From the NCBI RefSeq assembly GCF_001431415.1, contig NZ_LDJI01000009.1, positions 124,001 through 188,000 on the forward strand: 64,000 nucleotides of DNA. Reading direction: 5' to 3'. Shown here piece after piece: positions 1-64,000 of the stretch (positions are counted from its first letter, which is position 1; every line of letters starts with the position of its first letter). The translations under genes and the position numbers were made by a program. The notes under the pieces are model-generated. The model was not told where the DNA came from. It saw only the letters and a list, made by a program, of their open reading frames with translations, and ran no database searches. The DNA comes from Stenotrophomonas humi. GTDB taxonomy: Bacteria; Pseudomonadota; Gammaproteobacteria; Xanthomonadales; Xanthomonadaceae.

Positions 1-408
1 GGCCGCCACGATGAACGCCTGCTCGCCGACCTCGGCCGCCCACGCAAGGGCCGCAGCTTCGGCGAACACCTGCGCCGTGCCGCAGGGCTGGATGCGGTGA
101 AGGCCGGCTTGGTGTTTGAAGTGCTGGGCAAGGATGCCGGCAACGATATCGCCGCCGTCGTGCGCACGCTAAAGCACCTGCCCCTGCAACTGCTGCGCCC
201 GCGCCCGATGGCCGAAACCATCAGCACCGCCGGTGGCGTGCGACTGGAAGCAATGAATGACGCGCTGATGCTGACCGCCCTGCCCGGCGTGTTCTGCGCA
301 GGCGAGATGCTGGATTGGGAAGCGCCAACCGGCGGCTACCTGCTCACCGCGTGCTACGCCAGCGGGCTGCATGCGGCGGACGGCGTGATTCGCTGGCTGG
401 GCAAATAG
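1..408 (+). CDS. C-terminal part of BaiN/HI0933-like FAD-dependent flavoprotein (5' end outside window)
   Basis: The frame is open from base 1, so only the last 135 residues are present. The segment ending in [19 protein letters not shown] matches the conserved C-terminal FAD-contact region of the TIGR03862/HI0933-like NAD(P)/FAD-dependent oxidoreductases (GE-LD-TGGY signature). The substrate is not known for this subfamily. The stop TAG at 406-408 is followed by a palindromic REP element. The family call is firm; a specific reaction cannot be assigned. Confidence 0.8.
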
Positions 409-426
409 AGTCGACGACGATCACTC

Positions 427-495
427 GTAGTGCCGAGCCATGCTCGGCCCGAGGCATTACCGGTCAAGCTTCCGCGGAGCATGACTCCGCGCTAC
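427..495. repeat. SMAG-type GTAG-headed REP element, inverted dimer
   Basis: The left copy starts GTAG and forms the stem GCCGAGC-at-GCTCGGC. The right copy is inverted and ends in CTAC after the stem CGCGGAG-catga-CTCCGCG. GTAG-headed palindromes arranged as inverted pairs are the SMAG elements typical of Stenotrophomonas maltophilia intergenic regions. It lies between two convergent genes, where it can fold as an RNA hairpin in transcripts from either side. The rest of 409-606 holds a further GC-rich inverted repeat around 545-600. Confidence 0.75.
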
Positions 496-606
496 AGGAA
501 GTGCGTGGGCTGGATTCCCACCCCGGCCCACGGACTTGATCACATGCAGCGCGCAGCGGCGGTAAACCGCAGCGGAGCCTGGCTCCGCTTCACGCGCTGC
601 GCGATT

Positions 607-2229
607 TCAGCGCAGCTTGCTCGAACGCAGTGCGGTAATCCGTGCCGGCGGGATGAACGAATCACTGCGCGCATCGGCCCAGTACTCGCGGAACACCACA
701 TGCTCCGGCACCTTGTTGAGCAGTTCGCCCGGCGCAAGATAACGGTACAGCGCGGCCAGCGAGCGGATTTCCACCGGCGAGACACGGCGCAGGATGTGCT
801 CCGGACCCAGCTCGGAAGGATCATTCAAACCGGCCGCACCCAGCAGGTCGCGCAACGCACGCAGTGTGTTCTCATGGTAGTTGAACACCCGCTGCGCCTT
901 GTCCATCGGCTCCAGGTGACGCCAGCGGCTCGGATCCTGGGTGGCGATGCCGGTCGGGCATTTGTCGTTGTGGCAACTCAGCGATTGGATGCAGCCCAGC
1001 GCGAACATGAAGCCGCGGCCGGCATTGCACCAGTCCGCACCGAGCGCGATGGTGCGGGCGATGTCGAACGCACTGGTCACCTTGCCGGCTGCGCCGAGGC
1101 GGATGCGGTCACGCAGATTCAGGCCGACCAGGGTGTTGTGTACCAGGATCAGCGCCTCGTTCATCGGCACGCCAACGTGGTCGATGAACTCTGCCGGTGA
1201 TGCGCCAGTGCCGCCTTCGGCACCATCGACCACGATGTAGTCCGGCAACAGCCCGGTTTCCAACATCGCCTTGGCGATGCCGAACCATTCCCATGGATGA
1301 CCGAGCGCCAACTTGAAGCCAACCGGCTTGCCGCCGGACAACTCACGCAGGCGTGCAACGAACTGCAGCAGTTCCACCGGCGTGGAAAAAGCCGAATGCT
1401 TGGATGGTGACACGCAGTCCACGCCCATCGGCACACCGCGGGTGATGGAAATTTCCGCACTGACCTTGGCCGCCGGAAGCACCCCGCCATGGCCGGGCTT
1501 GGCACCCTGCGACAGCTTGATCTCGATCATCTTGACCTGATCGCTGCTGGCGTTCTCGGTAAAACGCTCCTCGCTGAAGCGGCCGTTCTCATCGCGGCAA
1601 CCAAAATAGCCCGAACCGATTTCCCACACCAGGTCACCGCCGTTCTCGCGGTGGTAGGGCGATATCGAACCCTCGCCGGTGTCGTGATAGAAGCTGCCGA
1701 GCTTTGCGCCCTTGTTCAAGGCGCGGATGGCATTGGCCGACAACGAACCAAAACTCATCGCCGAGATGTTGAACACACTGGCCGAATACGGCTTGGCACA
1801 TTCGCCACCGATCACCACGCGGAAGTCATGGTGTGGAATGCTGGTCGGCGCCATCGAATGGTTGAGCCATTCGTAATCCACCGCATAGGTGCTGCGCAGC
1901 GTGCCGAACGGCACCACGTCCATTTCATTGCGCGAGCGCTGGTAGATCAGCTGCCGCTGCTGGCGTGAGAACGGCACGTCCTCCAGATCGCTCTGTACGA
2001 AGTACTGGCGGATTTCCGGGCCGATCGATTCAAAGCCATAGCGGAAGTGCGCCAGCACCGGGTAGTTGCGACGCAGCACACTGCGCCGTTGCAGCACATC
2101 CCAGGTACCCAGCAGCGACATGATGCCGAACAGGGCAACGCCCCAGTACCAGGCGGGCCAGTGGGTCGCCAGAGCGAGCGTTACCGGCAGCAGAATCAGT
2201 GCCAGCACATAAACCAGGTAGCGATGCAT
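607..2229 (-). CDS. FMN-binding glutamate synthase family protein, membrane-anchored
   Basis: 540 residues. Two hydrophobic segments lie in the first 45 residues, so it is probably membrane-anchored. The rest is a GltS-like FMN-binding barrel (about residues 150-470) with glycine-rich phosphate-binding segments (GAKPGHGG, DGAEGGTGASP). Cysteines 413, 419 and 424 have the C-x5-C-x4-C spacing of the 3Fe-4S cluster of glutamate synthase. It lacks the amidotransferase domain of true GltB, so it is a stand-alone synthase-domain protein; the natural substrate is uncertain. It is followed on the same strand by the REP element. Confidence 0.88.
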   Translation of the reverse strand: MHRYLVYVLALILLPVTLALATHWPAWYWGVALFGIMSLLGTWDVLQRRSVLRRNYPVLAHFRYGFESIGPEIRQYFVQSDLEDVPFSRQQRQLIYQRSRNEMDVVPFGTLRSTYAVDYEWLNHSMAPTSIPHHDFRVVIGGECAKPYSASVFNISAMSFGSLSANAIRALNKGAKLGSFYHDTGEGSISPYHRENGGDLVWEIGSGYFGCRDENGRFSEERFTENASSDQVKMIEIKLSQGAKPGHGGVLPAAKVSAEISITRGVPMGVDCVSPSKHSAFSTPVELLQFVARLRELSGGKPVGFKLALGHPWEWFGIAKAMLETGLLPDYIVVDGAEGGTGASPAEFIDHVGVPMNEALILVHNTLVGLNLRDRIRLGAAGKVTSAFDIARTIALGADWCNAGRGFMFALGCIQSLSCHNDKCPTGIATQDPSRWRHLEPMDKAQRVFNYHENTLRALRDLLGAAGLNDPSELGPEHILRRVSPVEIRSLAALYRYLAPGELLNKVPEHVVFREYWADARSDSFIPPARITALRSSKLR

Positions 2230-2259
2230 TGCCTTCCTCGACTTCAGGGATGGCGGATT

Positions 2260-3549
2260 CTACAACCGGTCGTCCACTGCCTGCCTGGGCCAGACCGATT
2301 TGACGTCGTAGACCACCACGTCCGGCACACCCAGCGCGCGGATGGTTGCCCCATCAAAATCGCGGAATTGACGGTGCGCCACCGCCAGCACCACAGCGTC
2401 GTAAGTGCCTTGGGACGGGGCTTTCACAAGTTCTACACCGCCCAAGCCATGCATGCCGCCCTGCTCTGCCCAAGGGTCGCAGGCATCCACCTGCGCACCA
2501 GCGGCAGACAGCATCTGCACCAGGTCCAGCGCACGACTGTTGCGCAGATCCGGACAGTCCTCCTTGAAGGTCACACCCAACACCAGCACCCGTGCCCCCT
2601 GCAGCGGCTTGCCCCTGCCTTCCAGCAACAGGCGCACACGCGACACCACATGCGCGACCACGCGGTTGTTGACCTGACGCGCGGTGTGGATGAGATCAGG
2701 GTGGTAGCCCACGCTTTCGGATTTGTGCAGCAGGTAGTACGGATCAACGCCGATGCAATGCCCGCCCACCATGCCCGGCCGGAACGGCAGGAAATTCCAC
2801 TTGGTACCGGCCGCTTCAAGGACATCGAGCGTGTCGATATCGAGCCGATCGAAGATCAGGGCCAGCTCATTGACCAGCGCGATGTTCACGTCGCGCTGGA
2901 TGTTCTCCACCACCTTGGCCGCCTCGGCCACGCGGATGGACGATGCCGGCCAGGTGCCGGCGGTGATGATGCGTTGATACAGCGCGTCCACCACGGCAGC
3001 CGCTTCCGGCGTGGAACCGGAAGTGATCTTGCGGATGTCGGGTAGACGCCGCAGACGATCCCCCGGACTGATCCGCTCGGGGCTGTATCCACAGTAGAAA
3101 TCAGCATTGAACTGCAGCCCCGAACCCTGCTCCAGCAGCGGCACGCAGACTTCTTCGGTGGTGCCCGGATAAACGGTGGATTCGTAGATCACCAGATCAC
3201 CGCGTTTGAGCATGCCAGCGACCAGCACGCTTGCCTGACGCAGCGGCTCAAGATCCGGTTGCTCATGAACGTCAATCGGCGTGGGCACGGTGACGATGAA
3301 CACGTTGCGTGCGGCAAGCTCCGCTGGATTGGCGGTGTAGCGCGCATGAACACCGCTGATCAATTCAGCGTCATCCAGTTCCAGTGTGTGGTCGTGGCCA
3401 CGCTGCAGCTCGGCCACGCGGGCGACATTGATGTCATAGCCCAGCACATCCAGTGTCTTGCCGAATTCAACGGCCAAAGGCAGGCCAACATAGCCCAGAC
3501 CAATGATGGCGATCCGCGGCGAGGCCGCGGCGGTGATCTGGGCACTCAT
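2260..3549 (-). CDS. tviB: Nucleotide-sugar dehydrogenase (VipA/TviB, UDP-GlcNAc 6-dehydrogenase type)
   Basis: 429 residues from ATG 3549 (MSAQIT). The frame extends further upstream, but only through tRNA-Leu sequence, so that extension is rejected. N-terminal Rossmann motif GLGYVGLPLAVEFGK, a central helical dimerisation domain, and the active-site segment GGHCIGVDPYYL with the catalytic Cys. The family oxidises C6 of UDP-HexNAc sugars with two NAD+ for surface polysaccharide synthesis. It is closest in pattern to TviB/WbpA rather than UDP-glucose dehydrogenase; the exact substrate is inference. No other sugar gene is adjacent. Confidence 0.88.
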   Translation of the reverse strand: MSAQITAAASPRIAIIGLGYVGLPLAVEFGKTLDVLGYDINVARVAELQRGHDHTLELDDAELISGVHARYTANPAELAARNVFIVTVPTPIDVHEQPDLEPLRQASVLVAGMLKRGDLVIYESTVYPGTTEEVCVPLLEQGSGLQFNADFYCGYSPERISPGDRLRRLPDIRKITSGSTPEAAAVVDALYQRIITAGTWPASSIRVAEAAKVVENIQRDVNIALVNELALIFDRLDIDTLDVLEAAGTKWNFLPFRPGMVGGHCIGVDPYYLLHKSESVGYHPDLIHTARQVNNRVVAHVVSRVRLLLEGRGKPLQGARVLVLGVTFKEDCPDLRNSRALDLVQMLSAAGAQVDACDPWAEQGGMHGLGGVELVKAPSQGTYDAVVLAVAHRQFRDFDGATIRALGVPDVVVYDVKSVWPRQAVDDRL

Positions 3550-3573
3550 GCCATTCCCGATTGTGCAAAGTTG

Positions 3574-3657
3574 TGCCCGGGGCGGGGATCGAACCCGCAT
3601 AGCCTTGCAGCTGAGGGATTTTAAGTCCCTTGCGTCTACCAGTTTCGCCACCCGGGC
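3574..3657 (-). tRNA. tRNA-Leu (TAA anticodon)
   Basis: 84 nt with a long class II variable arm, acceptor stem GCCCGGG/CCCGGGC, discriminator A, and anticodon loop CTTAAAA giving TAA. The 3' CCA is not encoded. The overlapping reading frame yields a LVDARDLKS-type peptide, a familiar artefact of translating this tRNA. Confidence 0.96.
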
Positions 3658-3727
3658 GTCGCAATAGCGTGCCTGATCGGGCCGCGATTGTGAATCGCGA
3701 GCTGCGATCCCGCCCGGAAAAGTGGCG

Positions 3728-5137
3728 TCAGATGGCCTGGGAATAGCGCGCCGGCTGCTGTGGCGCCTTCAGATAGCGATCAAAACACATCGCGATCAGC
3801 CGCAGCAGCGGGCGCCCCTGGCGGGTAGCGGCAAGGCGCCCGTCGCTGCAGCTGGCCAGGCCATCACGCTGCAGCTGCTGGAGTGCATCCAGCTCTTCGG
3901 CGAAATAGCTGTCGAAATCGATGCCATGGCGCTTGCCGAGTGCGTAACCGTCAACCTTGCCGTGGCACATCAACTCCTGGATCAGCTCCGCGCGCAGCAC
4001 ATCGTCCTGGTCCAGCTCCAGCCCACGCCACACCGGCAAGCCGCCTTCGTCCAGACGCGCCTCCCAATCCTTGAGATCGCGCGGATTCTGGCTGTAACTG
4101 TTGTCGATGCGGCTGATGGCACTGACGCCCAGGCCCAGCAGATCGGTATCAGCATGGGTGGTGTAGCCCATGAAGTTGCGGTGCAGGCTGCCGGCGCGTT
4201 GTGCGCGCGACAGATCTTCTTCCGGCAGCGCGAAGTGATCCATGCCGATGTACTGGTAACCCGCCGCCGACAAACGCTCCACTGCCAGGCCCAACAGCGC
4301 CAGTTTCTGCTCCGGGCTGGGTAGATCGGCATCCGGAATCTGCCGCTGCGCCTTGAACATATGCGGCAGGTGCGCGTAACCGTAGATGGCCAGTCGATCC
4401 GGCCGCGCGGCCATCACCGTGTCCAGCGTGCGCCCGAAGCCTTCCAGCGTCTGCAGCGGCAGGCCATAGATCAAGTCAACGTTGACCGAACGCATGCCGT
4501 TGTCGCGACAGGCCTGGATGATGGCCATCGTGTCCTCGACGCCTTGGATGCGATTGATCGCCCGCTGCACCACCGGGTCGAAATCCTGCACACCGAGGCT
4601 GGCACGATTGAAGCCCAGCTCGGCCAGGACCGCGATGTCATCCACGCTTACCGAACGCGGGTCCAGCTCGATGGAGAAATCGCGCGCGGCGCTTTCACTG
4701 AAGTTGAAACGCTGTCCCAGGCCTTCGACCAACCGCCGCAGCTGTGCCGGCTCCAGGAAGTTCGGCGTACCCCCACCGAAATGCAGCTGGATCACCTCCC
4801 GCGCATCGGCAAACAAGGGCGCCGCACGATCAGCCTCCAGCAGCACCTGGTCGACGTAATGTTCGCCCTTGCTGCGGTCACGACTGATGATCCGGTTGCA
4901 GCCACAGTAGAAGCACGGACTGGTGCAGTACGGCACGTGCACATACAGCGAAACCGGCCGCCCGGCATTGTTGCTGCGAGCGATGGCCGCCTTGAACTGC
5001 ACCTCTCCATAGCCGTCATGGAAGTGCGGCGCGGTGGGGTAAGAGGTGTAACGCGGGCCTGGCCGGTCGTGCCGGCGCAGCAGCTCCGGGTCGAAGGTCC
5101 AGCCCAGGGGGTTCAGCAGTGCAGGTTTGGTGTCCAT
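3728..5137 (-). CDS. hemN: Oxygen-independent coproporphyrinogen III oxidase
   Basis: 469 residues from ATG 5137 (MDTKPALL); an in-frame ATG four codons upstream (5149) is the alternative start. Radical-SAM cluster cysteines C71-x3-C75-x2-C78 followed by C80, as in HemN, then FGGGTPNFL and the ELDPR segment. It decarboxylates coproporphyrinogen III to protoporphyrinogen IX without oxygen. Two FNR-type boxes lie just upstream at 5173-5217, which fits induction under oxygen limitation. Divergent from a CcoG-like ferredoxin gene. Confidence 0.96.
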   Translation of the reverse strand: MDTKPALLNPLGWTFDPELLRRHDRPGPRYTSYPTAPHFHDGYGEVQFKAAIARSNNAGRPVSLYVHVPYCTSPCFYCGCNRIISRDRSKGEHYVDQVLLEADRAAPLFADAREVIQLHFGGGTPNFLEPAQLRRLVEGLGQRFNFSESAARDFSIELDPRSVSVDDIAVLAELGFNRASLGVQDFDPVVQRAINRIQGVEDTMAIIQACRDNGMRSVNVDLIYGLPLQTLEGFGRTLDTVMAARPDRLAIYGYAHLPHMFKAQRQIPDADLPSPEQKLALLGLAVERLSAAGYQYIGMDHFALPEEDLSRAQRAGSLHRNFMGYTTHADTDLLGLGVSAISRIDNSYSQNPRDLKDWEARLDEGGLPVWRGLELDQDDVLRAELIQELMCHGKVDGYALGKRHGIDFDSYFAEELDALQQLQRDGLASCSDGRLAATRQGRPLLRLIAMCFDRYLKAPQQPARYSQAI

Positions 5138-5172
5138 GGCGCCCAGCATCCGCCAGCAACGGGGGCCCTGCC

Positions 5173-5217
5173 TTGAGCAAGATCAATCGGAAGACCCATC
5201 AGCTTGATTCAGATCAA
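5173..5217. promoter_or_regulatory. Two FNR/Anr-type boxes in the hemN divergent region
   Basis: TTGAGCAAGATCAA (5173-5186) and TTGATTCAGATCAA (5204-5217). The second matches the TTGAT-N4-ATCAA consensus exactly; the first has one change in the left half. They lie between divergent hemN and the membrane protein/ferredoxin pair, so oxygen-responsive control of both sides is likely. Confidence 0.8.
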
Positions 5218-5330
5218 GGCCATTCAGCAGGTCGCTCCCTAGGCTGAGGTCCTCACCATTTCGCCTGGGGACGTGCTGCTTTGGCGCCAGCGCTTTCTCC
5301 GGCCAGGCCTGCTTGCGCAAACCCGGACCC

Positions 5331-5621
5331 ATGAACGAACTCGACCCGGCCCCGTCACCGCCCCGCACCACCCTCCAGCAACTGGGCACGGTCCTTTGGC
5401 CCAGCTTCTTCGCAGCTGCCGTGGCCGCAGCGCTGTTCTTCTCGCTGGTCGATCCACTGAAGCTGGCCGCCATCAGCCTGCCCGGACATGTCATCAGCCG
5501 TGAGTTCGGCTACACCCTCGGCTTTCTGCTGCTATGGCTGGCCACCGCCTCTGCCAGCGCCTTCACTGCCCTGCTGCTGCGCCCACGCAAGGACGACAAC
5601 ACCGGAAGCGGTTTCGAATGA
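5331..5621 (+). CDS. Small inner-membrane protein upstream of CcoG-like gene
   Basis: 96 residues from ATG 5331. Two hydrophobic spans (about residues 20-40 and 60-80) separated by a short loop, with a basic C-terminal tail (LLRPRKDD). No catalytic motif is visible. Its stop overlaps the start of the ferredoxin gene (ATGA), so the two are translationally coupled. The position beside FNR boxes, hemN and a FixG/CcoG relative suggests a part in microaerobic respiration; that is inference. Confidence 0.75.
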   Translation: MNELDPAPSPPRTTLQQLGTVLWPSFFAAAVAAALFFSLVDPLKLAAISLPGHVISREFGYTLGFLLLWLATASASAFTALLLRPRKDDNTGSGFE

Positions 5622-6670
5622 GCGTGTCACAGGCTAAACGGGCGCGCACCGCACTGCGGACGGCCGTTGCACTGGCACTGCTGGGCGCGTTCTATCTGCT
5701 GCCGTGGTTGCAGCTGAACGCGCAGCCTGCGCTGTTGCTGGACCTTTCCGCGCGCCGGTTCCACCTGCTCGGCTTCACGCTGCAGCCGGAGAATGCCCTC
5801 CCGCTGCTGTGGCTGGTGATCGCCGGCATGGCGGCACTGTGCCTGGTCACGGTGTTGTTCGGGCGCTTGTGGTGCAGCCACGTCTGTCCACAAACCGTGC
5901 TGACCCGCGTCTTTCGCGGACTTGATCGGCTGACTACGTTCGATGGGCCGGCCAGCAGCTTCGGTCCGATTCTGCGCCACGCCTTGTGGGTGCTCATCTC
6001 GCTATGGACCGGCATCAGCTTCATCGGTTATTTCAGCCCCATCGGAGAAATCCTCGCAGATCTGCTGCAGCTGTCGCTCGGCCCATGGCAGTGCTTCTGG
6101 ATAGCGTTCTACGCATTGGCCACCTGGGCGAACGTGCTCTACCTGCATGAGCAGGTTTGCACTCACTTGTGCCCTTACAGCCGTATGCAGCACCTCATTG
6201 CCGATGCGCGCACGCCTACGGTTCAGTACAACGCACGACGCGGCGAACCCCGCGGCCCGCGCGAACCGGGCAGCCTCAGTGCATTGCACCGCACACGTGG
6301 ACTGCTGGATCCAACAACCGCCAGCGACTACGTTTTCCGCGCGGCCCACCCCGCCATCGCCGGCGCCCTGCCGAAGTTCAATCCGGCCCATCTCGGCGAC
6401 TGCACCGATTGTGGCCACTGCCTGAGCGTCTGCCCGATAGGCCTGGACATCCGCAACGGGCATTCCAGCAGCTGCATCGAATGTGGCGCGTGCGAGGACG
6501 CGTGCGACCAGAACATGGCTGACAACCACTTCCCCGAAGGCCTGATCCAACGCATGCCGGCCCCGCTTGAGGAAGCCGCATCGGGGCCGCGCCTGAAGCC
6601 ACTGCTGTTTGCTGCTTTGATGCTGGTAGCGCTGGCATTGATGATTGTCACTGCCCGGGCGCCGCAGTGA
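5618..6670 (+). CDS. CcoG/FixG/RdxA-like 4Fe-4S ferredoxin membrane protein (short form)
   Basis: 350 residues from ATG 5618, overlapping the upstream stop. The N-terminal half has several membrane spans with the CSHVCPQT and CTHLCPY cysteine pairs typical of FixG. Residues 262-298 hold two 4Fe-4S clusters (C262-x2-C-x2-C-x3-C272 and C286-x2-C-x2-C-x3-C296). One more membrane span follows at the C-terminus. CcoG proteins help copper reduction for cbb3 oxidase assembly. It is shorter than usual CcoG (about 470 residues) because the C-terminal Ig-like domain is absent. Confidence 0.85.
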   Translation: MSVSQAKRARTALRTAVALALLGAFYLLPWLQLNAQPALLLDLSARRFHLLGFTLQPENALPLLWLVIAGMAALCLVTVLFGRLWCSHVCPQTVLTRVFRGLDRLTTFDGPASSFGPILRHALWVLISLWTGISFIGYFSPIGEILADLLQLSLGPWQCFWIAFYALATWANVLYLHEQVCTHLCPYSRMQHLIADARTPTVQYNARRGEPRGPREPGSLSALHRTRGLLDPTTASDYVFRAAHPAIAGALPKFNPAHLGDCTDCGHCLSVCPIGLDIRNGHSSSCIECGACEDACDQNMADNHFPEGLIQRMPAPLEEAASGPRLKPLLFAALMLVALALMIVTARAPQ

Positions 6671-6713
6671 GGCGTGGCGACGTCCTGCGGCAGGACGGAA
6701 TCCAATCCCCAGA

Positions 6714-7139
6714 TCAGCGCTCGATCCTGCTCTTCATGTACTGGACACCCAGATAGCCGGTACCCACCACCGCAATGGCCGTCACGGCTAGTGCTGCCTT
6801 GAACAGTCGGCTTCGCCCATCCCGATCCTGCCCTTGCCGGGCCCGTGCGTTGTCACGCATGTCGCTGTACATCCGGCCCACGGTGAGCCGCTCTTCCGGA
6901 TCCACGGCAGCCTTGAGCCATTCCGAGAAGAAGGCATAGTCGTCCTTTCCCCACGCCCGATCAGTCCGCTCCTCCGCCTCGGAGGTGCCCTTGACCGCAT
7001 CGGCAACCTTGGCTGCCGCCTCTGCACCCGCTTTGGGATCTCCAGTGGTTTCCGGCTGTGTACCCTTGAAGAACGCGAAGGGCGAACCCTTGGAACTCGC
7101 TGCCGTCGGCTTCTTCGCTCCTTTCATCTCACCGCTCAT
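6714..7139 (-). CDS. Hypothetical protein with C-terminal membrane anchor
   Basis: 141 residues. The first 60 are Ala/Lys/Thr-rich and probably disordered. An acidic helical segment (about 63-95) is followed by a basic stretch and one membrane span near the C-terminus (about 114-132), then SRIER. The topology suggests a tail-anchored inner-membrane protein. No family is recognised. It is the last host gene before the prophage. A GC hairpin (about 6681-6697) separates it from the convergent ferredoxin gene. Confidence 0.65.
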   Translation of the reverse strand: MSGEMKGAKKPTAASSKGSPFAFFKGTQPETTGDPKAGAEAAAKVADAVKGTSEAEERTDRAWGKDDYAFFSEWLKAAVDPEERLTVGRMYSDMRDNARARQGQDRDGRSRLFKAALAVTAIAVVGTGYLGVQYMKSRIER

Positions 7140-7475
7140 TACATGCCCCCTGTCGGCAATCTGCGTTCACACAAATATACCTGCAAAGAAAATGCCGGGC
7201 GCCTGCATGAGTTTTGCCGAGCGTGCAGACCCGCCGGATTCCACGCGACGCCACACCACGTCCAACGCAATGAGTGCCATCTCATCCGCGAGGAAAGCAC
7301 GGCACGCCCTCCCCTGCATCAAGATGCGGAGGACCTTGCATCACTTGCATGCACGGAATGGTTGAACGCTTCATTCGACGATGAACGTACAGCACGCCGG
7401 CTGCACGCGATTCAGAAACAAAAAAGCCGGCCAATGGCCGGCTTTTCTCGTTTTCTCCACTTCGCCGTTTCCGGG
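7140..7475. other. Host intergenic stretch with displaced tRNA-Val terminator
   Basis: No gene is convincing on either strand. The only clear element is an A-tract/hairpin/T-tract terminator at 7419-7448. The rest is ordinary host-composition DNA up to the attachment repeat. Confidence 0.6.
7419..7448 (-). terminator. Intrinsic terminator, originally of tRNA-Val
   Basis: Stem AGCCGGCC-aat-GGCCGGCT followed on the - strand by a T run. Before phage insertion this would have lain about 30 bp past the 3' end of the tRNA-Val gene; the prophage now separates them by about 37.8 kb. Confidence 0.8.
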
Positions 7476-7526
7476 AAGTGGTGGGCGGTACAGGGTTCGA
7501 ACCTGTGACCCCTACCATGTCAAGGT
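7476..7526. repeat. attL core: 51-bp copy of the tRNA-Val 3' part
   Basis: Identical to 45232-45282. It covers the anticodon arm, T arm and acceptor 3' strand of tRNA-Val plus a few bases past CCA. The 5' part of the tRNA is missing here, so this copy is a remnant and not a functional gene. Confidence 0.95.
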
Positions 7527-7610
7527 CACGTAAGATCAACAAAAACAAGAACTAAGGTGGTCAGTCGTGATCATCTGTGCCCTATAAGAATCAGCTACTT
7601 GCCGCTTCCG

Positions 7611-7629
7611 TGGGGTCAGTTTGGGGTCA
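7611..7629. promoter_or_regulatory. Putative integrase arm-type sites, left side
   Basis: Two TGGGGTCA units spaced 11 bp, in the 19-bp string TGGGGTCAGTTTGGGGTCA. A 19-bp string differing at one base lies on the other side of the att core at 45155-45173. Paired helical-phase repeats flanking the core fit arm-type binding by the integrase N-terminal domain; this is inference. Confidence 0.5.
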
Positions 7630-7630
7630 C

Positions 7631-7933
7631 CTAAATCAGCCCTCGACTCTGCCGCCAGGCCAGCTCCCTTTCGCCCACTTCGCGGCGCAGCCTTTCTTCA
7701 TGCTTGACCACCCATGCCTCGCAGCCCCGGACCCCGTTCGGAAAACTGGTGCAGTCGCGCTTGCGGTGGACCAATCGCCCATCTGGCGGCGGCAAGTGGT
7801 AGTCCAGGTACACGAACCATGACTTGTCCACCCGGTCCATCATCCGGCAGACGCCTATCCCACCTAGCGATATCGTCGTCGGCAGGGTGTCGTTTGGGGA
7901 CGCCTTGGTCCATTGGAAGCCGTCAGGAAGCAT
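7631..7933 (-). CDS. Hypothetical phage protein downstream of tail fibre
   Basis: 100 residues, rich in Trp and Arg (GFQWTK, KSWFVYLDYHLPPP, ELAWRQSRGLI), with no signal peptide or membrane span. It lies 37 bp past the tail fibre gene on the same strand and ends just inside the left arm sites, as the last gene of the late operon. Small genes here often encode tail-fibre assembly or accessory proteins, but nothing in the sequence shows that. Confidence 0.6.
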   Translation of the reverse strand: MLPDGFQWTKASPNDTLPTTISLGGIGVCRMMDRVDKSWFVYLDYHLPPPDGRLVHRKRDCTSFPNGVRGCEAWVVKHEERLRREVGERELAWRQSRGLI

Positions 7934-7970
7934 CCAATAAGGATACTCCCCGGCGTCTCACGGACTGGGA

Positions 7971-9776
7971 TTAGAGGCCAGCAGCCGACAGTCTCTGCTC
8001 CATGGCATCCAGCCGATGCGCAAGCCCGCGCGCAATGAAGGCGAGCAGCTCGTCCATGCGGAAGCTGTAGCGATTGTCGGCTGCGCGGTGCTTCTGCACT
8101 ATCTCGCCGTCTTCGCCACGGATCTCTGGCAACTCGTCCCACTCGTCGTAGCAGATGAATCCGTAGGCGAACGGGTCGAGTCCATGCGACTGCATTACCT
8201 CGATGGCGCGTTGCACGGTTAGGCCGATATGCTCCCGGGCAGCCTCGCCCTTGGCCCCGACCATTTCCAGCCACTTGTAGGCGCCGATCTCCCCGCCCAG
8301 CTCGATGGCTGCGGCAAGCTCTACGGCAGTCAGCGGACGAACCGGCGTCTTCTCTCGGGCATCCGAAGTGTTGATCGTTCCGGTCCCCGCATAAACAACC
8401 GAAAAACGCGCGCTCGCGAGCGCGGCGCTGTAGAGGTTGTCGTCGCTAGGGTACAGCGGACCATTGAAGAGGAAGCCGTCTGATACCAGTCGAAATCTGC
8501 GACTGAAATTGAACGCGGAGACCTCAATAAACCCCGTCGCGTTACGGTTCGCGATGTAGCCATTCCGGTCGGTCGCGGTACCGTACCCGGCTCCGACGTC
8601 GATTACAGGCACGTCCAAGTTGTCGTCGTAAAAGACAAATCGAGAGGAGTTCCCCTGCAGACTCACCGCGCCTGTAATAGGGCCGCCCGTCTTGTCGTAT
8701 TTTCCTGCAAGCGCAGACGCATCGGCTTTTGTGGCAGGGGCAATGCCAGCCCAACTGGTGATGTTAGCCGGGATACTGGCGAGGTTCGCACCCCAGGTCG
8801 CGCCTACCGTTGCACCGGCTGCTATCCCCGAGAGTTTTGTGGCCTCAACGGACGTGTAGCCCTGATAGCCAGCGGCATACGACACCGTGAAGGTGCCGCT
8901 GGATGTGATGGGCGAGCCGGCAACTGCAAGGCCAGTCGGAACCGACAGTGCAACCGAGGTGACCGTGCCGGGGTTGCCCGTCGGTACCAGCAGCTCCTGC
9001 CAGTTGCCCAGCGTTCCAGCAGGCTCAGCCGTGAGGATGAACGACTTCTGCAGGTCGGTTCGCACCGCAACGTCGCCGCGCTCTGCAGCAAGGGCCAGCA
9101 TGGCCGACTGGCTGGCAACGACGAATGTGTCGGTGATCGCGAGTGCAGGTAGCTGGTTGGCGGGAAGCTTCGCCCCTGCATCAAGGGTCGCGAGGCCGTT
9201 GGCTACCCCCTTCTGTGCAGCGATCCGAGCATCAGCACGGACATCGGTGTAGTAGAGGTTGCCCGTCCCTTCGTCCAGATCATCCGTCGTTGCTGCGCTC
9301 GTGCCGGTCTTGCGCCCTTTGGCGTCAAAGACGGTCTTCTGGAGGGTGCCACCGCCCACGTCTGGCACGTCAGCGAGGCCAAGTGTGACGACGCCGTCAG
9401 CGCCCACCACTTTGTCTAGATCGGCCGCCTCCACTTCGATGGCATCGGCAACCGGGAAGAATCCCTTTGCACCATCCGGACCCGTTCCGTAGTACTCGGT
9501 GTTGCCGGGGGACAACTCGTCGCCGACCAGCTGGATCTCGACCACGGACGTGCCAGCCGAGTTGACCGAGTTGCGCCCAATGATCCGCAGGGTCTGCCCA
9601 TCGGCCAGATCGGCCACACGCGCGGCCAAGGCCTCGTAGAGATGGCGGAGATCATCGCCGGTCTGGGCCAAGGCGAGCTGCGCAAAGTAGTTCGCCCACG
9701 CCCGCGAGACACGCCCGTCACGCCCAGCAATCGGCTCCCCCTGACCGGGCTGGGCTGCAAAGCCGGGACTCTTCAT
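7971..9776 (-). CDS. Tail fibre protein with C-terminal S74 intramolecular chaperone
   Basis: 601 residues from ATG 9776, which overlaps the upstream stop (ATGA). The N-terminal part resembles a virion-binding region (SRAWANYFAQL). The middle is a repetitive Gly/Thr/Ala-rich shaft. The last 130 residues begin NTSDAREKTPVRPL, the signature of the peptidase S74/endosialidase chaperone, with the Ser of the cleavage site, and end in a helical tail. Such chaperones trimerise the fibre and then cut themselves off. Likely the receptor-binding protein. Confidence 0.85.
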   Translation of the reverse strand: MKSPGFAAQPGQGEPIAGRDGRVSRAWANYFAQLALAQTGDDLRHLYEALAARVADLADGQTLRIIGRNSVNSAGTSVVEIQLVGDELSPGNTEYYGTGPDGAKGFFPVADAIEVEAADLDKVVGADGVVTLGLADVPDVGGGTLQKTVFDAKGRKTGTSAATTDDLDEGTGNLYYTDVRADARIAAQKGVANGLATLDAGAKLPANQLPALAITDTFVVASQSAMLALAAERGDVAVRTDLQKSFILTAEPAGTLGNWQELLVPTGNPGTVTSVALSVPTGLAVAGSPITSSGTFTVSYAAGYQGYTSVEATKLSGIAAGATVGATWGANLASIPANITSWAGIAPATKADASALAGKYDKTGGPITGAVSLQGNSSRFVFYDDNLDVPVIDVGAGYGTATDRNGYIANRNATGFIEVSAFNFSRRFRLVSDGFLFNGPLYPSDDNLYSAALASARFSVVYAGTGTINTSDAREKTPVRPLTAVELAAAIELGGEIGAYKWLEMVGAKGEAAREHIGLTVQRAIEVMQSHGLDPFAYGFICYDEWDELPEIRGEDGEIVQKHRAADNRYSFRMDELLAFIARGLAHRLDAMEQRLSAAGL

Positions 9777-10573
9777 GCTGCTGGCACCTGACCCTGAGCG
9801 ATCCACTGGAAGACGATGGGGGTATTGACGTTGGCTTCGGACGGGTTGCCCTCGGCGACGTCGAAGGCGGCAGTGAAGCCGGTGGCGGTCGGAACGGAAG
9901 ACAGGTACGGGACGACTACGGCGCCGCTGGCCTGCAGGCCCGGGGAGGGGATCAGGGTGACGTTCGGGGTCGTGCCCGCCTTGAACGCGGTGGCGAAGGT
10001 CACCGGGAGCGAACTCTTCTGAGTGCCGGACGCGGGCGACGTGCCCTGCCCCTTGAGGATCATCCAGTCGGTGTCGCCGCCGGTTTTGATGATGACCTTG
10101 TCCACGCCGGAGACCTCAGCGGCAGGCGGCGGCTCGGCCTTGGCGGTCCAGATGAGGTTCGCGCCATCGGTGCCGAGGATCGTGTCGGGCGATCCGGACG
10201 GGTCGGGAACCTGGCGGACATCAGCCAACAGCCAGTTGCTGCCGTCAGTCGTCAGGAACTTGCCCGGCTCCATCGGCGGCAGAGCTGCGCCGGCACCCTG
10301 CCCGCTGTCCACGTCACGAGCCCAAACGACGGTGCCGTCGCCGGCACGCAGCGTCACGGTGTAGCCGCCGTCCAGCCAGATGTTGGTGTTCGACCGGCCC
10401 GCCGAGTCCAGCGGCACCGGGTTTTCATTCGGGATGGTCTGATCCTGATCGGCCCAGGTGCCTTTCGGCGTGGTGGTGCCCAGCTCGCAGAAAGTCAGCG
10501 AACCGCCGTTGCAGGGATCGAGGCCGAGAAGGTCATGGAAGACCGGCGCCGGATTATAAAAACGAAAGCTCAT
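9773..10573 (-). CDS. Tail fibre/adaptor protein, virion-proximal
   Basis: 266 residues. The N-terminal 90 residues (FYNPAPVFHDLLG, PVPLDSAGRSNTNIWLDGGYTV) match the anchor module common at the head of phage tailspikes and fibres, where a short collar of beta strands sets variables such as LDSAGR. The C-terminal half is a beta-rich domain resembling a receptor or particle-surface domain. Translationally coupled to the S74 fibre. Probably links the fibre to the tail machine. Confidence 0.7.
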   Translation of the reverse strand: MSFRFYNPAPVFHDLLGLDPCNGGSLTFCELGTTTPKGTWADQDQTIPNENPVPLDSAGRSNTNIWLDGGYTVTLRAGDGTVVWARDVDSGQGAGAALPPMEPGKFLTTDGSNWLLADVRQVPDPSGSPDTILGTDGANLIWTAKAEPPPAAEVSGVDKVIIKTGGDTDWMILKGQGTSPASGTQKSSLPVTFATAFKAGTTPNVTLIPSPGLQASGAVVVPYLSSVPTATGFTAAFDVAEGNPSEANVNTPIVFQWIAQGQVPAA

Positions 10574-10589
10574 TCAGGCCTCCAAAAAT

Positions 10590-10614
10590 GACAAAGCCCG
10601 CACTGGGCGGGCTC
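10590..10614 (-). terminator. Hairpin terminator between the 16-like gene region and tail fibre genes
   Basis: On the - strand, AGCCCGCC-CAGT-GCGGGCT is followed by TTTG and a further T run. It stands just before the tail adaptor gene, so leftward late transcription is attenuated here or restarts. The T tract is imperfect. Confidence 0.5.
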
Positions 10615-10674
10615 GGGGTTGGATGTTGGCTTCACGCCCCAGTGGTACGATCTGGGGCCTAGGAGGGGGTAAAC

Positions 10675-11196
10675 ATGAGTTCCAAAAGTCAGGGAACAAT
10701 CATTGCTGCGGGCTTTGCGTTTGCCGTTCTGGCCGTTGCTGCAAACGTCCATGCTGGCGAGCGAATGACCGTGACCGTCATTGACCGACAAGACAGCGCC
10801 CAGGACTACGCATACTCCGTCCCCGGAATATCGAACTCATATACAACGGGAAGCGCTCAGTGCTCCGGATATGGCAGCTCTGCGAACTGTAGCGGCACCG
10901 CCAATACATCGACGGTGTCAGCCCCTGGCTTCGTCGGCACGTACCAAGTGAGGGGAGCCACGCTGTCACTGCAGCTGCCGGATGGACGAATTGCCGTGGC
11001 CAACTGTGCTGCCAAGATGAACTGGAGCGAGTGGTCGAATCCCAGCATGTACCGGAGTTGCCGAATTCCTATGTCCTCCACGGTATCGGCCGAATTCTCT
11101 GGTGACAAAGTGAAGCTAGAGTGGCCGGTCAGCATTGACGGGAAGAAGCTCCAGAAGGAGTCTTACAAGATTCTCGCCATCCTTGATGCCCAGTAG
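10675..11196 (+). CDS. Secreted hypothetical protein, candidate lysogenic-conversion (moron) gene
   Basis: 173 residues on the strand opposite to the virion operon. A type I signal peptide (hydrophobic IIAAGFAFAVLAVAA, probable cleavage after VHA) leads a beta-rich, Ser/Thr-rich mature domain with four or five Cys. A strong ribosome site (AGGAGGGGG) precedes ATG 10675. It sits between gene-16-like and tail genes, the position of immI in P22, and looks independently transcribed. Periplasmic or surface location is likely; function unknown. Confidence 0.75.
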   Translation: MSSKSQGTIIAAGFAFAVLAVAANVHAGERMTVTVIDRQDSAQDYAYSVPGISNSYTTGSAQCSGYGSSANCSGTANTSTVSAPGFVGTYQVRGATLSLQLPDGRIAVANCAAKMNWSEWSNPSMYRSCRIPMSSTVSAEFSGDKVKLEWPVSIDGKKLQKESYKILAILDAQ

Positions 11197-11221
11197 TCTA
11201 CGAATAGTTCGAGGAGCCGAT

Positions 11222-11410
11222 GTGAGCCAGAAAGAGTTCGACCTCAGTAATACAGGTGGCCAGCCGAAAGACTGGATGCAGCGAGAGCATGAAAAGTCCC
11301 TTGAGCCTGGACTTGGCCTCAAGGGATGGGGCCTCATTGCCGTTTTCGTATTCTCATTGCTGCTGGCTGGATTCGGACTGCTGCAACTGGTCCTTTGGAT
11401 TCTGCGCTAG
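11222..11410 (+). CDS. Small single-span membrane protein beside secreted moron protein
   Basis: 62 residues from GTG 11222, which has GAGGAG at 11211-11216; longer in-frame starts lie inside the upstream gene and lack such a site. Hydrophilic N-terminus (KDWMQREHEK) and one span near the C-terminus (WGLIAVFVFSLLLAGFGLLQ). The last 57 bp overlap the 3' end of the convergent ejection-protein gene. With its neighbour it may form a superinfection-exclusion or surface-modifying pair; that is speculation from position. Confidence 0.6.
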   Translation: MSQKEFDLSNTGGQPKDWMQREHEKSLEPGLGLKGWGLIAVFVFSLLLAGFGLLQLVLWILR

Positions 11411-14149
11411 GACATCTGCGAGCTTCGCGATTTCAGGGTCTTCCTCGCTTTCGGCAATGCGGTGCAGATTCCTTGCAGTCGCCAATACGCCATTGAGCGG
11501 GAACCGAGTAGCGTTCGCCAGTTCTCGCACAACGCTAGGATTGGTCATAAGTCGCGCCAGTACATTTCCGCCAATTCCAATGCCAACTGGCAATGCCAGA
11601 GTCCCCGTAAACAATCCGCCGATGAGTGACGCACCATAGGTCATGCCCGCCGTCCGATTCGCCGTACCCGATGGGTTGGCAAACACCTTGGCGCCATTCT
11701 TGAGATTCTCTGCCACGCGAGCAATGCGGTCCATGTCGTTGCTGAAATCTGGACCATAGCGATTGAATAGCACCTTGCGGGCTTCTGGGCTGATGTCATT
11801 CCACTTCGTCAGGAACGTGTCCGCGCTGAACACGTTGCCCTCTGCATTCTGAGCTCCACTCCGGGCAAGCCCCATTCGCTTGATGACGGCAGCCGTTACA
11901 GCCTTCTGGCTATCGCGAGGCAGCGAATCCATCACGGCACGAATCTTGGTCCCCCCCTCTTTGGTTCCTGACATCGCTGCCTTGAATACGTCTTCCGGGC
12001 CACCATTGGCGTTAACCACCCGATCAATGCGCTCCGCCCTCGCCACTCGCAGCTTGTAGTAATTGTTCGCCCGAGTCCAAGCCCTCATTGCCTCAGGCGA
12101 AGCGATTGATGCCTCCATGTCCCTTGAAAGCGCTGAGTAGAGGGATTTCCATTTGCTCCTAGGTACGTTATCTACAAGGGAATAGTTGTCGATCTCCCCT
12201 CCTACGAGCGTCCTTAGCTTTGTGAGGGCATCATAGGGGAGCTTCCCGTCCACGCGGCTTTCTAGGAGCTTCCTGACCTCAGATTCAATGTGCGCATCTC
12301 CGAAGGATGCGTCCCGAATCGCGGAATCAGGAGTAACGCGGCGCTCTATTTCTGCCGGCGACATCACTTGTGCCTCGATGTCCTTAGCAGTAGGAATCTG
12401 CGCCTCGATGTCTTTTGCGGTTGGAAGCTGCGAATCAATCTGTGACCGCGTCGGTACTCGCGCCGCAATCTCCGCATCAGAAATGACAGGTTCACGATTC
12501 GGCATGCCGAGCTGCTCCCGGCGTGCGTTTTCAGCAAGAGCCCGTTGCTGAGCCGTCCGCAACTCGAGTTGCATCTCATCTGCCTGCCGATACAGATCCT
12601 GACGGCGCGCCTCGACTGCGTTGCTCATGCGGTCGCGCAGCTGATTAGCCTCTGCGGTGAGTCGATCCCTGGCAGCCCCGGCATCGGAAACCAGATCCTG
12701 CCGTTGCAAATTAGTCTCTTCCGCCAACTGCGCCCTGCGCGATGCCGCCTGCTCCTTCAGGCTGGAGCGGAGTGCATCCGCCTCAGCCCGTACATCCGGA
12801 CGAGTAAGCGTTGCTGCAAAGTCGTCGGTGTCATCAAGTAGGGATTTTTCTATCCCCTGAATCCTGGCGTTCTGGAAGAACCTGGCAACGTTTGGAGCCC
12901 CTTCAATCGACTGATTCATCCCAGCCAACGCCGTCTTGCTTTCCGACACGTCTACGCGGCGGTCACGGCCAATGGCGTCATCAGCGGCCGAATAGGCGCG
13001 ATTTGATGCAGCCCTCGTTCGCTTCATCCACTCATCCGCTCCACTCAGGATCGCCTCGCCAGCATTTACGGAGCTTGCATCAGGCGACATGCTATCGGCA
13101 GTCCGGCGAAGGCCACTTCCAATGTCGTCGGCTTGGCGTTCGACAAAGCGCCCCATGACACCCGCAGAAGTTGGGCCGCCAGCCAGTAGGTTTTCGGCGC
13201 CTTGAATCAGGCGATTGCCCGAAGCCTGACCGACGGAAGGATTGGCACCGAGCGCCTGGAAGTCGGCCAGGGTGTTACGCATCTGCTGCCCGGACGTGCC
13301 ACGCACAGCGCCGCGCATTGCAGCCCCACCCGCAGCGCTGGCAACGCCCGGGCCAAGTCCGCCCAGCAATCCTGCGGCCAGCTGCTGCCCCTGTGAGCCG
13401 CCCGATTCGCGGACAGCGCCGCTGGCGGCGGATCCAGTAGCGGCGGACACGCCCTGCAAAATCGGCTGGGCAGTCAGGAAGTTGCCGATCTTGGATGTGG
13501 CCGGAGCTGCACGTCCTGCGCCAGCAAGAGCATTCAACCCAGCGCCGAGGCCAAGCGTCAGACCCGTGCCGGTAAGTGCTTCGCCGACACCGGAGTAGAT
13601 GCGGTCCTTGGCTGTCTGCGGCTTGTACATCCCGACGCTGTCGGCCAGATCGGATGCAGCCTGACGATAGCCACGGCCACCCGTGCTCAGGTTGGTGCCC
13701 AACTGTCGGTCAACAGGGCCAAGAACGTAGTGGTCCAAGAGGTCGCCACCAAGCGATCCGAACAATCCATAGGCGCCCTGCAGCACCTCGCGTCCGCCCA
13801 CCTGACCGAGTGCACGCCCGACCGCATTGCCCTCTGGCCGCGGCGCCGACTGCCCCGACACCATGCGCGCGAACGCTGAGTCATTCGCCGGATTACGAGC
13901 CCTGTCCTCGGTGCTGGTTACGCCTGCCGTCACATCCGAGAAGTCCGAGGGTGCGGCGTTGACGCTGGGAAGGTCCGTGATTCGCGTCTGCGTGTCGAAC
14001 TGCTGGCGAGCAACTGGCACCTGCGACGGGTCGCGGATCTGCGGCGTCACGACCTGCTCAAAGTATTGGTTCCGGGCCGCCTCCTTCTGCTCTGGCGGCA
14101 ACGCCAGAAAGGCCTCCGATTGGGAGACCTCAGACCATTTCTTTGCCAT
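11354..14149 (-). CDS. Large DNA ejection/internal virion protein (P22 gp16 position)
   Basis: 931 residues. N-terminus of the pattern SEAFLALPPEQKEAARNQYF seen in podophage internal virion proteins. An Ala/Gly-rich hydrophobic region (about 150-290) could insert into membranes. A long coiled-coil stretch follows (about 390-560) with the repeated segment IPTAKDIEAQ. Family members leave the capsid with the DNA and help form a channel across the envelope. Assigned by size, composition and gene order after 7- and 20-like genes. Confidence 0.75.
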   Translation of the reverse strand: MAKKWSEVSQSEAFLALPPEQKEAARNQYFEQVVTPQIRDPSQVPVARQQFDTQTRITDLPSVNAAPSDFSDVTAGVTSTEDRARNPANDSAFARMVSGQSAPRPEGNAVGRALGQVGGREVLQGAYGLFGSLGGDLLDHYVLGPVDRQLGTNLSTGGRGYRQAASDLADSVGMYKPQTAKDRIYSGVGEALTGTGLTLGLGAGLNALAGAGRAAPATSKIGNFLTAQPILQGVSAATGSAASGAVRESGGSQGQQLAAGLLGGLGPGVASAAGGAAMRGAVRGTSGQQMRNTLADFQALGANPSVGQASGNRLIQGAENLLAGGPTSAGVMGRFVERQADDIGSGLRRTADSMSPDASSVNAGEAILSGADEWMKRTRAASNRAYSAADDAIGRDRRVDVSESKTALAGMNQSIEGAPNVARFFQNARIQGIEKSLLDDTDDFAATLTRPDVRAEADALRSSLKEQAASRRAQLAEETNLQRQDLVSDAGAARDRLTAEANQLRDRMSNAVEARRQDLYRQADEMQLELRTAQQRALAENARREQLGMPNREPVISDAEIAARVPTRSQIDSQLPTAKDIEAQIPTAKDIEAQVMSPAEIERRVTPDSAIRDASFGDAHIESEVRKLLESRVDGKLPYDALTKLRTLVGGEIDNYSLVDNVPRSKWKSLYSALSRDMEASIASPEAMRAWTRANNYYKLRVARAERIDRVVNANGGPEDVFKAAMSGTKEGGTKIRAVMDSLPRDSQKAVTAAVIKRMGLARSGAQNAEGNVFSADTFLTKWNDISPEARKVLFNRYGPDFSNDMDRIARVAENLKNGAKVFANPSGTANRTAGMTYGASLIGGLFTGTLALPVGIGIGGNVLARLMTNPSVVRELANATRFPLNGVLATARNLHRIAESEEDPEIAKLADVLAQNPKDQLQQSESSQQQ

Positions 14150-14152
14150 GTG

Positions 14153-15541
14153 TCAGTTCCAGAGGTTGCTGAAGTCGGATGCGGGGGCGGACTGCATTGG
14201 TTGCGGCTGCGCCGCTGCGTCCTGCCCTGGAGCGGCGCGACCCGCAGCGATCTTTGCCGCTTCGATGACGTTCTGAAGCCGCGCCGACTTGTCTTTAATC
14301 GTTGCCTGACTGTCGCCGATCTGCGGGAAATAGGAGCGTCGATAGCCCTCCAACTGCTCCCGGGTATACGCCGCACCAGTGCCCAGAGTCAGTGCCGCAT
14401 CAAGGATGTCGAGCTGTGCAGCCTCAACACGCTGGCGAGCAGCATGAGTGATCGTGTTGGACGCGGAGTCGCCAAACACAGCCCTGACACCTGACTGCAG
14501 AATTCCAGGCGCCGCAGCATTCGGGTCATCCTGCACGGCGCCATTGAGCTGCTGCTGAGAGAAGTTCAGTCGCTGCAGAAGGGTTGCCGCCTTGCGCTCA
14601 CCTTCTGACGGCGGCTTACCAGTAACAGCGTTGGCCGACACCTGGCGCTGCTCCGCACGATCAGCCCGAGCATCGGCCCGATCTGCTCTAGCTGAAGCTT
14701 CACGAGCCATATCAAGGCGCATCTGCTCTGCAGCCGAAATCTCCGGCTTGGGGCCAACCCCAGCAACACGCACTGGGTCCAGAGTTCCCGGTGCAGCAGA
14801 GGCTGCGGGGCCTCCGTTGGGATTCATCCTCGCAGCAAGGAATGCATCGACTTGGGCCTCTGGAATGCCGGCAGCGATCAGCTGGTTAGCCAGACTCGCA
14901 TTGGCATCAACCTCGGCTTGCGATCCGCCCTGCTCAAGGGGATTTGCAGGAGTCCCTTGCGGGTTGCTTTGGCTGCCGCCGATGAGCGCGTTGTTCGGGT
15001 TCGGAATCCATGCACCCGCTCGGTCAGACCACATGTATTCCGGCTGGCGCTCGGACTGATAGATGACTCGGCCATCAGGTCCGACCAAGGAATCTCCAAT
15101 CACCTTGTTCTGGTTGTAAGCGGAAGTCTCAGCCCCGCCCATGCCGAGCAACTGGTGCATGGTCGTTTCGTAGCTTGGATCCCACGTCGGCGACAACTCC
15201 TGCTCGGTCGCAAGCCCCGCCCGGATGATCGCTGGACGCAGACTGTTCCAAGCACCAGATACGGCGTTTGGATTCTTACTGTCCAGCGCGCCCTTCATGT
15301 AGCGGGCCCCGTTCACCAGCAACTTGGTCTGGCGATCTTCGTCTCCCTGCCACTGCTGCTGTTGCGCCTGTGCGGCCTGCGGGTTCACTGCTGCCATATT
15401 CCCAAGCAACGACTGACGCTGCTCTGGAGGGGCCGTGTAGGCCTTCCCAGCCAGCATGTTCAATCGGGAGTTGTCGTAGGTGTCCTGAAACCCCTGCGAT
15501 AGACGGGCGCCATCCGCTAGCCCTGCGAGTGCATTGACCAT
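14153..15541 (-). CDS. DNA ejection protein (P22 gp20 position)
   Basis: 462 residues, helical and Gln/Ala-rich (AQAQQQQWQG), with a basic ARADRADARADRAEQRQ coiled segment around 280-300. No membrane span or enzyme motif. It starts one base within the stop of the upstream 7-like gene and ends 4 bp before the 16-like gene, so the three are co-translated. Ejection-protein identity rests on composition and synteny. Confidence 0.7.
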   Translation of the reverse strand: MVNALAGLADGARLSQGFQDTYDNSRLNMLAGKAYTAPPEQRQSLLGNMAAVNPQAAQAQQQQWQGDEDRQTKLLVNGARYMKGALDSKNPNAVSGAWNSLRPAIIRAGLATEQELSPTWDPSYETTMHQLLGMGGAETSAYNQNKVIGDSLVGPDGRVIYQSERQPEYMWSDRAGAWIPNPNNALIGGSQSNPQGTPANPLEQGGSQAEVDANASLANQLIAAGIPEAQVDAFLAARMNPNGGPAASAAPGTLDPVRVAGVGPKPEISAAEQMRLDMAREASARADRADARADRAEQRQVSANAVTGKPPSEGERKAATLLQRLNFSQQQLNGAVQDDPNAAAPGILQSGVRAVFGDSASNTITHAARQRVEAAQLDILDAALTLGTGAAYTREQLEGYRRSYFPQIGDSQATIKDKSARLQNVIEAAKIAAGRAAPGQDAAAQPQPMQSAPASDFSNLWN

Positions 15542-16149
15542 CAGACGCCTCCCCAGCCGATTTTGCCAAGGGCATTCAGCCCGGTGTTTGCGATGGACCC
15601 AGCCAGCGCGTTGTTGGCGTAGGCTCGCTGCCCATATGCCGATGAGCGCGCATCAGCCGCCGCGAAAGCGTTGTTCCCGGCTGCGTTGGCGTAGTTCTGC
15701 CCGAGACTGGCAAGACCAGATGCGGTTGTCTGCCCAACGTTCGCGATACCGGCCTGTCGATTCCACCAGTCTCCGAACTGCTGTGATGCTACGCCGGCGC
15801 CGAACTGCATTCGATCTGCATCAGCACCGCCGGAGTAGAGACCACCCCGAGCTGACGCACCGCGCTCAAGGCCCTTGAGACCCTGATCAAGCGTGAATTG
15901 ATAGTCAGGCGATGCCTTGAAGCTGTCGAAGTTGCCGGCGCTAGCCCCCTCCAACCGGGAGAGTGCATTCTGCCCCGCCTGCAGCCACGGCATGTTGTCC
16001 TGCCGACTCTGGTCGTACTGCCGTGCCTGCTCTGCAGTGGCGGAATCTGCCGCCCGCTGTGTGGCATTGGCGGCGCCCTTTGCTGCCTTCTTCTGCTGGT
16101 TTGCTGCGTAAGCTGATACTGCTACGCCGACGATTGCTGCTGCAGGCAT
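15541..16149 (-). CDS. DNA transfer/ejection protein (P22 gp7 position)
   Basis: 202 residues. It opens with a hydrophobic Ala-rich helix (PAAAIVGVAVSAYAANQQKKAAKGAA), followed by Ala/Gln/Gly-rich helical sequence with GLYSGGADADRM. This pattern is shared by many podophage DNA transfer proteins. The ATG at 16149 overlaps the upstream gene by 28 bp; a later start is possible but would remove the conserved hydrophobic head. Confidence 0.72.
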   Translation of the reverse strand: MPAAAIVGVAVSAYAANQQKKAAKGAANATQRAADSATAEQARQYDQSRQDNMPWLQAGQNALSRLEGASAGNFDSFKASPDYQFTLDQGLKGLERGASARGGLYSGGADADRMQFGAGVASQQFGDWWNRQAGIANVGQTTASGLASLGQNYANAAGNNAFAAADARSSAYGQRAYANNALAGSIANTGLNALGKIGWGGV

Positions 16150-16580
16150 TTGAACGCCTCCCTTGATAGCTCAAAGAACTCCACATCCACCGGGCCGCTA
16201 TCGCGCTCCCAGCCGTTGTGGATCTCGTGAAATTTCGTGAAGCCCTGCTTCAGGGCGAACCGGCGAACGTGCGGAAGATCGACGGCGATTTGCGTCAGGA
16301 TCAGATCGGCGGATTGCTCGCCGAACATGTAGGCCAGTGACTGACGGGCGAACTGGGCCGCGTTCTTGGTGTGCGGCAGGAAGAGCGTGTGAACCTCGTA
16401 CACGCCCGCCGCCTGCCGGTGGTAGATGAAGCCGCCACGGTCGCCAAACTCAAGGCCGATGCACTCGGCCCAGTGATCGCCCAAACGAATAGGGCCGCAT
16501 CCCTTCCAGGAAACGGCCCTATAGACATCTGGGTGATTGGCGACCGACTCCAGGAACTCTGGACCGGTCGCAGTCTTCAT
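16122..16580 (-). CDS. Phage protein of GNAT-like fold (P22 gp14 position)
   Basis: 152 residues. Pattern of an acetyltransferase-like fold (GGFIYHRQAAGVYEVHTLF, then a helix, then FALKQGFTKFHEI), as in DUF2824-type phage proteins. Its position matches P22 gene 14, which acts in head assembly. No evidence that it binds acetyl-CoA. ATGA-coupled to its upstream neighbour. Confidence 0.6.
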   Translation of the reverse strand: MKTATGPEFLESVANHPDVYRAVSWKGCGPIRLGDHWAECIGLEFGDRGGFIYHRQAAGVYEVHTLFLPHTKNAAQFARQSLAYMFGEQSADLILTQIAVDLPHVRRFALKQGFTKFHEIHNGWERDSGPVDVEFFELSREAFKCLQQQSSA

Positions 16581-16801
16581 CCGCTTCGAGGCTCCAGCTT
16601 GACCGCCGCGGCGATCAGGTCACGCTTGATCGGGCTGGAGACGCGGATCTTGCACACCGCCTCCCTGCACATGCCGACACGGGTAACCGTCACCGACTTG
16701 CCGTACTCGCCGATTGCGCCCAGCGATCTTTTCTTCCAGTTGGACGGGTTCTGGCTTGAGTCCTTGATCACAGCGATCAGGACGTGATGGTCGCCGCTCA
16801 T
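16577..16801 (-). CDS. Hypothetical virion-module protein, 74 aa
   Basis: Short basic protein with two Cys (MCREAVCKIRV). No family recognised. It is coupled by ATGA overlaps on both sides within the head-tail gene run, which supports real expression. Confidence 0.6.
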   Translation of the reverse strand: MSGDHHVLIAVIKDSSQNPSNWKKRSLGAIGEYGKSVTVTRVGMCREAVCKIRVSSPIKRDLIAAAVKLEPRSG

Positions 16802-17373
16802 GGGAAGTAACTCGCCTCCAGGCGTAGGTTGGTAGCCATCCCCAGCTGCCAGAGTCCCTTTGCTGAACCCGCAAAGGTTCGCTCAGTGGCGAAGCGCTCG
16901 CGCTGCTTGCGATGCCGGATAGCACCGTCGCGAACGTAGGCAAGGATGATGTCGGAATTGGAAACGTTGAAATTGCGGCCGTCATCTAGAGTGCAACGCG
17001 GGTTGACAGCATCGGCAGGCAGTAGGTCCTTCGTGAACAACTGCTCCTGCGAAACCGGGTCGTACCACCAAACCCATGGCTCCTTGTTCTGTACGAAGCA
17101 CACAAAGGGGTTCATGTTCTGGTCGAAGGCCAGCCCAATCTCGGTGACGCCCGGGCGTCCGAACAGAAGGAACTCGTCCACGCCCGGTGCGGACAGATAA
17201 ATTGCGGCCACTCGTGCGTCGTACCGCGCCGTCCAGACCTTAACCATCAACCCCTGTGACGAATCGTTGATCGCAACGCCGCCGTACTCGTAGTCGATAA
17301 GCGGGCTGCTCCGCTCCGGCACCAAGAATGGCGCTGGCGCATCCACCGTAGACCTGCGATCACCTGGAATCAT
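16798..17373 (-). CDS. Hypothetical structural protein, 191 aa
   Basis: A beta-rich protein with repeated strand patterns and several Trp (EPWVWWYDP). It lies between 10-like and 14-like genes, where P22 encodes its tail needle gp26, but it has no coiled coil, so a needle role is not supported. ATGA-coupled to both neighbours. Confidence 0.6.
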   Translation of the reverse strand: MIPGDRRSTVDAPAPFLVPERSSPLIDYEYGGVAINDSSQGLMVKVWTARYDARVAAIYLSAPGVDEFLLFGRPGVTEIGLAFDQNMNPFVCFVQNKEPWVWWYDPVSQEQLFTKDLLPADAVNPRCTLDDGRNFNVSNSDIILAYVRDGAIRHRKQRERFATERTFAGSAKGLWQLGMATNLRLEASYFP

Positions 17374-18425
17374 AGGTTTGCAATGCTTAGGCGGAAGGTC
17401 AGCTCAAGCTTCTTCCCTGCAACCTTGAGGATGGCGGGGGAATAGCTGACCTTCCAGATCATGCAACCAAGGCTCAACTGTGCAGCAGAAACACCGCCAC
17501 TAACGTTGCCGTTGTTGAGTCCCCAAGAGTACGTATAGTCGCGGTAGTACGTACCTGATGAATAAGCGGCCGCTGCAATAGTGTTTGCCATCAGGTTGGA
17601 TGCCCAGGTCCCTCCAATTGGGGCCTCAGCGACTCCAAGTGAACCGCTGCTCAGCCAGCTTGAACTGTTTCCATCCCCGCCTGATCCAGTCGTTATCGCG
17701 GGGAACGGCCTACGTGACAGTCCACAGTATCCAACGGTAGAAGGCTCCAAACCTTGAGAGAATGTTGGCGTGAACCAAACCGGGTTGGGAGATCCTGACT
17801 CTGGGCGGCCCATACTCGCAGGGCGCGCTTCGTAATTATGCGATACCGGAGTTCCATCGATGGCAATCGAGACGGCTCCAATTAACGAATCTGGAATCCA
17901 TACAGTCAGCTCCCAATGATGGTCAAGGTATTCGTCTGGCAGCACCGATACAGATGCAGGTGAACCGGACCCATTGACCGAAAGAGCCCTGCTTGCGACT
18001 TGCGTAGACCCTGTGATCGATGCATTCCCAGCCACCGTATTGAAGATCATCCCGAATTCATTGATGTTCACGGGAGATGAGCCAAAAGCGCCCGGATAGT
18101 ACCGATGCACAGTAGCGATCTTCACGTAGTACGGTGCGGTCGTGTAGTTCCGCTCGACAGTGATCGACTGGCATGCACTGTACTTGCCCAAGTAGGACTG
18201 TAGGGTCGTATCCGCAAGCGTTGGCGATGCATTCCCAGCTCCTGCGACCCCATGGAAGTACATCGCCTGCGATGACGCTGCCCCTAGAAGGAAATCGAGG
18301 CCACCGCCAGTGATCAGATTCTTGCACCACGGCGTTTCGTCAATCTCGACCAAGTTCAGGTCGTACTTGATCGCCTTATGCTTACCTGACACCTTCAAAT
18401 CTGCGGGGATTGCCAAGTCAAACAC
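17370..18425 (-). CDS. Hypothetical tail-region structural protein, 351 aa
   Basis: Beta-rich sequence with an opening that resembles fibre-head proteins (NLVEIDETPWCKNLITGGGLDFLLGA, NINEFGMIFN). AT content is somewhat higher than in neighbouring genes. Overlaps the gp10-like gene by 8 bp. Probably a virion surface or tail-tip protein; the P22 counterpart by position would be gp26, but the architecture differs. Confidence 0.62.
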   Translation of the reverse strand: MFDLAIPADLKVSGKHKAIKYDLNLVEIDETPWCKNLITGGGLDFLLGAASSQAMYFHGVAGAGNASPTLADTTLQSYLGKYSACQSITVERNYTTAPYYVKIATVHRYYPGAFGSSPVNINEFGMIFNTVAGNASITGSTQVASRALSVNGSGSPASVSVLPDEYLDHHWELTVWIPDSLIGAVSIAIDGTPVSHNYEARPASMGRPESGSPNPVWFTPTFSQGLEPSTVGYCGLSRRPFPAITTGSGGDGNSSSWLSSGSLGVAEAPIGGTWASNLMANTIAAAAYSSGTYYRDYTYSWGLNNGNVSGGVSAAQLSLGCMIWKVSYSPAILKVAGKKLELTFRLSIANL

Positions 18426-19998
18426 TGAGGCTGCCTCCTGTCGGGGCGAAGCCGACGTTCAATTGGTCCGTGGCCGCTCGGCCCTGGACAAGGGGGGACG
18501 TGAGCGCCCCCGCTCTAGGGGAGAAGCTGGTCTGCATCTGATCGGTCGCACGACCAAGCCTGATTGCGTCACGTAGAGAGCCGTCAATTGCAAGGAAACT
18601 GGCGGCCATGTAGTCAGATGCACTGCCTTGCTGGAACAAACTTCGCAGGCTCCCGCCAGTGACCGCGAATGCAACAGTCACGGAATCAGATGACAGACCC
18701 TGCTGGAACAGGCTGCGCAGCGCGCCAGTGATTGCAGCGAATGCCACAGCAACCCGCGACTGGCTAAAAGCAGGGTACGGCGGCGTAGTCAGCAGGGCTG
18801 TCGGCTCGCTGTACTCCGGGATGGTCGGAACGCCGCCCGTGTGGAACTTCAGCTCAAGCTCATTGATGCTGATCGGGTTGCCGTTGTCGTGGAGAATCCC
18901 GGTGGTCAGCTCGGAGACGAACTCCTTGTCGCCCTCCAGGTAATAGTCCCAATCGAGAGTCCACAGCTGGCCGTTCTGGAAGTCGGTGGCTACCCACTTC
19001 CGGCCCCATGACACGCAGCTATTGAGCCGCCAACGTTTGAAACCCTGCGACTCGCGACGATGCCACATGCCGCAGACAACGTCGTAACCGAAAGTCTCGC
19101 CGTCCGGGAAGGTGATGTAGTAGACCTTGTGGCCCTGGTCCTCCCAAGTGAAGGCGAATGCGTTCTTCCAGTCGTACGCGGCAATGGTCTTTTCAACCGC
19201 TCGCGTACTGATCGGCACGGCACGGTAGCCGTCGAGACGGTAGATCACCCCGTCGTTGCCCAGCCACATGACCGAGTTGTCGAGGTTCTGGATGGTATTC
19301 AGCGAAGCGCAGCCCACATCGCAGGTGTTGCCCTTGGACTGGAACGTGCCAGTCGCCCCGCCAGTGTTGTAGAAGAAGTCGACCGTGCGCTCACCGAAGA
19401 CAACGACCTCGCCTTGGCTGACGGCGGTACCTACGATCCTGTCCGGCTGTGCCTCTGCCTCGCCACGATCCAGCGTGTTGTAGCTCAAGCCGCCAGCAAG
19501 ATCGGAGTGCAGCCAGAACCGCCCGAACGGCTCGATCCAGAACAGATAGCCATCAATGAAGGCAACATCGATGGCGCCAGGGAATCCCTCGTCGGTGATC
19601 CGGGTGAATGCCAGCGTGTTCGTGTTGTAGATGTAGCCGGACTGCCCGTTGGCAATCGCCAACTGGTTCCCGTTCTTGATCTGGTTGTGCGCCATACGCA
19701 CACGACCAACACCGGGAACGGTGCCGCGCGAGACTGCATCGCCATTGGCGCGGATCTCGTACAGCATCTGACCCGAGACAACGAACAGGCGCCCCTCGCA
19801 GTTGTGGATGCCGCGAATCGGGCCAACGCCAACGCTCTGCATCGGCTTAAGCCCGGGCGGAGTGCGCAGCTTGAACTGCGTCCGCGTGCCGGTCTGATCC
19901 GCCACGGTTGGCAGCCAGTTGCACACATCCTGAACCGACCATGCGTAGCTGTCGTCGCGGTTGAAGCCGCCCAGCAGGTTTACGGGTTCGAGCCGCAT
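18418..19998 (-). CDS. Packaged-DNA stabilisation/tail hub protein (P22 gp10-like)
   Basis: 526 residues. The N-terminal 400 residues match the P22 gp10 family (PF11134-type): LLGGFNRDDSYAWSVQDVCNWLP, IHNCEGRLFVVSG, then propeller-like strands. gp10 binds gp4 at the portal and closes the head after packaging. The last 110 residues are four to five tandem repeats of about 24 residues (FAAITGALRSLFQQG type), which are not part of classical gp10. Confidence 0.8.
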   Translation of the reverse strand: MRLEPVNLLGGFNRDDSYAWSVQDVCNWLPTVADQTGTRTQFKLRTPPGLKPMQSVGVGPIRGIHNCEGRLFVVSGQMLYEIRANGDAVSRGTVPGVGRVRMAHNQIKNGNQLAIANGQSGYIYNTNTLAFTRITDEGFPGAIDVAFIDGYLFWIEPFGRFWLHSDLAGGLSYNTLDRGEAEAQPDRIVGTAVSQGEVVVFGERTVDFFYNTGGATGTFQSKGNTCDVGCASLNTIQNLDNSVMWLGNDGVIYRLDGYRAVPISTRAVEKTIAAYDWKNAFAFTWEDQGHKVYYITFPDGETFGYDVVCGMWHRRESQGFKRWRLNSCVSWGRKWVATDFQNGQLWTLDWDYYLEGDKEFVSELTTGILHDNGNPISINELELKFHTGGVPTIPEYSEPTALLTTPPYPAFSQSRVAVAFAAITGALRSLFQQGLSSDSVTVAFAVTGGSLRSLFQQGSASDYMAASFLAIDGSLRDAIRLGRATDQMQTSFSPRAGALTSPLVQGRAATDQLNVGFAPTGGSLSV

Positions 19999-20345
19999 CA
20001 GAAGTACTCCGAAGGCACCACAGCACCTGAGTACGGACGGGCTGCGTAGCGATACAACGCCCTCTTGCCCCGGTCCGCGCCTGCCATCAACGTTTCAGTA
20101 CGTGAGTGCGCGGCGTAGTCGTCGATCAACTCGACGGCGACGATGAACGAAATTGCGACCATGTACTTGGCAGGGATATCCGCGTCCAAGTCGAACGGGA
20201 TTAGGCCGTCCCCGTACAGCTCTTCCAACTTGGCCTGAACCTGCAGATCAACGTCTGCATAGTCCTCGGCCTCGGGAGCTTCGTTGGCGTCAACAACGCC
20301 CAGCTTGAGAAGCACCAAGCGATTCAGATCGGCGCGTGCTGCCAT
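19998..20345 (-). CDS. Head-tail connector, tail accessory factor (P22 gp4-like)
   Basis: 115 residues from ATG 20345. Helical protein with the pattern LNRLVLLKLGVVDANEAPEAED and YMVAISFIVAVELIDDY common to gp4-type adaptor proteins that bind the portal. Its stop overlaps the ATG of the gp10-like gene by one base, the same adjacency as 4-10 in P22. Confidence 0.68.
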   Translation of the reverse strand: MAARADLNRLVLLKLGVVDANEAPEAEDYADVDLQVQAKLEELYGDGLIPFDLDADIPAKYMVAISFIVAVELIDDYAAHSRTETLMAGADRGKRALYRYAARPYSGAVVPSEYF

Positions 20346-20355
20346 GACTTCTCCC

Positions 20356-20387
20356 AAAAGAAAGGCGGGAGCCGAAGCCCCCGCCTG
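20356..20387 (-). terminator. Terminator after capsid gene
   Basis: On the - strand, GGCGGGGGC-TTCG-GCTCCCGCC is followed by TTTCTTTT. The stem has a stable TTCG loop. It would trim transcripts after the highly expressed capsid gene. Confidence 0.75.
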
Positions 20388-20403
20388 TTGAACTACTTTT
20401 CGC

Positions 20404-21483
20404 TTAGGCGGCAGCCGGAGCCGACACGTAGCCGGTCACAACCGCCCAGTCCTTCGCGGCGGCGTCGCCTTTCTTCCACTGCAGCTTCTCGACGCCACGC
20501 AGTTCCATGTAACCAACGCCGTAGTGGAGCTGGTAGTCGTCTTCCTTCTTGGTCGTGCTCTTGGTGGTCATGGCCCACGCGATGCCGACCGCCTGTGCGC
20601 CGCAGAAGTACATCGGCTCCAGCGGAATCGGGGTGGTAGCGGTGTTGTTGAAGTTGCCGATGGACGGCACCTCTCGGACGATCACGTCATCCCACCACAG
20701 TGAGTTGCCACCAGTGAAAAGCGGATTTTCCTTGCCTCGCTTCTCCGCCTCGGCCAGCACGGTCGCCATGTCGTTCTTCAGGTCGCGGAATGCACGGGTG
20801 CCTACAAACAGCACGTAGGTTTCGTGATCCTCTCCGTAGATGTGGGGCATGATGCCCTCACCATTGGCAGCCTTGGCCGAGCGCGCGATTGCCTTCAGCT
20901 TGGAAACCGTGGCGCGGCTCAAGGTCTCACCCACCAGGATGTTGTTCAGCGCAGTGGCGTGTGTTGCGCTGTAGTTGCTGGCATTTGCGCCGAACAGCAC
21001 GCGATCCGCGTTGGCGACAGTCCACGCGTTCTTCTGAGTGGCGTTGGCGGTGCCATAGGCGACGCCGTTGATACTGCCAAGAGCGGTGGTGATCGCGTTA
21101 CGCAAGATGCGCGACGCCTTCACCTTCAGCGCCGAACGGCCGGCATCGCGGATATCGAACGGGCTGGCCTGCTCTTCCAGCACGGTAACATCAGTAGCCG
21201 CGCGGGAGATCTTGATGGTGATCGGGTGGCCTTCGTTCGGAAGGGCCTCTTCATTGCCAACCAGTGGAGTGCTGCCGTCGTTGTCCTGATCGTTCAGGGC
21301 CCCCAGCAAATTGAGGGTGATCGTGTCACCCTTCTTCTTCGTAAGGTCGTTCTTGACCTGGAAGATGTCGGTCTCTTTGGAGCCCATGTAACGCTTGTAG
21401 GCGGTGCCTCGGACGTACTCCTTGAAGAAGCCATCGTCCCATTGCTTGGCCCGGACTGCTGGACTGATCGTGGTGCTTGCCAT
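20404..21483 (-). CDS. Major capsid protein, N4-gp56/DUF4043 family
   Basis: 359 residues. Family hallmarks are the opening (QWDDGFFKEYVRGTAYKRYMG), IKISRAATDVTVLEEQASPFDI, and the later YVLFVGTRAFRDLKND block. It forms the icosahedral shell (HK97 fold in this family). It is preceded by the scaffold gene and followed by an intrinsic terminator. The family differs from the P22 coat protein although the surrounding gene order is P22-like. Confidence 0.85.
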   Translation of the reverse strand: MASTTISPAVRAKQWDDGFFKEYVRGTAYKRYMGSKETDIFQVKNDLTKKKGDTITLNLLGALNDQDNDGSTPLVGNEEALPNEGHPITIKISRAATDVTVLEEQASPFDIRDAGRSALKVKASRILRNAITTALGSINGVAYGTANATQKNAWTVANADRVLFGANASNYSATHATALNNILVGETLSRATVSKLKAIARSAKAANGEGIMPHIYGEDHETYVLFVGTRAFRDLKNDMATVLAEAEKRGKENPLFTGGNSLWWDDVIVREVPSIGNFNNTATTPIPLEPMYFCGAQAVGIAWAMTTKSTTKKEDDYQLHYGVGYMELRGVEKLQWKKGDAAAKDWAVVTGYVSAPAAA

Positions 21484-21497
21484 TTTCTATTGCCTCG

Positions 21498-22208
21498 TTA
21501 TTTGTTGAATAGGTCGTCGAAGACGTCGCTATCGGACGGGGCAAACTGCCCCGCCGCATTGCGGCTCTGAGTCATGTCGGGAGGGATGGCGGCGTCAGCT
21601 GCGGCGCGGGCCTGCTCTTTGGCCTTCAGTTCGGCCTCAAGCTTGGTGCGCACCTCGGCTTCGATCTCGGCGCGGTACTTGACGGGGTCTTCCATTCGCT
21701 TGAACTCACGCAGCTGCTTGCCAATTTGGTACGCAGCGAGCGCCGGATTGGCTGACGAGAAGATCCGCTGCTGAATCGCTGGGTTGCCCTCGGCTGCAGC
21801 CTTCACTTCCTCGAATACCTCGTCGTAATCCGGATGGACTACGCGCGCCTGCTCTTCCAGTGCTGCGTAAAGCCGCTGGGTTGCTCGCTGCTCCAGAGCC
21901 TGCATGTGCTGCTCGGGCGCATCGAAGAACTCAGGGGCTGGCTGCTGCGGCTGTGCTGCCCGCAACTCAGACAGTTCCCGCTCAAGTGCCTGACGCTTAT
22001 CCCTCTCCGCTTTCATCGCGGCATACGGGACGGCCTGTTCCTCTTTGGGTTCCGGGGTCGTCGTCACCTCGGGTGCCGGGGCTTCCGGCGGCGTATCGAC
22101 CGTTTCGACCACTGCTTCTGGCTGCTCCGGCTCCGGTTTTTCCGGCGTCTCCGTCGCGACCAGCGGCTGGGTCATGTCATCAAGGAAGTCTGTACCGTTG
22201 TCGCTCAT
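21498..22208 (-). CDS. Capsid scaffolding protein
   Basis: 236 residues from ATG 22208 (MSDNGT). Pro/Glu-rich disordered N-terminus (PEKPEPEQPEAVVE), long charged helices (AERDKRQALERELSELRA, EIEAEVRTKLEAELKAKEQ), and an acidic C-terminus ending in DSDVFDDLFNK. Composition, size and position between portal and capsid are standard for a scaffold, which is lost on DNA packaging. Confidence 0.78.
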   Translation of the reverse strand: MSDNGTDFLDDMTQPLVATETPEKPEPEQPEAVVETVDTPPEAPAPEVTTTPEPKEEQAVPYAAMKAERDKRQALERELSELRAAQPQQPAPEFFDAPEQHMQALEQRATQRLYAALEEQARVVHPDYDEVFEEVKAAAEGNPAIQQRIFSSANPALAAYQIGKQLREFKRMEDPVKYRAEIEAEVRTKLEAELKAKEQARAAADAAIPPDMTQSRNAAGQFAPSDSDVFDDLFNK

Positions 22209-22278
22209 TGTTCTCTGCTCCATCGACCGTACGTCGTCGTCACGCTCGACCGTTCGCCGTCGTCACGTGCCACAAGGC

Positions 22279-24222
22279 TTATTGCTGCTCAACAAAAACC
22301 CCGCTCGATGGCGGGGTCTGCTGGGGTTCTGGCTTGAGGGCCTGCATTCGTTCTGTTTCGGCCCTGTACTGCTCAATGCCTAGCTCTCGCTGTCGGTTGA
22401 CGTTGTCGGCCTCCTTCAACTGCAGCTCGGCCATCTTGATTTGGATGTCGGCCTGCTTATCCGCCGCTTTCTGCTCCGCTTGCTGGATGCGCTGCTCTGC
22501 CTCTTGCAAGGCCTGCTGCATCTCCTGCATCTGCTGCTGGACCTGCGGAGGGATGCCGCCCTGCTCCATCTGCTCAAGGATCTGATCCTTGTTGCGCAGG
22601 CTGGATGCTTCGATGATTGCCTTGGTCGGAATCGCGCTCGGGTCGGCCTTCTTCAACTCCACCAACTGCTCGTACTGCTCCGACTGAATGGTGACGCTGT
22701 CGGGGCCGTCCTCAAGGATCAGATCGATATCCAACTCGGCAAGCTGGTTCTGCGTGGCGACAACTCGCTGCATCATCGGCTCGGCCTGCAGCTGCTGAAG
22801 CTGCTCAGGAGCCAAGGGCTGACCAGACTGCTCGGCCTGCTGCGCCACCTGCTCCCACTGCTGCACCGGCTTGTTGATCGACACCCAGCGCAGATTGCGC
22901 TCGTCATCGGTCACGCGAACCCAGCGCTCCTCCGTCCAGTACTGGCGGATGCGGTACCAAACCTGCCGATAAACCTCCCAGCTCATCATGCGCAGCGCTT
23001 CGAACAGGCCCGACATTTCGGCCAATCCAGACGTGAGCATCATCTCCTGAGCGCGGCCGCTCGGGGCGCTGGCGTCACCCTCAATTGCAGGGTTCACACC
23101 GCTGGCGTCGATCTCTGCCTTGGCCTCCTGCAGCAGTGCCATCTGACCCTGAGCAAGCGCCAAGCCATCGACAATCTCAAACCGCATATTCGGCTTGACC
23201 TCGATAGCACCATCTGGACGGGCTACTTCGCGCCGCATCCGCTCCAGGTCGGGGACCGCGCCCTTCTCATAGATCACCTGCTTGCTGTTCAACAGGTGAA
23301 GGGACTTCGACTTGCGTTTGTTAATCTCGTCCTGCGGAGAGATCATCCGGCGAACTACGCCATAGCGGCGGTTCTCACGGTCGATGTAGGCTGACGTGGC
23401 GACGATCTGGCACTGCGGCTCGCCAACTTCATCGACGTACGGCGAAACTTGAGGATCGCGGAGATACCCGCCCTTGCAGAAGATTGCGGTGGACCACTGC
23501 CCCTTGTGCTTGAACTGATGTTGAAGAACACGGATGCGCTTACGCTTGGTGTCGCTCCACTGAACCTTTGGCCGATCTCCGAAGGTCTCGGACTCGATCC
23601 ATCCCGAGTAGCAAGCGGAGATCGCATCCTCCTTGCCCGGGAATTCCCGCAGCGCGTCGGCCTCGTCCATCCAGATGGCAACGCCCATGAAACCGGCATC
23701 GCTGAAATCTTTTCTACGACTACAGGGATCACGGTAGAAGCGATCCCAGGGGATATGGGTGATTGAGACCTCGCGCTGACCATGCGTCACCCGCACCGCA
23801 ATCGATACCGCACCGACACCCTCAATGAACAAGTCGCCCGCCGCCTCAGACCGCACAAGGCTGTACTTGTTCTCGTCGCAGACGTACCGGATAGCGTCGG
23901 TTGCCGACTGCGCCTCTTCCTCGTGCTTCGGAGTGCGCGGGTAGGCGCGAGGGTCGGTGCGCATGCGGCGCTCATGGCCCAGCAGCGCATCCACCTTTGG
24001 GGCAATGCGATTGCTGATCACGACAGGCTGGCGACGCTTGTTCAGCGCCTCCAGTTCCTCAGGGCTAAGTTGCTTCCCGTCGTAGTAGTCGCGGTCACGC
24101 TCGGATAGCTCGCGCTCTTCCCGAGTATCCTGCTCGGCCTGCTCAAACTGGTCGATCAGGACGGACAGATCCACCGACACCGCCTTCGATGCGGTGCCTT
24201 CGTCCAAGGTAGCGTCGGTCAT
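22279..24222 (-). CDS. Portal protein (P22 gp1-like)
   Basis: 647 residues. N-terminal segment (ERDRDYYDGKQLSPEELEAL, PVVISNRIAPKVDALLGHERR) typical of P22-type portals. The C-terminus carries a long Gln-rich barrel helix (PPQVQQQMQEMQQALQEAEQRIQQAEQK). Forms the dodecameric ring for DNA entry. Overlaps the terminase stop by 4 bp (ATGA). Confidence 0.88.
   Translation of the reverse strand: MTDATLDEGTASKAVSVDLSVLIDQFEQAEQDTREERELSERDRDYYDGKQLSPEELEALNKRRQPVVISNRIAPKVDALLGHERRMRTDPRAYPRTPKHEEEAQSATDAIRYVCDENKYSLVRSEAAGDLFIEGVGAVSIAVRVTHGQREVSITHIPWDRFYRDPCSRRKDFSDAGFMGVAIWMDEADALREFPGKEDAISACYSGWIESETFGDRPKVQWSDTKRKRIRVLQHQFKHKGQWSTAIFCKGGYLRDPQVSPYVDEVGEPQCQIVATSAYIDRENRRYGVVRRMISPQDEINKRKSKSLHLLNSKQVIYEKGAVPDLERMRREVARPDGAIEVKPNMRFEIVDGLALAQGQMALLQEAKAEIDASGVNPAIEGDASAPSGRAQEMMLTSGLAEMSGLFEALRMMSWEVYRQVWYRIRQYWTEERWVRVTDDERNLRWVSINKPVQQWEQVAQQAEQSGQPLAPEQLQQLQAEPMMQRVVATQNQLAELDIDLILEDGPDSVTIQSEQYEQLVELKKADPSAIPTKAIIEASSLRNKDQILEQMEQGGIPPQVQQQMQEMQQALQEAEQRIQQAEQKAADKQADIQIKMAELQLKEADNVNRQRELGIEQYRAETERMQALKPEPQQTPPSSGVFVEQQ
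22290..22318 (-). terminator. Terminator-like hairpin inside the 3' end of the portal gene
   Basis: On the - strand, ACCCCGCC-atcg-AGCGGGGT is followed by TTTTTGTT, and it lies within the last dozen codons. It could reduce readthrough between portal and scaffold genes, or be a coincidence of coding sequence. Confidence 0.5.
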
Positions 24223-25595
24223 GCTGTCTTCCAGTTATCGCCGTCGTCGGCGTCGTGTGTGTCGTAGTCGCGGCGACTGGGCTTCTTGCCAGCAGCGCTT
24301 GTCGTCTCCGGAAGAACCGGCCACTCAAACGCCACCAAGTAACCAATGGCCGTGGTGATGTGCTGGTACTGGTTCTTCTGATCCTCTTGGAACGAAGATC
24401 CTTCTTTGAGCTGCACCGTAGCCATGCCCTTGTGGCACCACGGCGCAGTCTTCGGGTTGACAAACAGCGAGACCTGACCGGCTGCGTTGCGCACCTTGGC
24501 CCGAACTGCATTGTGTCGGTCCTTGATGGCTGGTGCAGCGCCTGGGACTAACCTTGTGACTTCCCAGCCGTTATCGCGCAGCACCTGCTCCATGTCGGTG
24601 TAGTTCGACTGTTGCCCGTGCTTCTCGCCCGCCTTGCCAGCCGGATCACCGTAGATCACAACCTCACGATTCTCGTGATTCTTGTACTTCTCGACAAACT
24701 CAGTGGCGGATTGCCTTGCCACCGCGCTTGTCAACACGATCTCATCCAGCGCGAACAGATTCTCGCCGCGCCTTACGCATACTGCAGACGAAAGTGGCGT
24801 GTAGTTGAAGTCATGGCACCACAGCAACTGTTCATCGAGACCAATAGCTGCATCCGTGACGTTCTCGGTGCCGTATTCCTCGTAGATCCTGCCGCTGGCC
24901 GTCTCAAAGCTGGCCTCAAACTCCTGCTTGAACTGCTTTGACGACATCGCCCGCTTCATGGACTCCATGACATCTGGAGGAAGGATTTCCGCTGACTTCC
25001 AGTGAAAAACCTTGAAGTTGGGGTCCGCGCCTGTCTCTGCCGCTTGGCAGAGGTCGTAGTAGTGGTTCAGGCCGTCCGGGACGCCGAGCAGCCAGCACCA
25101 CGCGCGGTAGTTAGGGTCCAGCGGGTTGACTGTGTTCAGCGCAGGCAGGATGTTTGCCTCCCACGCGCTGGACTTCACGTCAGCAAACTCGTCGATCCCA
25201 CCGCCCTTCCACGGGATACCCTCAATGCGCTGCGGCTTGTCCAGCCCGATCACATGGATCTCGCTGCCATTCGGCAGGTAGATGATTCGATCTGACTCGG
25301 ACGGCCGGCGCGAGTGCATCGCCGACAGGGTGAAGGCCTTCAGGTCATCCCAGAAGATTTTCTTTGCCTGATCGTGCGTTGGTGCAGCTGCGAAGTACGG
25401 CCCGGGCACCCGATTGGCCTGCTTCACAAGGAAGCGCTTGAAGCGTTCGGTCTTGCCTGATCGGCGACCAGCAGGCACCAGTGGGAACCGAACGCCAGAA
25501 GGCACAGCGGCAACAAGCGCCAGCTGCGCAGGGTGATCCTTCAGGGCATACCAGCGGGCCAGCTGCCTATCTAGCAGCAGGTTGCCAGTGTTCAT
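24219..25595 (-). CDS. Terminase large subunit
   Basis: 458 residues. Walker A PAGRRSGKTE (about residues 41-50), Walker B GGGIDEFAD (about 136-144), and a C-terminal nuclease domain with acidic residues (HDFNYTPLS, YGDPAGKAG). It drives ATP-dependent DNA packaging and cuts concatemers. Overlaps the small subunit gene by 4 bp. Confidence 0.9.
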   Translation of the reverse strand: MNTGNLLLDRQLARWYALKDHPAQLALVAAVPSGVRFPLVPAGRRSGKTERFKRFLVKQANRVPGPYFAAAPTHDQAKKIFWDDLKAFTLSAMHSRRPSESDRIIYLPNGSEIHVIGLDKPQRIEGIPWKGGGIDEFADVKSSAWEANILPALNTVNPLDPNYRAWCWLLGVPDGLNHYYDLCQAAETGADPNFKVFHWKSAEILPPDVMESMKRAMSSKQFKQEFEASFETASGRIYEEYGTENVTDAAIGLDEQLLWCHDFNYTPLSSAVCVRRGENLFALDEIVLTSAVARQSATEFVEKYKNHENREVVIYGDPAGKAGEKHGQQSNYTDMEQVLRDNGWEVTRLVPGAAPAIKDRHNAVRAKVRNAAGQVSLFVNPKTAPWCHKGMATVQLKEGSSFQEDQKNQYQHITTAIGYLVAFEWPVLPETTSAAGKKPSRRDYDTHDADDGDNWKTA

Positions 25596-26035
25596 CCAGG
25601 GAGCCCTTCAATCAGCTTCTTCAGCGCGTCATGCAGCCCGTCATCACCATCCGTGCCCTCTCGCTTATCCCGCCACCTGTCGGGCTGGCGGTTCTTAAGC
25701 CAGAAGATCATTGCGGTCGGGTCAGGCGGGTAGTGCTTGATGATCGGAGTAAGAGTTACCGCACCCTGGTAGCTGCTGATATGCACGTCATCATGGCTGT
25801 ACCCGGTAGCCCGGCGGAACAGTGACTGCTCAACCTGAGAATCAACCTCGTCCTTGCCGCGCTTTAAGGACTCAAGAAACGATGGATGCCGTAGCTTCCA
25901 GTTGTTCAGGGTTGTCTCTGTCACCCCAAAGAACTGCGCAATATCCTTATCGGTAGCGCCGAGGCGACACAGCCTCTCCGCCTGCTCGTCCAGCTCTTGG
26001 CTGTACTTGCTTGGCCTACCAGTCTTCTTGCCCAT
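25592..26035 (-). CDS. Terminase small subunit
   Basis: 147 residues. N-terminal helix-turn-helix (AERLCRLGATDKDIAQFFGVTETTLNNWK) for DNA recognition, followed by the segment ending IFWLKNRQPDRWRDK that is common in small terminases. It recognises the packaging site. A pac site was not identified. Confidence 0.85.
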   Translation of the reverse strand: MGKKTGRPSKYSQELDEQAERLCRLGATDKDIAQFFGVTETTLNNWKLRHPSFLESLKRGKDEVDSQVEQSLFRRATGYSHDDVHISSYQGAVTLTPIIKHYPPDPTAMIFWLKNRQPDRWRDKREGTDGDDGLHDALKKLIEGLPG

Positions 26036-26054
26036 CAGGGCCTCCTAGTTCGCG

Positions 26055-26375
26055 CTAGGCCGCAATATCAAGCGTGCCCCTATGCAACAGCTCGCCCCTA
26101 TCGGAGCGGCGAATGATGATTCGATACAGGCCCTGGCCTAGCTTCTTGGACTGCTCGGCGGTGATGCCCCACTGCACTTGACCCTGCTCGTCCCCTGCTG
26201 CATCAACAGTGAGCCGGTCATGACCTCGCGGGTACGGCCGGATGACAACCTCCAGCGCGGCATCGTCCAAGTTCGCCTCGCCGTCACCATCCCGAATCCA
26301 GGTCACGAACTCAGCATCAGCACTCTGGCTTGTGGTGTAGGTGCGCTCGTTTGGCTCGATCACTCTGATCTCCAC
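26055..26375 (-). CDS. Hypothetical phage protein upstream of terminase
   Basis: 106 residues, strand-rich (MEIRVIEPNERTY, LRYRIIIRRSDRGELLHRG pattern), acidic, no membrane span. Resembles the small Ig-like phage proteins found beside terminase genes, without a precise family. It begins 6 bp downstream of the tRNA-Trp CCA end. Confidence 0.6.
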   Translation of the reverse strand: MEIRVIEPNERTYTTSQSADAEFVTWIRDGDGEANLDDAALEVVIRPYPRGHDRLTVDAAGDEQGQVQWGITAEQSKKLGQGLYRIIIRRSDRGELLHRGTLDIAA

Positions 26376-26380
26376 TTAAC

Positions 26381-26455
26381 TGGCAGGTCGCTACGGACTT
26401 GAACCGCAACCTCCACGGGTTTGGAGCCCGGGCGCACTGCTTGCGCTATCGACCC
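26381..26455 (-). tRNA. Phage tRNA-Trp (CCA anticodon), first copy
   Basis: 75 nt with encoded CCA and discriminator G, as in bacterial tRNA-Trp. Anticodon loop CTCCAAA gives CCA. Acceptor pair 1-72 is G-U and the base pair next to the D arm is poor; the D loop is short. Functional status is uncertain. Confidence 0.7.
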
Positions 26456-26462
26456 ATAAACT

Positions 26463-26536
26463 GAGGCGTGGCAGGACTCGAACCTGCGACCGGCACCATA
26501 CAAAGGGGCTGCTCTGGCCGACTGAGCTACACGCCG
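26463..26536 (-). tRNA. Phage tRNA-Thr-like (TGT anticodon), first copy
   Basis: T arm GCAGG-TTCGAGT-CCTGC and D arm are sound. Anticodon loop TTTGTAT gives TGT. The first acceptor pair (C-U) and one anticodon-stem pair are mismatched, and CCA is not encoded. It may be degenerate. Confidence 0.6.
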
Positions 26537-26541
26537 TGAAA

Positions 26542-27009
26542 CTATTTCCTATCAGCCAGCACTACCGCTTGGCAGGCTCGGAGCTGGTCGTCGCTGTCTC
26601 TTGCGATACGAACAGCAGCTCCCGCAATTTCTTCTCTGCTGACGGCTCCCGCATCACGCTGGCTGGCGGTGGCGGCAGCACTGGACAGATTCCGGGTTTC
26701 ACAGCTCGCGAGTTCGTCGCGCAGCCGGTAATTGCCATTGCGCAGCTCAGCAACAACAATCGAAGGCAGACTTTCGTTTTCACTGCGCGCTGCCTCGTAT
26801 TGGGTGCCTATCTCATGCAGACGTTCGTTTTTTGAATGTTCGACTGAGCGGGCCTGCTCGACTGCCTTGGTCTCGCCCTTGGACTGCTTCAGCTCGGTGC
26901 GGGTCCCTGTGACTGCGGCGATATCACCACGCCATGACCAGCCAGCCCAGAACGTGCCCAGCAGGCTCATCAGCCATGCGATGCCGACTACCTGCGCTCT
27001 GGTCAGCAC
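26542..27009 (-). CDS. i-spanin (Rz-like)
   Basis: 155 residues. One N-terminal membrane span (VVGIAWLMSLLGTFWAGWSW) then a charged coiled-coil ectodomain, the classic type II inner-membrane layout of Rz. It works with the outer-membrane lipoprotein nested in another frame (26562-26783) to fuse the membranes at the last step of lysis. Overlaps the upstream gene by 7 bp. Confidence 0.85.
   Translation of the reverse strand: MLTRAQVVGIAWLMSLLGTFWAGWSWRGDIAAVTGTRTELKQSKGETKAVEQARSVEHSKNERLHEIGTQYEAARSENESLPSIVVAELRNGNYRLRDELASCETRNLSSAAATASQRDAGAVSREEIAGAAVRIARDSDDQLRACQAVVLADRK
26562..26783 (-). CDS. o-spanin (Rz1-like lipoprotein), nested inside Rz gene
   Basis: 73 residues fully inside the Rz gene in another frame. 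Signal peptide with lipobox AITGC (Cys21), then a Pro-rich segment (VLPPPPASV) and a helical C-terminus, as in lambda Rz1. Predicted to be lipidated and placed in the outer membrane. Confidence 0.85.
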   Translation of the reverse strand: MKTKVCLRLLLLSCAMAITGCATNSRAVKPGICPVLPPPPASVMREPSAEKKLRELLFVSQETATTSSEPAKR

Positions 27010-27221
27010 TTCAGTACGCCACCGGTAGCTATGCCCGTCCCCATCGCCCTCATCAGATCACGCTGAAGGTCAGGAACACGGGCAGGTTGAAACTCCGGCG
27101 TCTTCTTTTCAAACACCAGCGCCAGATGCTCACGGATCGACTGCCACTGCTCGGGGCTAGGCGGCAGTGCATTCAGCTCGGCAAAGCCCTGAATCCAGTA
27201 GGCGAATTGTTCTGGGGTCAC
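27003..27221 (-). CDS. Hypothetical lysis-region protein, 72 aa
   Basis: Soluble helical protein (MTPEQFAYWIQGFAEL, SPEQWQSIREHLALVF), a pattern widely seen among podophages beside lysis genes but without an established role. Lies between the holin-like and spanin genes. Confidence 0.65.
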   Translation of the reverse strand: MTPEQFAYWIQGFAELNALPPSPEQWQSIREHLALVFEKKTPEFQPARVPDLQRDLMRAMGTGIATGGVLKC

Positions 27222-27279
27222 TCAAACCTCCACGCCCACAAGGGCTGATGTGTCGCCGATATGGAAATTCCCATGTCGG

Positions 27280-27591
27280 TCAGTCAGTGCCACCGGCACC
27301 GATGTTCTCGGCGTCAGGATCGAATGGCGGCGGGGTAAGCCCGCTTGCGCGCATCAGTCCTTCCAGTCGGTAGATGTGGTTCAACATGCGGCCGCTGCGG
27401 CGCTCCAAGGCACGTACCTGCTCAGTAAGCCTGTCCAGCTCCAAGCGGATCGTTTCGTACAGCCTGGATTCGGCCGTGATTGCTTCGTTGTCCCGCTTTC
27501 GGCCGGCCTTCCCGCTGAACCAGCCGAGTGCGCCGGTCACAATCGCAGCGATCCATCCGCCCAATTCCGTTGGATTGGTTCCGGTATCCAT
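27280..27591 (-). CDS. Holin-like small membrane protein
   Basis: 103 residues from ATG 27591. One membrane span (GGWIAAIVTGALGWFSG) close to the N-terminus followed by a charged coiled-coil tail. Start overlaps the endolysin stop by one base. The layout fits a single-span holin (class III-like) or a membrane lysis accessory protein; no other holin candidate is in the cassette. Confidence 0.6.
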   Translation of the reverse strand: MDTGTNPTELGGWIAAIVTGALGWFSGKAGRKRDNEAITAESRLYETIRLELDRLTEQVRALERRSGRMLNHIYRLEGLMRASGLTPPPFDPDAENIGAGGTD

Positions 27592-28067
27592 CACTGGACC
27601 GCCTCCCACGCTTGGGTGTACAGCGCATCCCATGTCTGTCGATGCGGCTTACCGGGACGCCAGTTGCGGATGTAGTAATCCCACGCCGCAGCGACATAGC
27701 CCGGCGCCGGGAGCGGCCGCGGATCGGTGTAGAGCAGCAGCCGTGCAAAGGCGCAGGCCAGAAGGTCATCCTTCTCCAGCGCCGGATAGACGGCCGCCTC
27801 AGTCGGATCAACGCCCCGCTCCCGGCACACGACGATAGCGATCCACTTGGATGCTTGGTGTGTCAGTACGCCGCGAACGCCGCCGCCCTTCTCGAACTGC
27901 CAAAACCCGCGAGCGGGACCGCCAATCTGGCGGCGATGCTCAAAGCGGGATTCCTGCAGTCCAATGGCGAGCAGCATCAGCCGCGCCTTGTCCGTGTCCA
28001 TCTTCGTCGGCAGCAAAGCGAGTCCGGGGCCGACTACCCGGTTAACGATGTAGTCGAGATCCGACAC
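27591..28067 (-). CDS. Endolysin, lytic transglycosylase/lysozyme-like
   Basis: 158 residues with no signal peptide. The segment LLAIGLQESRF places a probable catalytic Glu, followed by GGPARGFWQFEKGGGV, the pattern of goose-type/SLT lysozyme folds. It would cleave the glycan strands of murein once the holin acts. Coupled to the holin-like gene. Confidence 0.78.
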   Translation of the reverse strand: MSDLDYIVNRVVGPGLALLPTKMDTDKARLMLLAIGLQESRFEHRRQIGGPARGFWQFEKGGGVRGVLTHQASKWIAIVVCRERGVDPTEAAVYPALEKDDLLACAFARLLLYTDPRPLPAPGYVAAAWDYYIRNWRPGKPHRQTWDALYTQAWEAVQ

Positions 28068-28157
28068 TCTGGCCCCCTGTGGGCAGTTCTGGGCGGCCTG
28101 CTAGGGGCCTGAAATTCGTTTGAAACGTAGACGTCCCAATGCTTTTGGGGTGGCCTG

Positions 28158-28349
28158 TTACTCGCTTCCCATCCGCATAATCTCGCTACCGAGCTCAAGT
28201 CGCAGATCGCCGACATCCGGGGTGAAGTAGTCGCACGCGTACTCGCCGTCCCGCATCTGAGCCAGGACGAACAGTCCCTTCACTTCGCCGCGCAGCACTT
28301 GCTCGCGAAGACCCTCAACGATGCCCAGCACTTCCGGGTTGGGCTTCAT
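28158..28349 (-). CDS. Hypothetical phage protein, 63 aa
   Basis: From ATG 28349, which overlaps the stop of the phosphoesterase gene (ATGA). Sequence GLREQVLRGEVKGLFVLAQMRDGEYACDYF resembles small phage regulatory or modifier proteins of unknown role. No distinct domain. Confidence 0.55.
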   Translation of the reverse strand: MKPNPEVLGIVEGLREQVLRGEVKGLFVLAQMRDGEYACDYFTPDVGDLRLELGSEIMRMGSE

Positions 28350-29185
28350 TCCAGGTGACTCCAATCGCGAGCCGGATACCGGCGTTTCATGTACTTCGGC
28401 AGCTCCTCGCCCGTGTACTCGCGGCATAGCCAGCGCAGCGTCAGGAACATGGGCTCAAAGTCCCCGTCCCTTACGTCATGCAGCACTGCGACACCGCGCC
28501 ACTCGTTCGCGCCCTGCGGCCCTCGGTATAGCTCGGTGCCGAGATAGCAGGAGCCGACCACAAGGCCGTGAATCGTCTTTCCGTTCGCCAGTGGGCGGTC
28601 GCCGTAGCGCTTGCCCTGCTCATGCCCCTGCACGAACGAAAAACCCAGCTTGTTGAGCCGGTTGTCGATGGTGCCGCCTATGGGCCGGGGGCTATGGGCC
28701 GTCTTCCAGTAGTGGCAGTACCAAATGCCGTCTACCTCGACTGGCGCCTCAAATTTGTGCCGCTCCCAGCCGAACGTCTCGACGCCCATTAGGTGCGTGC
28801 CGACGACACCCTCAAATCGGGCGTCATTGACTGCCAGCCGTGCAGCGCGGTGCTCGTGGTTGCCCTCGGTGAAGATCCAACGCGGGTTCCAATGCTTCCG
28901 CTTGCCGTCCTTGAGCCGTTTAATCTCTTTCCAGATTGGAGCCGTCAACCGGGCCATCGCCTCGCGGCCAGCCTCAATGTCAGCCAACAGCCTGGAGTTC
29001 TCTTTCTCCAGTCCGCCAGGGGCGCTATAGCTCGACATGCTGGGCAGATCCCAGAAGTCGCCGATGCAGACGATTACGTCAGGCTTGCGCCGGACGATAT
29101 CCGCAGCGATCCAGTCGAGGTGGTCTGTAGCGTCCCCCGGCCTGATCTGGCAGTCGGGGATGACGTAGTGGCGCCTCGGATTCAT
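28346..29185 (-). CDS. Calcineurin-like metallophosphoesterase
   Basis: 279 residues. Conserved blocks in order: PDCQIRP (in place of DxH), GDFWD, GNHEHR, and GHEQGK, with CHYWKT between. These coordinate two metals in this superfamily. Phage members cut phosphoesters in nucleic acids or nucleotides; the exact substrate is unknown. Coupled by one-base overlap to the dNTP hydrolase-like gene upstream and by ATGA to the gene downstream. Confidence 0.78.
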   Translation of the reverse strand: MNPRRHYVIPDCQIRPGDATDHLDWIAADIVRRKPDVIVCIGDFWDLPSMSSYSAPGGLEKENSRLLADIEAGREAMARLTAPIWKEIKRLKDGKRKHWNPRWIFTEGNHEHRAARLAVNDARFEGVVGTHLMGVETFGWERHKFEAPVEVDGIWYCHYWKTAHSPRPIGGTIDNRLNKLGFSFVQGHEQGKRYGDRPLANGKTIHGLVVGSCYLGTELYRGPQGANEWRGVAVLHDVRDGDFEPMFLTLRWLCREYTGEELPKYMKRRYPARDWSHLE

Positions 29186-29586
29186 CAGGGCCTCGCATAC
29201 TCGCGTTGCAGATCAGCGACTGCACCAGCCGTGGGGCGGTCGTCGTGGAGCTTGCCCACGCTCATTGCATCAAGGATCAAGGCGCAGCACGCCATGGCGT
29301 GTGCAACGTGGTGGACGCCGGAGTCCGGGGCAACGTCTTCGCCGTCCCAGAAGGCATCCATATGCCGCTCAAGCGCCGCCTTGTAAACCGAGATGCTGAT
29401 TGCCGCATCGCGCCAGTTGTATGGGCCGTACTTCTTCGCCCCGTCAGCCAGCGCCATCGCCAGATAGTGCTTGGCGGACGGCGGCACCAAGTGCAGCGGA
29501 ACCTTCAGTGCACCAATGGCCGTCTTTGGGTTGTTGTCCGGATAGCTCTGGCCCTCGGCCACGCGCTCTACGTTGGCCGATGACAT
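29185..29586 (-). CDS. dATP/dGTP diphosphohydrolase-like domain protein (DUF5664)
   Basis: 133 residues from ATG 29586. The frame continues upstream through three tRNA genes, which is not coding. The core KYGPYNWRDA, ALERHMDAFWDGEDVAPDSGVHH and AHAMACCALILDA match DUF5664/dATP-dGTP diphosphohydrolase domain proteins of phages. It probably adjusts the dNTP pool during replication. Confidence 0.75.
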   Translation of the reverse strand: MSSANVERVAEGQSYPDNNPKTAIGALKVPLHLVPPSAKHYLAMALADGAKKYGPYNWRDAAISISVYKAALERHMDAFWDGEDVAPDSGVHHVAHAMACCALILDAMSVGKLHDDRPTAGAVADLQREYARP

Positions 29587-29600
29587 GCTTACCTCTGATA

Positions 29601-29676
29601 TGGCGAACGGGGCAGGACTTGAACCTGCAACCACCGACTTTGGAGGACGGTGCTCTGCCAATTGAGCTACCCGAAC
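29601..29676 (-). tRNA. Phage tRNA-Trp (CCA anticodon), second copy
   Basis: 76 nt, encoded CCA, discriminator G, anticodon loop CTCCAAA. D and T arms are sound. The acceptor stem carries two consecutive U-U mismatches (pairs 2-71 and 3-70) and the anticodon stem one. Retained identity elements suggest recent function. Confidence 0.72.
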
Positions 29677-29681
29677 GTGAT

Positions 29682-29757
29682 TGGCGGCGGGCCTAGGACT
29701 CGAACCTAGATCGACGGGATCAAAACCCGTTGTCCTAACCAATTGAACGAACCCGCT
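29682..29757 (-). tRNA. Phage tRNA-Gln (TTG anticodon)
   Basis: 76 nt, encoded CCA, discriminator G, anticodon stem ACGGG/CCCGT, loop TTTTGAT giving TTG. The first acceptor pair is A-C, otherwise well formed. TTG reads CAA, a rare glutamine codon in a high-GC host. Confidence 0.8.
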
Positions 29758-29762
29758 ATGTG

Positions 29763-29837
29763 TGGAGCCGCCCGTGGGATTTGAACCCACAGCCTGCTGT
29801 TTACAAAACAGCTGCTCTGCCGTTGAGCTAGAGCGGC
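29763..29837 (-). tRNA. Phage tRNA-Thr (TGT anticodon), second copy
   Basis: 75 nt, fully paired acceptor stem (GCCGCTC with GGGCGGC), encoded CCA, anticodon stem GCTGT/ACAGC and loop TTTGTAA giving TGT. The best formed of the phage tRNAs. TGT reads ACA, rare in a high-GC host. Confidence 0.88.
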
Positions 29838-29846
29838 GAGCCTCAT

Positions 29847-29873
29847 AACGCAAAAGCCCCGGGAGTCCGGGGC
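29847..29873 (-). terminator. Terminator at the end of the early operon
   Basis: On the - strand, GCCCCGG-ACTC-CCGGGGC is followed by TTTTG. It stands between the last early gene and the tRNA cluster, so late or tRNA transcription needs antitermination or a separate promoter. Confidence 0.7.
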
Positions 29874-29931
29874 ATTGTTCGCGCGCGATATTAGTACGGT
29901 AGGCCCTTTCCCTCGCGGTCGTCCACCGCGA

Positions 29932-30540
29932 TTAGGCTGCATCCTTTCTGAGTGCGCGCATGATCTCCCTTGCAGAAGCATGTCGGGAATCAACGATTGC
30001 CGAATAGAGCCAGTCGTAGACCTTCGCCCAACTCTGCCGGTATGCAGACTCGCCCACCCCAATGGACTTGGCGATCTCCACGTTTGTGGGCTTCTTGTTG
30101 GCCAGTAGATCCCTGAGAAGCACCTCACTCAGCGCATCCAGCCTGCTATGCAGGTTGTCCGGCCAACTATTGAGACCTGCCACGTACGACTTACCCTCCA
30201 GCGTGCTGATGTGCCGCTTACAGGACTCGCTGCGATCCCTGTTGCGCTGAGCCAGAAGCTTTGCCATCTCGTGGCTGATCGCAGCAGTTGCCATCTCGTC
30301 CTTCCGGCGCCGCCACTCTGCCGCAGCCATCGCATAGATCAGCCCGCACGCCTTGTCGATCTCGCGCTGCCCCACGGCTGGCAAGTACATCAACTCGATG
30401 ACTGCTCGACCAATGGTCGGCGAGGCAAACCCGAGTCCGGCCGCAATGTCTTGGTCGGTCAGCTCCGGAATGCCCCCGCGCCCCGTGTCCAGCCGGATCG
30501 TCTTTGGCCCAAGCCGGGACAGAATCTCCAAATCAGCCAT
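29932..30540 (-). CDS. Hypothetical early-operon protein, antiterminator Q position
   Basis: 202 residues from ATG 30540, overlapping rusA by 8 bp. Helical, with a possible helix-turn-helix near the C-terminus ([27 protein letters not shown]). It is the last gene before a terminator, the place where lambdoid phages carry the late antiterminator Q. That role is inference from position and the DNA-binding-like C-terminus. Confidence 0.6.
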
Positions 30541-30925
30541 TGCCCACCCCCTCGTTAGCGGCGGTCGGCCCGCCAGTGATTCGGAACACCACTTCGCCAC
30601 CCTTGCGCGGCGTTTCGCGCACGTAGGGGTGACTCACAAACCTCTTGTCATCGATGCCCAGTGCGTCGGCGATTCCGTCGCGGTACGCCTTGCAACGCGC
30701 CAGCATGTTGTCGTCGTCAGGTAGGCGACGCGTCGGCGGGTAGAAGTCGATCCATAGGTGCAGGCGGCCATCGGGCAACACATGGCCGGCAGTCCAGCCA
30801 GATGCCATCGCCTCAAACTTCGACAGCTCGCGAGCAGCGGCAGACGCCTTCGCCTTGCGCGCCCAGTGAACCCGACCGTTCGGCGACAAGTCTTTGTGGG
30901 GCCACGGCAGAACCAGGTCTTTCAT
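30533..30925 (-). CDS. rusA: RusA-family Holliday-junction resolvase
   Basis: 130 residues from ATG 30925. Segments [25 protein letters not shown] and [26 protein letters not shown] carry the conserved acidic residues of RusA. It resolves recombination or replication junctions. Coupled by ATGA to the upstream HTH gene. Confidence 0.85.
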
Positions 30926-31122
30926 GCGATCCCCCTTGCGTCTTTCATTGCCCGAATCCACCGGTATGCCGTGGCGCGATTCATCCCGTATGCCTCCACC
31001 AGTTCCTGCCAAGTCGGAAGCCTGCTGGGCCAGCGATGAGCGGCACGGAATGCCATCTCAATCGTCACGCTGGTGTAGTGGCGCGGCCCGCCCTTCTCTT
31101 CTGTCCAAGGCTGGGCACTCAT
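30922..31122 (-). CDS. Small helix-turn-helix protein
   Basis: 66 residues. The stretch [28 protein letters not shown] has helix-turn-helix spacing. Such small proteins are common in the nin-like region of lambdoid phages, between ninB-type genes and rusA. ATGA-coupled on both sides. Confidence 0.65.
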
Positions 31123-31418
31123 TTCCTCACCCCGATGATTCCTGCATCAAACAGCTGCGGCAGGTACAGGCCAAATGCCCTGTCCCACTCCGCGAACTTC
31201 AGCTCACGATCCATCGACCGGCCTTGATCCAGCTCCCGGTGACAGGAGCGGCAGGCCGGGATGTGGAAACAGTCGTGGGCCTTGAGCGCCCCACCCTTCC
31301 CGTGCTTGGATTGGTTGCTATGGGCTGGCTCACCCGCCCCACCCTCGCAGCCAGGGAAGCGCAACATGCAGCCGAACTGATACGAGGCGTCGAGCAACTT
31401 TCGGTCGCGGTAGTTCAT
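31119..31418 (-). CDS. YbcO/DUF1364-like HNH-type nuclease
   Basis: 99 residues. Pattern of PF07102 (YbcO): a CMLRFPGCEG knuckle, GEPAHSNQSKHGKGGALKAHD, then CRSCHRELDQ. The His and paired Cys form the expected metal-binding HNH core. Role in phage recombination or DNA processing is family knowledge of lambdoid nin-region genes. Confidence 0.75.
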   Translation of the reverse strand: MNYRDRKLLDASYQFGCMLRFPGCEGGAGEPAHSNQSKHGKGGALKAHDCFHIPACRSCHRELDQGRSMDRELKFAEWDRAFGLYLPQLFDAGIIGVRK

Positions 31419-31855
31419 GCCGCCACCGCCTTGTATTCGCTGTTCGGGTCCGGAATAAACAGACCGGCCTGAGCCGCCGTCCGCTGCACGTGCTCCACGA
31501 ACTCCCAGAACGCGCGGTCGTCCAGCTTGTCGGCATTGCCGTGCTCGTCCTTGGTTGTGGTGCGGAACGGCTTCTGCTCAATGCGCCCGCCAGGAAGCTG
31601 GCGATTCACCCAGCCGAAATGCTCACCACACATCCACTCATGGATTTCTTCGGCGCTGAATCCCATCTGCGGCGCCAGCAGTGCGTAGGCCACGCCGAAC
31701 AGGTAGCGGTTCTGCGGGTCGGTACGCTCGGGCCGGGCAACGCTGACCTTCACGTTCACAGGCTTGCCGGGGTGCGCGCCGAGCAGGAATTTCAGCACCT
31801 GCTCCACCATGCGCTCCCGATTCTTCGGCGGGAGGGTGATGACGTTAATGGTCAT
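31415..31855 (-). CDS. ninB: NinB-like recombination protein
   Basis: 146 residues. Match to NinB/Orf family (PF05772): GKPVNVKVSVARPERTDPQNRYLFGVAYALL, EEIHEWMCGEHFG, and a C-terminal helix with FWEFVEHVQR. Binds ssDNA and assists recombination. Coupled to neighbours by ATGA overlaps. Confidence 0.82.
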   Translation of the reverse strand: MTINVITLPPKNRERMVEQVLKFLLGAHPGKPVNVKVSVARPERTDPQNRYLFGVAYALLAPQMGFSAEEIHEWMCGEHFGWVNRQLPGGRIEQKPFRTTTKDEHGNADKLDDRAFWEFVEHVQRTAAQAGLFIPDPNSEYKAVAA

Positions 31856-32103
31856 GATTCGCTCCCGGTGCTACTTGCCCCGGCTATCGCTCGCTGCACC
31901 CGAATCGCGTGTTCGCGGGTTGGGAAGCACAGCGCGACAATCGCATCGCCACGGCTTTCCGCACTGACAGACGTGCCAGAGACCACTTCACCTACCGCAT
32001 CACAGATGACCACGGCAAAACAGCCTTCCTTGTTTGACGCAACACTGGCGACATACCGCCCCTCACCGAAGACAAGGGCCGGGATCAAGTCAGACATACT
32101 CAT
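31852..32103 (-). CDS. Hypothetical early protein, 83 aa
   Basis: No domain recognised. Sequence FGEGRYVASVASNKEGCFAVVICD is strand-rich. An in-frame second Met (MSMSD) leaves the start ambiguous by two codons; the first is supported by the 4-bp overlap with the upstream stop. Confidence 0.6.
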   Translation of the reverse strand: MSMSDLIPALVFGEGRYVASVASNKEGCFAVVICDAVGEVVSGTSVSAESRGDAIVALCFPTREHAIRVQRAIAGASSTGSES

Positions 32104-32693
32104 ACCCCACCCTCCGAGCGGGCGGCGTCGATGGCATCACGAATGCTCGGACGCCACGCTGCAGGGTCTGCGAATGCCGTGATGGCCACCATTTCCTTGT
32201 GACCGCCGTCCTCCGGCACGGGCGACGTTCCGGAATCGCAGTAGGCCCAGCGTCCATCGTCGTCATTGACGATTGCAGGAGCGCAGCCCTCGGCCATCTG
32301 CTGATCCAGCCAGTTGAGTCGCTCCGCATCAGCCACGGCGGCATCCCGCTCTGCCTCGGCCTGTTCAGTCCTTGATTTCAAAGCTGCGTGAACGCGATCA
32401 CTAAACCGCTCACCAGTTAGCTTGTCGTACTTCTTCTGCAATGTATCCCGCTCTGCCTCGGCCTTGCGCTTCGCCTTCTCCGCCTGCCACTCACGACTCA
32501 AGTAGTCGTCGCGCTGTCGCTCCAACTCAATCATGCGTTCACGCAGCGATGCCGCATCTGCCGTCAGGCGGTCGATGTGGGCCAACAGTTCGCGGACATC
32601 GTCCATCTGCACGATTCCCACTGCGCTATCCAGCCCCCAGCGAACACGCTCAATCGCACCCGGCAACACCGGCTTGATCTCGTTCTCGCTCAT
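32100..32693 (-). CDS. Hypothetical early protein with coiled coil, 197 aa
   Basis: From ATG 32693. Central long coiled coil (LRERMIELERQRDDYLSREWQAEKAKRKAEAERD) then a C-terminal globular part (LNWLDQQMAEGCAPAIVNDDDGRWAYC). A common layout in small phage proteins of unknown role in this region. Confidence 0.62.
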   Translation of the reverse strand: MSENEIKPVLPGAIERVRWGLDSAVGIVQMDDVRELLAHIDRLTADAASLRERMIELERQRDDYLSREWQAEKAKRKAEAERDTLQKKYDKLTGERFSDRVHAALKSRTEQAEAERDAAVADAERLNWLDQQMAEGCAPAIVNDDDGRWAYCDSGTSPVPEDGGHKEMVAITAFADPAAWRPSIRDAIDAARSEGGV

Positions 32694-32694
32694 G

Positions 32695-32895
32695 TCAGTA
32701 GTCCCCATTGCTGAGAATCGCAACGCCGGATGTCAGCTCGTCCATCTCTTGTGGGCTGACCCGTTGCGCAAGGCCAACCGAACGCAGCATGTCTTCAAGA
32801 AGGATTGCCGCTTCGCCACGGCTATCTGCGATTACAACTGCAGCGGTTGGCACCGGCCAAAGGCCCTTGAAACTCTTGTTGGTGAAGACCTTCAT
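32695..32895 (-). CDS. Hypothetical early protein, 66 aa
   Basis: Small alpha/beta protein (GLWPVPTAAVVIADSRGEAAILLEDMLRSVGL). It resembles the 31852-32103 product in the DSRGEA-type segment, so the two may be distant paralogues. ATGA-coupled upstream. Confidence 0.58.
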   Translation of the reverse strand: MKVFTNKSFKGLWPVPTAAVVIADSRGEAAILLEDMLRSVGLAQRVSPQEMDELTSGVAILSNGDY

Positions 32896-33182
32896 CGCCT
32901 AATCTCCCTATCCCGTTCGTTCCAGCCCGCTCGCCAATCGGCGCGTAGCTGGCCCGCTTCTGTTGTGATTCCGTAGAGCGGACAGCTACCGATGCCCCGC
33001 CCTGCTTCTCTGGCCCAGCGCCCGAATTGGTGCGGGGGGATTACGCCGCCTGCGTCAGGTGCAAAGGCTCCGGTCGCCGTGACTCCATCGCCCTGGCGTA
33101 AAGCACCTTGGCCCGATGCATCAGCGCCACTGCGCAACCCACCGGAATCTGCATAGCGACCGCGATCTCGTTTGCGTTGCAT
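32892..33182 (-). CDS. Rmf-like small protein (start uncertain)
   Basis: 96 residues if ATG 33182 is used, but this places the first 45 residues in another frame of the 33041-33235 gene. The C-terminal half (ARE-GRGIGSCPLYG, LRADWRAGWNERDREI) resembles phage ribosome-modulation-factor-like proteins, which carry a CPY-type core and a W--GW motif. No good start exists between 33041 and that half. ATGA-coupled to the downstream gene. Confidence 0.5.
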   Translation of the reverse strand: MQRKRDRGRYADSGGLRSGADASGQGALRQGDGVTATGAFAPDAGGVIPPHQFGRWAREAGRGIGSCPLYGITTEAGQLRADWRAGWNERDREIRR

Positions 33183-33235
33183 CCCTCACACTCCAGTCGG
33201 AACACGTCCACGTCGGTTAGTGCGATGCGGTCCAT
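33041..33235 (-). CDS. Small HTH-like regulatory protein, 64 aa
   Basis: From ATG 33235, one base into the upstream stop (TAATG). LTDVDVFRLECEGCNANEIAVAMQIPVGCAVALMHRA has the spacing of a sigma-region-4-like helix-turn-helix. Probably binds DNA; target unknown. Confidence 0.6.
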   Translation of the reverse strand: MDRIALTDVDVFRLECEGCNANEIAVAMQIPVGCAVALMHRAKVLYARAMESRRPEPLHLTQAA

Positions 33236-33588
33236 TAGTGCTGCCTCCCGCCGAGGAACTCGGCCAACTCGGCGGCGGCACGCTGGGCGCGCTCTGGATT
33301 TGCTTTGATCGGCTGCTTGGTCAGCGCCAGTTGTTCGCGCGGCGGCATCGCTTCCATGAAGTCCGCAGGCGACGGCCACATGCGCCGGCCCTTCATCAAG
33401 TTGGTGAAGGCCTTGCGGAAGCGTGGCGTGTCCAGCTGCTGGTCCCACACGCGCTCATCGGTAATCGCCCGATGCCAGCCCATCGCCGTCCCAGCGATCA
33501 TGTCCGCTGCCGGCGTCCGATCCAGACTCAAGCAAAGCAGCTGGCTCAGGCCGTCCAGAATTTCGTCGTGAATCCAGTTGGTTTCCAT
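33235..33588 (-). CDS. Replication protein P-like helicase-loader fragment
   Basis: 117 residues from ATG 33588. The C-terminal half (FRKAFTNLMKGRRMWPSPADFMEAMPPRE) resembles the end of lambda P-type proteins, with the conserved W-P-P-F segment. Shorter than lambda P (233 residues). The start lies 134 bp inside the O-like gene, an unusually long overlap. Position right after O supports a role in replication initiation. Confidence 0.55.
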   Translation of the reverse strand: METNWIHDEILDGLSQLLCLSLDRTPAADMIAGTAMGWHRAITDERVWDQQLDTPRFRKAFTNLMKGRRMWPSPADFMEAMPPREQLALTKQPIKANPERAQRAAAELAEFLGGRQH

Positions 33589-34330
33589 GCTTCATGCCCT
33601 GCAGTTGTTGGATTGCGGATAGGGTCTTGCTCGGCGGCGATGACGTGGGACTGACACGCGTCAGTGCTGGGCCTGCTCGCTCGTTCGGCTTGAGCCAATC
33701 GGCCTGCAACCCCTGGGAACCACGGGCGCACCAGACAGCGAGGAATGCGTCGAAGGTCATCCCGGCCTTGCCGGATTCGCTGCGGGCCTGCTTGACGACC
33801 GTCTCGGTCACCGGGGCCTTCTTCGCCTTGCGCAGGGCAAGCCAGTCAGACCACGTCTGCGGGTTCACGTCATCGGGGCAAGGGAGCGCGTCAGCGCGTT
33901 GCTTCTTTGTTGCTTTACTTACGGTTCTTGATGGTTCTTGACGGTTAGTGTCCGCCTGCCGGACTTCGTCGTCCGTCTCCCGGACTTCGTTATCCGCCTG
34001 CCGTACTAGTTCGCCGTCAGATGAACTAGTACGTTTCCCGGACTGGTTGTTCTGGCGGACTAGTTTTTCTGGATCAAAATTGGCCGGGGTCAGCACGTAA
34101 AAGGTGCGATAACGGTCACTGCGATCCGCCTTGACCAGCCCCACCGACTCAAGCCACTTGATCGCCTCAATGACCGCTGTGCGACCAAAGCAAGTGCGCT
34201 CGGCAATCGTCGTCAGAGACGGCCAGCACTCGCCGTGGTCGTTCGCGTTATCGGCGAGCGAGATCAGTACCGCCTTAGCCGTAGGCGGCATCTGGAGCTT
34301 CCAGCAGGCGGACATGATCTGAGTGGACAT
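33455..34330 (-). CDS. Replication initiator, O-like, with winged-helix N-terminus
   Basis: 291 residues. Residues 10-85 form a replication-protein HTH domain (TAKAVLISLADNANDHGECWPSLTTIAERTCFGRTAVIEAIKWLESVGLV). A heptad-like linker (VRQADNE-VRETDDE-VRQADTN) is encoded by 21-bp DNA repeats. A C-terminal helical domain follows (WSDWLALRKAKKAPVTETV). The last 40 residues share DNA with the P-like gene and look non-conserved. It probably binds iterons within its own gene, as in lambda. Confidence 0.78.
   Translation of the reverse strand: MSTQIMSACWKLQMPPTAKAVLISLADNANDHGECWPSLTTIAERTCFGRTAVIEAIKWLESVGLVKADRSDRYRTFYVLTPANFDPEKLVRQNNQSGKRTSSSDGELVRQADNEVRETDDEVRQADTNRQEPSRTVSKATKKQRADALPCPDDVNPQTWSDWLALRKAKKAPVTETVVKQARSESGKAGMTFDAFLAVWCARGSQGLQADWLKPNERAGPALTRVSPTSSPPSKTLSAIQQLQGMKHGNQLDSRRNSGRPEPAALLESGSDAGSGHDRWDGDGLASGDYR
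33921..34066. other. Putative phage replication origin (iterons inside O-like gene)
   Basis: Three 10-bp repeats (acGGTTCTTG, atGGTTCTTG, acGGTTAGTG at 33921-33950), then three 21-bp repeats (starting TCCGCCTGCCGGACTT at 33951, 33972, 33993) and related inverted copies at about 34023-34066. Iterons inside the initiator gene are the layout of lambda ori. The role is inference. Confidence 0.55.
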
Positions 34331-34333
34331 GCG

Positions 34334-34453
34334 TCAGGCCTTGATCGGACGGGCTGCGACCGGAATCACTCGGTCAGCGCGGGCCTTGTCCGTTCCCTGC
34401 TTGAGCCAGCCAGGATTGAACGCACGCCACGGATGGGATTTCTTCGGGCTCAC
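34334..34453 (-). CDS. Tiny early protein between CII-like and O-like genes
   Basis: 39 residues from GTG 34453, which overlaps the CII-like stop (GTGA), ending 3 bp before the O start. Sequence MSPKKSHPWRAFNPGWLKQG is basic with Trp-rich motifs. The exact overlap and tight fit support translation. Function unknown. Confidence 0.6.
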   Translation of the reverse strand: MSPKKSHPWRAFNPGWLKQGTDKARADRVIPVAARPIKA

Positions 34454-34818
34454 GGCCACTTCACTCCCAGCTTTGCAGCCAACGGAGTCATGACCGCAGC
34501 AAGTGCTGCGAACTGAGCGATTGCCTCAGCGTGCTGGGCATCCGGGCAGGTCATGTACTTTTCGATCAGGTAGTGGATGGGCGAGATATCGCGCGTCTCT
34601 TTCAGATAGCGCTCCAGCTCATCGATGGTCATGCCTCGCGGCTTACCGCCGCTGTCACCGCCTGCAAGCTTCTCCGTCAACTTGGACGGGCTCAGGTCGA
34701 GCTTGCCCGCCACGGCAACCACGCCGCCATTGCGCTGCACCTGGACCAGCAACAACTCCCGCAGGCTGCGGGACGTTTGGGTAAGTCCGTCTTCGTATGT
34801 AATGTGTAGTGATCGCAT
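34450..34818 (-). CDS. CII/CP76-like phage regulatory protein
   Basis: 122 residues from ATG 34818. LLVQVQRNGGVVAVAGKLDLSPSKLTEKL contains a CII-type helix-turn-helix, followed by MTIDELERYLKETRDISPIHYLIEKY. The family (PF06892-like) steers lysogeny or replication-gene expression. It lies downstream of cro and upstream of O, as in lambda. Confidence 0.75.
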   Translation of the reverse strand: MRSLHITYEDGLTQTSRSLRELLLVQVQRNGGVVAVAGKLDLSPSKLTEKLAGGDSGGKPRGMTIDELERYLKETRDISPIHYLIEKYMTCPDAQHAEAIAQFAALAAVMTPLAAKLGVKWP

Positions 34819-34919
34819 TTCTGCCCCTTTGGTTACTGGGGAATCCTTGGGACGACGTGTTCCCCAGAATTCCCCTCGTTGGTCCTGAAAATGGCCGCAC
34901 CCCAACGGAGTGCAGCCAC

Positions 34920-35048
34920 ATGGATAAATCAGTCTTTGAAGCGGTCTCGGGCAACGTCACCGCGATCATTCGCGTACAGGGCGACGTCTACGCTTTGCGC
35001 ATGGTTGATGGGCGCGCAGTGGTTCGACTGCTGCGGGCTGCGTGCTGA
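34920..35048 (+). CDS. Possible small protein opposite the cro-cII interval
   Basis: 42 residues from ATG 34920, with ACGGAGTG upstream as a possible ribosome site. Sequence VSGNVTAIIRVQGDVYALRMVDGRAVVRLLR is strand-rich. It is on the + strand in an otherwise leftward operon, so may be a repressor-side gene or chance. Confidence 0.4.
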   Translation: MDKSVFEAVSGNVTAIIRVQGDVYALRMVDGRAVVRLLRAAC

Positions 35049-35052
35049 CATG

Positions 35053-35280
35053 TCAGGCAGCCTTCCGCTTACGGCGCGGCGCAGGAGCCGGACCAAACAC
35101 ATCGGGACGGAGGTCGTGGCGAGAGACGCCGGTGGCGGCCTCGATGGCCAAACAGTGGTGTGCTGCGACCCTCAGCCGGCCTGTCACCCACTGAGAAATC
35201 AGGCTGGGATTGACCTTAAGGAGTCGGGCCAGAGCAACTTGACCGCCGATGGCGCTTACTGCTTGGGTGATCGTGTCCAT
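35053..35280 (-). CDS. Cro-like repressor
   Basis: 75 residues. YdaS/Cro-like helix-turn-helix: QVALARLLKVNPSLISQWVTGRLRVAAHHCLAIEAATG, then a basic tail (RRKRKAA). Divergent from the CI-like gene. No ribosome site precedes the ATG; the predicted promoter places transcription start at or next to the ATG, so the mRNA is probably leaderless. Confidence 0.82.
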   Translation of the reverse strand: MDTITQAVSAIGGQVALARLLKVNPSLISQWVTGRLRVAAHHCLAIEAATGVSRHDLRPDVFGPAPAPRRKRKAA

Positions 35281-35285
35281 TGCGC

Positions 35286-35365
35286 AAACTTAGTACGCCT
35301 AAGCATGCCTGTCAATAGGTTTTCTAAGTGCATTGCGCGGACGGAGTCAATAGGCTTCCTAACTA
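35286..35365. promoter_or_regulatory. Immunity operators O1-O3 with cro promoter
   Basis: Three 15-bp sites of the form CTTAG-N5-CTAAG: 35289-35303 (exact), 35314-35328 (AATAG half), 35349-35363 (AATAG and CTAAC halves). On the - strand, TTGACA (35315-35310), 17 bp, TAAGTT (35292-35287) make a strong cro promoter overlapped by O1 and O2. O3 ends just before the CI-like ATG. Confidence 0.8.
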
Positions 35366-35958
35366 TGGTCGCCCCTGTCTCCCCTGATCCCGAAAAGGCC
35401 CAAATCTCGGAACTGCTGAAGAAGCTGATCCGGGAGAGGGGCTATACCCATCAGTCGTTCTCAGACGCCATAGGGGTCAGCCCCGGGCTTGTCTCCCAAT
35501 GGGCCACCAACAGGGGCGCCGTTCCGGCCGAGCGAGCAATGAAGGTCGCCACACTACTTGGCACAAAGCCCGAAATCATCAGTCCGATATGGCGCGAATT
35601 GCGCGAGCAGTTCGTAGCTTCTCAGCCCCTGCGATTGGATGCTGCCACCATCACTGCCGCTGTCAGACTCGCCTCCGGCGCAGGCACTGGCGTTGGCCTA
35701 TCTCATTTTGAACTAGAGACTGAGGACGACGCCGAGCTGTTCGCCCTGGCAATTGCGGAAGTCCTTGATGACCAGATCATCGAGGCCTCTGACAGCGATG
35801 TGCAGCGCTTTGCGCGCAAGCTTAAATCGCGAAAGGAGGGTGACGATGGACAGGTCGGAGCGGCTGGATCGAATGGCGGAACTGATAGCTCAGCGGGCCA
35901 AGCGAAAGCTGGGAATGCCAAGAGAGCTGCGGCTGGTCGGCAGCGAAAGCGCGCCTAA
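35365..35958 (+). CDS. CI-like HTH repressor without S24 peptidase domain
   Basis: 197 residues from ATG 35365. N-terminal helix-turn-helix (YTHQSFSDAIGVSPGLVSQWATNRGAVP) then an alpha-rich middle. The LexA/S24 autocleavage domain of lambda CI is absent. No ribosome site precedes the ATG and operator O3 abuts it, so a leaderless mRNA is likely. The final 38 codons overlap the next gene in another frame and are low-complexity Gly/Ala/Lys. Confidence 0.75.
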   Translation: MVAPVSPDPEKAQISELLKKLIRERGYTHQSFSDAIGVSPGLVSQWATNRGAVPAERAMKVATLLGTKPEIISPIWRELREQFVASQPLRLDAATITAAVRLASGAGTGVGLSHFELETEDDAELFALAIAEVLDDQIIEASDSDVQRFARKLKSRKEGDDGQVGAAGSNGGTDSSAGQAKAGNAKRAAAGRQRKRA

Positions 35959-36244
35959 AACGGTCGAGGAGCCCGTAGAGGAACCTCCCTCGCGACTGCC
36001 GGACTGGACGTCACTGCAGCCGGTTGATGTGTCAGAGCGGGCGGTGACGATGCACAAGATCATGGTCATCGCCAACACGCATGGCTGGCAGATCGCCGTC
36101 ACGCACTTCCTCATGACAAAGGGTGTTCCCTACCTGTCCGACCTGACGGAACCGCAGCTGGATGACTTGCTCGACCGGATGCACGGCTACGTCGATGCCG
36201 CCGAGATAGGCGCGTGCATGCATGACGCGATGCCGGTGACCTAG
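35846..36244 (+). CDS. Hypothetical protein co-transcribed with repressor
   Basis: 132 residues from ATG 35846, with the strong site AAGGAGG at 35833-35839. Helical C-terminal part (HKIMVIANTHGWQIAVTHFLMTKGVPYLSDLTEPQLDDLLDRMHGYVDAAEI). It starts 113 bp inside the repressor gene. Being expressed from the lysogen, it is a candidate for exclusion or immunity accessory function. Confidence 0.65.
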   Translation: MDRSERLDRMAELIAQRAKRKLGMPRELRLVGSESAPKTVEEPVEEPPSRLPDWTSLQPVDVSERAVTMHKIMVIANTHGWQIAVTHFLMTKGVPYLSDLTEPQLDDLLDRMHGYVDAAEIGACMHDAMPVT

Positions 36245-36294
36245 CCCCACGCCGCCCCGCCAGCCGGGGCGCTCTCCTGTCCCAATTTTGGACA

Positions 36295-36323
36295 ACAAAA
36301 AACCCCGCCGGAGCGGGGTTTAG
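36295..36323. terminator. Bidirectional terminator between convergent immunity genes
   Basis: AAACCCCGC-CGGA-GCGGGGTTT, with an A run upstream and T run downstream, between the repressor operon (+) and the membrane-protein pair (-). Confidence 0.85.
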
Positions 36324-36342
36324 GGGGATTGCGAAGGATGGG

Positions 36343-36819
36343 TCAGTCCCCGTCTCCGTCCTGACTGGAAGAACCCTTTTGCTTCTTATTTGCAGCAATC
36401 CCATATCCAGCAGCGCCACCTGCAACCAGGAATACAACAGCTTTAACCAGCTCAAGGGCCAGCGCTTCCTTGTCTAGGTAAAGGGCATAGCCGATCAAAA
36501 GGGCGATGATGACCAGAAGCCAAATTATGAGCTTCTGCGCGTCCTTCCTTTGCCCTCTAGCGCATTCTCGCTCGTGGACCCGATCTTCCTTTTGTGCCGC
36601 CAGCGAAGCCATGCCAAATTGAAACGCGTTCGCGTCCTTCTGCTTGTCAATCTCTAGACGCTCACGCTCAATCTGATTTTGCTCAGACTTCACCGCGAGG
36701 TCTTGAGCTTGAGCCTCGATGAACAAGCTCAGTGTCTTTGACAGCTCTGCGGGGACTAGGCCGTTGTTCTTTGCCGCCTCATCCTTGGGCTTTGGAGCCT
36801 CGTCCTTGGGTTCAGTCAC
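36343..36819 (-). CDS. Membrane protein with coiled coil and two C-terminal spans
   Basis: 158 residues. Charged disordered N-terminus (EPKDEAPKPKDEAAK), coiled coil (KSEQNQIERERLEIDKQKDA), then two spans (LIIWLLVIIALLIGYALYL and VVFLVAGGAAGYGIAA). DUF2335-like layout. Located between immunity genes on the opposite strand, probably expressed in the lysogen. A superinfection-exclusion role is possible. Confidence 0.65.
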   Translation of the reverse strand: MTEPKDEAPKPKDEAAKNNGLVPAELSKTLSLFIEAQAQDLAVKSEQNQIERERLEIDKQKDANAFQFGMASLAAQKEDRVHERECARGQRKDAQKLIIWLLVIIALLIGYALYLDKEALALELVKAVVFLVAGGAAGYGIAANKKQKGSSSQDGDGD

Positions 36820-37016
36820 TTGAAAACCTTATAGATTGGCGAGTCATGCTTGATCCGCACACCACCGAAATTCTTCTCGCCCAGGCGGGGCGCAACAATC
36901 TCAACAACCTTGATGCCGCGCTTCTGTTCAGCTGTAAGTGACACAAAATCAGAAGCACTCAACACCTCCAAAGTCACGGGCCGGGCGTCCAGCGTCCTGC
37001 TTTCATGACTCTTCAT
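36816..37016 (-). CDS. Hypothetical protein coupled to immunity-region membrane protein
   Basis: 66 residues, strand-rich, with SLTAEQKRGIKVVEIVAPRLGEKNFGG. AGGAGG lies just upstream of ATG 37016. Its stop overlaps the start of the membrane-protein gene (ATGA), so the two act as a pair. Confidence 0.6.
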   Translation of the reverse strand: MKSHESRTLDARPVTLEVLSASDFVSLTAEQKRGIKVVEIVAPRLGEKNFGGVRIKHDSPIYKVFK

Positions 37017-37483
37017 ACGTTCCTCCTAGATAGAGCGCGCCCAGAGCGCGCTCATTGGCAAATTGAAATTGCGACTTGCCTGATCACTGGCAGCTCCGTC
37101 CTCAGACGATTGCTTGCCCTAACAGCGGTTGCTGTTGTTCTCGCCGTCAATAGTAGCGTTGCTTCGATGTAACAACAACAAAACGTTTTCTTAAAAACGC
37201 TAGTGAATTCAGACGCTTAATTGACTGTTTGACATTGCGAAAGTTCCGTGAGTGTCAACTAATCGTTACAGATCAGCTGGTTACATACGACTAGTTGGCC
37301 GGGAGCGGGCGCTCCCCTCGACTTCTCAGCGCTGAACCTGGATATCCGGCAAATTCAAAACCCTGAACGCCGCGTTAGGGGTTCAGGAATGGTAAACCGC
37401 TCGCTTAGATTTCCTATTGACGTAGATACTTAGGTTTCCTAAGCTTCATCCATCGCCTCACCCCGAGGCCGAGGGATGCAGAG
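37017..37483. other. Long AT-richer regulatory gap between divergent phage genes
   Basis: No gene seen. Contains an inverted repeat GTTGCTGTTGTT/AACAACAAC (about 37124-37175), an A/T-rich part near 37160-37230, a hairpin CCTGAAC/GTTCAGG (about 37362-37388), and at the right end a repressor-controlled promoter. Promoters for both flanking operons must be here. Confidence 0.6.
37404..37445 (+). promoter_or_regulatory. Second repressor-controlled early promoter with operators O4 and O5
   Basis: CTTAG-ATTTC-CTATT (37404-37418) and CTTAG-GTTTC-CTAAG (37429-37443), 25 bp apart like O1 and O2. TTGACG (37417-37422), 17 bp, TAAGCT (37440-37445) form the promoter for the rightward early operon, with O5 over the -10 exactly as at cro. 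Confidence 0.75.
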
Positions 37484-37741
37484 ATGGGACGCCTGACCTA
37501 CGACGACCACGTCACCGACTACCTGGATACCGAAGAAGTCCGCGCCCGCATGGCACTGGCCGCAGCCGAGTTCATTGGCGAGTGGATGACTGGCCCCAAG
37601 GACGCATACGCCACGCAGAAGTGCGGCCGCCAGTTCAACGAGCTGGCCGACAAGATCGAGTCGAGCTTCATCGCAGAGATGGAGCGCCGCCAGAGCGTTG
37701 AGGCAGACAACGTTGCCGAGCTGCGGGAGTGCGCGGCATGA
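37484..37741 (+). CDS. First gene of rightward early operon, hypothetical, 85 aa
   Basis: Helical soluble protein (LDTEEVRARMALAAAEFIGEWM, FNELADKIESSFIAEMERR). It lies about 30 nt downstream of the predicted transcription start. No known domain. Expected to be made early on induction. Confidence 0.65.
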   Translation: MGRLTYDDHVTDYLDTEEVRARMALAAAEFIGEWMTGPKDAYATQKCGRQFNELADKIESSFIAEMERRQSVEADNVAELRECAA

Positions 37742-38079
37742 GCGCCAACAAGCACACGCCTGCACCGTGGAGCGTGGGAGCAACCGATCCCGATACAGCA
37801 GAGATTGAGATCGTCAGCGAAGGCAGGCCATACATCTGCCTTGTTCTGCCGGGCGCTGTCGATGGGCGCACTGAAGCCAACGCCCGCCTGATCGCCGCCG
37901 CGCCGGAGCTGCTGGATTTCATTCAGCACGCGGCCGATCAACTCGAATCCGGAATACAGGAATACACCGGAAGTCCTGAAGAGCCGCCACAGCCTGCGAG
38001 TAAGTGGGACTACGACGCGGGGCAATTGGTTGGCGAACTTCGCCGATTGATCGCCAAGGCAACCGGGGGTGCGGCATGA
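37738..38079 (+). CDS. Hypothetical early protein, 113 aa
   Basis: The segment GRTEANARLIAAAPELLDFIQHAADQL is a frequent signature of small early phage proteins of unknown function. N-terminal HTPAPWSVG also belongs to that group. ATGA-coupled on both sides. Confidence 0.68.
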   Translation: MSANKHTPAPWSVGATDPDTAEIEIVSEGRPYICLVLPGAVDGRTEANARLIAAAPELLDFIQHAADQLESGIQEYTGSPEEPPQPASKWDYDAGQLVGELRRLIAKATGGAA

Positions 38080-38345
38080 GCGGGGTGGATGTGCTGGCGG
38101 TGATGGATGACGTGGCCCGTTTCCACGATAACGGAAGTGAGGCATTCGATTCTCTTCGCGAAGCCCGCGCAGCCGTCGCCGAGCTGATTGAGGCGGCAAG
38201 CCGTGTCCAGTGCACGCCTTGCCTCGGGACCGGATTCCAGACCGTGCGCGTGCAAGGGGACTTTGTAGTCGGTTGCGACCCATACCCCTGTCCGAAATGC
38301 ACGCCCCTGCGCACCGCCCTCTCCCGCGTGCGAGGTGCCGAATGA
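38076..38345 (+). CDS. Small zinc-finger-like early protein, 89 aa
   Basis: From ATG 38076 in the ATGA overlap. The C-terminal half has CTPCLGTG and CDPYPCPKC, two Cys pairs that resemble a DnaJ-type or zinc-ribbon finger. N-terminus helical. Function unknown. Confidence 0.62.
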   Translation: MSGVDVLAVMDDVARFHDNGSEAFDSLREARAAVAELIEAASRVQCTPCLGTGFQTVRVQGDFVVGCDPYPCPKCTPLRTALSRVRGAE

Positions 38346-38491
38346 GCGCCCGCCGCCTCAACGCATGGCTGCACGTATTCGCGAAGTCCGCCGAGTACGC
38401 GCTGTTCCTTGACCTGTTCGCAATTTCGCTACTCGCAGCCGCCGTGTTCTTCGTGCCGCTGCGTCTGCTGACTATTACTGGAGGGGTGTGA
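38342..38491 (+). CDS. Single-span small membrane protein, 49 aa
   Basis: Starts in an ATGA overlap. One span (ALFLDLFAISLLAAAVFFVPL). Sits in the middle of the early operon; toxicity to the host or membrane signalling is possible but not shown. Confidence 0.6.
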   Translation: MSARRLNAWLHVFAKSAEYALFLDLFAISLLAAAVFFVPLRLLTITGGV

Positions 38492-38670
38492 TGAAGCCTG
38501 ATTGGAAGGATGCGCCGAAGTGGGCGAAGTGGCGCGCTACCGATGGAGGCGGGATGTCGTACTGGCACGAAGTCGAGCCCGAATGGGATGAAATGAATCA
38601 GGAGTGGCGCAGCGAGGGGATGGTGACCACGTCGCACGACGCTGACGAAAGCTTGGAGCCCCGCCCATGA
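38491..38670 (+). CDS. Hypothetical early protein, 59 aa
   Basis: Trp-rich acidic protein (KDAPKWAKWRATDGGGMSYWHEVEPEW). ATG 38491 has GGAGG at 7 bp; the GTG three bases upstream is less well spaced. Coupled to neighbours. Confidence 0.6.
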   Translation: MKPDWKDAPKWAKWRATDGGGMSYWHEVEPEWDEMNQEWRSEGMVTTSHDADESLEPRP

Positions 38671-38792
38671 CCCCCAGCCTCCCAACCATCGCCGACATCG
38701 CAGCAGTGGTGTTCCCGCCGATCAAGGCGCCTGACCCGCTGCAAGAACTGGAAGCCAACGAAGGCATCTGCGCACAGGAGAGTGAGGGATGA
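38667..38792 (+). CDS. Tiny early protein, 41 aa
   Basis: Starts in an ATGA overlap with the upstream stop and ends in an ATGA overlap with the next start. Sequence MTPSLPTIADIAAVVFPPIK is hydrophobic at first, then acidic (LQELEANEG). The double coupling is the main evidence. Confidence 0.6.
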   Translation: MTPSLPTIADIAAVVFPPIKAPDPLQELEANEGICAQESEG

Positions 38793-39028
38793 ATGCGATT
38801 CGTAATTCACTCGGCTTCGTGCTCCTGTTCGGCGCGCTGGCACTGATCGCAAGCGCGTACAGCCTGGAACTGATCTCGCTGATCTTCCTCGTCCTCATGT
38901 CGATCAACGGTTTCAAGCTGGCCGACGCAATCGTGGCGCACGTCAGGATGCTGCGTAGGCAGCCCAAGCACGAGCCGCCGACCACACTCCCCGACTTCCC
39001 GGCGCAGACGAAGCGCGACGTTCGATAA
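38789..39028 (+). CDS. Two-span small membrane protein, 79 aa
   Basis: Two hydrophobic spans (LGFVLLFGALALIASAYSL and LISLIFLVLMSINGF) then a basic, Pro-rich cytosolic tail (MLRRQPKHEPPTTLPD). The short turn between spans gives a hairpin topology. Function unknown. Confidence 0.62.
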   Translation: MNAIRNSLGFVLLFGALALIASAYSLELISLIFLVLMSINGFKLADAIVAHVRMLRRQPKHEPPTTLPDFPAQTKRDVR

Positions 39029-39036
39029 CCAAGGAT

Positions 39037-39264
39037 ATGACCATGTTTCTAAGTAACTCCAAGTCCCCGGCACAGAAGCGCAAGCGCATGAAGTTTGGCG
39101 CTTGGCTGCACAAACTTCAGACCAAGAAGCGTCGCATTGCACGGCCGGGTTTCATCGTAGACGAAGCCAGCATGACGGTGATCGGTCGCGCGGTTGCGCC
39201 GTTTCTTCCGAACGTTCGCGGCATGCGATACGAGAAGGGGAAGTTGATCCCCCGTCACAGCTAA
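39037..39264 (+). CDS. Basic small protein, 75 aa
   Basis: Very basic (KSPAQKRKRMKFGAWLHKLQTKKRR), possibly nucleic-acid-binding. AAGGA precedes the start; the second Met (39043) is an equally good start. No known family. Confidence 0.58.
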   Translation: MTMFLSNSKSPAQKRKRMKFGAWLHKLQTKKRRIARPGFIVDEASMTVIGRAVAPFLPNVRGMRYEKGKLIPRHS

Positions 39265-39277
39265 CTCCCCTAGCCCA

Positions 39278-39303
39278 CTGCTGGTGGCGCAAATAACCAG
39301 CAG
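39278..39303 (+). other. Perfect 8-bp hairpin in the leader before the recombination genes
   Basis: CTGCTGGT (39278-39285) and ACCAGCAG (39296-39303) with a 10-nt loop, 14 nt past the stop of the previous gene. No T run, so not a terminator. It may stabilise or attenuate the downstream recombination transcript. Confidence 0.45.
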
Positions 39304-39352
39304 ATGCTGCCACCCGAAGGACTCCGCCCGTGTCGATGTACTGCGCCTATCC

Positions 39353-39472
39353 ATGAGGCGGACGGCAGCGGTTGCCACGGGTCCACCGGAAATCAAACCG
39401 GCACGACGGGCGCGGCAGATGGCAGGCCGGAAAGACGGTCCGAGTTACCCCTTTACCTGGAGCAGGACATGA
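39353..39472 (+). CDS. Possible tiny protein coupled to recombination operon
   Basis: 39 residues from ATG 39353, ending in an ATGA overlap with the next gene. Basic, with KPARRARQMAGRKDGPSYPFT. The overlap pattern agrees with the rest of the operon, but composition is arginine-rich as shadows often are, so confidence is limited. A longer GTG start at 39284 lies inside the hairpin. Confidence 0.4.
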   Translation: MRRTAAVATGPPEIKPARRARQMAGRKDGPSYPFTWSRT

Positions 39473-39990
39473 GCAACGCCACACATTACCGAAAGGTGTT
39501 CGACTCCCCGTATCTCAGCGCGGCGGATGTTGTCGAGCCGATCAGCTTGACCATCGCCCGCGTGACGCAGGAGGTGGACAAGACCAAGAAGTCTAAGGAC
39601 GTGTTCAACACGGTCTATTTCGTTGAGCGCGACATCCGCCCCGGCGAGAAGCTGAAGCCGATGATCCTCAATGCCACGAACAGCAAGACCGTGGCGCGCC
39701 TCGCTGGCACTCCGTACATCGAAGAGTGGGGCGGCAAGCGGATCACCGTCTACGTCGAGACTGGCATCAAGTTTGGTCGCGACACCGTTGACGGGCTGCG
39801 GATCAAGCAGGCTGCTGCGCGTTCTGCCGTTACCCCGGACAACCAGCGCCTGTGGGACAACGCCAAGTCTGCATACAAGCGGGACGGCAACTTGGAGCGT
39901 GTTCTGGCCCGTGCTGACATGAGCGAGGAACACATCACGCAGTTGATCGCGGAGTGCAGCGCCGAGCCCAAGCAGGAGGCCGCAGCATGA
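39469..39990 (+). CDS. Recombination-module partner protein of YqaJ exonuclease
   Basis: 173 residues from ATG 39469. Conserved pattern found upstream of phage exonuclease genes: KLKPMILNATNSKTVARLAGTPYIEEWGGKRITVYVETGIKFG, then VDGLRIKQA. No enzymatic motif. Its place directly before a YqaJ exonuclease and SSB suggests a role in single-strand annealing or DNA binding; not proven. Confidence 0.68.
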   Translation: MSNATHYRKVFDSPYLSAADVVEPISLTIARVTQEVDKTKKSKDVFNTVYFVERDIRPGEKLKPMILNATNSKTVARLAGTPYIEEWGGKRITVYVETGIKFGRDTVDGLRIKQAAARSAVTPDNQRLWDNAKSAYKRDGNLERVLARADMSEEHITQLIAECSAEPKQEAAA

Positions 39991-40616
39991 AGTGGCACAA
40001 CGTCGAGCAGAACAGCCCGGAGTGGGACGAACTGAAGCTGGGCCAGCCGGGATCATCGGCAGCGGCAACGTTCATGGCTCACTACGGAAAGGACTTCGGC
40101 GAACCGGCACAGAAGCTGGCGTTGCGGTATGCCCTTGAACGCGTCACAGGCCGGAAGTCTGAGCAGAACTTCAGCAACGCACACATGGAGCGCGGCCACG
40201 CTCAAGAGCCTATCGCCAAGATGCTCTATGAGGAGTTGCACTTCGTTGAAGTAACCAACGGCGGCTATTTCGACCATGCCGAATGGGGCGACTCACCTGA
40301 TGGCCTTGTCGATTCAGACGGGACTGTAGAGATCAAGTCGGTCATCGCGTCCGTCCACGAAGCAACGATCAAACGAGGCACGTTCGACTCTGCCTACAAG
40401 TGGCAAATCATCACGCATTTCGATGGAACAGGCCGCAACTGGGTGGACTACGCCAGCTACTGCGCCGACTACCCGGAATGGGATCAGTTGGTGGTCTATC
40501 GCACCTACCGCGACCAAGTCGAGAAAGAGTTGTCGATGCTTAGGGAGCGGCGCGAACAGTTCATTGAACTGATCAAAACCAAGGCCAGCGAAATCAACGA
40601 AAGGAAAGCCGCATGA
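39987..40616 (+). CDS. YqaJ/lambda-Exo family recombination exonuclease
   Basis: 209 residues from ATG 39987 (ATGA overlap). PD-(D/E)xK core: E around HMERGHAQEPIA, GDSPDGLVDSDGTVEIKS supplying D and E-x-K, then YKWQIITHFDGTG with a Gln. It digests the 5' strand of dsDNA to make 3' overhangs. No Redbeta or RecT-type annealase is adjacent, so the partner may be the preceding gene or the phage SSB. Confidence 0.85.
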   Translation: MKWHNVEQNSPEWDELKLGQPGSSAAATFMAHYGKDFGEPAQKLALRYALERVTGRKSEQNFSNAHMERGHAQEPIAKMLYEELHFVEVTNGGYFDHAEWGDSPDGLVDSDGTVEIKSVIASVHEATIKRGTFDSAYKWQIITHFDGTGRNWVDYASYCADYPEWDQLVVYRTYRDQVEKELSMLRERREQFIELIKTKASEINERKAA

Positions 40617-41023
40617 ACAATTTGAACGCAATCGGCCGCGTGGGCGGCAAGGACGCCGTTACTCGTTACACCCAAGCAGGCGAACCCGTTACCGGCTGGT
40701 CGATGGCTGTGGACTCTGGCTACGGCGATAAGAAGCAGACCATTTGGATCGACTGCTCAGCATGGGGCAAGCGTTTCGAGAAGGTCGCCGAATACATCAC
40801 CAAGGGCGTGCAGCTTGGCGTGACCGGCGAACTCGGCACCCGCGAACACGAAGGCAAGACCTACATCACCTTGCGCATCGCTGACGTGACCCTGGTGGGT
40901 GGCAAGCAGGAAAGCAGCGGCAACCAGCAGCAGGCCCAGCGTCCGGCGAGGCAGCAGCAGGAACCCGCCCAGCAGTCAGCGCCTCCCTCCGGCGATCCGC
41001 TCGACGACGACATCCCCTTCTAG
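40613..41023 (+). CDS. ssb: Single-stranded DNA-binding protein
   Basis: 136 residues. OB-fold sequence (GRVGGKDAVTRYTQAGEPVTGWSMAVD, IDCSAWGKRFEKVAEYITKGVQLGVTGELGTREHEGKTY) with Gln-rich linker and the acidic tip DDDIPF that recruits host partners. Shorter than chromosomal SSB (about 170-180 residues), as usual for phage. Confidence 0.92.
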   Translation: MNNLNAIGRVGGKDAVTRYTQAGEPVTGWSMAVDSGYGDKKQTIWIDCSAWGKRFEKVAEYITKGVQLGVTGELGTREHEGKTYITLRIADVTLVGGKQESSGNQQQAQRPARQQQEPAQQSAPPSGDPLDDDIPF

Positions 41024-41247
41024 GACCTACGGGGCGGAATGCGCAGTGGTGATGCGCTCATGTGCGGGAAAGAACCCCTGATGTAGTTCAGGGCTGGTAG
41101 CGAAAGCTAATCCGTTGGTGACGGCGGAACCGGCAGACCCGTTTGATGCTGGCGAATTGACGCGCTTTAGACCGTTAAACATAGGCTGGTTTGAGTCCAG
41201 CTAAGCCGGGATCACCTCCGGCCCGCCCCACCCTTTAGGAGCAAGAC
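41024..41247 (+). ncRNA. Candidate structured RNA element after ssb
   Basis: 224 bp without a gene that can form a string of hairpins: GCGCA/TGCGC (41041-41057), CCCTGA/TCAGGG (41076-41093), TAGC-GAAA-GCTA (41098-41109), CCGT/ACGG (41112-41124), CCGGC/GCTGG (41130-41152), GCTGG-TTTGAGT-CCAGC (41185-41201, like a tRNA T arm) and CCGG/CCGG (41206-41221). It ends with GGATCACCTCC, equal to the 16S rRNA 3' tail. Could be a cis-regulatory leader or a separate small RNA. Confidence 0.5.
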
Positions 41248-41511
41248 ATGAGCAACAACGGATGGATGCCGATTGAGTCGGCTCCGAAAGATGGAAGCGC
41301 GATCACTGTTTACGACATGTATCAGACGGACTTCAAGAAAAATTCAAACGGCATCTATAGGCAAACGGGACGCGACGGGTATGGAGTAGTTACGGCATGG
41401 TTTAAGGACGGCGCATGGCTGATGCACTCACGGGACGGGGTGGTGATTGCGTGCACCAATCCTGCCCACTGGATGCCCATCCCCGCTCCCCCGACCGGAG
41501 AAGACGAATGA
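41248..41511 (+). CDS. DUF551-like protein, 87 aa
   Basis: MPIESAPKDGSAITVYDMYQ, VVTAWFKDGAWLMHSRDG and NPAHWMPIPAPP are hallmarks of the small DUF551-type phage proteins. AGGAG lies 8 bp upstream. Function unknown. Confidence 0.75.
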   Translation: MSNNGWMPIESAPKDGSAITVYDMYQTDFKKNSNGIYRQTGRDGYGVVTAWFKDGAWLMHSRDGVVIACTNPAHWMPIPAPPTGEDE

Positions 41512-42674
41512 ACGGATACGACGCACAAGACATGGCGACTCAGGGCGCTGATGGGCATCGCGACGGCTATCAGGCTGGGTACGCGGATGCGGTGAAGGCG
41601 TTCGATGCTGAAAATCCCGTCTCAGCGCAGGAGGCGGTGGCTATCAACCAGTTCCGCCACCATGACAGTTCAGACTGGTATGACGTGACACCGGAAGACC
41701 ATCCGCACGTGTTCAACGATCCAGACTTCGTTGTCCGAACGGTCTACGCCGCCCCCGTCGCCGCAGCGCCGGTTGTCGAGGCGTTGAAACGGATCAAGCT
41801 GCGTCTGCACTTCCTCGATATGCCTGGCGAGTCAATGTGGGATCGTGGCGATGGCGTATGGGTGCCGGACTGGCGCTACGAAATCCAGTTGATCGAACAC
41901 GTCCTGCATGGCCGCCCCTTCACGGCCACTGAGAAGCCCACCGACACCCGCAAGCGGATCGAAGTGGCCAGCACCCCCGCAGCGCAGGGGATCTCCCTGC
42001 TGAACACCGCCTACTTTCAGGGTTGGGTGGCGGCGGCTGGGTGGGCTAGTCGTGATGATATTGTCGCCGATGAAGGGAGCAAGGCATATACGGCTGAGCG
42101 CGACCAACGGCTGCATGGACTGATCGACGCCAGCCCCAAGGCCGACGCGCGTACACCGAAGGCCGGGGAACAGATCGCAGATATTCTCATTGAATGGAGG
42201 CGTAACGAGATTGACGCTGGCTCTGCGCTGGCAGCCATAGAAGCCCACTTAGACGCCTGTACTTTTCAGCCGGCCAACGATTTGAACATCGGCTATGAAG
42301 CCGGGATGCGCCTTGAGCGTGAGGCTCAAGGGGCCAGCCCCAAGGGCGGCAGCGATGCGGAGTCGAGATTCGCTTTCTGCGCGAAGCATGAGGCGTTCCC
42401 CATACGCACCGAGGATGGTCGGAACTGGATCATGTTCGTTGCTACGGACCCGGCATACCCGAACATTCGGGCAGCCCATGTTGCCGCCACTCCCGAAGCA
42501 GCCATAGACGCCGCAATGCAGGCCAGCAGCGCCGAGGCTGGGGTCATGTGCGCAACTTGCCAGGACAGCGGCGAGGTGATCGGGCAAGAGGGTTCCGGCC
42601 CGGATGTTTACGACGTTACGGTGATATGCCCGCATTGCTCGCAGCAGGCCACCAGCGCCGAGGTGGGGTCGTGA
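41508..42674 (+). CDS. Composite early protein with C-terminal zinc-finger-like domain
   Basis: 388 residues from ATG 41508 (ATGA overlap). A mosaic of segments seen singly in small phage proteins: RDGYQAGYADAVKAF, DTRKRIEVAS, YFQGWVAAAGWASRDD. The end carries CATCQDSGEVIG and CPHCSQQ, probably one zinc site. No known function; it may be a fusion of two ancestral small genes. Confidence 0.65.
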   Translation: MNGYDAQDMATQGADGHRDGYQAGYADAVKAFDAENPVSAQEAVAINQFRHHDSSDWYDVTPEDHPHVFNDPDFVVRTVYAAPVAAAPVVEALKRIKLRLHFLDMPGESMWDRGDGVWVPDWRYEIQLIEHVLHGRPFTATEKPTDTRKRIEVASTPAAQGISLLNTAYFQGWVAAAGWASRDDIVADEGSKAYTAERDQRLHGLIDASPKADARTPKAGEQIADILIEWRRNEIDAGSALAAIEAHLDACTFQPANDLNIGYEAGMRLEREAQGASPKGGSDAESRFAFCAKHEAFPIRTEDGRNWIMFVATDPAYPNIRAAHVAATPEAAIDAAMQASSAEAGVMCATCQDSGEVIGQEGSGPDVYDVTVICPHCSQQATSAEVGS

Positions 42675-42889
42675 GCGCCCGTCGTCGTGTTGTCAGCAGC
42701 ACCCACCTGCACAATCTACCGTGGGAGGTCGCCTTCGTGTGCCAGCTAGATTGTGGCCACAGTCAGCGCGCTGAAGGACGGTATGACAGGTCCAGCCCTG
42801 TCGTGCGCGGCGTGCCTCCAAAGACAGTCACTTGCCACAAGTGCAGTCAACAGCCCACCAGCCACGGCGCGGGGGTGTCGGATGAGTGA
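42671..42889 (+). CDS. Small Cys-rich protein, 72 aa (GTG start)
   Basis: Starts GTG 42671 in a GTGA overlap with the upstream stop. CQLDCGHSQR and CHKCSQQP give a four-Cys knuckle likely to bind zinc. No ATG alternative exists near the overlap. Confidence 0.6.
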   Translation: MSARRRVVSSTHLHNLPWEVAFVCQLDCGHSQRAEGRYDRSSPVVRGVPPKTVTCHKCSQQPTSHGAGVSDE

Positions 42890-43052
42890 CGTAATCGAGT
42901 CGCTGCGCGCTGCACATAAGAGAAACCCGGACGGAATCGACGTTCTGTCGATGGCCTGCGGGATTCCTAAGAAGCGCCTGATGGAGCTGATTCGCGGCAA
43001 GGGTGACCCGCTTGATAAGCGGGAACAAATGATCTTGGAGGCCATGCGATGA
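42882..43052 (+). CDS. Small helical protein, possible HTH, 56 aa
   Basis: From ATG 42882, overlapping the upstream gene by 8 bp. GIDVLSMACGIPKKRLMELIRGKGDPLDKREQMI has the spacing of a lambda-type helix-turn-helix. May be a regulator. Confidence 0.6.
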   Translation: MSDVIESLRAAHKRNPDGIDVLSMACGIPKKRLMELIRGKGDPLDKREQMILEAMR

Positions 43053-43615
43053 CCGATGACCAACAGCGCGCCAGGGAGTTGCTGGCGCAAGAGTACGAGA
43101 GTCGCGGACTACACCAATCGGCCCGAGACATTCGGACAAACCGGATGGATGAGCATTTGGGATGGGTGCGCGAGGCAAACATGGCCCTCGCAGCCATCAC
43201 CGCCGCCCTGCGCGCCGCGCCGGATGCTGTAGCCCTGCGCACGGCAATGGAAACGCTGGAGCAGATCGCATCGGCACCGGATGACAAAGGCGCGAAGTTC
43301 AACGCGGCCGGCACCATGGCGTTCTTGACGACGCAGGGTGCAGTAGGGCCGGAGTGGCGGCCAATCGAGACTGCGCCGGAAGGCAGGTTGGTAGTCGTCG
43401 GATGGATGGATACCGAAGACTCGCACTACCCAGAGAATTACGATTTCGACTATCTAGAGGATGGGCTCTGGGCGAAGCATGCAGATTGCGTCGAGCATGC
43501 TCATGCAGTCGCCCCGCCCGGCAGCAAGATGCCGAAGGAACAACCGCCGTACCAATGGTGGATGGACCTGCCTGCGTTCCCCGCCGCCCGCCCGCAGGGG
43601 GTGAAGGATGTCTAA
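43049..43615 (+). CDS. DUF551-containing early protein, 188 aa
   Basis: N-terminal helical part (ARELLAQEYESRGL, ALRAAPDAVALRTAMETLEQI) followed by the DUF551 core (WRPIETAPEGRLVVVGWMD, YQWWMDLP). Related in domain to the 41248-41511 product, so this operon has two DUF551 copies. ATGA-coupled upstream. Confidence 0.7.
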   Translation: MTDDQQRARELLAQEYESRGLHQSARDIRTNRMDEHLGWVREANMALAAITAALRAAPDAVALRTAMETLEQIASAPDDKGAKFNAAGTMAFLTTQGAVGPEWRPIETAPEGRLVVVGWMDTEDSHYPENYDFDYLEDGLWAKHADCVEHAHAVAPPGSKMPKEQPPYQWWMDLPAFPAARPQGVKDV

Positions 43616-43925
43616 GCCGTGCGATTCAACCTGCGAAAAGTGCGGGGGCAGCGACATTACTCTCTCCTTCCACGCGAAGGATGAGCTGCTTCGATCAGAC
43701 GAATATGGGCGCTGCCGAAATCGGTTTGGCGCTAGCAACGGCTCTTACGGAATCCGTGTTTTCAGGGATCACATCTCATACAACTGCCGAACCTGCCAGT
43801 TCAAATGGCAAGGCCTGCCTATGCCAAAGCCGCGCAAGACGAAGCCAGCGGACAGCCCGCAGGAGGCGAGCGATGCGAGTAAGGCACCCGAGGCACTGAA
43901 AGGAGGGGAAGATGAGCGCGGCTGA
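43608..43925 (+). CDS. Zinc-ribbon-like protein, 105 aa
   Basis: CEKCGGSDITLSFHAKDE near the start and CRTCQFKW later form a four-Cys ribbon. The C-terminal 35 residues are Pro/Ala/Lys-rich and disordered. It overlaps excisionase by 14 bp. Confidence 0.65.
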   Translation: MSKPCDSTCEKCGGSDITLSFHAKDELLRSDEYGRCRNRFGASNGSYGIRVFRDHISYNCRTCQFKWQGLPMPKPRKTKPADSPQEASDASKAPEALKGGEDERG

Positions 43926-44238
43926 GAGATTGCCAGACCTGTATACCGAGGCTTTCGCGGCTGCATATCTTGGCGTTGCTGAGATCACCCTGCGCCGAAT
44001 CCGAAAGCGCGGACACATCGGCCACGTCCGCATAGGAAAGGCCGTCAAGTACACCGAACACCACCTACTGAAATACCTGGAGCAGCAAACGTGTCAGCCC
44101 GATTCCGCCTTGGCGACTACTGGATCGAACAGCGCAAAGGATCTGCCGTCTGGTACCGGGCGTGGCGTGACGCGAGCGGATGCAAGCAGCGCGCTTCGCT
44201 TGGCACAAGAGACATTGCAGAAGCACAAGTCGCACTAG
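43912..44238 (+). CDS. Excisionase-like HTH protein
   Basis: 108 residues. MerR-type winged helix in the first 60 residues (YTEAFAAAYLGVAEITLRRIRKRGHIGHVRIGKAVKYTEHHLLKYLE), typical of excisionases and of helix-turn-helix 17 proteins. The C-terminal 50 residues lie over the integrase 5' end in another frame. Adjacent to int as expected for Xis; alters directionality of recombination. Confidence 0.72.
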   Translation: MSAAERLPDLYTEAFAAAYLGVAEITLRRIRKRGHIGHVRIGKAVKYTEHHLLKYLEQQTCQPDSALATTGSNSAKDLPSGTGRGVTRADASSALRLAQETLQKHKSH

Positions 44239-45284
44239 CGCGGTGGTACGTCGAGAACGCAGCGATGCTCAATCAGGCGCCGCAGGACGTGCTGCTTGAT
44301 ACCGTGTTGACGCGGTACCTCGCCCAACACGGGGATGGCCTCGCCAGCAAGGACAGCGCCAAGCGCGGCGTTGCGCTGTGGCGCGAGTGGTGGAAGCCGA
44401 ATGATGCTGTTGCCGACATCACCATTGGCCGCCAGGAGGACTTCCTCAAATGGCTGCGCGACAAGCAATACAGTGAGGGCTATTCACGCCGCATCTTGGG
44501 CGTGGGGAAATCGGCGTTAAATCGAGCATGGAAGCGCGGCGAGATCGCCCAGGTTCCCTTTGTGGAATTGCCGCCAATTGGTGACGCCTACCCTCACTAC
44601 GCGACGCGCGAGCAGGTTGTGCGCCTACTGAATGCGCCAATGCCGGAGCACATCTGGGCGATGCTCCTTATCCGCCTGTGCACCGGCTGCCGTGGTGATG
44701 CTGCGCATGACCTGCAGGTTTTCCAGATCGACAGGCGCGCTGGCCTGATTCGCCTGAATCCGCCGGGACGCAAGCAGACGAAGAAGTACCGGCCGGTCGT
44801 GCCTCTGCTACCCGTTCTGGACGCCTACCTGGAAACGGCCAAGCCATCGGCCTGCGTGGTGCACTGGCACGGCAAGCGCGTGGCGTCCGTCAAAACCACT
44901 TGGCGCAAGATCCGAATGGCTGCCGCACTTCCGGTGTGGTTCGTTCCGAAAACGATCCGCCACACGGTCGCGACGTGGCTTCGTCAACGCGGCGTGCCTG
45001 CATGGGAAGTGTCGGGATTGCTCGGCCACCATGCGGGCGGAACGACAGACGCATATGCCAAGTTCGACCCGTCATATCTGGGTGAAGCACGAAAAGCGTT
45101 GATTGAGATACTCGCCGATCTGGCGAAAGATGTTCCGAGATTGTCGGAGCTGATTGGGGTCAGTGTGGGGTCAGTTGACCCGCAGACCCCATCAATTGAT
45201 TCCACTGAAAGCACTGCTACATCTAGGCTTAAAGTGGTGGGCGGTACAGGGTTCGAACCTGTGACCCCTACCATGTCAAGGTAG
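44091..45284 (+). CDS. int: Tyrosine-recombinase integrase with stop codon formed at attR
   Basis: 397 residues from GTG 44091. Catalytic residues: R201 (CTGCR), R290 in KTIR (box II Lys instead of His), H313 (LGHH) and Y322. The last 16 codons lie in the att core and encode the GGTGFEPVTPTMSR string that comes from antisense tRNA. The TAG uses the last core T plus two host bases. In the circle the frame would run on for nine more codons. Host-target tRNA-Val(GAC). Confidence 0.93.
   Translation: MSARFRLGDYWIEQRKGSAVWYRAWRDASGCKQRASLGTRDIAEAQVALARWYVENAAMLNQAPQDVLLDTVLTRYLAQHGDGLASKDSAKRGVALWREWWKPNDAVADITIGRQEDFLKWLRDKQYSEGYSRRILGVGKSALNRAWKRGEIAQVPFVELPPIGDAYPHYATREQVVRLLNAPMPEHIWAMLLIRLCTGCRGDAAHDLQVFQIDRRAGLIRLNPPGRKQTKKYRPVVPLLPVLDAYLETAKPSACVVHWHGKRVASVKTTWRKIRMAAALPVWFVPKTIRHTVATWLRQRGVPAWEVSGLLGHHAGGTTDAYAKFDPSYLGEARKALIEILADLAKDVPRLSELIGVSVGSVDPQTPSIDSTESTATSRLKVVGGTGFEPVTPTMSR
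45155..45173. promoter_or_regulatory. Putative integrase arm-type sites, right side
   Basis: TGGGGTCAGTGTGGGGTCA, two TGGGGTCA units 11 bp apart, inside the integrase C-terminal coding region. Differs by one base from the left copy at 7611-7629. Confidence 0.5.
45232..45282. repeat. attR core: 51-bp repeat within intact tRNA-Val gene
   Basis: Exact match to 7476-7526. It restores the 3' part of tRNA-Val, so the host gene stays functional after integration. Confidence 0.95.
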
Positions 45285-45309
45285 TGCTCTACCGCTGAGC
45301 TAACCGCCC
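45235..45309 (-). tRNA. tRNA-Val (GAC anticodon), prophage attachment gene
   Basis: 75 nt with encoded CCA. Acceptor GGGCGGT with ACCGCCC, anticodon loop TTGACAT giving GAC, T loop TTCGAAC. The 5' half is host DNA and the 3' half is the phage-borne core. Confidence 0.96.
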
Positions 45310-45406
45310 TTCTCAGCAACAATTTCTTCGTTGCGAGGGCGCGTATCTTAACCAACGAAACAGGGAAGGACAATAGATTTCTTCAAAAATCTTCACATTG
45401 CCTTCC

Positions 45407-47422
45407 TCAACCCAGATTCGCCTCCTTCAAGCGGTGAATCTGGTCGCGTACGCGGGCTGCGTCCTCGAACTCCAGGTCACGTGCATGTTGGTACATCTTC
45501 TGCTCCAGCTCCTTGATCCGGGCCACCAGCCGGGCCGGATCCATCGGCAGATAGTCCGCTTCCGGCTCGGCCACGCGGCGCCCCCTGCCCTTGACTGCCG
45601 ACTTGGCCGAACCCTCCTCATGCGCGCCTTCGAGGATATCGACAATCGGCCGTGCCACCGACTTGGGCACGATGCCGTGGGCTTCGTTGTATTCCACCTG
45701 CTTCTGCCGACGCCGGTCCGTCTCGTCGATGGCCACCTGCATCGAGCGGGTCATCTTGTCCGCATACAGAATCGCCTTGCCACGCAGGTTGCGCGCGGCG
45801 CGGCCGATGGTCTGGATCAGCGAGCCGCTTGAACGCAGGAAGCCTTCCTTGTCCGCATCGAGGATGGCGACCAGTGAAACCTCGGGCATATCCAGGCCTT
45901 CGCGCAGCAGGTTGATGCCGACCAGCACATCGAATTTGCCCAGGCGCAGGTCGCGGATGATCTCCACACGCTCCACCGTGTCGATGTCCGAGTGCAAGTA
46001 ACGCACGCGGATGCCGTGCTCACTCAGGTACTCGGTGAGGTTCTCGGCCATGCGCTTGGTCAAGGTCGTGACCAGCACGCGGTCGCCCATCTTGATGCGC
46101 GCATTGCATTCGGACATCAGGTCGTCAACCTGCGTGCCGACCGGACGGATCTCGATCTGTGGGTCGATCAGGCCGGTCGGGCGCACCACCAGCTCGGTGA
46201 TGTCATCGCCCGACTCGCGCAGTTCATACGGGCCCGGCGTAGCGGACACATAAATGCTGCGCGGCGAGCGCGCCTCCCATTCCTCGAAACGCAGTGGACG
46301 ATTGTCCAGCGCCGACGGCATGCGGAAACCGAACTCCACCAGCGTCTCCTTGCGCGAACGGTCGCCTTTGTACATCGCACCGATCTGCGGAATGGTGACG
46401 TGCGATTCGTCGATCACCAGCAGCGCATCCGCCGGCAGGTAATCAAACAGCGTTGGTGGCGGCTCACCCGGCGCCTTGCCGGTGAGATGCCGCGAGTAGT
46501 TCTCGATGCCGTTGCAGTACCCCACCTCGGCCATCATCTCCAGATCGAACTGGGTGCGCTGCGCCAGGCGCTGCGCTTCCACCAGTTTGTTCTGCGCGTA
46601 CAGCTGCTCCAACCGCTCCTTCAACTCCACCTTGATGGTTTCGACCGCAGCCAGCACCCGCTCGCGCGTGGTGGCGTAATGCGTCTTCGGGTAGATGGTG
46701 TAGCGCTGCATCTTGCGCAGGCTTTCGCCGGTAAGCGGATCGAACATGCTCAGCTGCTCGATCTCGCCATCGAACAACTCGATGCGCACCGCCTCGCTGT
46801 CCAGCTCGGCGGGAAATACATCAATAACCTCACCACGCACACGGAACGTACCGCGCTGCAGCTCATACTCGTTGCGCGTGTACTGCAACTGGGTGAGATG
46901 CTTGATCAGGTCGCGCTGGTCGATGCGCTCACCAGTTGAAAGGATCAACCGCAACGACAGGTAATCCTCCGGTGCGCCGAGGCCATAGATCGCCGACACC
47001 GTGGCCACCACGATCGCATCTGGCCGCGACAGCAGGGTCTTGGTCGCGGCCAGCCGCATCTGTTCGATGTGCTCATTGATCGAACTGTCCTTCTCGATGA
47101 AGGTGTCCGATGACGGCACATAGGCCTCGGGCTGGTAGTAGTCGTAGTAGCTGACGAAGTACTCCACCGCGTTGTGCGGGAAGAACGCCTTGAACTCGCC
47201 ATACAACTGCGCGGCCAGCGTCTTGTTCGGCGCCATCACCAACGTGGGGCGCTGCACCTGCTGCACGACATTGGCGATGGTGTAGGTCTTGCCCGAGCCG
47301 GTGACGCCCAGCAGTGTCTGCTTGGCGATACCGGCCTCGAAATTCGCCACCAGTTTCTCGATGGCAGCGGGCTGGTCACCGGCCGGGGAATACGGCGATA
47401 CGAGCTGAAAGCGATCGGACAT
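45407..47422 (-). CDS. uvrB: Excinuclease ABC subunit B
   Basis: 671 residues from ATG 47422 (MSDRFQLV); the frame extends upstream without conserved sequence. Walker A GVTGSGKT (39-46), beta-hairpin region [12 protein letters not shown], helicase motifs DESH and the QTIGRAARN block, and a C-terminal UVR motif ([31 protein letters not shown]). Loads onto damage with UvrA and recruits UvrC. Length matches the family (about 670). Confidence 0.98.
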
Positions 47423-47575
47423 GGGGAGCACTTGCCTGCGTGGACTGCCCAGTATAGCCAGCAGGGGGATGACGACCTGCCACGGATCAGCCCCACGTTC
47501 AGCCCCGCCGGCAACCGACTGGCGAGCCAATGCCAACCGGCAACCCTAGCCAAGTCCCACCCGGCAAGGTCGCAC

Positions 47576-48139
47576 ATGTCCCGCCCTCCCCACTTCCCAC
47601 GGCAGCTGCACGTCCTCTCGCCAAAAGGGTTCACCCTGATCGAACTGCTGGCCGGCCTGGCGGTACTCGCATTGCTGGCAGCCCTCGCCGCGCCATCCCT
47701 GGCGGCCCTGCTGGAGCGGCACCACGCCCTTGCCGCCGAGCATGCCCTGATCCACCACCTGCAGCTGGCAAGGATGGCCGCCATTACCCAGCGGAAACCG
47801 GCGGTGCTATGCCCTTCGCTCGATGGCCATCATTGCAGCGGCCGGAATGACTGGAGCATCGGCTGGCTGGTGTTTGTTGACCGACACGGCAAGCGCACAC
47901 TCAGGGATCCCGCAGATATCGTCCGCAGCGACACCCATCCCACCACGTCAAAACTCAGGCTCGTCAGCACACGCGGCAGGTCCAGCATCCGCTACCAGCC
48001 GGATGGGCACAGCACTGGATCAAACCTGACCATTTCCATCTGCAGCAAGGACGGCGCAATGCTCGCGCAGGTCATCGTCAACAACGCCGGTCGGGCACGC
48101 AGCCAGCGCCCCAAGACGCCACGGGCCTGCACTGAATGA
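47576..48139 (+). CDS. Type IV pilus minor pseudopilin, GspH/FimT family
   Basis: 187 residues. Prepilin cleavage motif G-FTLIELL near residue 18-25 with an unusually basic 17-residue leader, a hydrophobic helix (AGLAVLALLAALAAPSLAALL), then the GspH beta domain (GWLVFVDRHGKR, SSIRYQPDG, LTISICSKDG). Likely processed by PilD and part of the pilus initiation complex. It stands alone beside uvrB and tRNA-Asn. Confidence 0.85.
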   Translation: MSRPPHFPRQLHVLSPKGFTLIELLAGLAVLALLAALAAPSLAALLERHHALAAEHALIHHLQLARMAAITQRKPAVLCPSLDGHHCSGRNDWSIGWLVFVDRHGKRTLRDPADIVRSDTHPTTSKLRLVSTRGRSSIRYQPDGHSTGSNLTISICSKDGAMLAQVIVNNAGRARSQRPKTPRACTE

Positions 48140-48200
48140 GCAAACAGCAGCAGATGAATGGTTGCACGGTCCGCTCAGGACGATTAGAATACGCCTCCCC

Positions 48201-48277
48201 GCCCGAATAGCTCAGCCGGTTAGAGCACTTGACTGTTAATCAGGGGGTCGTTGGTTCGAGTCCAACTTCGGGCGCCA
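48201..48277 (+). tRNA. tRNA-Asn (GTT anticodon), copy 1
   Basis: 77 nt with encoded CCA. Anticodon loop CTGTTAA gives GTT. Identical in sequence to the opposite-strand copy at 48688-48764. Confidence 0.97.
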
Positions 48278-48284
48278 GATTAAA

Positions 48285-48320
48285 CAAAAAAGCCTGCGAG
48301 CAATCGCAGGCTTTTTTGTT
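48285..48320 (+). terminator. Intrinsic terminator of tRNA-Asn copy 1
   Basis: AAGCCTGCGA-gcaa-TCGCAGGCTT with A run before and TTTTTTG after. Confidence 0.88.
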
Positions 48321-48352
48321 GCCAGATATTCCTGCCCGGTGACGCACTGACG

Positions 48353-48601
48353 TTACTCGCACCACGCGCGCGCGGCAGAGGCTGCGTTCGCAGAAACCGG
48401 TCCGTCACCATAAAAGCGGCGCAGGCATTCGCGCCCCGGGATGAAATCCCCGCGCCAAGAATCACAGGATTCAAGAACGCCGTGCGCCTTCGTCAGGAGC
48501 TGCGCCTGTGTACGCACGCACGTTTCGTCGACCCGCGCCGTGGACGAACGCCACACCCTATTCCCGGTGGGCCGATGATTGCGGGACGATATCCGCAACA
48601 C
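48353..48601 (-). CDS. Possible small protein between the tRNA-Asn genes
   Basis: 82 residues. Cys-containing and charged (ETCVRTQAQLLTKAHGVLESCDSW, RECLRRFYGDG, AARAWCE). No signal peptide at the given ATG. Could be a fragment of a mobile-element gene left beside the tRNA, or a short unknown gene. Confidence 0.35.
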   Translation of the reverse strand: MLRISSRNHRPTGNRVWRSSTARVDETCVRTQAQLLTKAHGVLESCDSWRGDFIPGRECLRRFYGDGPVSANAASAARAWCE

Positions 48602-48650
48602 GAATGTGTTGATTGCAACGCCATCTCCGCTTCGCCCGATGATCAGGCAA

Positions 48651-48683
48651 AGAAAAAGCCGCGATTTCTCGCGGCTTTTTCAA
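48651..48683 (-). terminator. Intrinsic terminator of tRNA-Asn copy 2
   Basis: AAAAAGCCGCGA-ttt-CTCGCGGCTTTTTC; reads as a terminator on the - strand just past the tRNA. Confidence 0.82.
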
Positions 48684-48687
48684 TATT

Positions 48688-48764
48688 TGGCGCCCGAAGT
48701 TGGACTCGAACCAACGACCCCCTGATTAACAGTCAAGTGCTCTAACCGGCTGAGCTATTCGGGC
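48688..48764 (-). tRNA. tRNA-Asn (GTT anticodon), copy 2
   Basis: 77 nt, encoded CCA, same sequence as copy 1. Convergent with it across about 410 bp, each with its own terminator. Upstream sequences (TAGAAT then CCCC before the 5' end) are also shared. Confidence 0.97.
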
Positions 48765-48788
48765 GGGGACGCGCATTCTATACGCATG

Positions 48789-49259
48789 TTACGCGCGATG
48801 GTAGGGGTGATTGGCCAACATTGCCGCCGCGCGATACAACTGCTCGGCGACAACCAGCCGAACCAACATATGCGGCAAGGTCAGCGGGCCAATCGACCAT
48901 TTTTCATCCGCCATTGCAGACACTTCCGCGGCATGCCCTTCCGGGCCGCCAATCAGAAACGCCAGGTCGCGACCCTGCGAACGCCAGTGCTCCAACCGCT
49001 GCGCCAACTGCTCGGAGCTGAGCTGGCGGCCAGGCACATCCAGCGCCACGACATAAGCATTTTTCGGCAATGCCGCCAGCACACGCTTACCTTCGTCTTC
49101 GATGGCGCGTTTCGGGTCACGGCCCTTGCCGCGCAGGCCTGGCTCGATCTCCACCAACTCAAGCGGCAGCCAATGTGACAAGCGCTTCTGGTACTCGGCA
49201 AACCCCTGCGCCACCCAGGACGGCGCGCGCTCACCGGTGGCAATCAATCGAGCTTTCAT
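48789..49259 (-). CDS. rlmH: 23S rRNA pseudouridine-1915 N3-methyltransferase
   Basis: 156 residues. SPOUT-class methyltransferase: MKARLIATGERAPSWVAQGFAEYQKRL, a trefoil-knot core ending LAFLIGGPEGHAAEV, and C-terminal LPHMLVRLVVAEQLYRAAAMLANHPYHR. Immediately downstream of rsfS, a standard pair. Confidence 0.97.
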   Translation of the reverse strand: MKARLIATGERAPSWVAQGFAEYQKRLSHWLPLELVEIEPGLRGKGRDPKRAIEDEGKRVLAALPKNAYVVALDVPGRQLSSEQLAQRLEHWRSQGRDLAFLIGGPEGHAAEVSAMADEKWSIGPLTLPHMLVRLVVAEQLYRAAAMLANHPYHRA

Positions 49260-49334
49260 GGCGCGACCTCGGCATGGCGTTGAAACGAAGACGGCGCCCT
49301 GCGGCGCCGTCGCGAAGCATGAAGCACAGAACGA

Positions 49335-49751
49335 TCAGCGATCGTCCTGCTCATCATCCTCGTACGCCGACGGCGGCTGGTCACCCACCGTCCACAGGCG
49401 CTCCAGCGCATAGAGCTCGCGCACGCGCGGCAGCATCACGTGGACGATCACATCGCCCAGGTCCACCAGCACCCACTCGGCCTCGCGCTCGCCTTCCACG
49501 CCCAGCGGCATGACGCCGAGGTTCTTGGCAAAGCGCACGACCTCGTCACCGATCGACTTGACGTGACGGGTGGAGGTGCCGGAGACGACAACCATGTAGT
49601 CGGCGACGCTGGATTTGCCACGCACGTCGATCTCGACCGCGTCCCTGGCCTTGAGTTCTTCCAGCGCGGCATGAACGGATGCCAGCAGGGCCGGAACGGA
49701 CGGCGGCGGGCTGGGCAATTGGGTCTTGATGACTTGGGCTTCGATGGTCAA
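49335..49751 (-). CDS. rsfS: Ribosomal silencing factor
   Basis: 138 residues. RsfS (DUF143) core: [64 protein letters not shown]. Blocks subunit joining by binding uL14 in starvation. A somewhat longer acidic C-terminal tail (YEDDEQDDR) is present. Confidence 0.97.
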
Positions 49752-49809
49752 AGCAGCAGAACTCGATGAATAAGGGGTCGATTATAGAGAACCCAGCCGA
49801 AACAGGCAT

Positions 49810-50469
49810 TCACGACACTGCATGGCACCCGTACAGGCCCTGAGCCTGAATGTAGTCAGCCACCTTCGCTGGCACCAATGACTGCCACTGACCGCCACTG
49901 GCGATCATGTTCCGTACGGCCGTGGCCGATTCCGTCTGCAGTGGCTGCCGCAGTCGCCAGACCCGCCCGGCAGCGCGGGAAAGCACGCTGATCGAAGGTG
50001 CCCAGGCATCGCGCAGATGGGCCGCCAGCACCGGCGGCAAGGTGCCATCCAGGGCACTCCCCGGCCGCTCGGCCACCACGATATGGGCCAGCTCGAGCAG
50101 GTGCTCCCATTCATGCCATGTGGTCAGTCCCAGCAGGCTGTCCGCGCCCATCAACAACGCCACCGGGCGTGACATCCCGAACTCAGCCCGGATGTCGCGC
50201 AGGGTATCCATGGTCCACGAGGGCACCCCGGGCCGCAGCTCGGCGCGCCGCAGCTCGCGCAGGTCCACGCTGAAGTCCGGCTCATCGGCCGCCGCCAGCG
50301 CCAGCATGTGCGCGCGTTGCCGGGCATCGGCACCGGGCACCGCGCGATGCGGGGGGTCGGCAGCCGGCATCAACCGCACCGGCACCTGAAGCTCCTGTGC
50401 CGCACAGCGGGCGATGGCCAGGTGACCATTGTGAACCGGATCGAAGGTGCCGCCGTAGAACATCAACAT
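49810..50469 (-). CDS. nadD: Nicotinate-nucleotide adenylyltransferase
   Basis: 219 residues from ATG 50469 (MLMFYGGTFDPVHNGHL). HxGH-type motif HNGH and later ATAVRN. Adenylates nicotinate mononucleotide in NAD synthesis. A GTG at 50517, four bases past the holA stop, would add 16 residues (PHSVPAAPVESPPAG); the usual length favours the ATG. Co-transcribed with holA and rsfS. Confidence 0.93.
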   Translation of the reverse strand: MLMFYGGTFDPVHNGHLAIARCAAQELQVPVRLMPAADPPHRAVPGADARQRAHMLALAAADEPDFSVDLRELRRAELRPGVPSWTMDTLRDIRAEFGMSRPVALLMGADSLLGLTTWHEWEHLLELAHIVVAERPGSALDGTLPPVLAAHLRDAWAPSISVLSRAAGRVWRLRQPLQTESATAVRNMIASGGQWQSLVPAKVADYIQAQGLYGCHAVS

Positions 50470-50518
50470 CCCGGCCGGCGGCGATTCGACGGGCGCCGCG
50501 GGTACCGAATGCGGCACG

Positions 50519-51562
50519 TCAGCGCACCCCGCGCGCCAGCAACCGCACCGCGCGCGCTTCAGCCAGAGCGACCAGCAGACGCTCCAGCGCCAACCAGGGG
50601 TCACCGTCGGCGCGCCCCTTGGCCATGCGATCCACTTGCGAGGCTTCGGCCACGAAACGCTCCCAACGGCGCGGATCCGGATGCCGTTGCAACGCGCGCT
50701 TGAAGGGGGCCTGGCGCGATTCCCAGATGCCCTTGGCCTTCATCTCGCCAGCAAGGTTGCCCCCGGCGGCCTGCACCCGTGCCAGGCCCGCGGTGAGCAG
50801 CAGCTCGCGGATCACCATCGGCATCAACGCCGCCACGGCCTCGCCTTCGCCACGCAAGCCGGCGAGCATGCGCAACACCGCCTGCGGCTGGCCGGAGAAG
50901 GCAGCCTCGTTGAGGCGGAACACGTCGTAGCGGGCCGCATCGGCGACCAGCGACTCCATCTTCGCCACGTCCAGCGGCTGGCCATCGGCCAACAACGCCA
51001 GCTTGTCGATCTCCTGCGCGGCGGCCAACAGGTTGCCTTCCACCCGCTCGCTCAGCCGCTGGACGGCGGCCGGATCGGCGCGCAGCCCTTTGGCCCGCAG
51101 CCGCCGCTCGATCCAGTCACCCAGTTCGTGCGGCTTGATGGCCCAGGCCACCGACAGCACGCCTGCCTTCGAAACCGCTTCGGCCCATTTGCCCTGATGT
51201 GCTTTGCTCCACTCGCCAGCGGTGATCAGCAACACCACATCCGGCGGCGGCCGCGCGCAGAAATCGCTGATGACTTCCGCGCCTTCCTTACCCGGCTTGC
51301 CGCTGGGCAGCCGCACTTCCACCAGGCGGCGCGCACTGAACAGACTGGGCGCATTGAAACTGGACGACAGCTGGCTCCAGTCGAAGTCGCGGCCATCGGC
51401 ATCGAACACCTCGCGCTCACCAATACCCTCGGCACGCGCCTTGGCGCGCACCGCATCGGCGGCTTCGATGACCCGCAGCAACTCGGGGCCGGCAATCAAA
51501 TAGACAGGCGCCAGGGCCGAGGAAGCGGCCTGGGTCACCAATTGTTCTGGACGCAGCTCCAT
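50519..51562 (-). CDS. holA: DNA polymerase III delta subunit
   Basis: 347 residues. HolA pattern: MELRPEQL, VYLIAGPELLRVIEAADAVRA, FDADGRDFDWSQL, then VARYDVFRLNEAAF-type core and C-terminal ERLLVALAEARAV. Opens the sliding clamp as part of the loader. Stop is adjacent to nadD. Confidence 0.96.
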   Translation of the reverse strand: MELRPEQLVTQAASSALAPVYLIAGPELLRVIEAADAVRAKARAEGIGEREVFDADGRDFDWSQLSSSFNAPSLFSARRLVEVRLPSGKPGKEGAEVISDFCARPPPDVVLLITAGEWSKAHQGKWAEAVSKAGVLSVAWAIKPHELGDWIERRLRAKGLRADPAAVQRLSERVEGNLLAAAQEIDKLALLADGQPLDVAKMESLVADAARYDVFRLNEAAFSGQPQAVLRMLAGLRGEGEAVAALMPMVIRELLLTAGLARVQAAGGNLAGEMKAKGIWESRQAPFKRALQRHPDPRRWERFVAEASQVDRMAKGRADGDPWLALERLLVALAEARAVRLLARGVR

Positions 51563-51605
51563 TGCCTACTCCTGCCGTTGTGACATCAGGGACACCGGCG
51601 ATGCC

Positions 51606-52190
51606 TCAGCCGGCATCACCCTCGCCTTTGGCACCTTCGACGACAGGCAGCGCATTCTTCTGCTTTTCCATATCGGCGCGGATCACACTGTCGATGCGGC
51701 GCAGGATGGAAGCGGACATTTCCCGGCGCAGTTCATCGGCCAGGATTTCGCGCTCGGTGGTGGTGCCGGTGGCATCTTCCGGCGGCGACACGTAGTCGCG
51801 CGACAGTTCGACCGCCTGCTCCGGCACCAGCACGCTGCCATCGGGCTTGAGGAAGGAGAACACCACGGCATAGCGCAGGCTGTATTCCTGGGCACGGCCC
51901 TGGGAATCGATGGCGATGGGCAGGTCGCCCCAGCGCTCGGAGCGGATCTGCAGACGGGCCAGGCCCGGATCGTCCTTGCCACGTCCCGGCGTTCCATCCT
52001 CACCGACAACGGTGACGCCGGAGGCACGCAGGCCGCGATTGATCAACTTGACCAGCTCGCTGTAGCGGGTCTGGGACTCCACCTTGACGGACGGCATGTC
52101 TGCCGGGAGCGTCAGCCGGTTGCGCAGATGGAAACCGCAGCCGGTCAGGGTCGTGGCAACAAGGATCAGGGCGATCAGATATCGGGTCAT
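51606..52190 (-). CDS. lptE: LPS-assembly lipoprotein LptE
   Basis: 194 residues from ATG 52190. Signal peptide with lipobox LTGC, FHLRN segment after it, and beta strands with RYSELVKLINRGLRA. Plug of the LptD LPS translocon in the outer membrane. The usual leuS-lptE-holA order supports it. Confidence 0.95.
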   Translation of the reverse strand: MTRYLIALILVATTLTGCGFHLRNRLTLPADMPSVKVESQTRYSELVKLINRGLRASGVTVVGEDGTPGRGKDDPGLARLQIRSERWGDLPIAIDSQGRAQEYSLRYAVVFSFLKPDGSVLVPEQAVELSRDYVSPPEDATGTTTEREILADELRREMSASILRRIDSVIRADMEKQKNALPVVEGAKGEGDAG

Positions 52191-52541
52191 GGACACAGTC
52201 TGTAGGAGCCAGCCGGGAGCGGCAATAGAAAACAGCCCCGGATCATCGCGCATTGGAGGTGAGCGGGGATGAAACCGTGCCTTGCCGGTAGCCGTAGGGA
52301 CCGCATGGCAGCTGTTCCTGGCAACGTGCCTGAAGGGGTTGCCGGAGCAGAAGCAGGAGCCCCTCCGCATAAGTTGCGGGCACCTCGCACCGTGTACCAG
52401 CCACGCACAGCACACGTGGCGTTCAGTCATGCACGAGCCAGTGACTCGCAAGCCGCTTGCGGGAGACCGGAGGCCTCCCCCGTCGTCCGCAGGAGAACGA
52501 CACGCCCCCGCCGGTCAAGGGCGGGGGCTCGTCTGGCTGTT
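52191..52541. other. Gap between leuS and lptE with leuS terminator
   Basis: No gene supported. A strong hairpin GCCCCCGCC-ggtcaag-GGCGGGGGC at 52504-52528 lies 14 bp past the leuS stop and probably ends its transcript, although no T run follows. The rest has no clear feature. Confidence 0.6.
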
Positions 52542-55229
<2,688 letters not shown>

Positions 55230-55342
55230 TCATTGCACTCCAATCCGGACCGCACCTGCCTGCGACGATTACCCCCAGGTCATTGATATTCGTGAAGTTT
55301 CATGATCGCCATGGATTCCAGACAGTCCCGGCAAAGTGAGTT

Positions 55343-55942
55343 TCAGCGTCTCGGCAGCAACCGCCACGCACCCAGCAGCCAGACCAGCCAACCGAGGAAC
55401 GCCATCCGCTGGGCCATTGCCACCGGCATGGCCGCCTGGAACAGGAAGGCACTGCAGGCACTCCAGATCGCGCAGACCACGGCCAATGTCGCCAGCGACC
55501 GCCATGGACTTCCCTTGCCGGCCCCCATCCTCAAGGCAATCGCGCCGGCACAGAACGCAACCAACCACAGCAACCAGGCACTGGCATGGAACTGACTGGC
55601 ACGGTTCTCGATATCGTCCACATCCAGCGGCAACAGCCCCATCGCGGCGAAGGCAACGCACGCCAGCAGCAGCATCTGCCCGCCGACCCGCAACGTACGC
55701 GGCGCACTGGCCGGCATGCGCAACACCAGGTCGAACATGGCCAGCGCCGCCAGCAGGCCCGGTACTATGAAACCCACCGCACTGAACAGTTCGCCCCCCG
55801 GTACGCCTCGCGCGCCCAGCAGGGAAATCGGATGGCGCAACTGGTCGTAGCCGTCCAGACGAGCGCCGAACACCATCACGGCGACAACCCAGACCAACGC
55901 TGCAACCGGCCCTGCCCAGGCCAACACTTTCAGTTTCGACAC
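55343..55942 (-). CDS. DUF998 family membrane protein
   Basis: 199 residues from GTG 55942 (VSKLKVLAWAGP). Six hydrophobic spans; family segments YDQLRHPISLLG, FIVPGLLAA, and MGLLPLDVDDIENRASQFHASAW. Inner-membrane protein of unknown function. No ATG lies near the first span, so a GTG start is likely. Confidence 0.75.
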   Translation of the reverse strand: MSKLKVLAWAGPVAALVWVVAVMVFGARLDGYDQLRHPISLLGARGVPGGELFSAVGFIVPGLLAALAMFDLVLRMPASAPRTLRVGGQMLLLACVAFAAMGLLPLDVDDIENRASQFHASAWLLWLVAFCAGAIALRMGAGKGSPWRSLATLAVVCAIWSACSAFLFQAAMPVAMAQRMAFLGWLVWLLGAWRLLPRR

Positions 55943-56430
55943 GCCAACACCCTGCCCGATTGCGGCCGGGACACAGACGTACCGGCTAACGGATGCATTG
56001 TGAGGGCTGCAGGATGCGGCTGCACGATCACGTGATGTGGTGCCGACATTCGCGGAGGGCACGGGGTGCAAGGGAAAGACGCGCGGCCGCGGCCCTGCGT
56101 CTTTTGCAACCGATCAAGCCCCGCAGCGAAAACACCCGCAACCACCTCCAGTGCAGTGCAGCGCACGAGCAGCAATGGGCCAACACACCCTGAACCTCAC
56201 CGAATCCGTCGAGAAAGGAAAGGAGCAAAGCATCAGCCAGCGGGGAGATACGGAACGCCGGCTGCCGCGCCACTCTGCTCCCTTCCTTTCACCACGGATC
56301 AGGCGAAGGAAGTTCGATGTACTCCACCGTGCCTGCGCATGACGCGACTGCCTGGCAGGCGTCTCACGCGCGACAGTTCCGACGGCGGACTGGGGAGGGA
56401 GTGCCGTCGGGCTGCCTGCCGCGCTTTCCA
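55943..56430. other. Intergenic gap between DUF998 and OmpA-like genes
   Basis: 488 bp without a convincing gene. Short open frames have no coding-like pattern. No clear terminator or repeat family was recognised. Confidence 0.5.
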
Positions 56431-57207
56431 TCAACCGCCGATGCCGGAAATCTCCACGCGCCGATTCGGCGCCAGGCATGTCACCAGCGCAGTTCCATTG
56501 GCGCCATCACATTCGACCAGCGGCTCGGTACTGCCCCGCCCTTCGGCACGGATGGAACCGGCGGGAATGCCCTGCTGCACGAGGTACTCACGTACGGTTG
56601 CTGCGCGGCGTTGCGACAGGCCGAGATTGTAGGCATCGCTGCCGATCCGGTCGGTGTAGCCCACGACCACCAGGTTGACCTCGTTCACGCGCGGCCCAAG
56701 GCTGCGCACCACCTCACTCAAACGTGCCTTGCCAGCATCGGCAAGGGTGGCGCTGTCAAAAGCGAACAATGCGTCAGCGGAAATGCGCAGCGGTGCTTCA
56801 GCCGCCGGAGGTGCCGGTGCGGGAGCCGGTGCGGGAGCCGGTTGCAGTAGGGCCGCGCAGCTTTCCGGTTTCCACGATTGCCCGGTGCTGATGCCCCCAT
56901 CACCGAACCGCACCTGGAACTGGCATTGAATGGGCGCCGCACCCACGCTGCCACGGAAATTGAACAGGTAATTCCATTCGTGCACGCCCCACAGGCCTTC
57001 GTTGAAATGCGGCGTACCCAGCAATGACTGCAGTTGCTGCTTGCTCATGCCCGGCGCGTACTGGCGCAGGTTGTCCAGATTCACGTAGGTGCCACCGGCC
57101 GGGTAGGCCCGTGCCGGGTCGGGAAACGCATCATCACGCACCTGCCCTTTGCTGCTGCAGGCCGCCAACGTCACTACCAGTGCAAGTACAGACCATTTCG
57201 TGTTCAT
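56431..57207 (-). CDS. OmpA-family lipoprotein with BamE-like domain
   Basis: 258 residues from ATG 57207. Lipobox LAAC, a BamE/SmpA-like segment (YAPGMSKQQLQSLLGTPHFNEG, WNYLFNFRG), an (AP)n linker encoded by 12-bp DNA repeats, and an OmpA peptidoglycan-binding domain (FAFDSATLADAGKARL, GYTDRIGSDAYNLGLSQRRA, NRRVEI). Lies 71 bp past the adhesin gene, so probably co-transcribed and may anchor or stabilise it at the cell wall. Confidence 0.88.
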   Translation of the reverse strand: MNTKWSVLALVVTLAACSSKGQVRDDAFPDPARAYPAGGTYVNLDNLRQYAPGMSKQQLQSLLGTPHFNEGLWGVHEWNYLFNFRGSVGAAPIQCQFQVRFGDGGISTGQSWKPESCAALLQPAPAPAPAPAPPAAEAPLRISADALFAFDSATLADAGKARLSEVVRSLGPRVNEVNLVVVGYTDRIGSDAYNLGLSQRRAATVREYLVQQGIPAGSIRAEGRGSTEPLVECDGANGTALVTCLAPNRRVEISGIGG

Positions 57208-57277
57208 CACATCCCCCGTGCGCGCAGGCGCAGCTGTCGGGTACCGGCACCCGTGGGTGCCGGCACGTTGTCTGCCG

Positions 57278-60200
57278 TTACCACTGGAAGCCGGCGCCGA
57301 CGGTCACACCGCCATCGCCACGCGTGTTGGCCGAACCGCTGAGCTTGTAGATCCAGCGGCCACCGTCGGTGACACCGGACACGCCCACCGCCATGCTCGA
57401 CTCGCCGTGGAAGGTGCTGGCCGCCATCGACGCCATGCGCTTGCCCGCTTCGGTCGGCTGCGGCAGACCTGCCATCGCCATCGCCGAGGCGACGCCGGCC
57501 GAGGCACGGTCGTCGATGCGCTTCATGTCGCGATTGATGTCGTTGAAGCGTTGATCGGTGTAGTTCTTCGACCAGTCCATGACGTCCCCCAGGCCCTTGT
57601 TGAGTTGAGCAACATTGACCGCATCGGTCGGTGCCACGCCGGTACCCACGTTGTGGATCACGGTGCTGGTGCCGGGGCGACCCATCGTCACGCTGCCGTA
57701 GTTGGTGCTGCCATCGGTGTTCTGGTCGTAGCGCACGGTGCCCTGCTGTGATGCCTGCAACTGGCGTACATTCACCGCATCCGTGGCTTCGGCACCGTCA
57801 GCCACATTGGTGACCTGGCGTTCCGCGCCGACGGCGCCCACCGACACCGTGTTGGCACGGTTCGCGACCGAGCCTGCGCCCAGCGCCACGCTGCCGGCGG
57901 CCGATGCATTGGCACCATCCCCGATGGCCACGGCCTGGGTACCGCTGGCGGTGGCTTGCGGGCCAGCGGCCACGCTGTCCTGGCCGGTCGCCGAGGCCGC
58001 TGCCTTGGTTGAGTTCACGGCGAAGTACGCGTTGCCGGCACCGCCGTTCTGGATGTTGTCGATACGCTTGTTGACGTTGACGATGGAGCCGTCCATCGCT
58101 TCCAGCGCATCGGTGACATTGCCGAAGGTCTGCTGGGTGCTGGCACCGGCAGTGTTGATCGAGGTGACATTGAAGCTCGCCGCGGACCATTGCCCCGTAC
58201 CACTGTTGAACTGCATGGTGCCGCCAATCGCCGAAGCGACCGCATCATTGGTGGCGGCCAGCTGACCGCCGTTGATTGCATCCAGGCTGCCGGTGGTGAC
58301 ACCGCCGGCGGCCACGTTGCGCACGGAAACCGCCGCTCCGGTGCCATCACCGGCCAGGCGTACTTCGTTGGTCGCATTGCCCGAGCCATCGGCGGTGTAC
58401 AGCACCGCCAGCGGGTCGCTGCCGCCCGGGCCGCTGCGCGGCAGCTTGCTCAGGTTGAACAGCGAATCGCTGATGGAGCTGAAGGCCCCGCCGACATCGC
58501 CGAAGCTCAACAGAGAAGCCTGTCCCTGAGCGTTGATGCTGTTGATCTGGTAGTTGGGCGCATTGAGCACGCCACCGTTGAACGTCGCGCCGCCTCCCAG
58601 GTAAGTCGCCAACGCGCTGCCCATGCCGAACAGTTGCCCACCGTTGACCGCCTCCATGCTGCCCGAAGCCACCGCGCCTGCGGCCAGGTTGGCCAACACC
58701 GTGCCGTTCCCGGCCTGCCCCCCGCCCAGCGTCACCTTGCCGTAGTTGACGACACCATTGACGTCTTCGTCGTAAACCACCGCGGCCAGGTCCAGATCGT
58801 TGATCAGGTCCAGCGCGCCGCGCAGCTGCTTGAGGTTGACCGCATCGGTATCCTGGCTGCCGGCGGCGACATGGGTGATCTGCCGCTCGCGCCCCGCCGA
58901 ACCCACCGCCACTTCGCCGATGGACGTCTGCGCGGCGGTCAGGCCGAATGCCGTGTAGTTGTCCTGCCCGCCACGTGCGGCGTCGGACTTGAAGCCCAGC
59001 GCGACACTGTTGGCTTTGTTCGAGGTCGCACCGGCACCGAGCAGGGTCTGTGCATTGGCGGTGCCCTTCGCGCTGTCGCCCACCACCACCGAATGGCCCT
59101 GCCGTGCGTCGTAGTCGGCAGTGGGAACGCCGGTCTTTCCGCCAGCTGCGTCAATGAAAACCTGATCGGCGGTCTGCGCGGCGAGGCGATGCTCGGCGTT
59201 GCTTCCGATCACCACTTCCTTGGAGCCATTGGCAAAGGCACCGTCGCCGATCAGCACCTGGTAGTCCTGTGCGGCAGGTACCGCCCAGCACTTGATCTGC
59301 GCCAACCCCGCCAGATTCAGGCAGTCCGATGCCCAGGCCGGTGCGCCATCCGGCAGCACCAGGCCCAGCAGGCCGCCCGGGTCGCCGTTGTTGATGTTGG
59401 TGATGTAGCTGTCGGAGGTGACGCCACCGATCAGGGTCAGGTGCGAGTTGCCGCCTGTGGCCAAACCGCCCAAACCATTGAGCACCTCGCCCACCGGGCT
59501 CAGATTCACCAACGGCACCCCCAGCACTTCAACCGAAGAGTAGGTCTGCAGCACGTTGGCGCTGTTGACCTTCAGGCTGCCGCTCTGAATGTAGCCATCG
59601 CCACCCAGAATGGAATCCAGCGGGGATTCCACCAGCTGATTCACCGAGCCCACCAGGCCGCCGTTGCCGACGATCAGGCCCGATGGACCCGACGTGACCG
59701 CCGCCGGGCCGGCGTTCGGCACGACCGGATTGCCGGTCAATCCCCCAACCACATTCGACAAACCACCGGTCAGCCCACCGACGACGCCACTGAGCGTATC
59801 GGTCACGCCGGTCACCCCTGAGCCAGCACCGGTGATGCCGCCCAGCGTATTGCCGGTAGCTCCCAGCAACGTGGAGGCCGTGTCGTCCACCGTGCCAAGC
59901 AGATTCTGCACGGTACCGGTGACATCACCATCGGCAAGCGCGCCGGTGGTGTCCTTCAACCCGCCGGTCAGTGCACCCACCGTGTTGGAAAGCCCATTAC
60001 CCAAGGTGCTCGAACCGGTCACACCGCCAACCGCTGCGCCCAGAAGATCGCCAACGCCGTCCAATACCGGCGCAACGCCGTTTACCAGCCCATTCACCAG
60101 CCCGTCCAGCCCCGTGCCCTTGGCAACATCACCGGTCAGTGCCTCCACTGCACCCACCGCGCCGGTCACCGTGTCGCGCACCGGGTTGTTCCCCTCTTCC

Positions 60201-61000
60201 TTGCCCGGCAGCAGTACATTGCCTACACCGGCGACACCGCCACCCAGCTGCTGGGTGACTGAGGCAACCGTCGTGCTGGCGTGTGATGTCAGCGTTTCAA
60301 CGGCAGCCAGCGGCTTGCCGGTAAGTACTTCACCAGTCAGTTCTTTCACCGCACCGGTCGTGGAAGCCAGCGTGCCATGCAGCGGGCTGCCACCCTCCTC
60401 CTTGCCTGGCAACAGCACGTTGGTCAGGCCCTGCAGACCCGAACCCGCATGGGTGAGCGGCCCGACCGTGGCAGTCACCGTCGCATTGGCCGACGCAGCC
60501 AACGGCTTCACCGCGAGTGCGGCATCGGCCACCACCGACAGCGCTGCTGCCGGCGTCGCTGACGGTGCATGTGGCCGCAGCTGCGGCAACGCCGCGCGCA
60601 CGCTGGCTTGTGCGTGTGCCACAGGCGCTGGAGACGACGCCCGCGGCTTGATCGCCAACGCGACCGACGTATCCACCTGCACCAGCGCCGGCAGCTTCAC
60701 CGAGGCATCCAGGGACACCCGGGCATTCACGTCCGGCAACGCGGCGGACACCATCTGCTGCGCGTCGGTGCTGCTGTACTTGGCCACCAGGTCCTGCAGG
60801 TCAGCCAGCTTGGCGTCGGTTGCAGCAGCGGGCCCGGCCATGGCCAGCGCGATCGCGCTGCCCAGGCCAGCCAGGGTCCATGACCCTGCCGGCGACAGCT
60901 TCGACGGACCCGAGCGCTTGCCTTGCACGCTGGCCAGTTCGGAACCCACGACGAATGCATTGAGTGTGCGGTTCCAGACCAATCGGTAGATGCGGTTCAT
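57278..61000 (-). CDS. Trimeric autotransporter adhesin (YadA family)
   Basis: 1240 residues from ATG 61000. Extended signal peptide (MNRIYRLVWNRTLNAFVV). A low-complexity Gly/Thr/Val-rich region follows (about 200-480) with VLLPGKEEG twice, then YadA-like head repeats (GNANAQTLLGAGATSNKANSVALG type), connector and stalk blocks (ITHVAAGSQDTDAVNLKQL, VTNVADGAEATDAVNVRQL), and a C-terminal YadA anchor (GESSMAVGVSGVTDGGRWIYKLSGSANTRGDGGVTVGAGFQW). Exported to the outer membrane as a trimer for adhesion or autoaggregation. Confidence 0.95.
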   Translation of the reverse strand: MNRIYRLVWNRTLNAFVVGSELASVQGKRSGPSKLSPAGSWTLAGLGSAIALAMAGPAAATDAKLADLQDLVAKYSSTDAQQMVSAALPDVNARVSLDASVKLPALVQVDTSVALAIKPRASSPAPVAHAQASVRAALPQLRPHAPSATPAAALSVVADAALAVKPLAASANATVTATVGPLTHAGSGLQGLTNVLLPGKEEGGSPLHGTLASTTGAVKELTGEVLTGKPLAAVETLTSHASTTVASVTQQLGGGVAGVGNVLLPGKEEGNNPVRDTVTGAVGAVEALTGDVAKGTGLDGLVNGLVNGVAPVLDGVGDLLGAAVGGVTGSSTLGNGLSNTVGALTGGLKDTTGALADGDVTGTVQNLLGTVDDTASTLLGATGNTLGGITGAGSGVTGVTDTLSGVVGGLTGGLSNVVGGLTGNPVVPNAGPAAVTSGPSGLIVGNGGLVGSVNQLVESPLDSILGGDGYIQSGSLKVNSANVLQTYSSVEVLGVPLVNLSPVGEVLNGLGGLATGGNSHLTLIGGVTSDSYITNINNGDPGGLLGLVLPDGAPAWASDCLNLAGLAQIKCWAVPAAQDYQVLIGDGAFANGSKEVVIGSNAEHRLAAQTADQVFIDAAGGKTGVPTADYDARQGHSVVVGDSAKGTANAQTLLGAGATSNKANSVALGFKSDAARGGQDNYTAFGLTAAQTSIGEVAVGSAGRERQITHVAAGSQDTDAVNLKQLRGALDLINDLDLAAVVYDEDVNGVVNYGKVTLGGGQAGNGTVLANLAAGAVASGSMEAVNGGQLFGMGSALATYLGGGATFNGGVLNAPNYQINSINAQGQASLLSFGDVGGAFSSISDSLFNLSKLPRSGPGGSDPLAVLYTADGSGNATNEVRLAGDGTGAAVSVRNVAAGGVTTGSLDAINGGQLAATNDAVASAIGGTMQFNSGTGQWSAASFNVTSINTAGASTQQTFGNVTDALEAMDGSIVNVNKRIDNIQNGGAGNAYFAVNSTKAAASATGQDSVAAGPQATASGTQAVAIGDGANASAAGSVALGAGSVANRANTVSVGAVGAERQVTNVADGAEATDAVNVRQLQASQQGTVRYDQNTDGSTNYGSVTMGRPGTSTVIHNVGTGVAPTDAVNVAQLNKGLGDVMDWSKNYTDQRFNDINRDMKRIDDRASAGVASAMAMAGLPQPTEAGKRMASMAASTFHGESSMAVGVSGVTDGGRWIYKLSGSANTRGDGGVTVGAGFQW

Positions 61001-61208
61001 GTGGAGCCTCCGGTTCGATCCATCCGGGCGCGGACGGGTCTTGGTTCGTGAGGCCAGTACACCGTTTGCAAGGGCGGAAAATTGCCCACATCCGGCACAT
61101 CCATAGGACGATTTGGCAAAGCGTTGCCCGTTACCGGCAAGCCGATGCACGTATTCGGCAACAAGCGCTATTACGCGATGCCCATCACACAGCCGCGTGG
61201 CAGTCGGC

Positions 61209-62162
61209 TCAGGCGTGCGTGTACGTACCGCGCATCAGGGTCTCGCTGGGCAACTCACCAAATACCCGGCGATAGTTGTCGGCAAAACGCGACAGGTCCC
61301 ACAAACCGCAGCTCAGTGCGATGGATTTGACCGACTTGCGCCCGGCATCCGCACTGGAAAGGCTGCGGCAGGCTTCACACAACCGCAGCATCGACAGATA
61401 GCGCACCGGCGAAATGCCCACAAGCTCTTCAAACGCATAGCGCAACGCGCGCTCGCTGACGCCGGCCGCATCGCACAACTCCTGCATATAGATGTGCCGG
61501 CGCAGGTTGGCGTACATCAGGTCTTCGGCGCGGCGGAAAATCAGGTAGCGCACGCGGCGGCTGCGATTGCAGTTCATTCGTTCGACCGGGCCATTGGCGA
61601 CCAGCTCCTTCACATGGGCGTCGAGCATCGCCTCGATTTCACCACTGGTGACCTCGCCCTGCGCGATGCGCTCGTGCAGCCCCTGGTAGTAGGCCTGCAG
61701 GGGAACATGCATGCGTCCACTGACCAGCGGCACCGCGGACGGCTCTTCCCCCAATCCGCCCAGACGCTGTGCGGCAGCACGTTCCTGGAAACGCTTGAGC
61801 GGAACCAGCACGAAGGTGACCCGGCTGCCTGCGCCTAGCGCGAACTCGGTGACGCCTTCCGGCATCACCGAAATGATGTTGCCTGAGGTCAGCGGCACGC
61901 CATGACACCAACTGGCCTCGGCATCAACCGTCTGCAACCAGCCCAGCAGGCACCAGTCCAGCGGCAGCACGAACCGACCGCGCGCTCGCGCGCCTATTTC
62001 GAAGGTGCACAGCAGCGCCTGGTCGTGGACAAAGGAAGAAATGGCAGCAGTGGGGGGCTGGTCATCAAGCAGCACCAACTCGACATGGCAGACACGCAGG
62101 GTGCTTCCCAGCGCAGCCAGATCGAACGACCGCAAACCTCGACCGTCAGCAACCGCATCCAT
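61209..62162 (-). CDS. AraC-family transcriptional regulator
   Basis: 317 residues. C-terminal AraC HTH pair (YMQELCDAAGVSERALRYAFEELVGISPVRYLSMLRL, then CGLWDLSRFADNYRRVFGELPSETL). N-terminal part is cupin-like and unlike sugar-type AraC. It lies 208 bp upstream of the adhesin gene on the same strand and may control it; inference from position. Confidence 0.9.
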   Translation of the reverse strand: MDAVADGRGLRSFDLAALGSTLRVCHVELVLLDDQPPTAAISSFVHDQALLCTFEIGARARGRFVLPLDWCLLGWLQTVDAEASWCHGVPLTSGNIISVMPEGVTEFALGAGSRVTFVLVPLKRFQERAAAQRLGGLGEEPSAVPLVSGRMHVPLQAYYQGLHERIAQGEVTSGEIEAMLDAHVKELVANGPVERMNCNRSRRVRYLIFRRAEDLMYANLRRHIYMQELCDAAGVSERALRYAFEELVGISPVRYLSMLRLCEACRSLSSADAGRKSVKSIALSCGLWDLSRFADNYRRVFGELPSETLMRGTYTHA

Positions 62163-62642
62163 GTGAACGCCTTTGCGATCCCCGGAGGAACTCGCTTCAG
62201 AAGCGACTATCCATTGCGGGCTGGAACTGCAGCCCGCAATCCCCGACGCACATCCTGAAACTGCCTACAAAAAGCGGTGAGCGTGTAGCCAAGCTTGTTC
62301 GCTCGGCACTGATACTGACAAAGAATCAATGAGCACCTCGTAAGAGCGAGGCCGCGAAATAGCGACCGGCATCACAGATATGAAAAAGAGTTATTTTTTG
62401 CCGAATTCGCGCATCTGTCTTCACACACACATTGCAATGATGCTCCCGGGCATGCCATGCGTGCCGACAGGGGCAACACGGAAGCAGCGGCGGGGAAGCC
62501 GTAGTACACGCGGCCACCCGAACAGCTATCGACACACCGGTCGGTATCAAGCAATCCCAAAGACCACTTCGGGCAGGAATGCCCAGTTTTGCCCGGCTGT
62601 CGGTCGGCGCATCACCGACACCGGGTCATCAGGGAGAACGCT
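62163..62642. other. Divergent regulatory gap between araC-type and flp genes
   Basis: 480 bp with no gene. The part near 62380-62440 is AT-rich and probably holds promoters for one or both sides. A short inverted repeat GGGCAGGAATGCCC lies near 62571-62584, close to flp, and could be a regulator site. Confidence 0.5.
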
Positions 62643-62834
62643 ATGAACGCTCGGATCCGGAAGTTCTTCAAGGAAGAAGATGGTGTCACCGCACTTGAGT
62701 ACGGGCTGTTGGCAGCGGTGGTCGCCGGCATCATTCTCTTCTTCGCACGCGATGGCTTGACCGCTGTTTTCAGGACGATTCTGACCAAGCTCCAGGGCGT
62801 GGTCACCAACAGCGACGCCCCGGCCGCCAGCTGA
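62643..62834 (+). CDS. flp: Flp-type IVb pilin
   Basis: 63 residues. KFFKEEDGVTALEYGLLAAVVAGII has the G-VTALEYGLLA prepilin site of Flp pilins; cleavage after the Gly leaves a hydrophobic pilus helix. First gene of a tad locus. GGGAGAA precedes the ATG. Confidence 0.95.
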   Translation: MNARIRKFFKEEDGVTALEYGLLAAVVAGIILFFARDGLTAVFRTILTKLQGVVTNSDAPAAS

Positions 62835-62849
62835 CCGACGGCCCTGGCC

Positions 62850-63383
62850 ATGACCTTCATCACCCTCATCGCCCTGCTGCTGGGGCTGCATGTCGCCATC
62901 AGTGACATGACGGCACGGCGCGTGAGCAACCGTGCGCTGCTGGCGGTGTTGGGCATGGTCGTATTTGCACAGTTGTTCACCAACGGCACAACACCGTCCA
63001 TCGCCGATTGCCTGCTGGGTGGCGTCGTCGGCTTGGCGGTACTACTTCCGTTCCACCTCATCGGCTGGATGGGTGCCGGTGACGTCAAGCTGTTTTCAAC
63101 CATCGGTTTTCTGCTCGGAGCCAAGGCGCTGCTGCCCATCTGGGTCTGCGCTAGTTTGGCCGCCGGGGGCCACGCGTTCCTCGTCGTCGCGTGGCCCTTG
63201 GCGGTGCGCTATGTGCCCGCCTCGCTGCACAAGGTCAACCTGGCCTCGCAGGGCAACGGCTGGCTGCAGGATTGGCAACTGAACCTGCGCGCCGCACGTC
63301 AGGGGCGCTCGGGCATTCCGTATGCGGCCTACCTGGGCATCGCCATGATCGGCTATGTGCTGCACCGAGGTGGTTATGTCTAA
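62850..63383 (+). CDS. cpaA: A24 prepilin peptidase (CpaA/TadV)
   Basis: 177 residues. Catalytic Asp pair in ISDMTARRVSN and GAGDVKLFST; about six spans. Processes the Flp prepilin. 16 bp after flp. Confidence 0.92.
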   Translation: MTFITLIALLLGLHVAISDMTARRVSNRALLAVLGMVVFAQLFTNGTTPSIADCLLGGVVGLAVLLPFHLIGWMGAGDVKLFSTIGFLLGAKALLPIWVCASLAAGGHAFLVVAWPLAVRYVPASLHKVNLASQGNGWLQDWQLNLRAARQGRSGIPYAAYLGIAMIGYVLHRGGYV

Positions 63384-63858
63384 GCGCCGGCTGCCACAAC
63401 GTCGCAACGCACGCGGCGTGATCACGCTCGAATTCGCCTTCCTGATGATGTTCGGCGTGCTGCCACTGCTGCTGGTCACCTTCACCGGTGTCATGGTGTT
63501 CGCCGCCCAGCAGTCACTGGCACTGGCGGCCGGCGAAGGGGCGCGTGCGGCGCTGCGCTATGGCGACATTCCCGAACGCCGCGCCAATGCCTGCATGGCG
63601 GCGGCGCGTTCGATGCAGTGGCTGCTGAATTTCTCCCGGTCCACGCCCAGCTGCAGTGCGGCCAATGCGCCGCCGATCACCGTCTCGCAACCGTTTGCCT
63701 GCAGCTCTGATGGCAGCGTGCAGTGCATCCGTGTGATCGCGTCCTACGACCATGACGCCCATCCGTTCCTGCCCGGCACCGGACGCCTGTTGGGCTGGAG
63801 CATGGGCAAATCACTGAGCAGTACCGCCGTTGTGCAACTGGATCTGGGCAATCGCTGA
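63376..63858 (+). CDS. tadE: TadE-family pilus assembly protein
   Basis: 160 residues from ATG 63376, overlapping cpaA by 8 bp. TadE motif near the N-terminus (RNARGVITLEFAFLMM), one membrane span and an extracytoplasmic domain with a Cys pair. Pseudopilin of the tad system. Confidence 0.88.
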   Translation: MSKRRLPQRRNARGVITLEFAFLMMFGVLPLLLVTFTGVMVFAAQQSLALAAGEGARAALRYGDIPERRANACMAAARSMQWLLNFSRSTPSCSAANAPPITVSQPFACSSDGSVQCIRVIASYDHDAHPFLPGTGRLLGWSMGKSLSSTAVVQLDLGNR

Positions 63859-63891
63859 CCGCTGCTGTCTCCAAGGAGGAGGAGTCTCACC

Positions 63892-64000
63892 ATGCCAAAG
63901 GCAATCCGCATCGCCGCCATCCTGCTGTTGGTGCTTGCCGTACTACTGGCGGTACTGGCCTTCGGCATCGGTCGCAGAACCCCTGCCTCGCCCGAGCTCA
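63892..64000 (+). CDS. cpaB: Flp pilus assembly protein CpaB, 5' end only
   Basis: 36 residues before the window ends. N-terminal membrane span (IAAILLLVLAVLLAVLAFGIGRR) as in CpaB/RcpC. Strong site AGGAGGAG. Position after tadE supports the call; the main domains are outside the window. Confidence 0.75.
   Translation, partial: MPKAIRIAAILLLVLAVLLAVLAFGIGRRTPASPEL

Follow-up and report, generated by a model that had tools for sequence, protein, structure and literature searches.

A structured element between phage genes of Stenotrophomonas humi is probably a general RNA scaffold of phages that carries exchangeable cargo, and not a switch for the next gene

Introduction

What is the structured gap that follows the ssb gene in a phage region of Stenotrophomonas humi, and does it control the gene behind it? 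In the window (the whole stretch of 64,000 nucleotides analysed here), the stop of ssb lies at 41023 and the next ATG at 41248, with AGGAG upstream at 41237-41241. The neighbours are phage genes, with a RecE-like exonuclease and SSB encoded upstream and an excisionase-like gene and an integrase downstream, and the 41248 gene itself encodes a small protein (phrog_924) without known function. A first-pass annotation had read the gap as a candidate for a new phage regulatory RNA or riboregulator, with a CCTCC that could pair with the AGGAG of the next gene or titrate ribosomes.

The top half of a tRNA consists of a closing stem, a short joint, the D-arm and a 5-bp hairpin abutting the stem, with a contact between the two loops. 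Skipping-rope RNA was reportedly described by Weinberg and co-workers in 2017, and we know of no function for it. One passage of PMC8501573 counts skipping-rope RNA among the reported phage non-coding RNAs, and the legend of a figure on Rfam 14 describes it as drawn with a pseudoknot (PMC7779021).

Results

Extent and structure of the element

The 224 nt between the two genes folded with a z score of -1.91, and 4 of 200 shuffled sequences folded equally well. With the bounds set at 41031-41232 the z score was -2.87, and 0 of 200 shuffles were as good. A closing helix, P1, encloses the hairpins and was present in the folds of both bounds. We place the structured element, 199 nt long, at 41031-41229 on the plus strand, between ssb and the small 41248 gene (Table 1).

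Inside P1 the order is P2, two nested long-range stems, a small hairpin, a T-loop-like hairpin and P10. The nested stems enclose one hairpin together with a three-way unit whose tetraloops are of the GAAA and GNRA types. Both 4-bp long-range stems depend on the alignment described below, and they are missing from the single-sequence fold of the window. P2 is separated from P1 by 3 nt, and P10 is joined to P1 with zero gap. The hairpins that had been named in the first-pass annotation are present, i.e. a GAAA stem (TAGC-GAAA-GCTA) and a T-arm-like hairpin (GGCTGG-TTTGAGT-CCAGCT, 41184-41202).

Table 1. Parts of the predicted RNA, in window coordinates.
Feature	Position	Strand	Basis
Whole element, frame and class W interior	41031..41229	+	Homologues, covariation, only scanner match in the window, fold z -2.87
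P1 5' strand GGGGCGG, partner 41223-41229	41031..41037	+	Double changes at 6/8 aligned pairs
Joint AAT, P1 to P2	41038..41040	+	Invariant in 18/18 rows, but AAT required by the extraction pattern
P2 hairpin GCGCA-GTGGTGA-TGCGC, D-arm-like	41041..41057	+	Double changes in 4/5 pairs
GGTGA, kissing helix 5' side, partner TCACC 41212-41216	41048..41052	+	96.7% of cells paired
Long-range stem ATGT, partner ACAT 41179-41182, encloses the interior	41060..41063	+	18/18 paired; one pair with three pair types
Stem CGGG, partner CCCG 41138-41141	41065..41068	+	18/18 paired; one double change
Hairpin CCTGA-TGTAGT-TCAGG	41077..41092	+	Alignment covariation
Three-way unit GCTGG/CCGGC, holding the GAAA tetraloop stem and a GUGA tetraloop stem (41112-41127)	41093..41134	+	Alignment covariation
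Hairpin GCG-AATTGA-CGC	41152..41163	+	18/18 paired; double changes in 2/3 pairs
T-loop-like hairpin GGCTGG-TTTGAGT-CCAGCT	41184..41202	+	Alignment covariation
P10 hairpin GCCGG-GATCACCT-CCGGC, abuts P1 3' strand, holds the supposed 16S tail	41205..41222	+	18/18 paired, but CCGG...CCGG required by the extraction pattern
P1 3' strand CCGCCCC, followed by ACC (41230-41232)	41223..41229	+	P1 covariation and pairing in frames

Rfam gave no family at the element in 40900-41350, even at E 10, and neither ARAGORN nor RF00005 called a tRNA at the element or in the loci L169-L176.

Homologues and covariation

A DNA search found the element in 3 of the 150 whole genomes, its own included, and the other two copies were 86 and 88% identical. 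A phage search added a homologue in Stenotrophomonas phage CUB19 (83% identical), which immediately precedes a tRNA array with six genes annotated and seven predicted. More homologues, at least those among the matches listed, came from pattern scans of viral contigs. In CUB19, the 475 nt before the element (L004:4515-4990) are without an annotated gene, appear hairpin-rich by eye and possibly hold another structured RNA; there was no Rfam match in L004 4400-5220.

Alignment A3 comprises 18 sequences that are akin to the window element by their interior. The extraction pattern demanded parts of P2, the AAT joint and the CCGG strands of P10, and all 18 named sequences passed. Two chance matches (L040, L063) and two plain tRNA genes (L160, L163) were dropped before counting, and three duplicates (L035, L036, L164) were removed.

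RNAalifold predicted 50 pairs on A3. In a manual structure of 55 pairs, 96.4% of the cells were paired and 23 of the 55 pairs showed double changes among the 18 sequences. The covariation score of this structure was 0.354 versus 0.130 in shuffles, the number of double-change cells was 108 versus 31.4 in shuffled alignments, and slid-partner controls were paired in 26-39% of the cells. Helices 3, 4, 5 and 10 had one double-change pair each. The P10 stem, without a double change in A3, is not counted as evidence because it was part of the sequence selection. Taken with the fold and the homologues, this covariation, which had been proposed as a check, confirms that the gap after ssb is highly structured.

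G-U occupied 64 cells of the 55-pair structure, against 8 A-C cells in 50 of the 55 pairs. This excess favours an RNA of the plus strand, in a structure drawn with G-U allowed. Judged by covariation, 41031-41229(+) is a predicted conserved structured non-coding RNA.

The 16S rRNA tail and the next gene

The first-pass annotation had the element ending in GGATCACCTCC, which we take to be the 3' tail of 16S rRNA. Instead, the string (41209-41219) forms the loop and stem of hairpin P10, after which the 3' strand of P1 follows. Only 2 of the 18 aligned sequences, those of the window and CUB19, contain it; other rows have strings such as GGATCAGCTCC, AGATCAGCACC, AGATACCACC, GGATCGAATCC and AGTGGGCACC in P10. 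A mimic of the 16S 3' tail would need a conserved and unpaired CCTCC, which was not found in A3.

The P2 loop can pair with the P10 loop, as GGTGA/TCACC in the window and as GCTGA/TCAGC in most A3 rows, while L038, L039 and L165 have different loop letters and solve the complementarity otherwise. Both sides of this kissing helix changed in 3 of the 5 pairs, slid versions were paired in 7.8-50% of the cells, and the kissing loops stood outside the sequence selection. As far as the alignment tells, P10 keeps its complementarity to the P2 loop and not the anti-SD letters, and with these letters varying, the proposed 16S mimicry and ribosome titration both lose their footing.

These results bear on the idea of a cis-acting leader or riboregulator of gene 41248, in which CCTCC-AGGAG pairing or the hairpins would gate translation. 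The 3' end of the element is only 18 nt from the ATG and CCTCC is complementary to AGGAG, as such a leader would have it. However, the P10 pairing and the kissing are preserved while the anti-SD letters change, and the same kind of downstream gene did not recur among the homologues compared: tRNA genes begin 7 nt past the aligned stretch in CUB19 and L039, and the downstream ORFs in L002 and L003 are dissimilar to the 41248 product. Control of the 41248 gene is unsupported because the anti-SD letters vary and the next gene differs, and we regard a cis-acting leader as highly improbable. What stands of the proposed regulatory RNA is a structured phage RNA with covariation, and the element is not likely to be a switch for gene 41248.

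The frame in other genomes

Helix P1 of 7-8 bp, the 3-nt joint, P2, P10 directly on P1 and the kissing loops together constitute what we call the frame. Loci L170-L173, four new matches of a covariance model built from the 18 sequences, have P1, P2 and P10 in common with the window element and carry different interiors, and the interior of L176 is alignable only in part. Frames were found in phages and in bacterial genomes of Enterobacterales, Pseudomonas, Burkholderiales and Xanthomonadales. They include those of phages P1, D3 and HK620, whose records, on inspection, contain the frame without RNA annotation. The frame was sought and not seen in CPS-53 of E. coli K-12. It was not found in the open-access literature searched, and absence there is no proof of being unpublished.

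Scans of viral contigs and named bacterial genomes with P2 and P10 motifs yielded counts that are lower bounds and represent no random sample. We used a scanner that requires P1, the AAT joint, P2, a loosely lettered P10 and kissing loops. Among the matches listed, it found 222 distinct frames in the fetched loci, versus 0 in the same loci reversed; the loci themselves had been selected by their P2, P10 or interior motifs. It found a frame in 63 of 119 genome stretches, again among the matches listed.

For a test of P1, 113 distinct frames were picked by P2 and P10 motifs only. Positions 1-7 paired in 91-98% of these frames, with many pair types, and positions 8 onward in 62, 42 and 25%. ACC directly followed a 7-bp P1 in only 25 of the 113. 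With position 8 pairing in 62%, the predicted P1 is not strictly a 7-bp acceptor stem.

In sampled genomes, a covariance model from the 18 sequences gave matches in 9 of 297 genomes of the family, a count that takes in two loci not accepted as frames (L174, L175), and in 2 of 369 genomes of the class, the window's own genome being counted in each. Allowing a single mismatch, the P2 motif occurred in 5 of 369 and 14 of 299 sampled genomes, compared to 0 and 1 in the reversed control, and these are tallies of the motif and not of frames. Among 14 P2-motif loci from the sampled genomes, L525 was the only clear frame by rule, and L520 and L523 were doubtful; L519, at the place of L176, was accepted as a frame by the covariance model. 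Hence, the frame is widely scattered, yet present in few genomes of an even sample.

With a frame of short interior as the query, BLAST gave matches in 212 phage records and 320 plasmid records at E up to 0.1, and at least part of the query matched 1008 of 5426 complete E. coli genomes at the same E, counts that take in short matches to P1 and P2 only and are in many cases partial. The match spanned 80% of the query in 104 E. coli genomes. A plasmid search with the whole window element gave no match.

Interiors and their exchange

The interiors of 221 frames (among the matches listed) were 6-175 nt long, with a median of 78. The 218 interiors of at least 20 nt fell into 154 classes, of which 124 were singletons; because the blastn criteria that define a class (E 1e-4, 50% coverage) separate diverged relatives, 154 is an upper bound for the set. 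On average, the interiors had only a small folding advantage over shuffled sequences (mean z -0.5, standard error 0.08, n=141). A T-arm-like hairpin was present in 7 of the 154 classes, compared to 0.6 after shuffling.

Class W, to which the interior of the window belongs, comprises 17 members, whose P1 helices come in 8 different sequences. It forms a conserved, structured domain that retains the GNRA tetraloops and the T-loop-like hairpin. A coding capacity of the element was rejected, as the interiors of the 17 members range from 146 to 165 nt and no common ORF was seen.

Interiors recur in different surroundings. One interior was common to a P1-like IncY plasmid, phage IME207 and mEp460, and 29 of the 30 multi-member classes occurred in more than one flank type. 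Conversely, the interior class differed in 20 of the 27 pairs of frames at different loci with both flanks homologous (23 of 30 if three pairs of copies in one contig, left out here, are included). The edges of the exchange were sharp in two comparisons. Between G013 and the viral contig L200, homology extended up to the last base of P2, came back 1 nt before P10, and then continued for 1.5 kb. Between G080 and G078, both of the window's genus, homology also extended up to the last base of P2 and was back within 3 nt of P10, where it spanned 67 nt before another gap. By these alignments, the interior can be replaced at homologous loci, with the edges at P2 and P10. Some contigs (L177, L237, L340, L471 and L504) contain two frames with different interiors.

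At the level of predicted structure, the comparisons demonstrate the closure by P1, the flanking position of P2 and P10, the gapless junction of P10 and P1, the covarying kissing loops, and the recurrence of the frame with unrelated interiors. The evidence for P1, P2, the kissing helix and the swap edges is independent of the P10 selection, the exchange counts and the sampled-genome counts.

Genomic context

A tRNA on the same strand lay within 500 nt of 10 of the 114 viral-locus frames, compared to a mean of 2.4 and a maximum of 5 in 200 random draws, and the remaining 104 had none within that distance. These positions indicate that the proximity to tRNAs is a real link, for a minority of the frames. 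All 13 hand-picked annotated or named regions (L004, L502-L513) contained a frame, and eight of them (CUB19, p91, IME11, IME207, ZC03, D3, P1 and Meifeng) had a same-strand tRNA within 600 nt.

Gaps without annotated genes, each containing a frame, extend over 3.3 kb in Klebsiella phage UPM 2146 (L507:1393-4729) and over 2.1 kb in Escherichia phage IME11 (L506:969-3055), and ARAGORN additionally predicts two tRNA-like genes in the latter (2591-2748). The frame of D3 falls inside a hypothetical ORF of its record, and that of phage P1, at about 69818, overlaps plp on the opposite strand; both positions speak against the reading proposed in the Discussion.

The window has tRNA genes of its own. 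The 3' end of the integrase ORF (44091-45284) runs into a tRNA-Val at 45235-45309(-), which probably marks an attachment site. Two small clusters on the minus strand, at 26381-26536 (Trp, Thr) and 29601-29837 (Trp, Gln, Thr), perhaps come from another mobile element, and the scanner finds no frame there. Furthermore, two inverted tRNA-Asn(GTT) genes lie at 48201-48277(+) and 48688-48764(-), with 410 nt between them.

The frame of HK620 is located between the late promoter and a terminator. Terminator-like sites within 200 nt were present downstream of 48 of 208 frames and upstream of 24 of 208. In the lambdoid phage CUS-3, the frame (L502:2502-2715) lies between Q and S, the same interval that contains the annotated 'boundary sequences' bsq4 and bsq3 (L502:2366-2429 and 2721-2961), which lie on either side of the frame and are distinct from it.

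This arrangement, and the fall of the swap edges at P2 and P10, would suit a DNA element, i.e. a recombination 'boundary sequence' or a folded single-stranded site whose arms drive module exchange. Against it, P1 covaries instead of being conserved, G-U pairs exceed A-C in the plus sense, class W interiors retain GNRA and T-loop-like motifs, and terminator-like sites come more often after than before the frame. Moreover, the exchange may be a by-product of the shared sequence. We consider a DNA element improbable as the explanation.

Comparison with known RNAs

The layout of the frame is that of skipping-rope RNA. The model RF02924 comprises an 8-bp P1 of free sequence, a 2-3-nt joint, a 5-bp hairpin, a variable middle and a 5-bp hairpin abutting the 3' strand of P1. 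The two differ in the sequences of P2 and P10 and in the P2 loop, which has 6-7 nt in the frame versus 9 in the model, and the class W interior is larger than the RF02924 middle and is itself conserved. RF02924 (cut-off 36.7 bits) gave no match to E 10 in 40900-41350 or in seven frame-bearing loci, none to E 1 in five more, and none to E 0.1 in 41 genomes, the window's included. Locus L529, a weak match of 28.3 bits and hence below the cut-off, was dissected for its layout; in it, the two loops that kiss in the frame are complementary over 4 nt. By predicted structure, the element has the skipping-rope layout without membership by score, the sequence match being absent.

More generally, Rfam at gathering or relaxed thresholds gave no known family at the frames of the loci searched, and weak matches were located away from them. 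A possible likeness to the group I intron core, RNase P and the phi29 packaging RNA came to nothing, and what bears on it is the absence of Rfam matches.

With the top half of a tRNA, the frame shares a closing stem of 7-8 bp, a short joint, a D-arm-like hairpin, an abutting 5-bp hairpin and contacting loops. Unlike a tRNA, it has no anticodon arm in place and no constant CCA, and its loops are in contact through a kissing helix of 5-6 bp.

According to passages of PMC12286853, GOLLD and ROOL are phage RNAs, frequently found close to tRNA islands, that assemble into RNA nanocages; many GOLLD RNAs exceed 800 nt, and the term 'kissing loop' occurs 13 times in that paper. They resemble the frame as phage RNAs, whereas the interiors of frames measure 6-175 nt. 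Given the complementary loops of 5-6 nt and the precedent of these cages, the kissing helix could be intermolecular, and P2 and P10 loops kissing between molecules would yield a multimer like RNA cages or packaging RNA rings. However, the Rfam models of GOLLD and ROOL gave no match at the element or in the frame-bearing loci searched, and the distances of P2 (3 nt) and P10 (0 nt) from P1 suit an elbow within one molecule. We consider a multimer-forming RNA unlikely.

Discussion

Our preferred reading, to which we assign a probability of roughly 70%, is that the element is a trans-acting phage non-coding RNA with a constant chassis and an exchangeable core. The chassis would resemble the top half of a tRNA, with a stack of about 7+5 bp, a short joint and a D-arm-like hairpin, and its elbow would be closed by the kissing helix in place of the contacts between D- and T-loop. 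Being tRNA-like, it would be cut from longer transcripts, and its ends would be protected. This likeness, and the idea that it serves in processing and in protecting the ends, are a tentative part of the reading.

The core would be the working part of the RNA, and recombination at the constant segments, P2 and P10, would swap cores among phages. We guess that cores may be decoy or inhibitor RNAs against host factors; that the cargo acts in trans on such factors is a rather doubtful part of our proposal. In its widest form, the proposal is that phages of Proteobacteria share a modular RNA platform, with a tRNA-top-half-like chassis and more than 100 unrelated, rapidly exchanged cargoes, of which class W is one; this is conceivable, though we would not yet bet on it.

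Judged from sequence comparison, the element appears to serve phages generally as an RNA scaffold whose cargo can be exchanged, and not as a switch for the next gene. The frame connects the skipping-rope family of Rfam to model phages, where deletion and testing of the element are feasible. One frame, many cores and exchange at the frame edges suggest that phages trade RNA modules like genes, and the modular platform, if true, would be an RNA counterpart of variable anti-defence gene loci.
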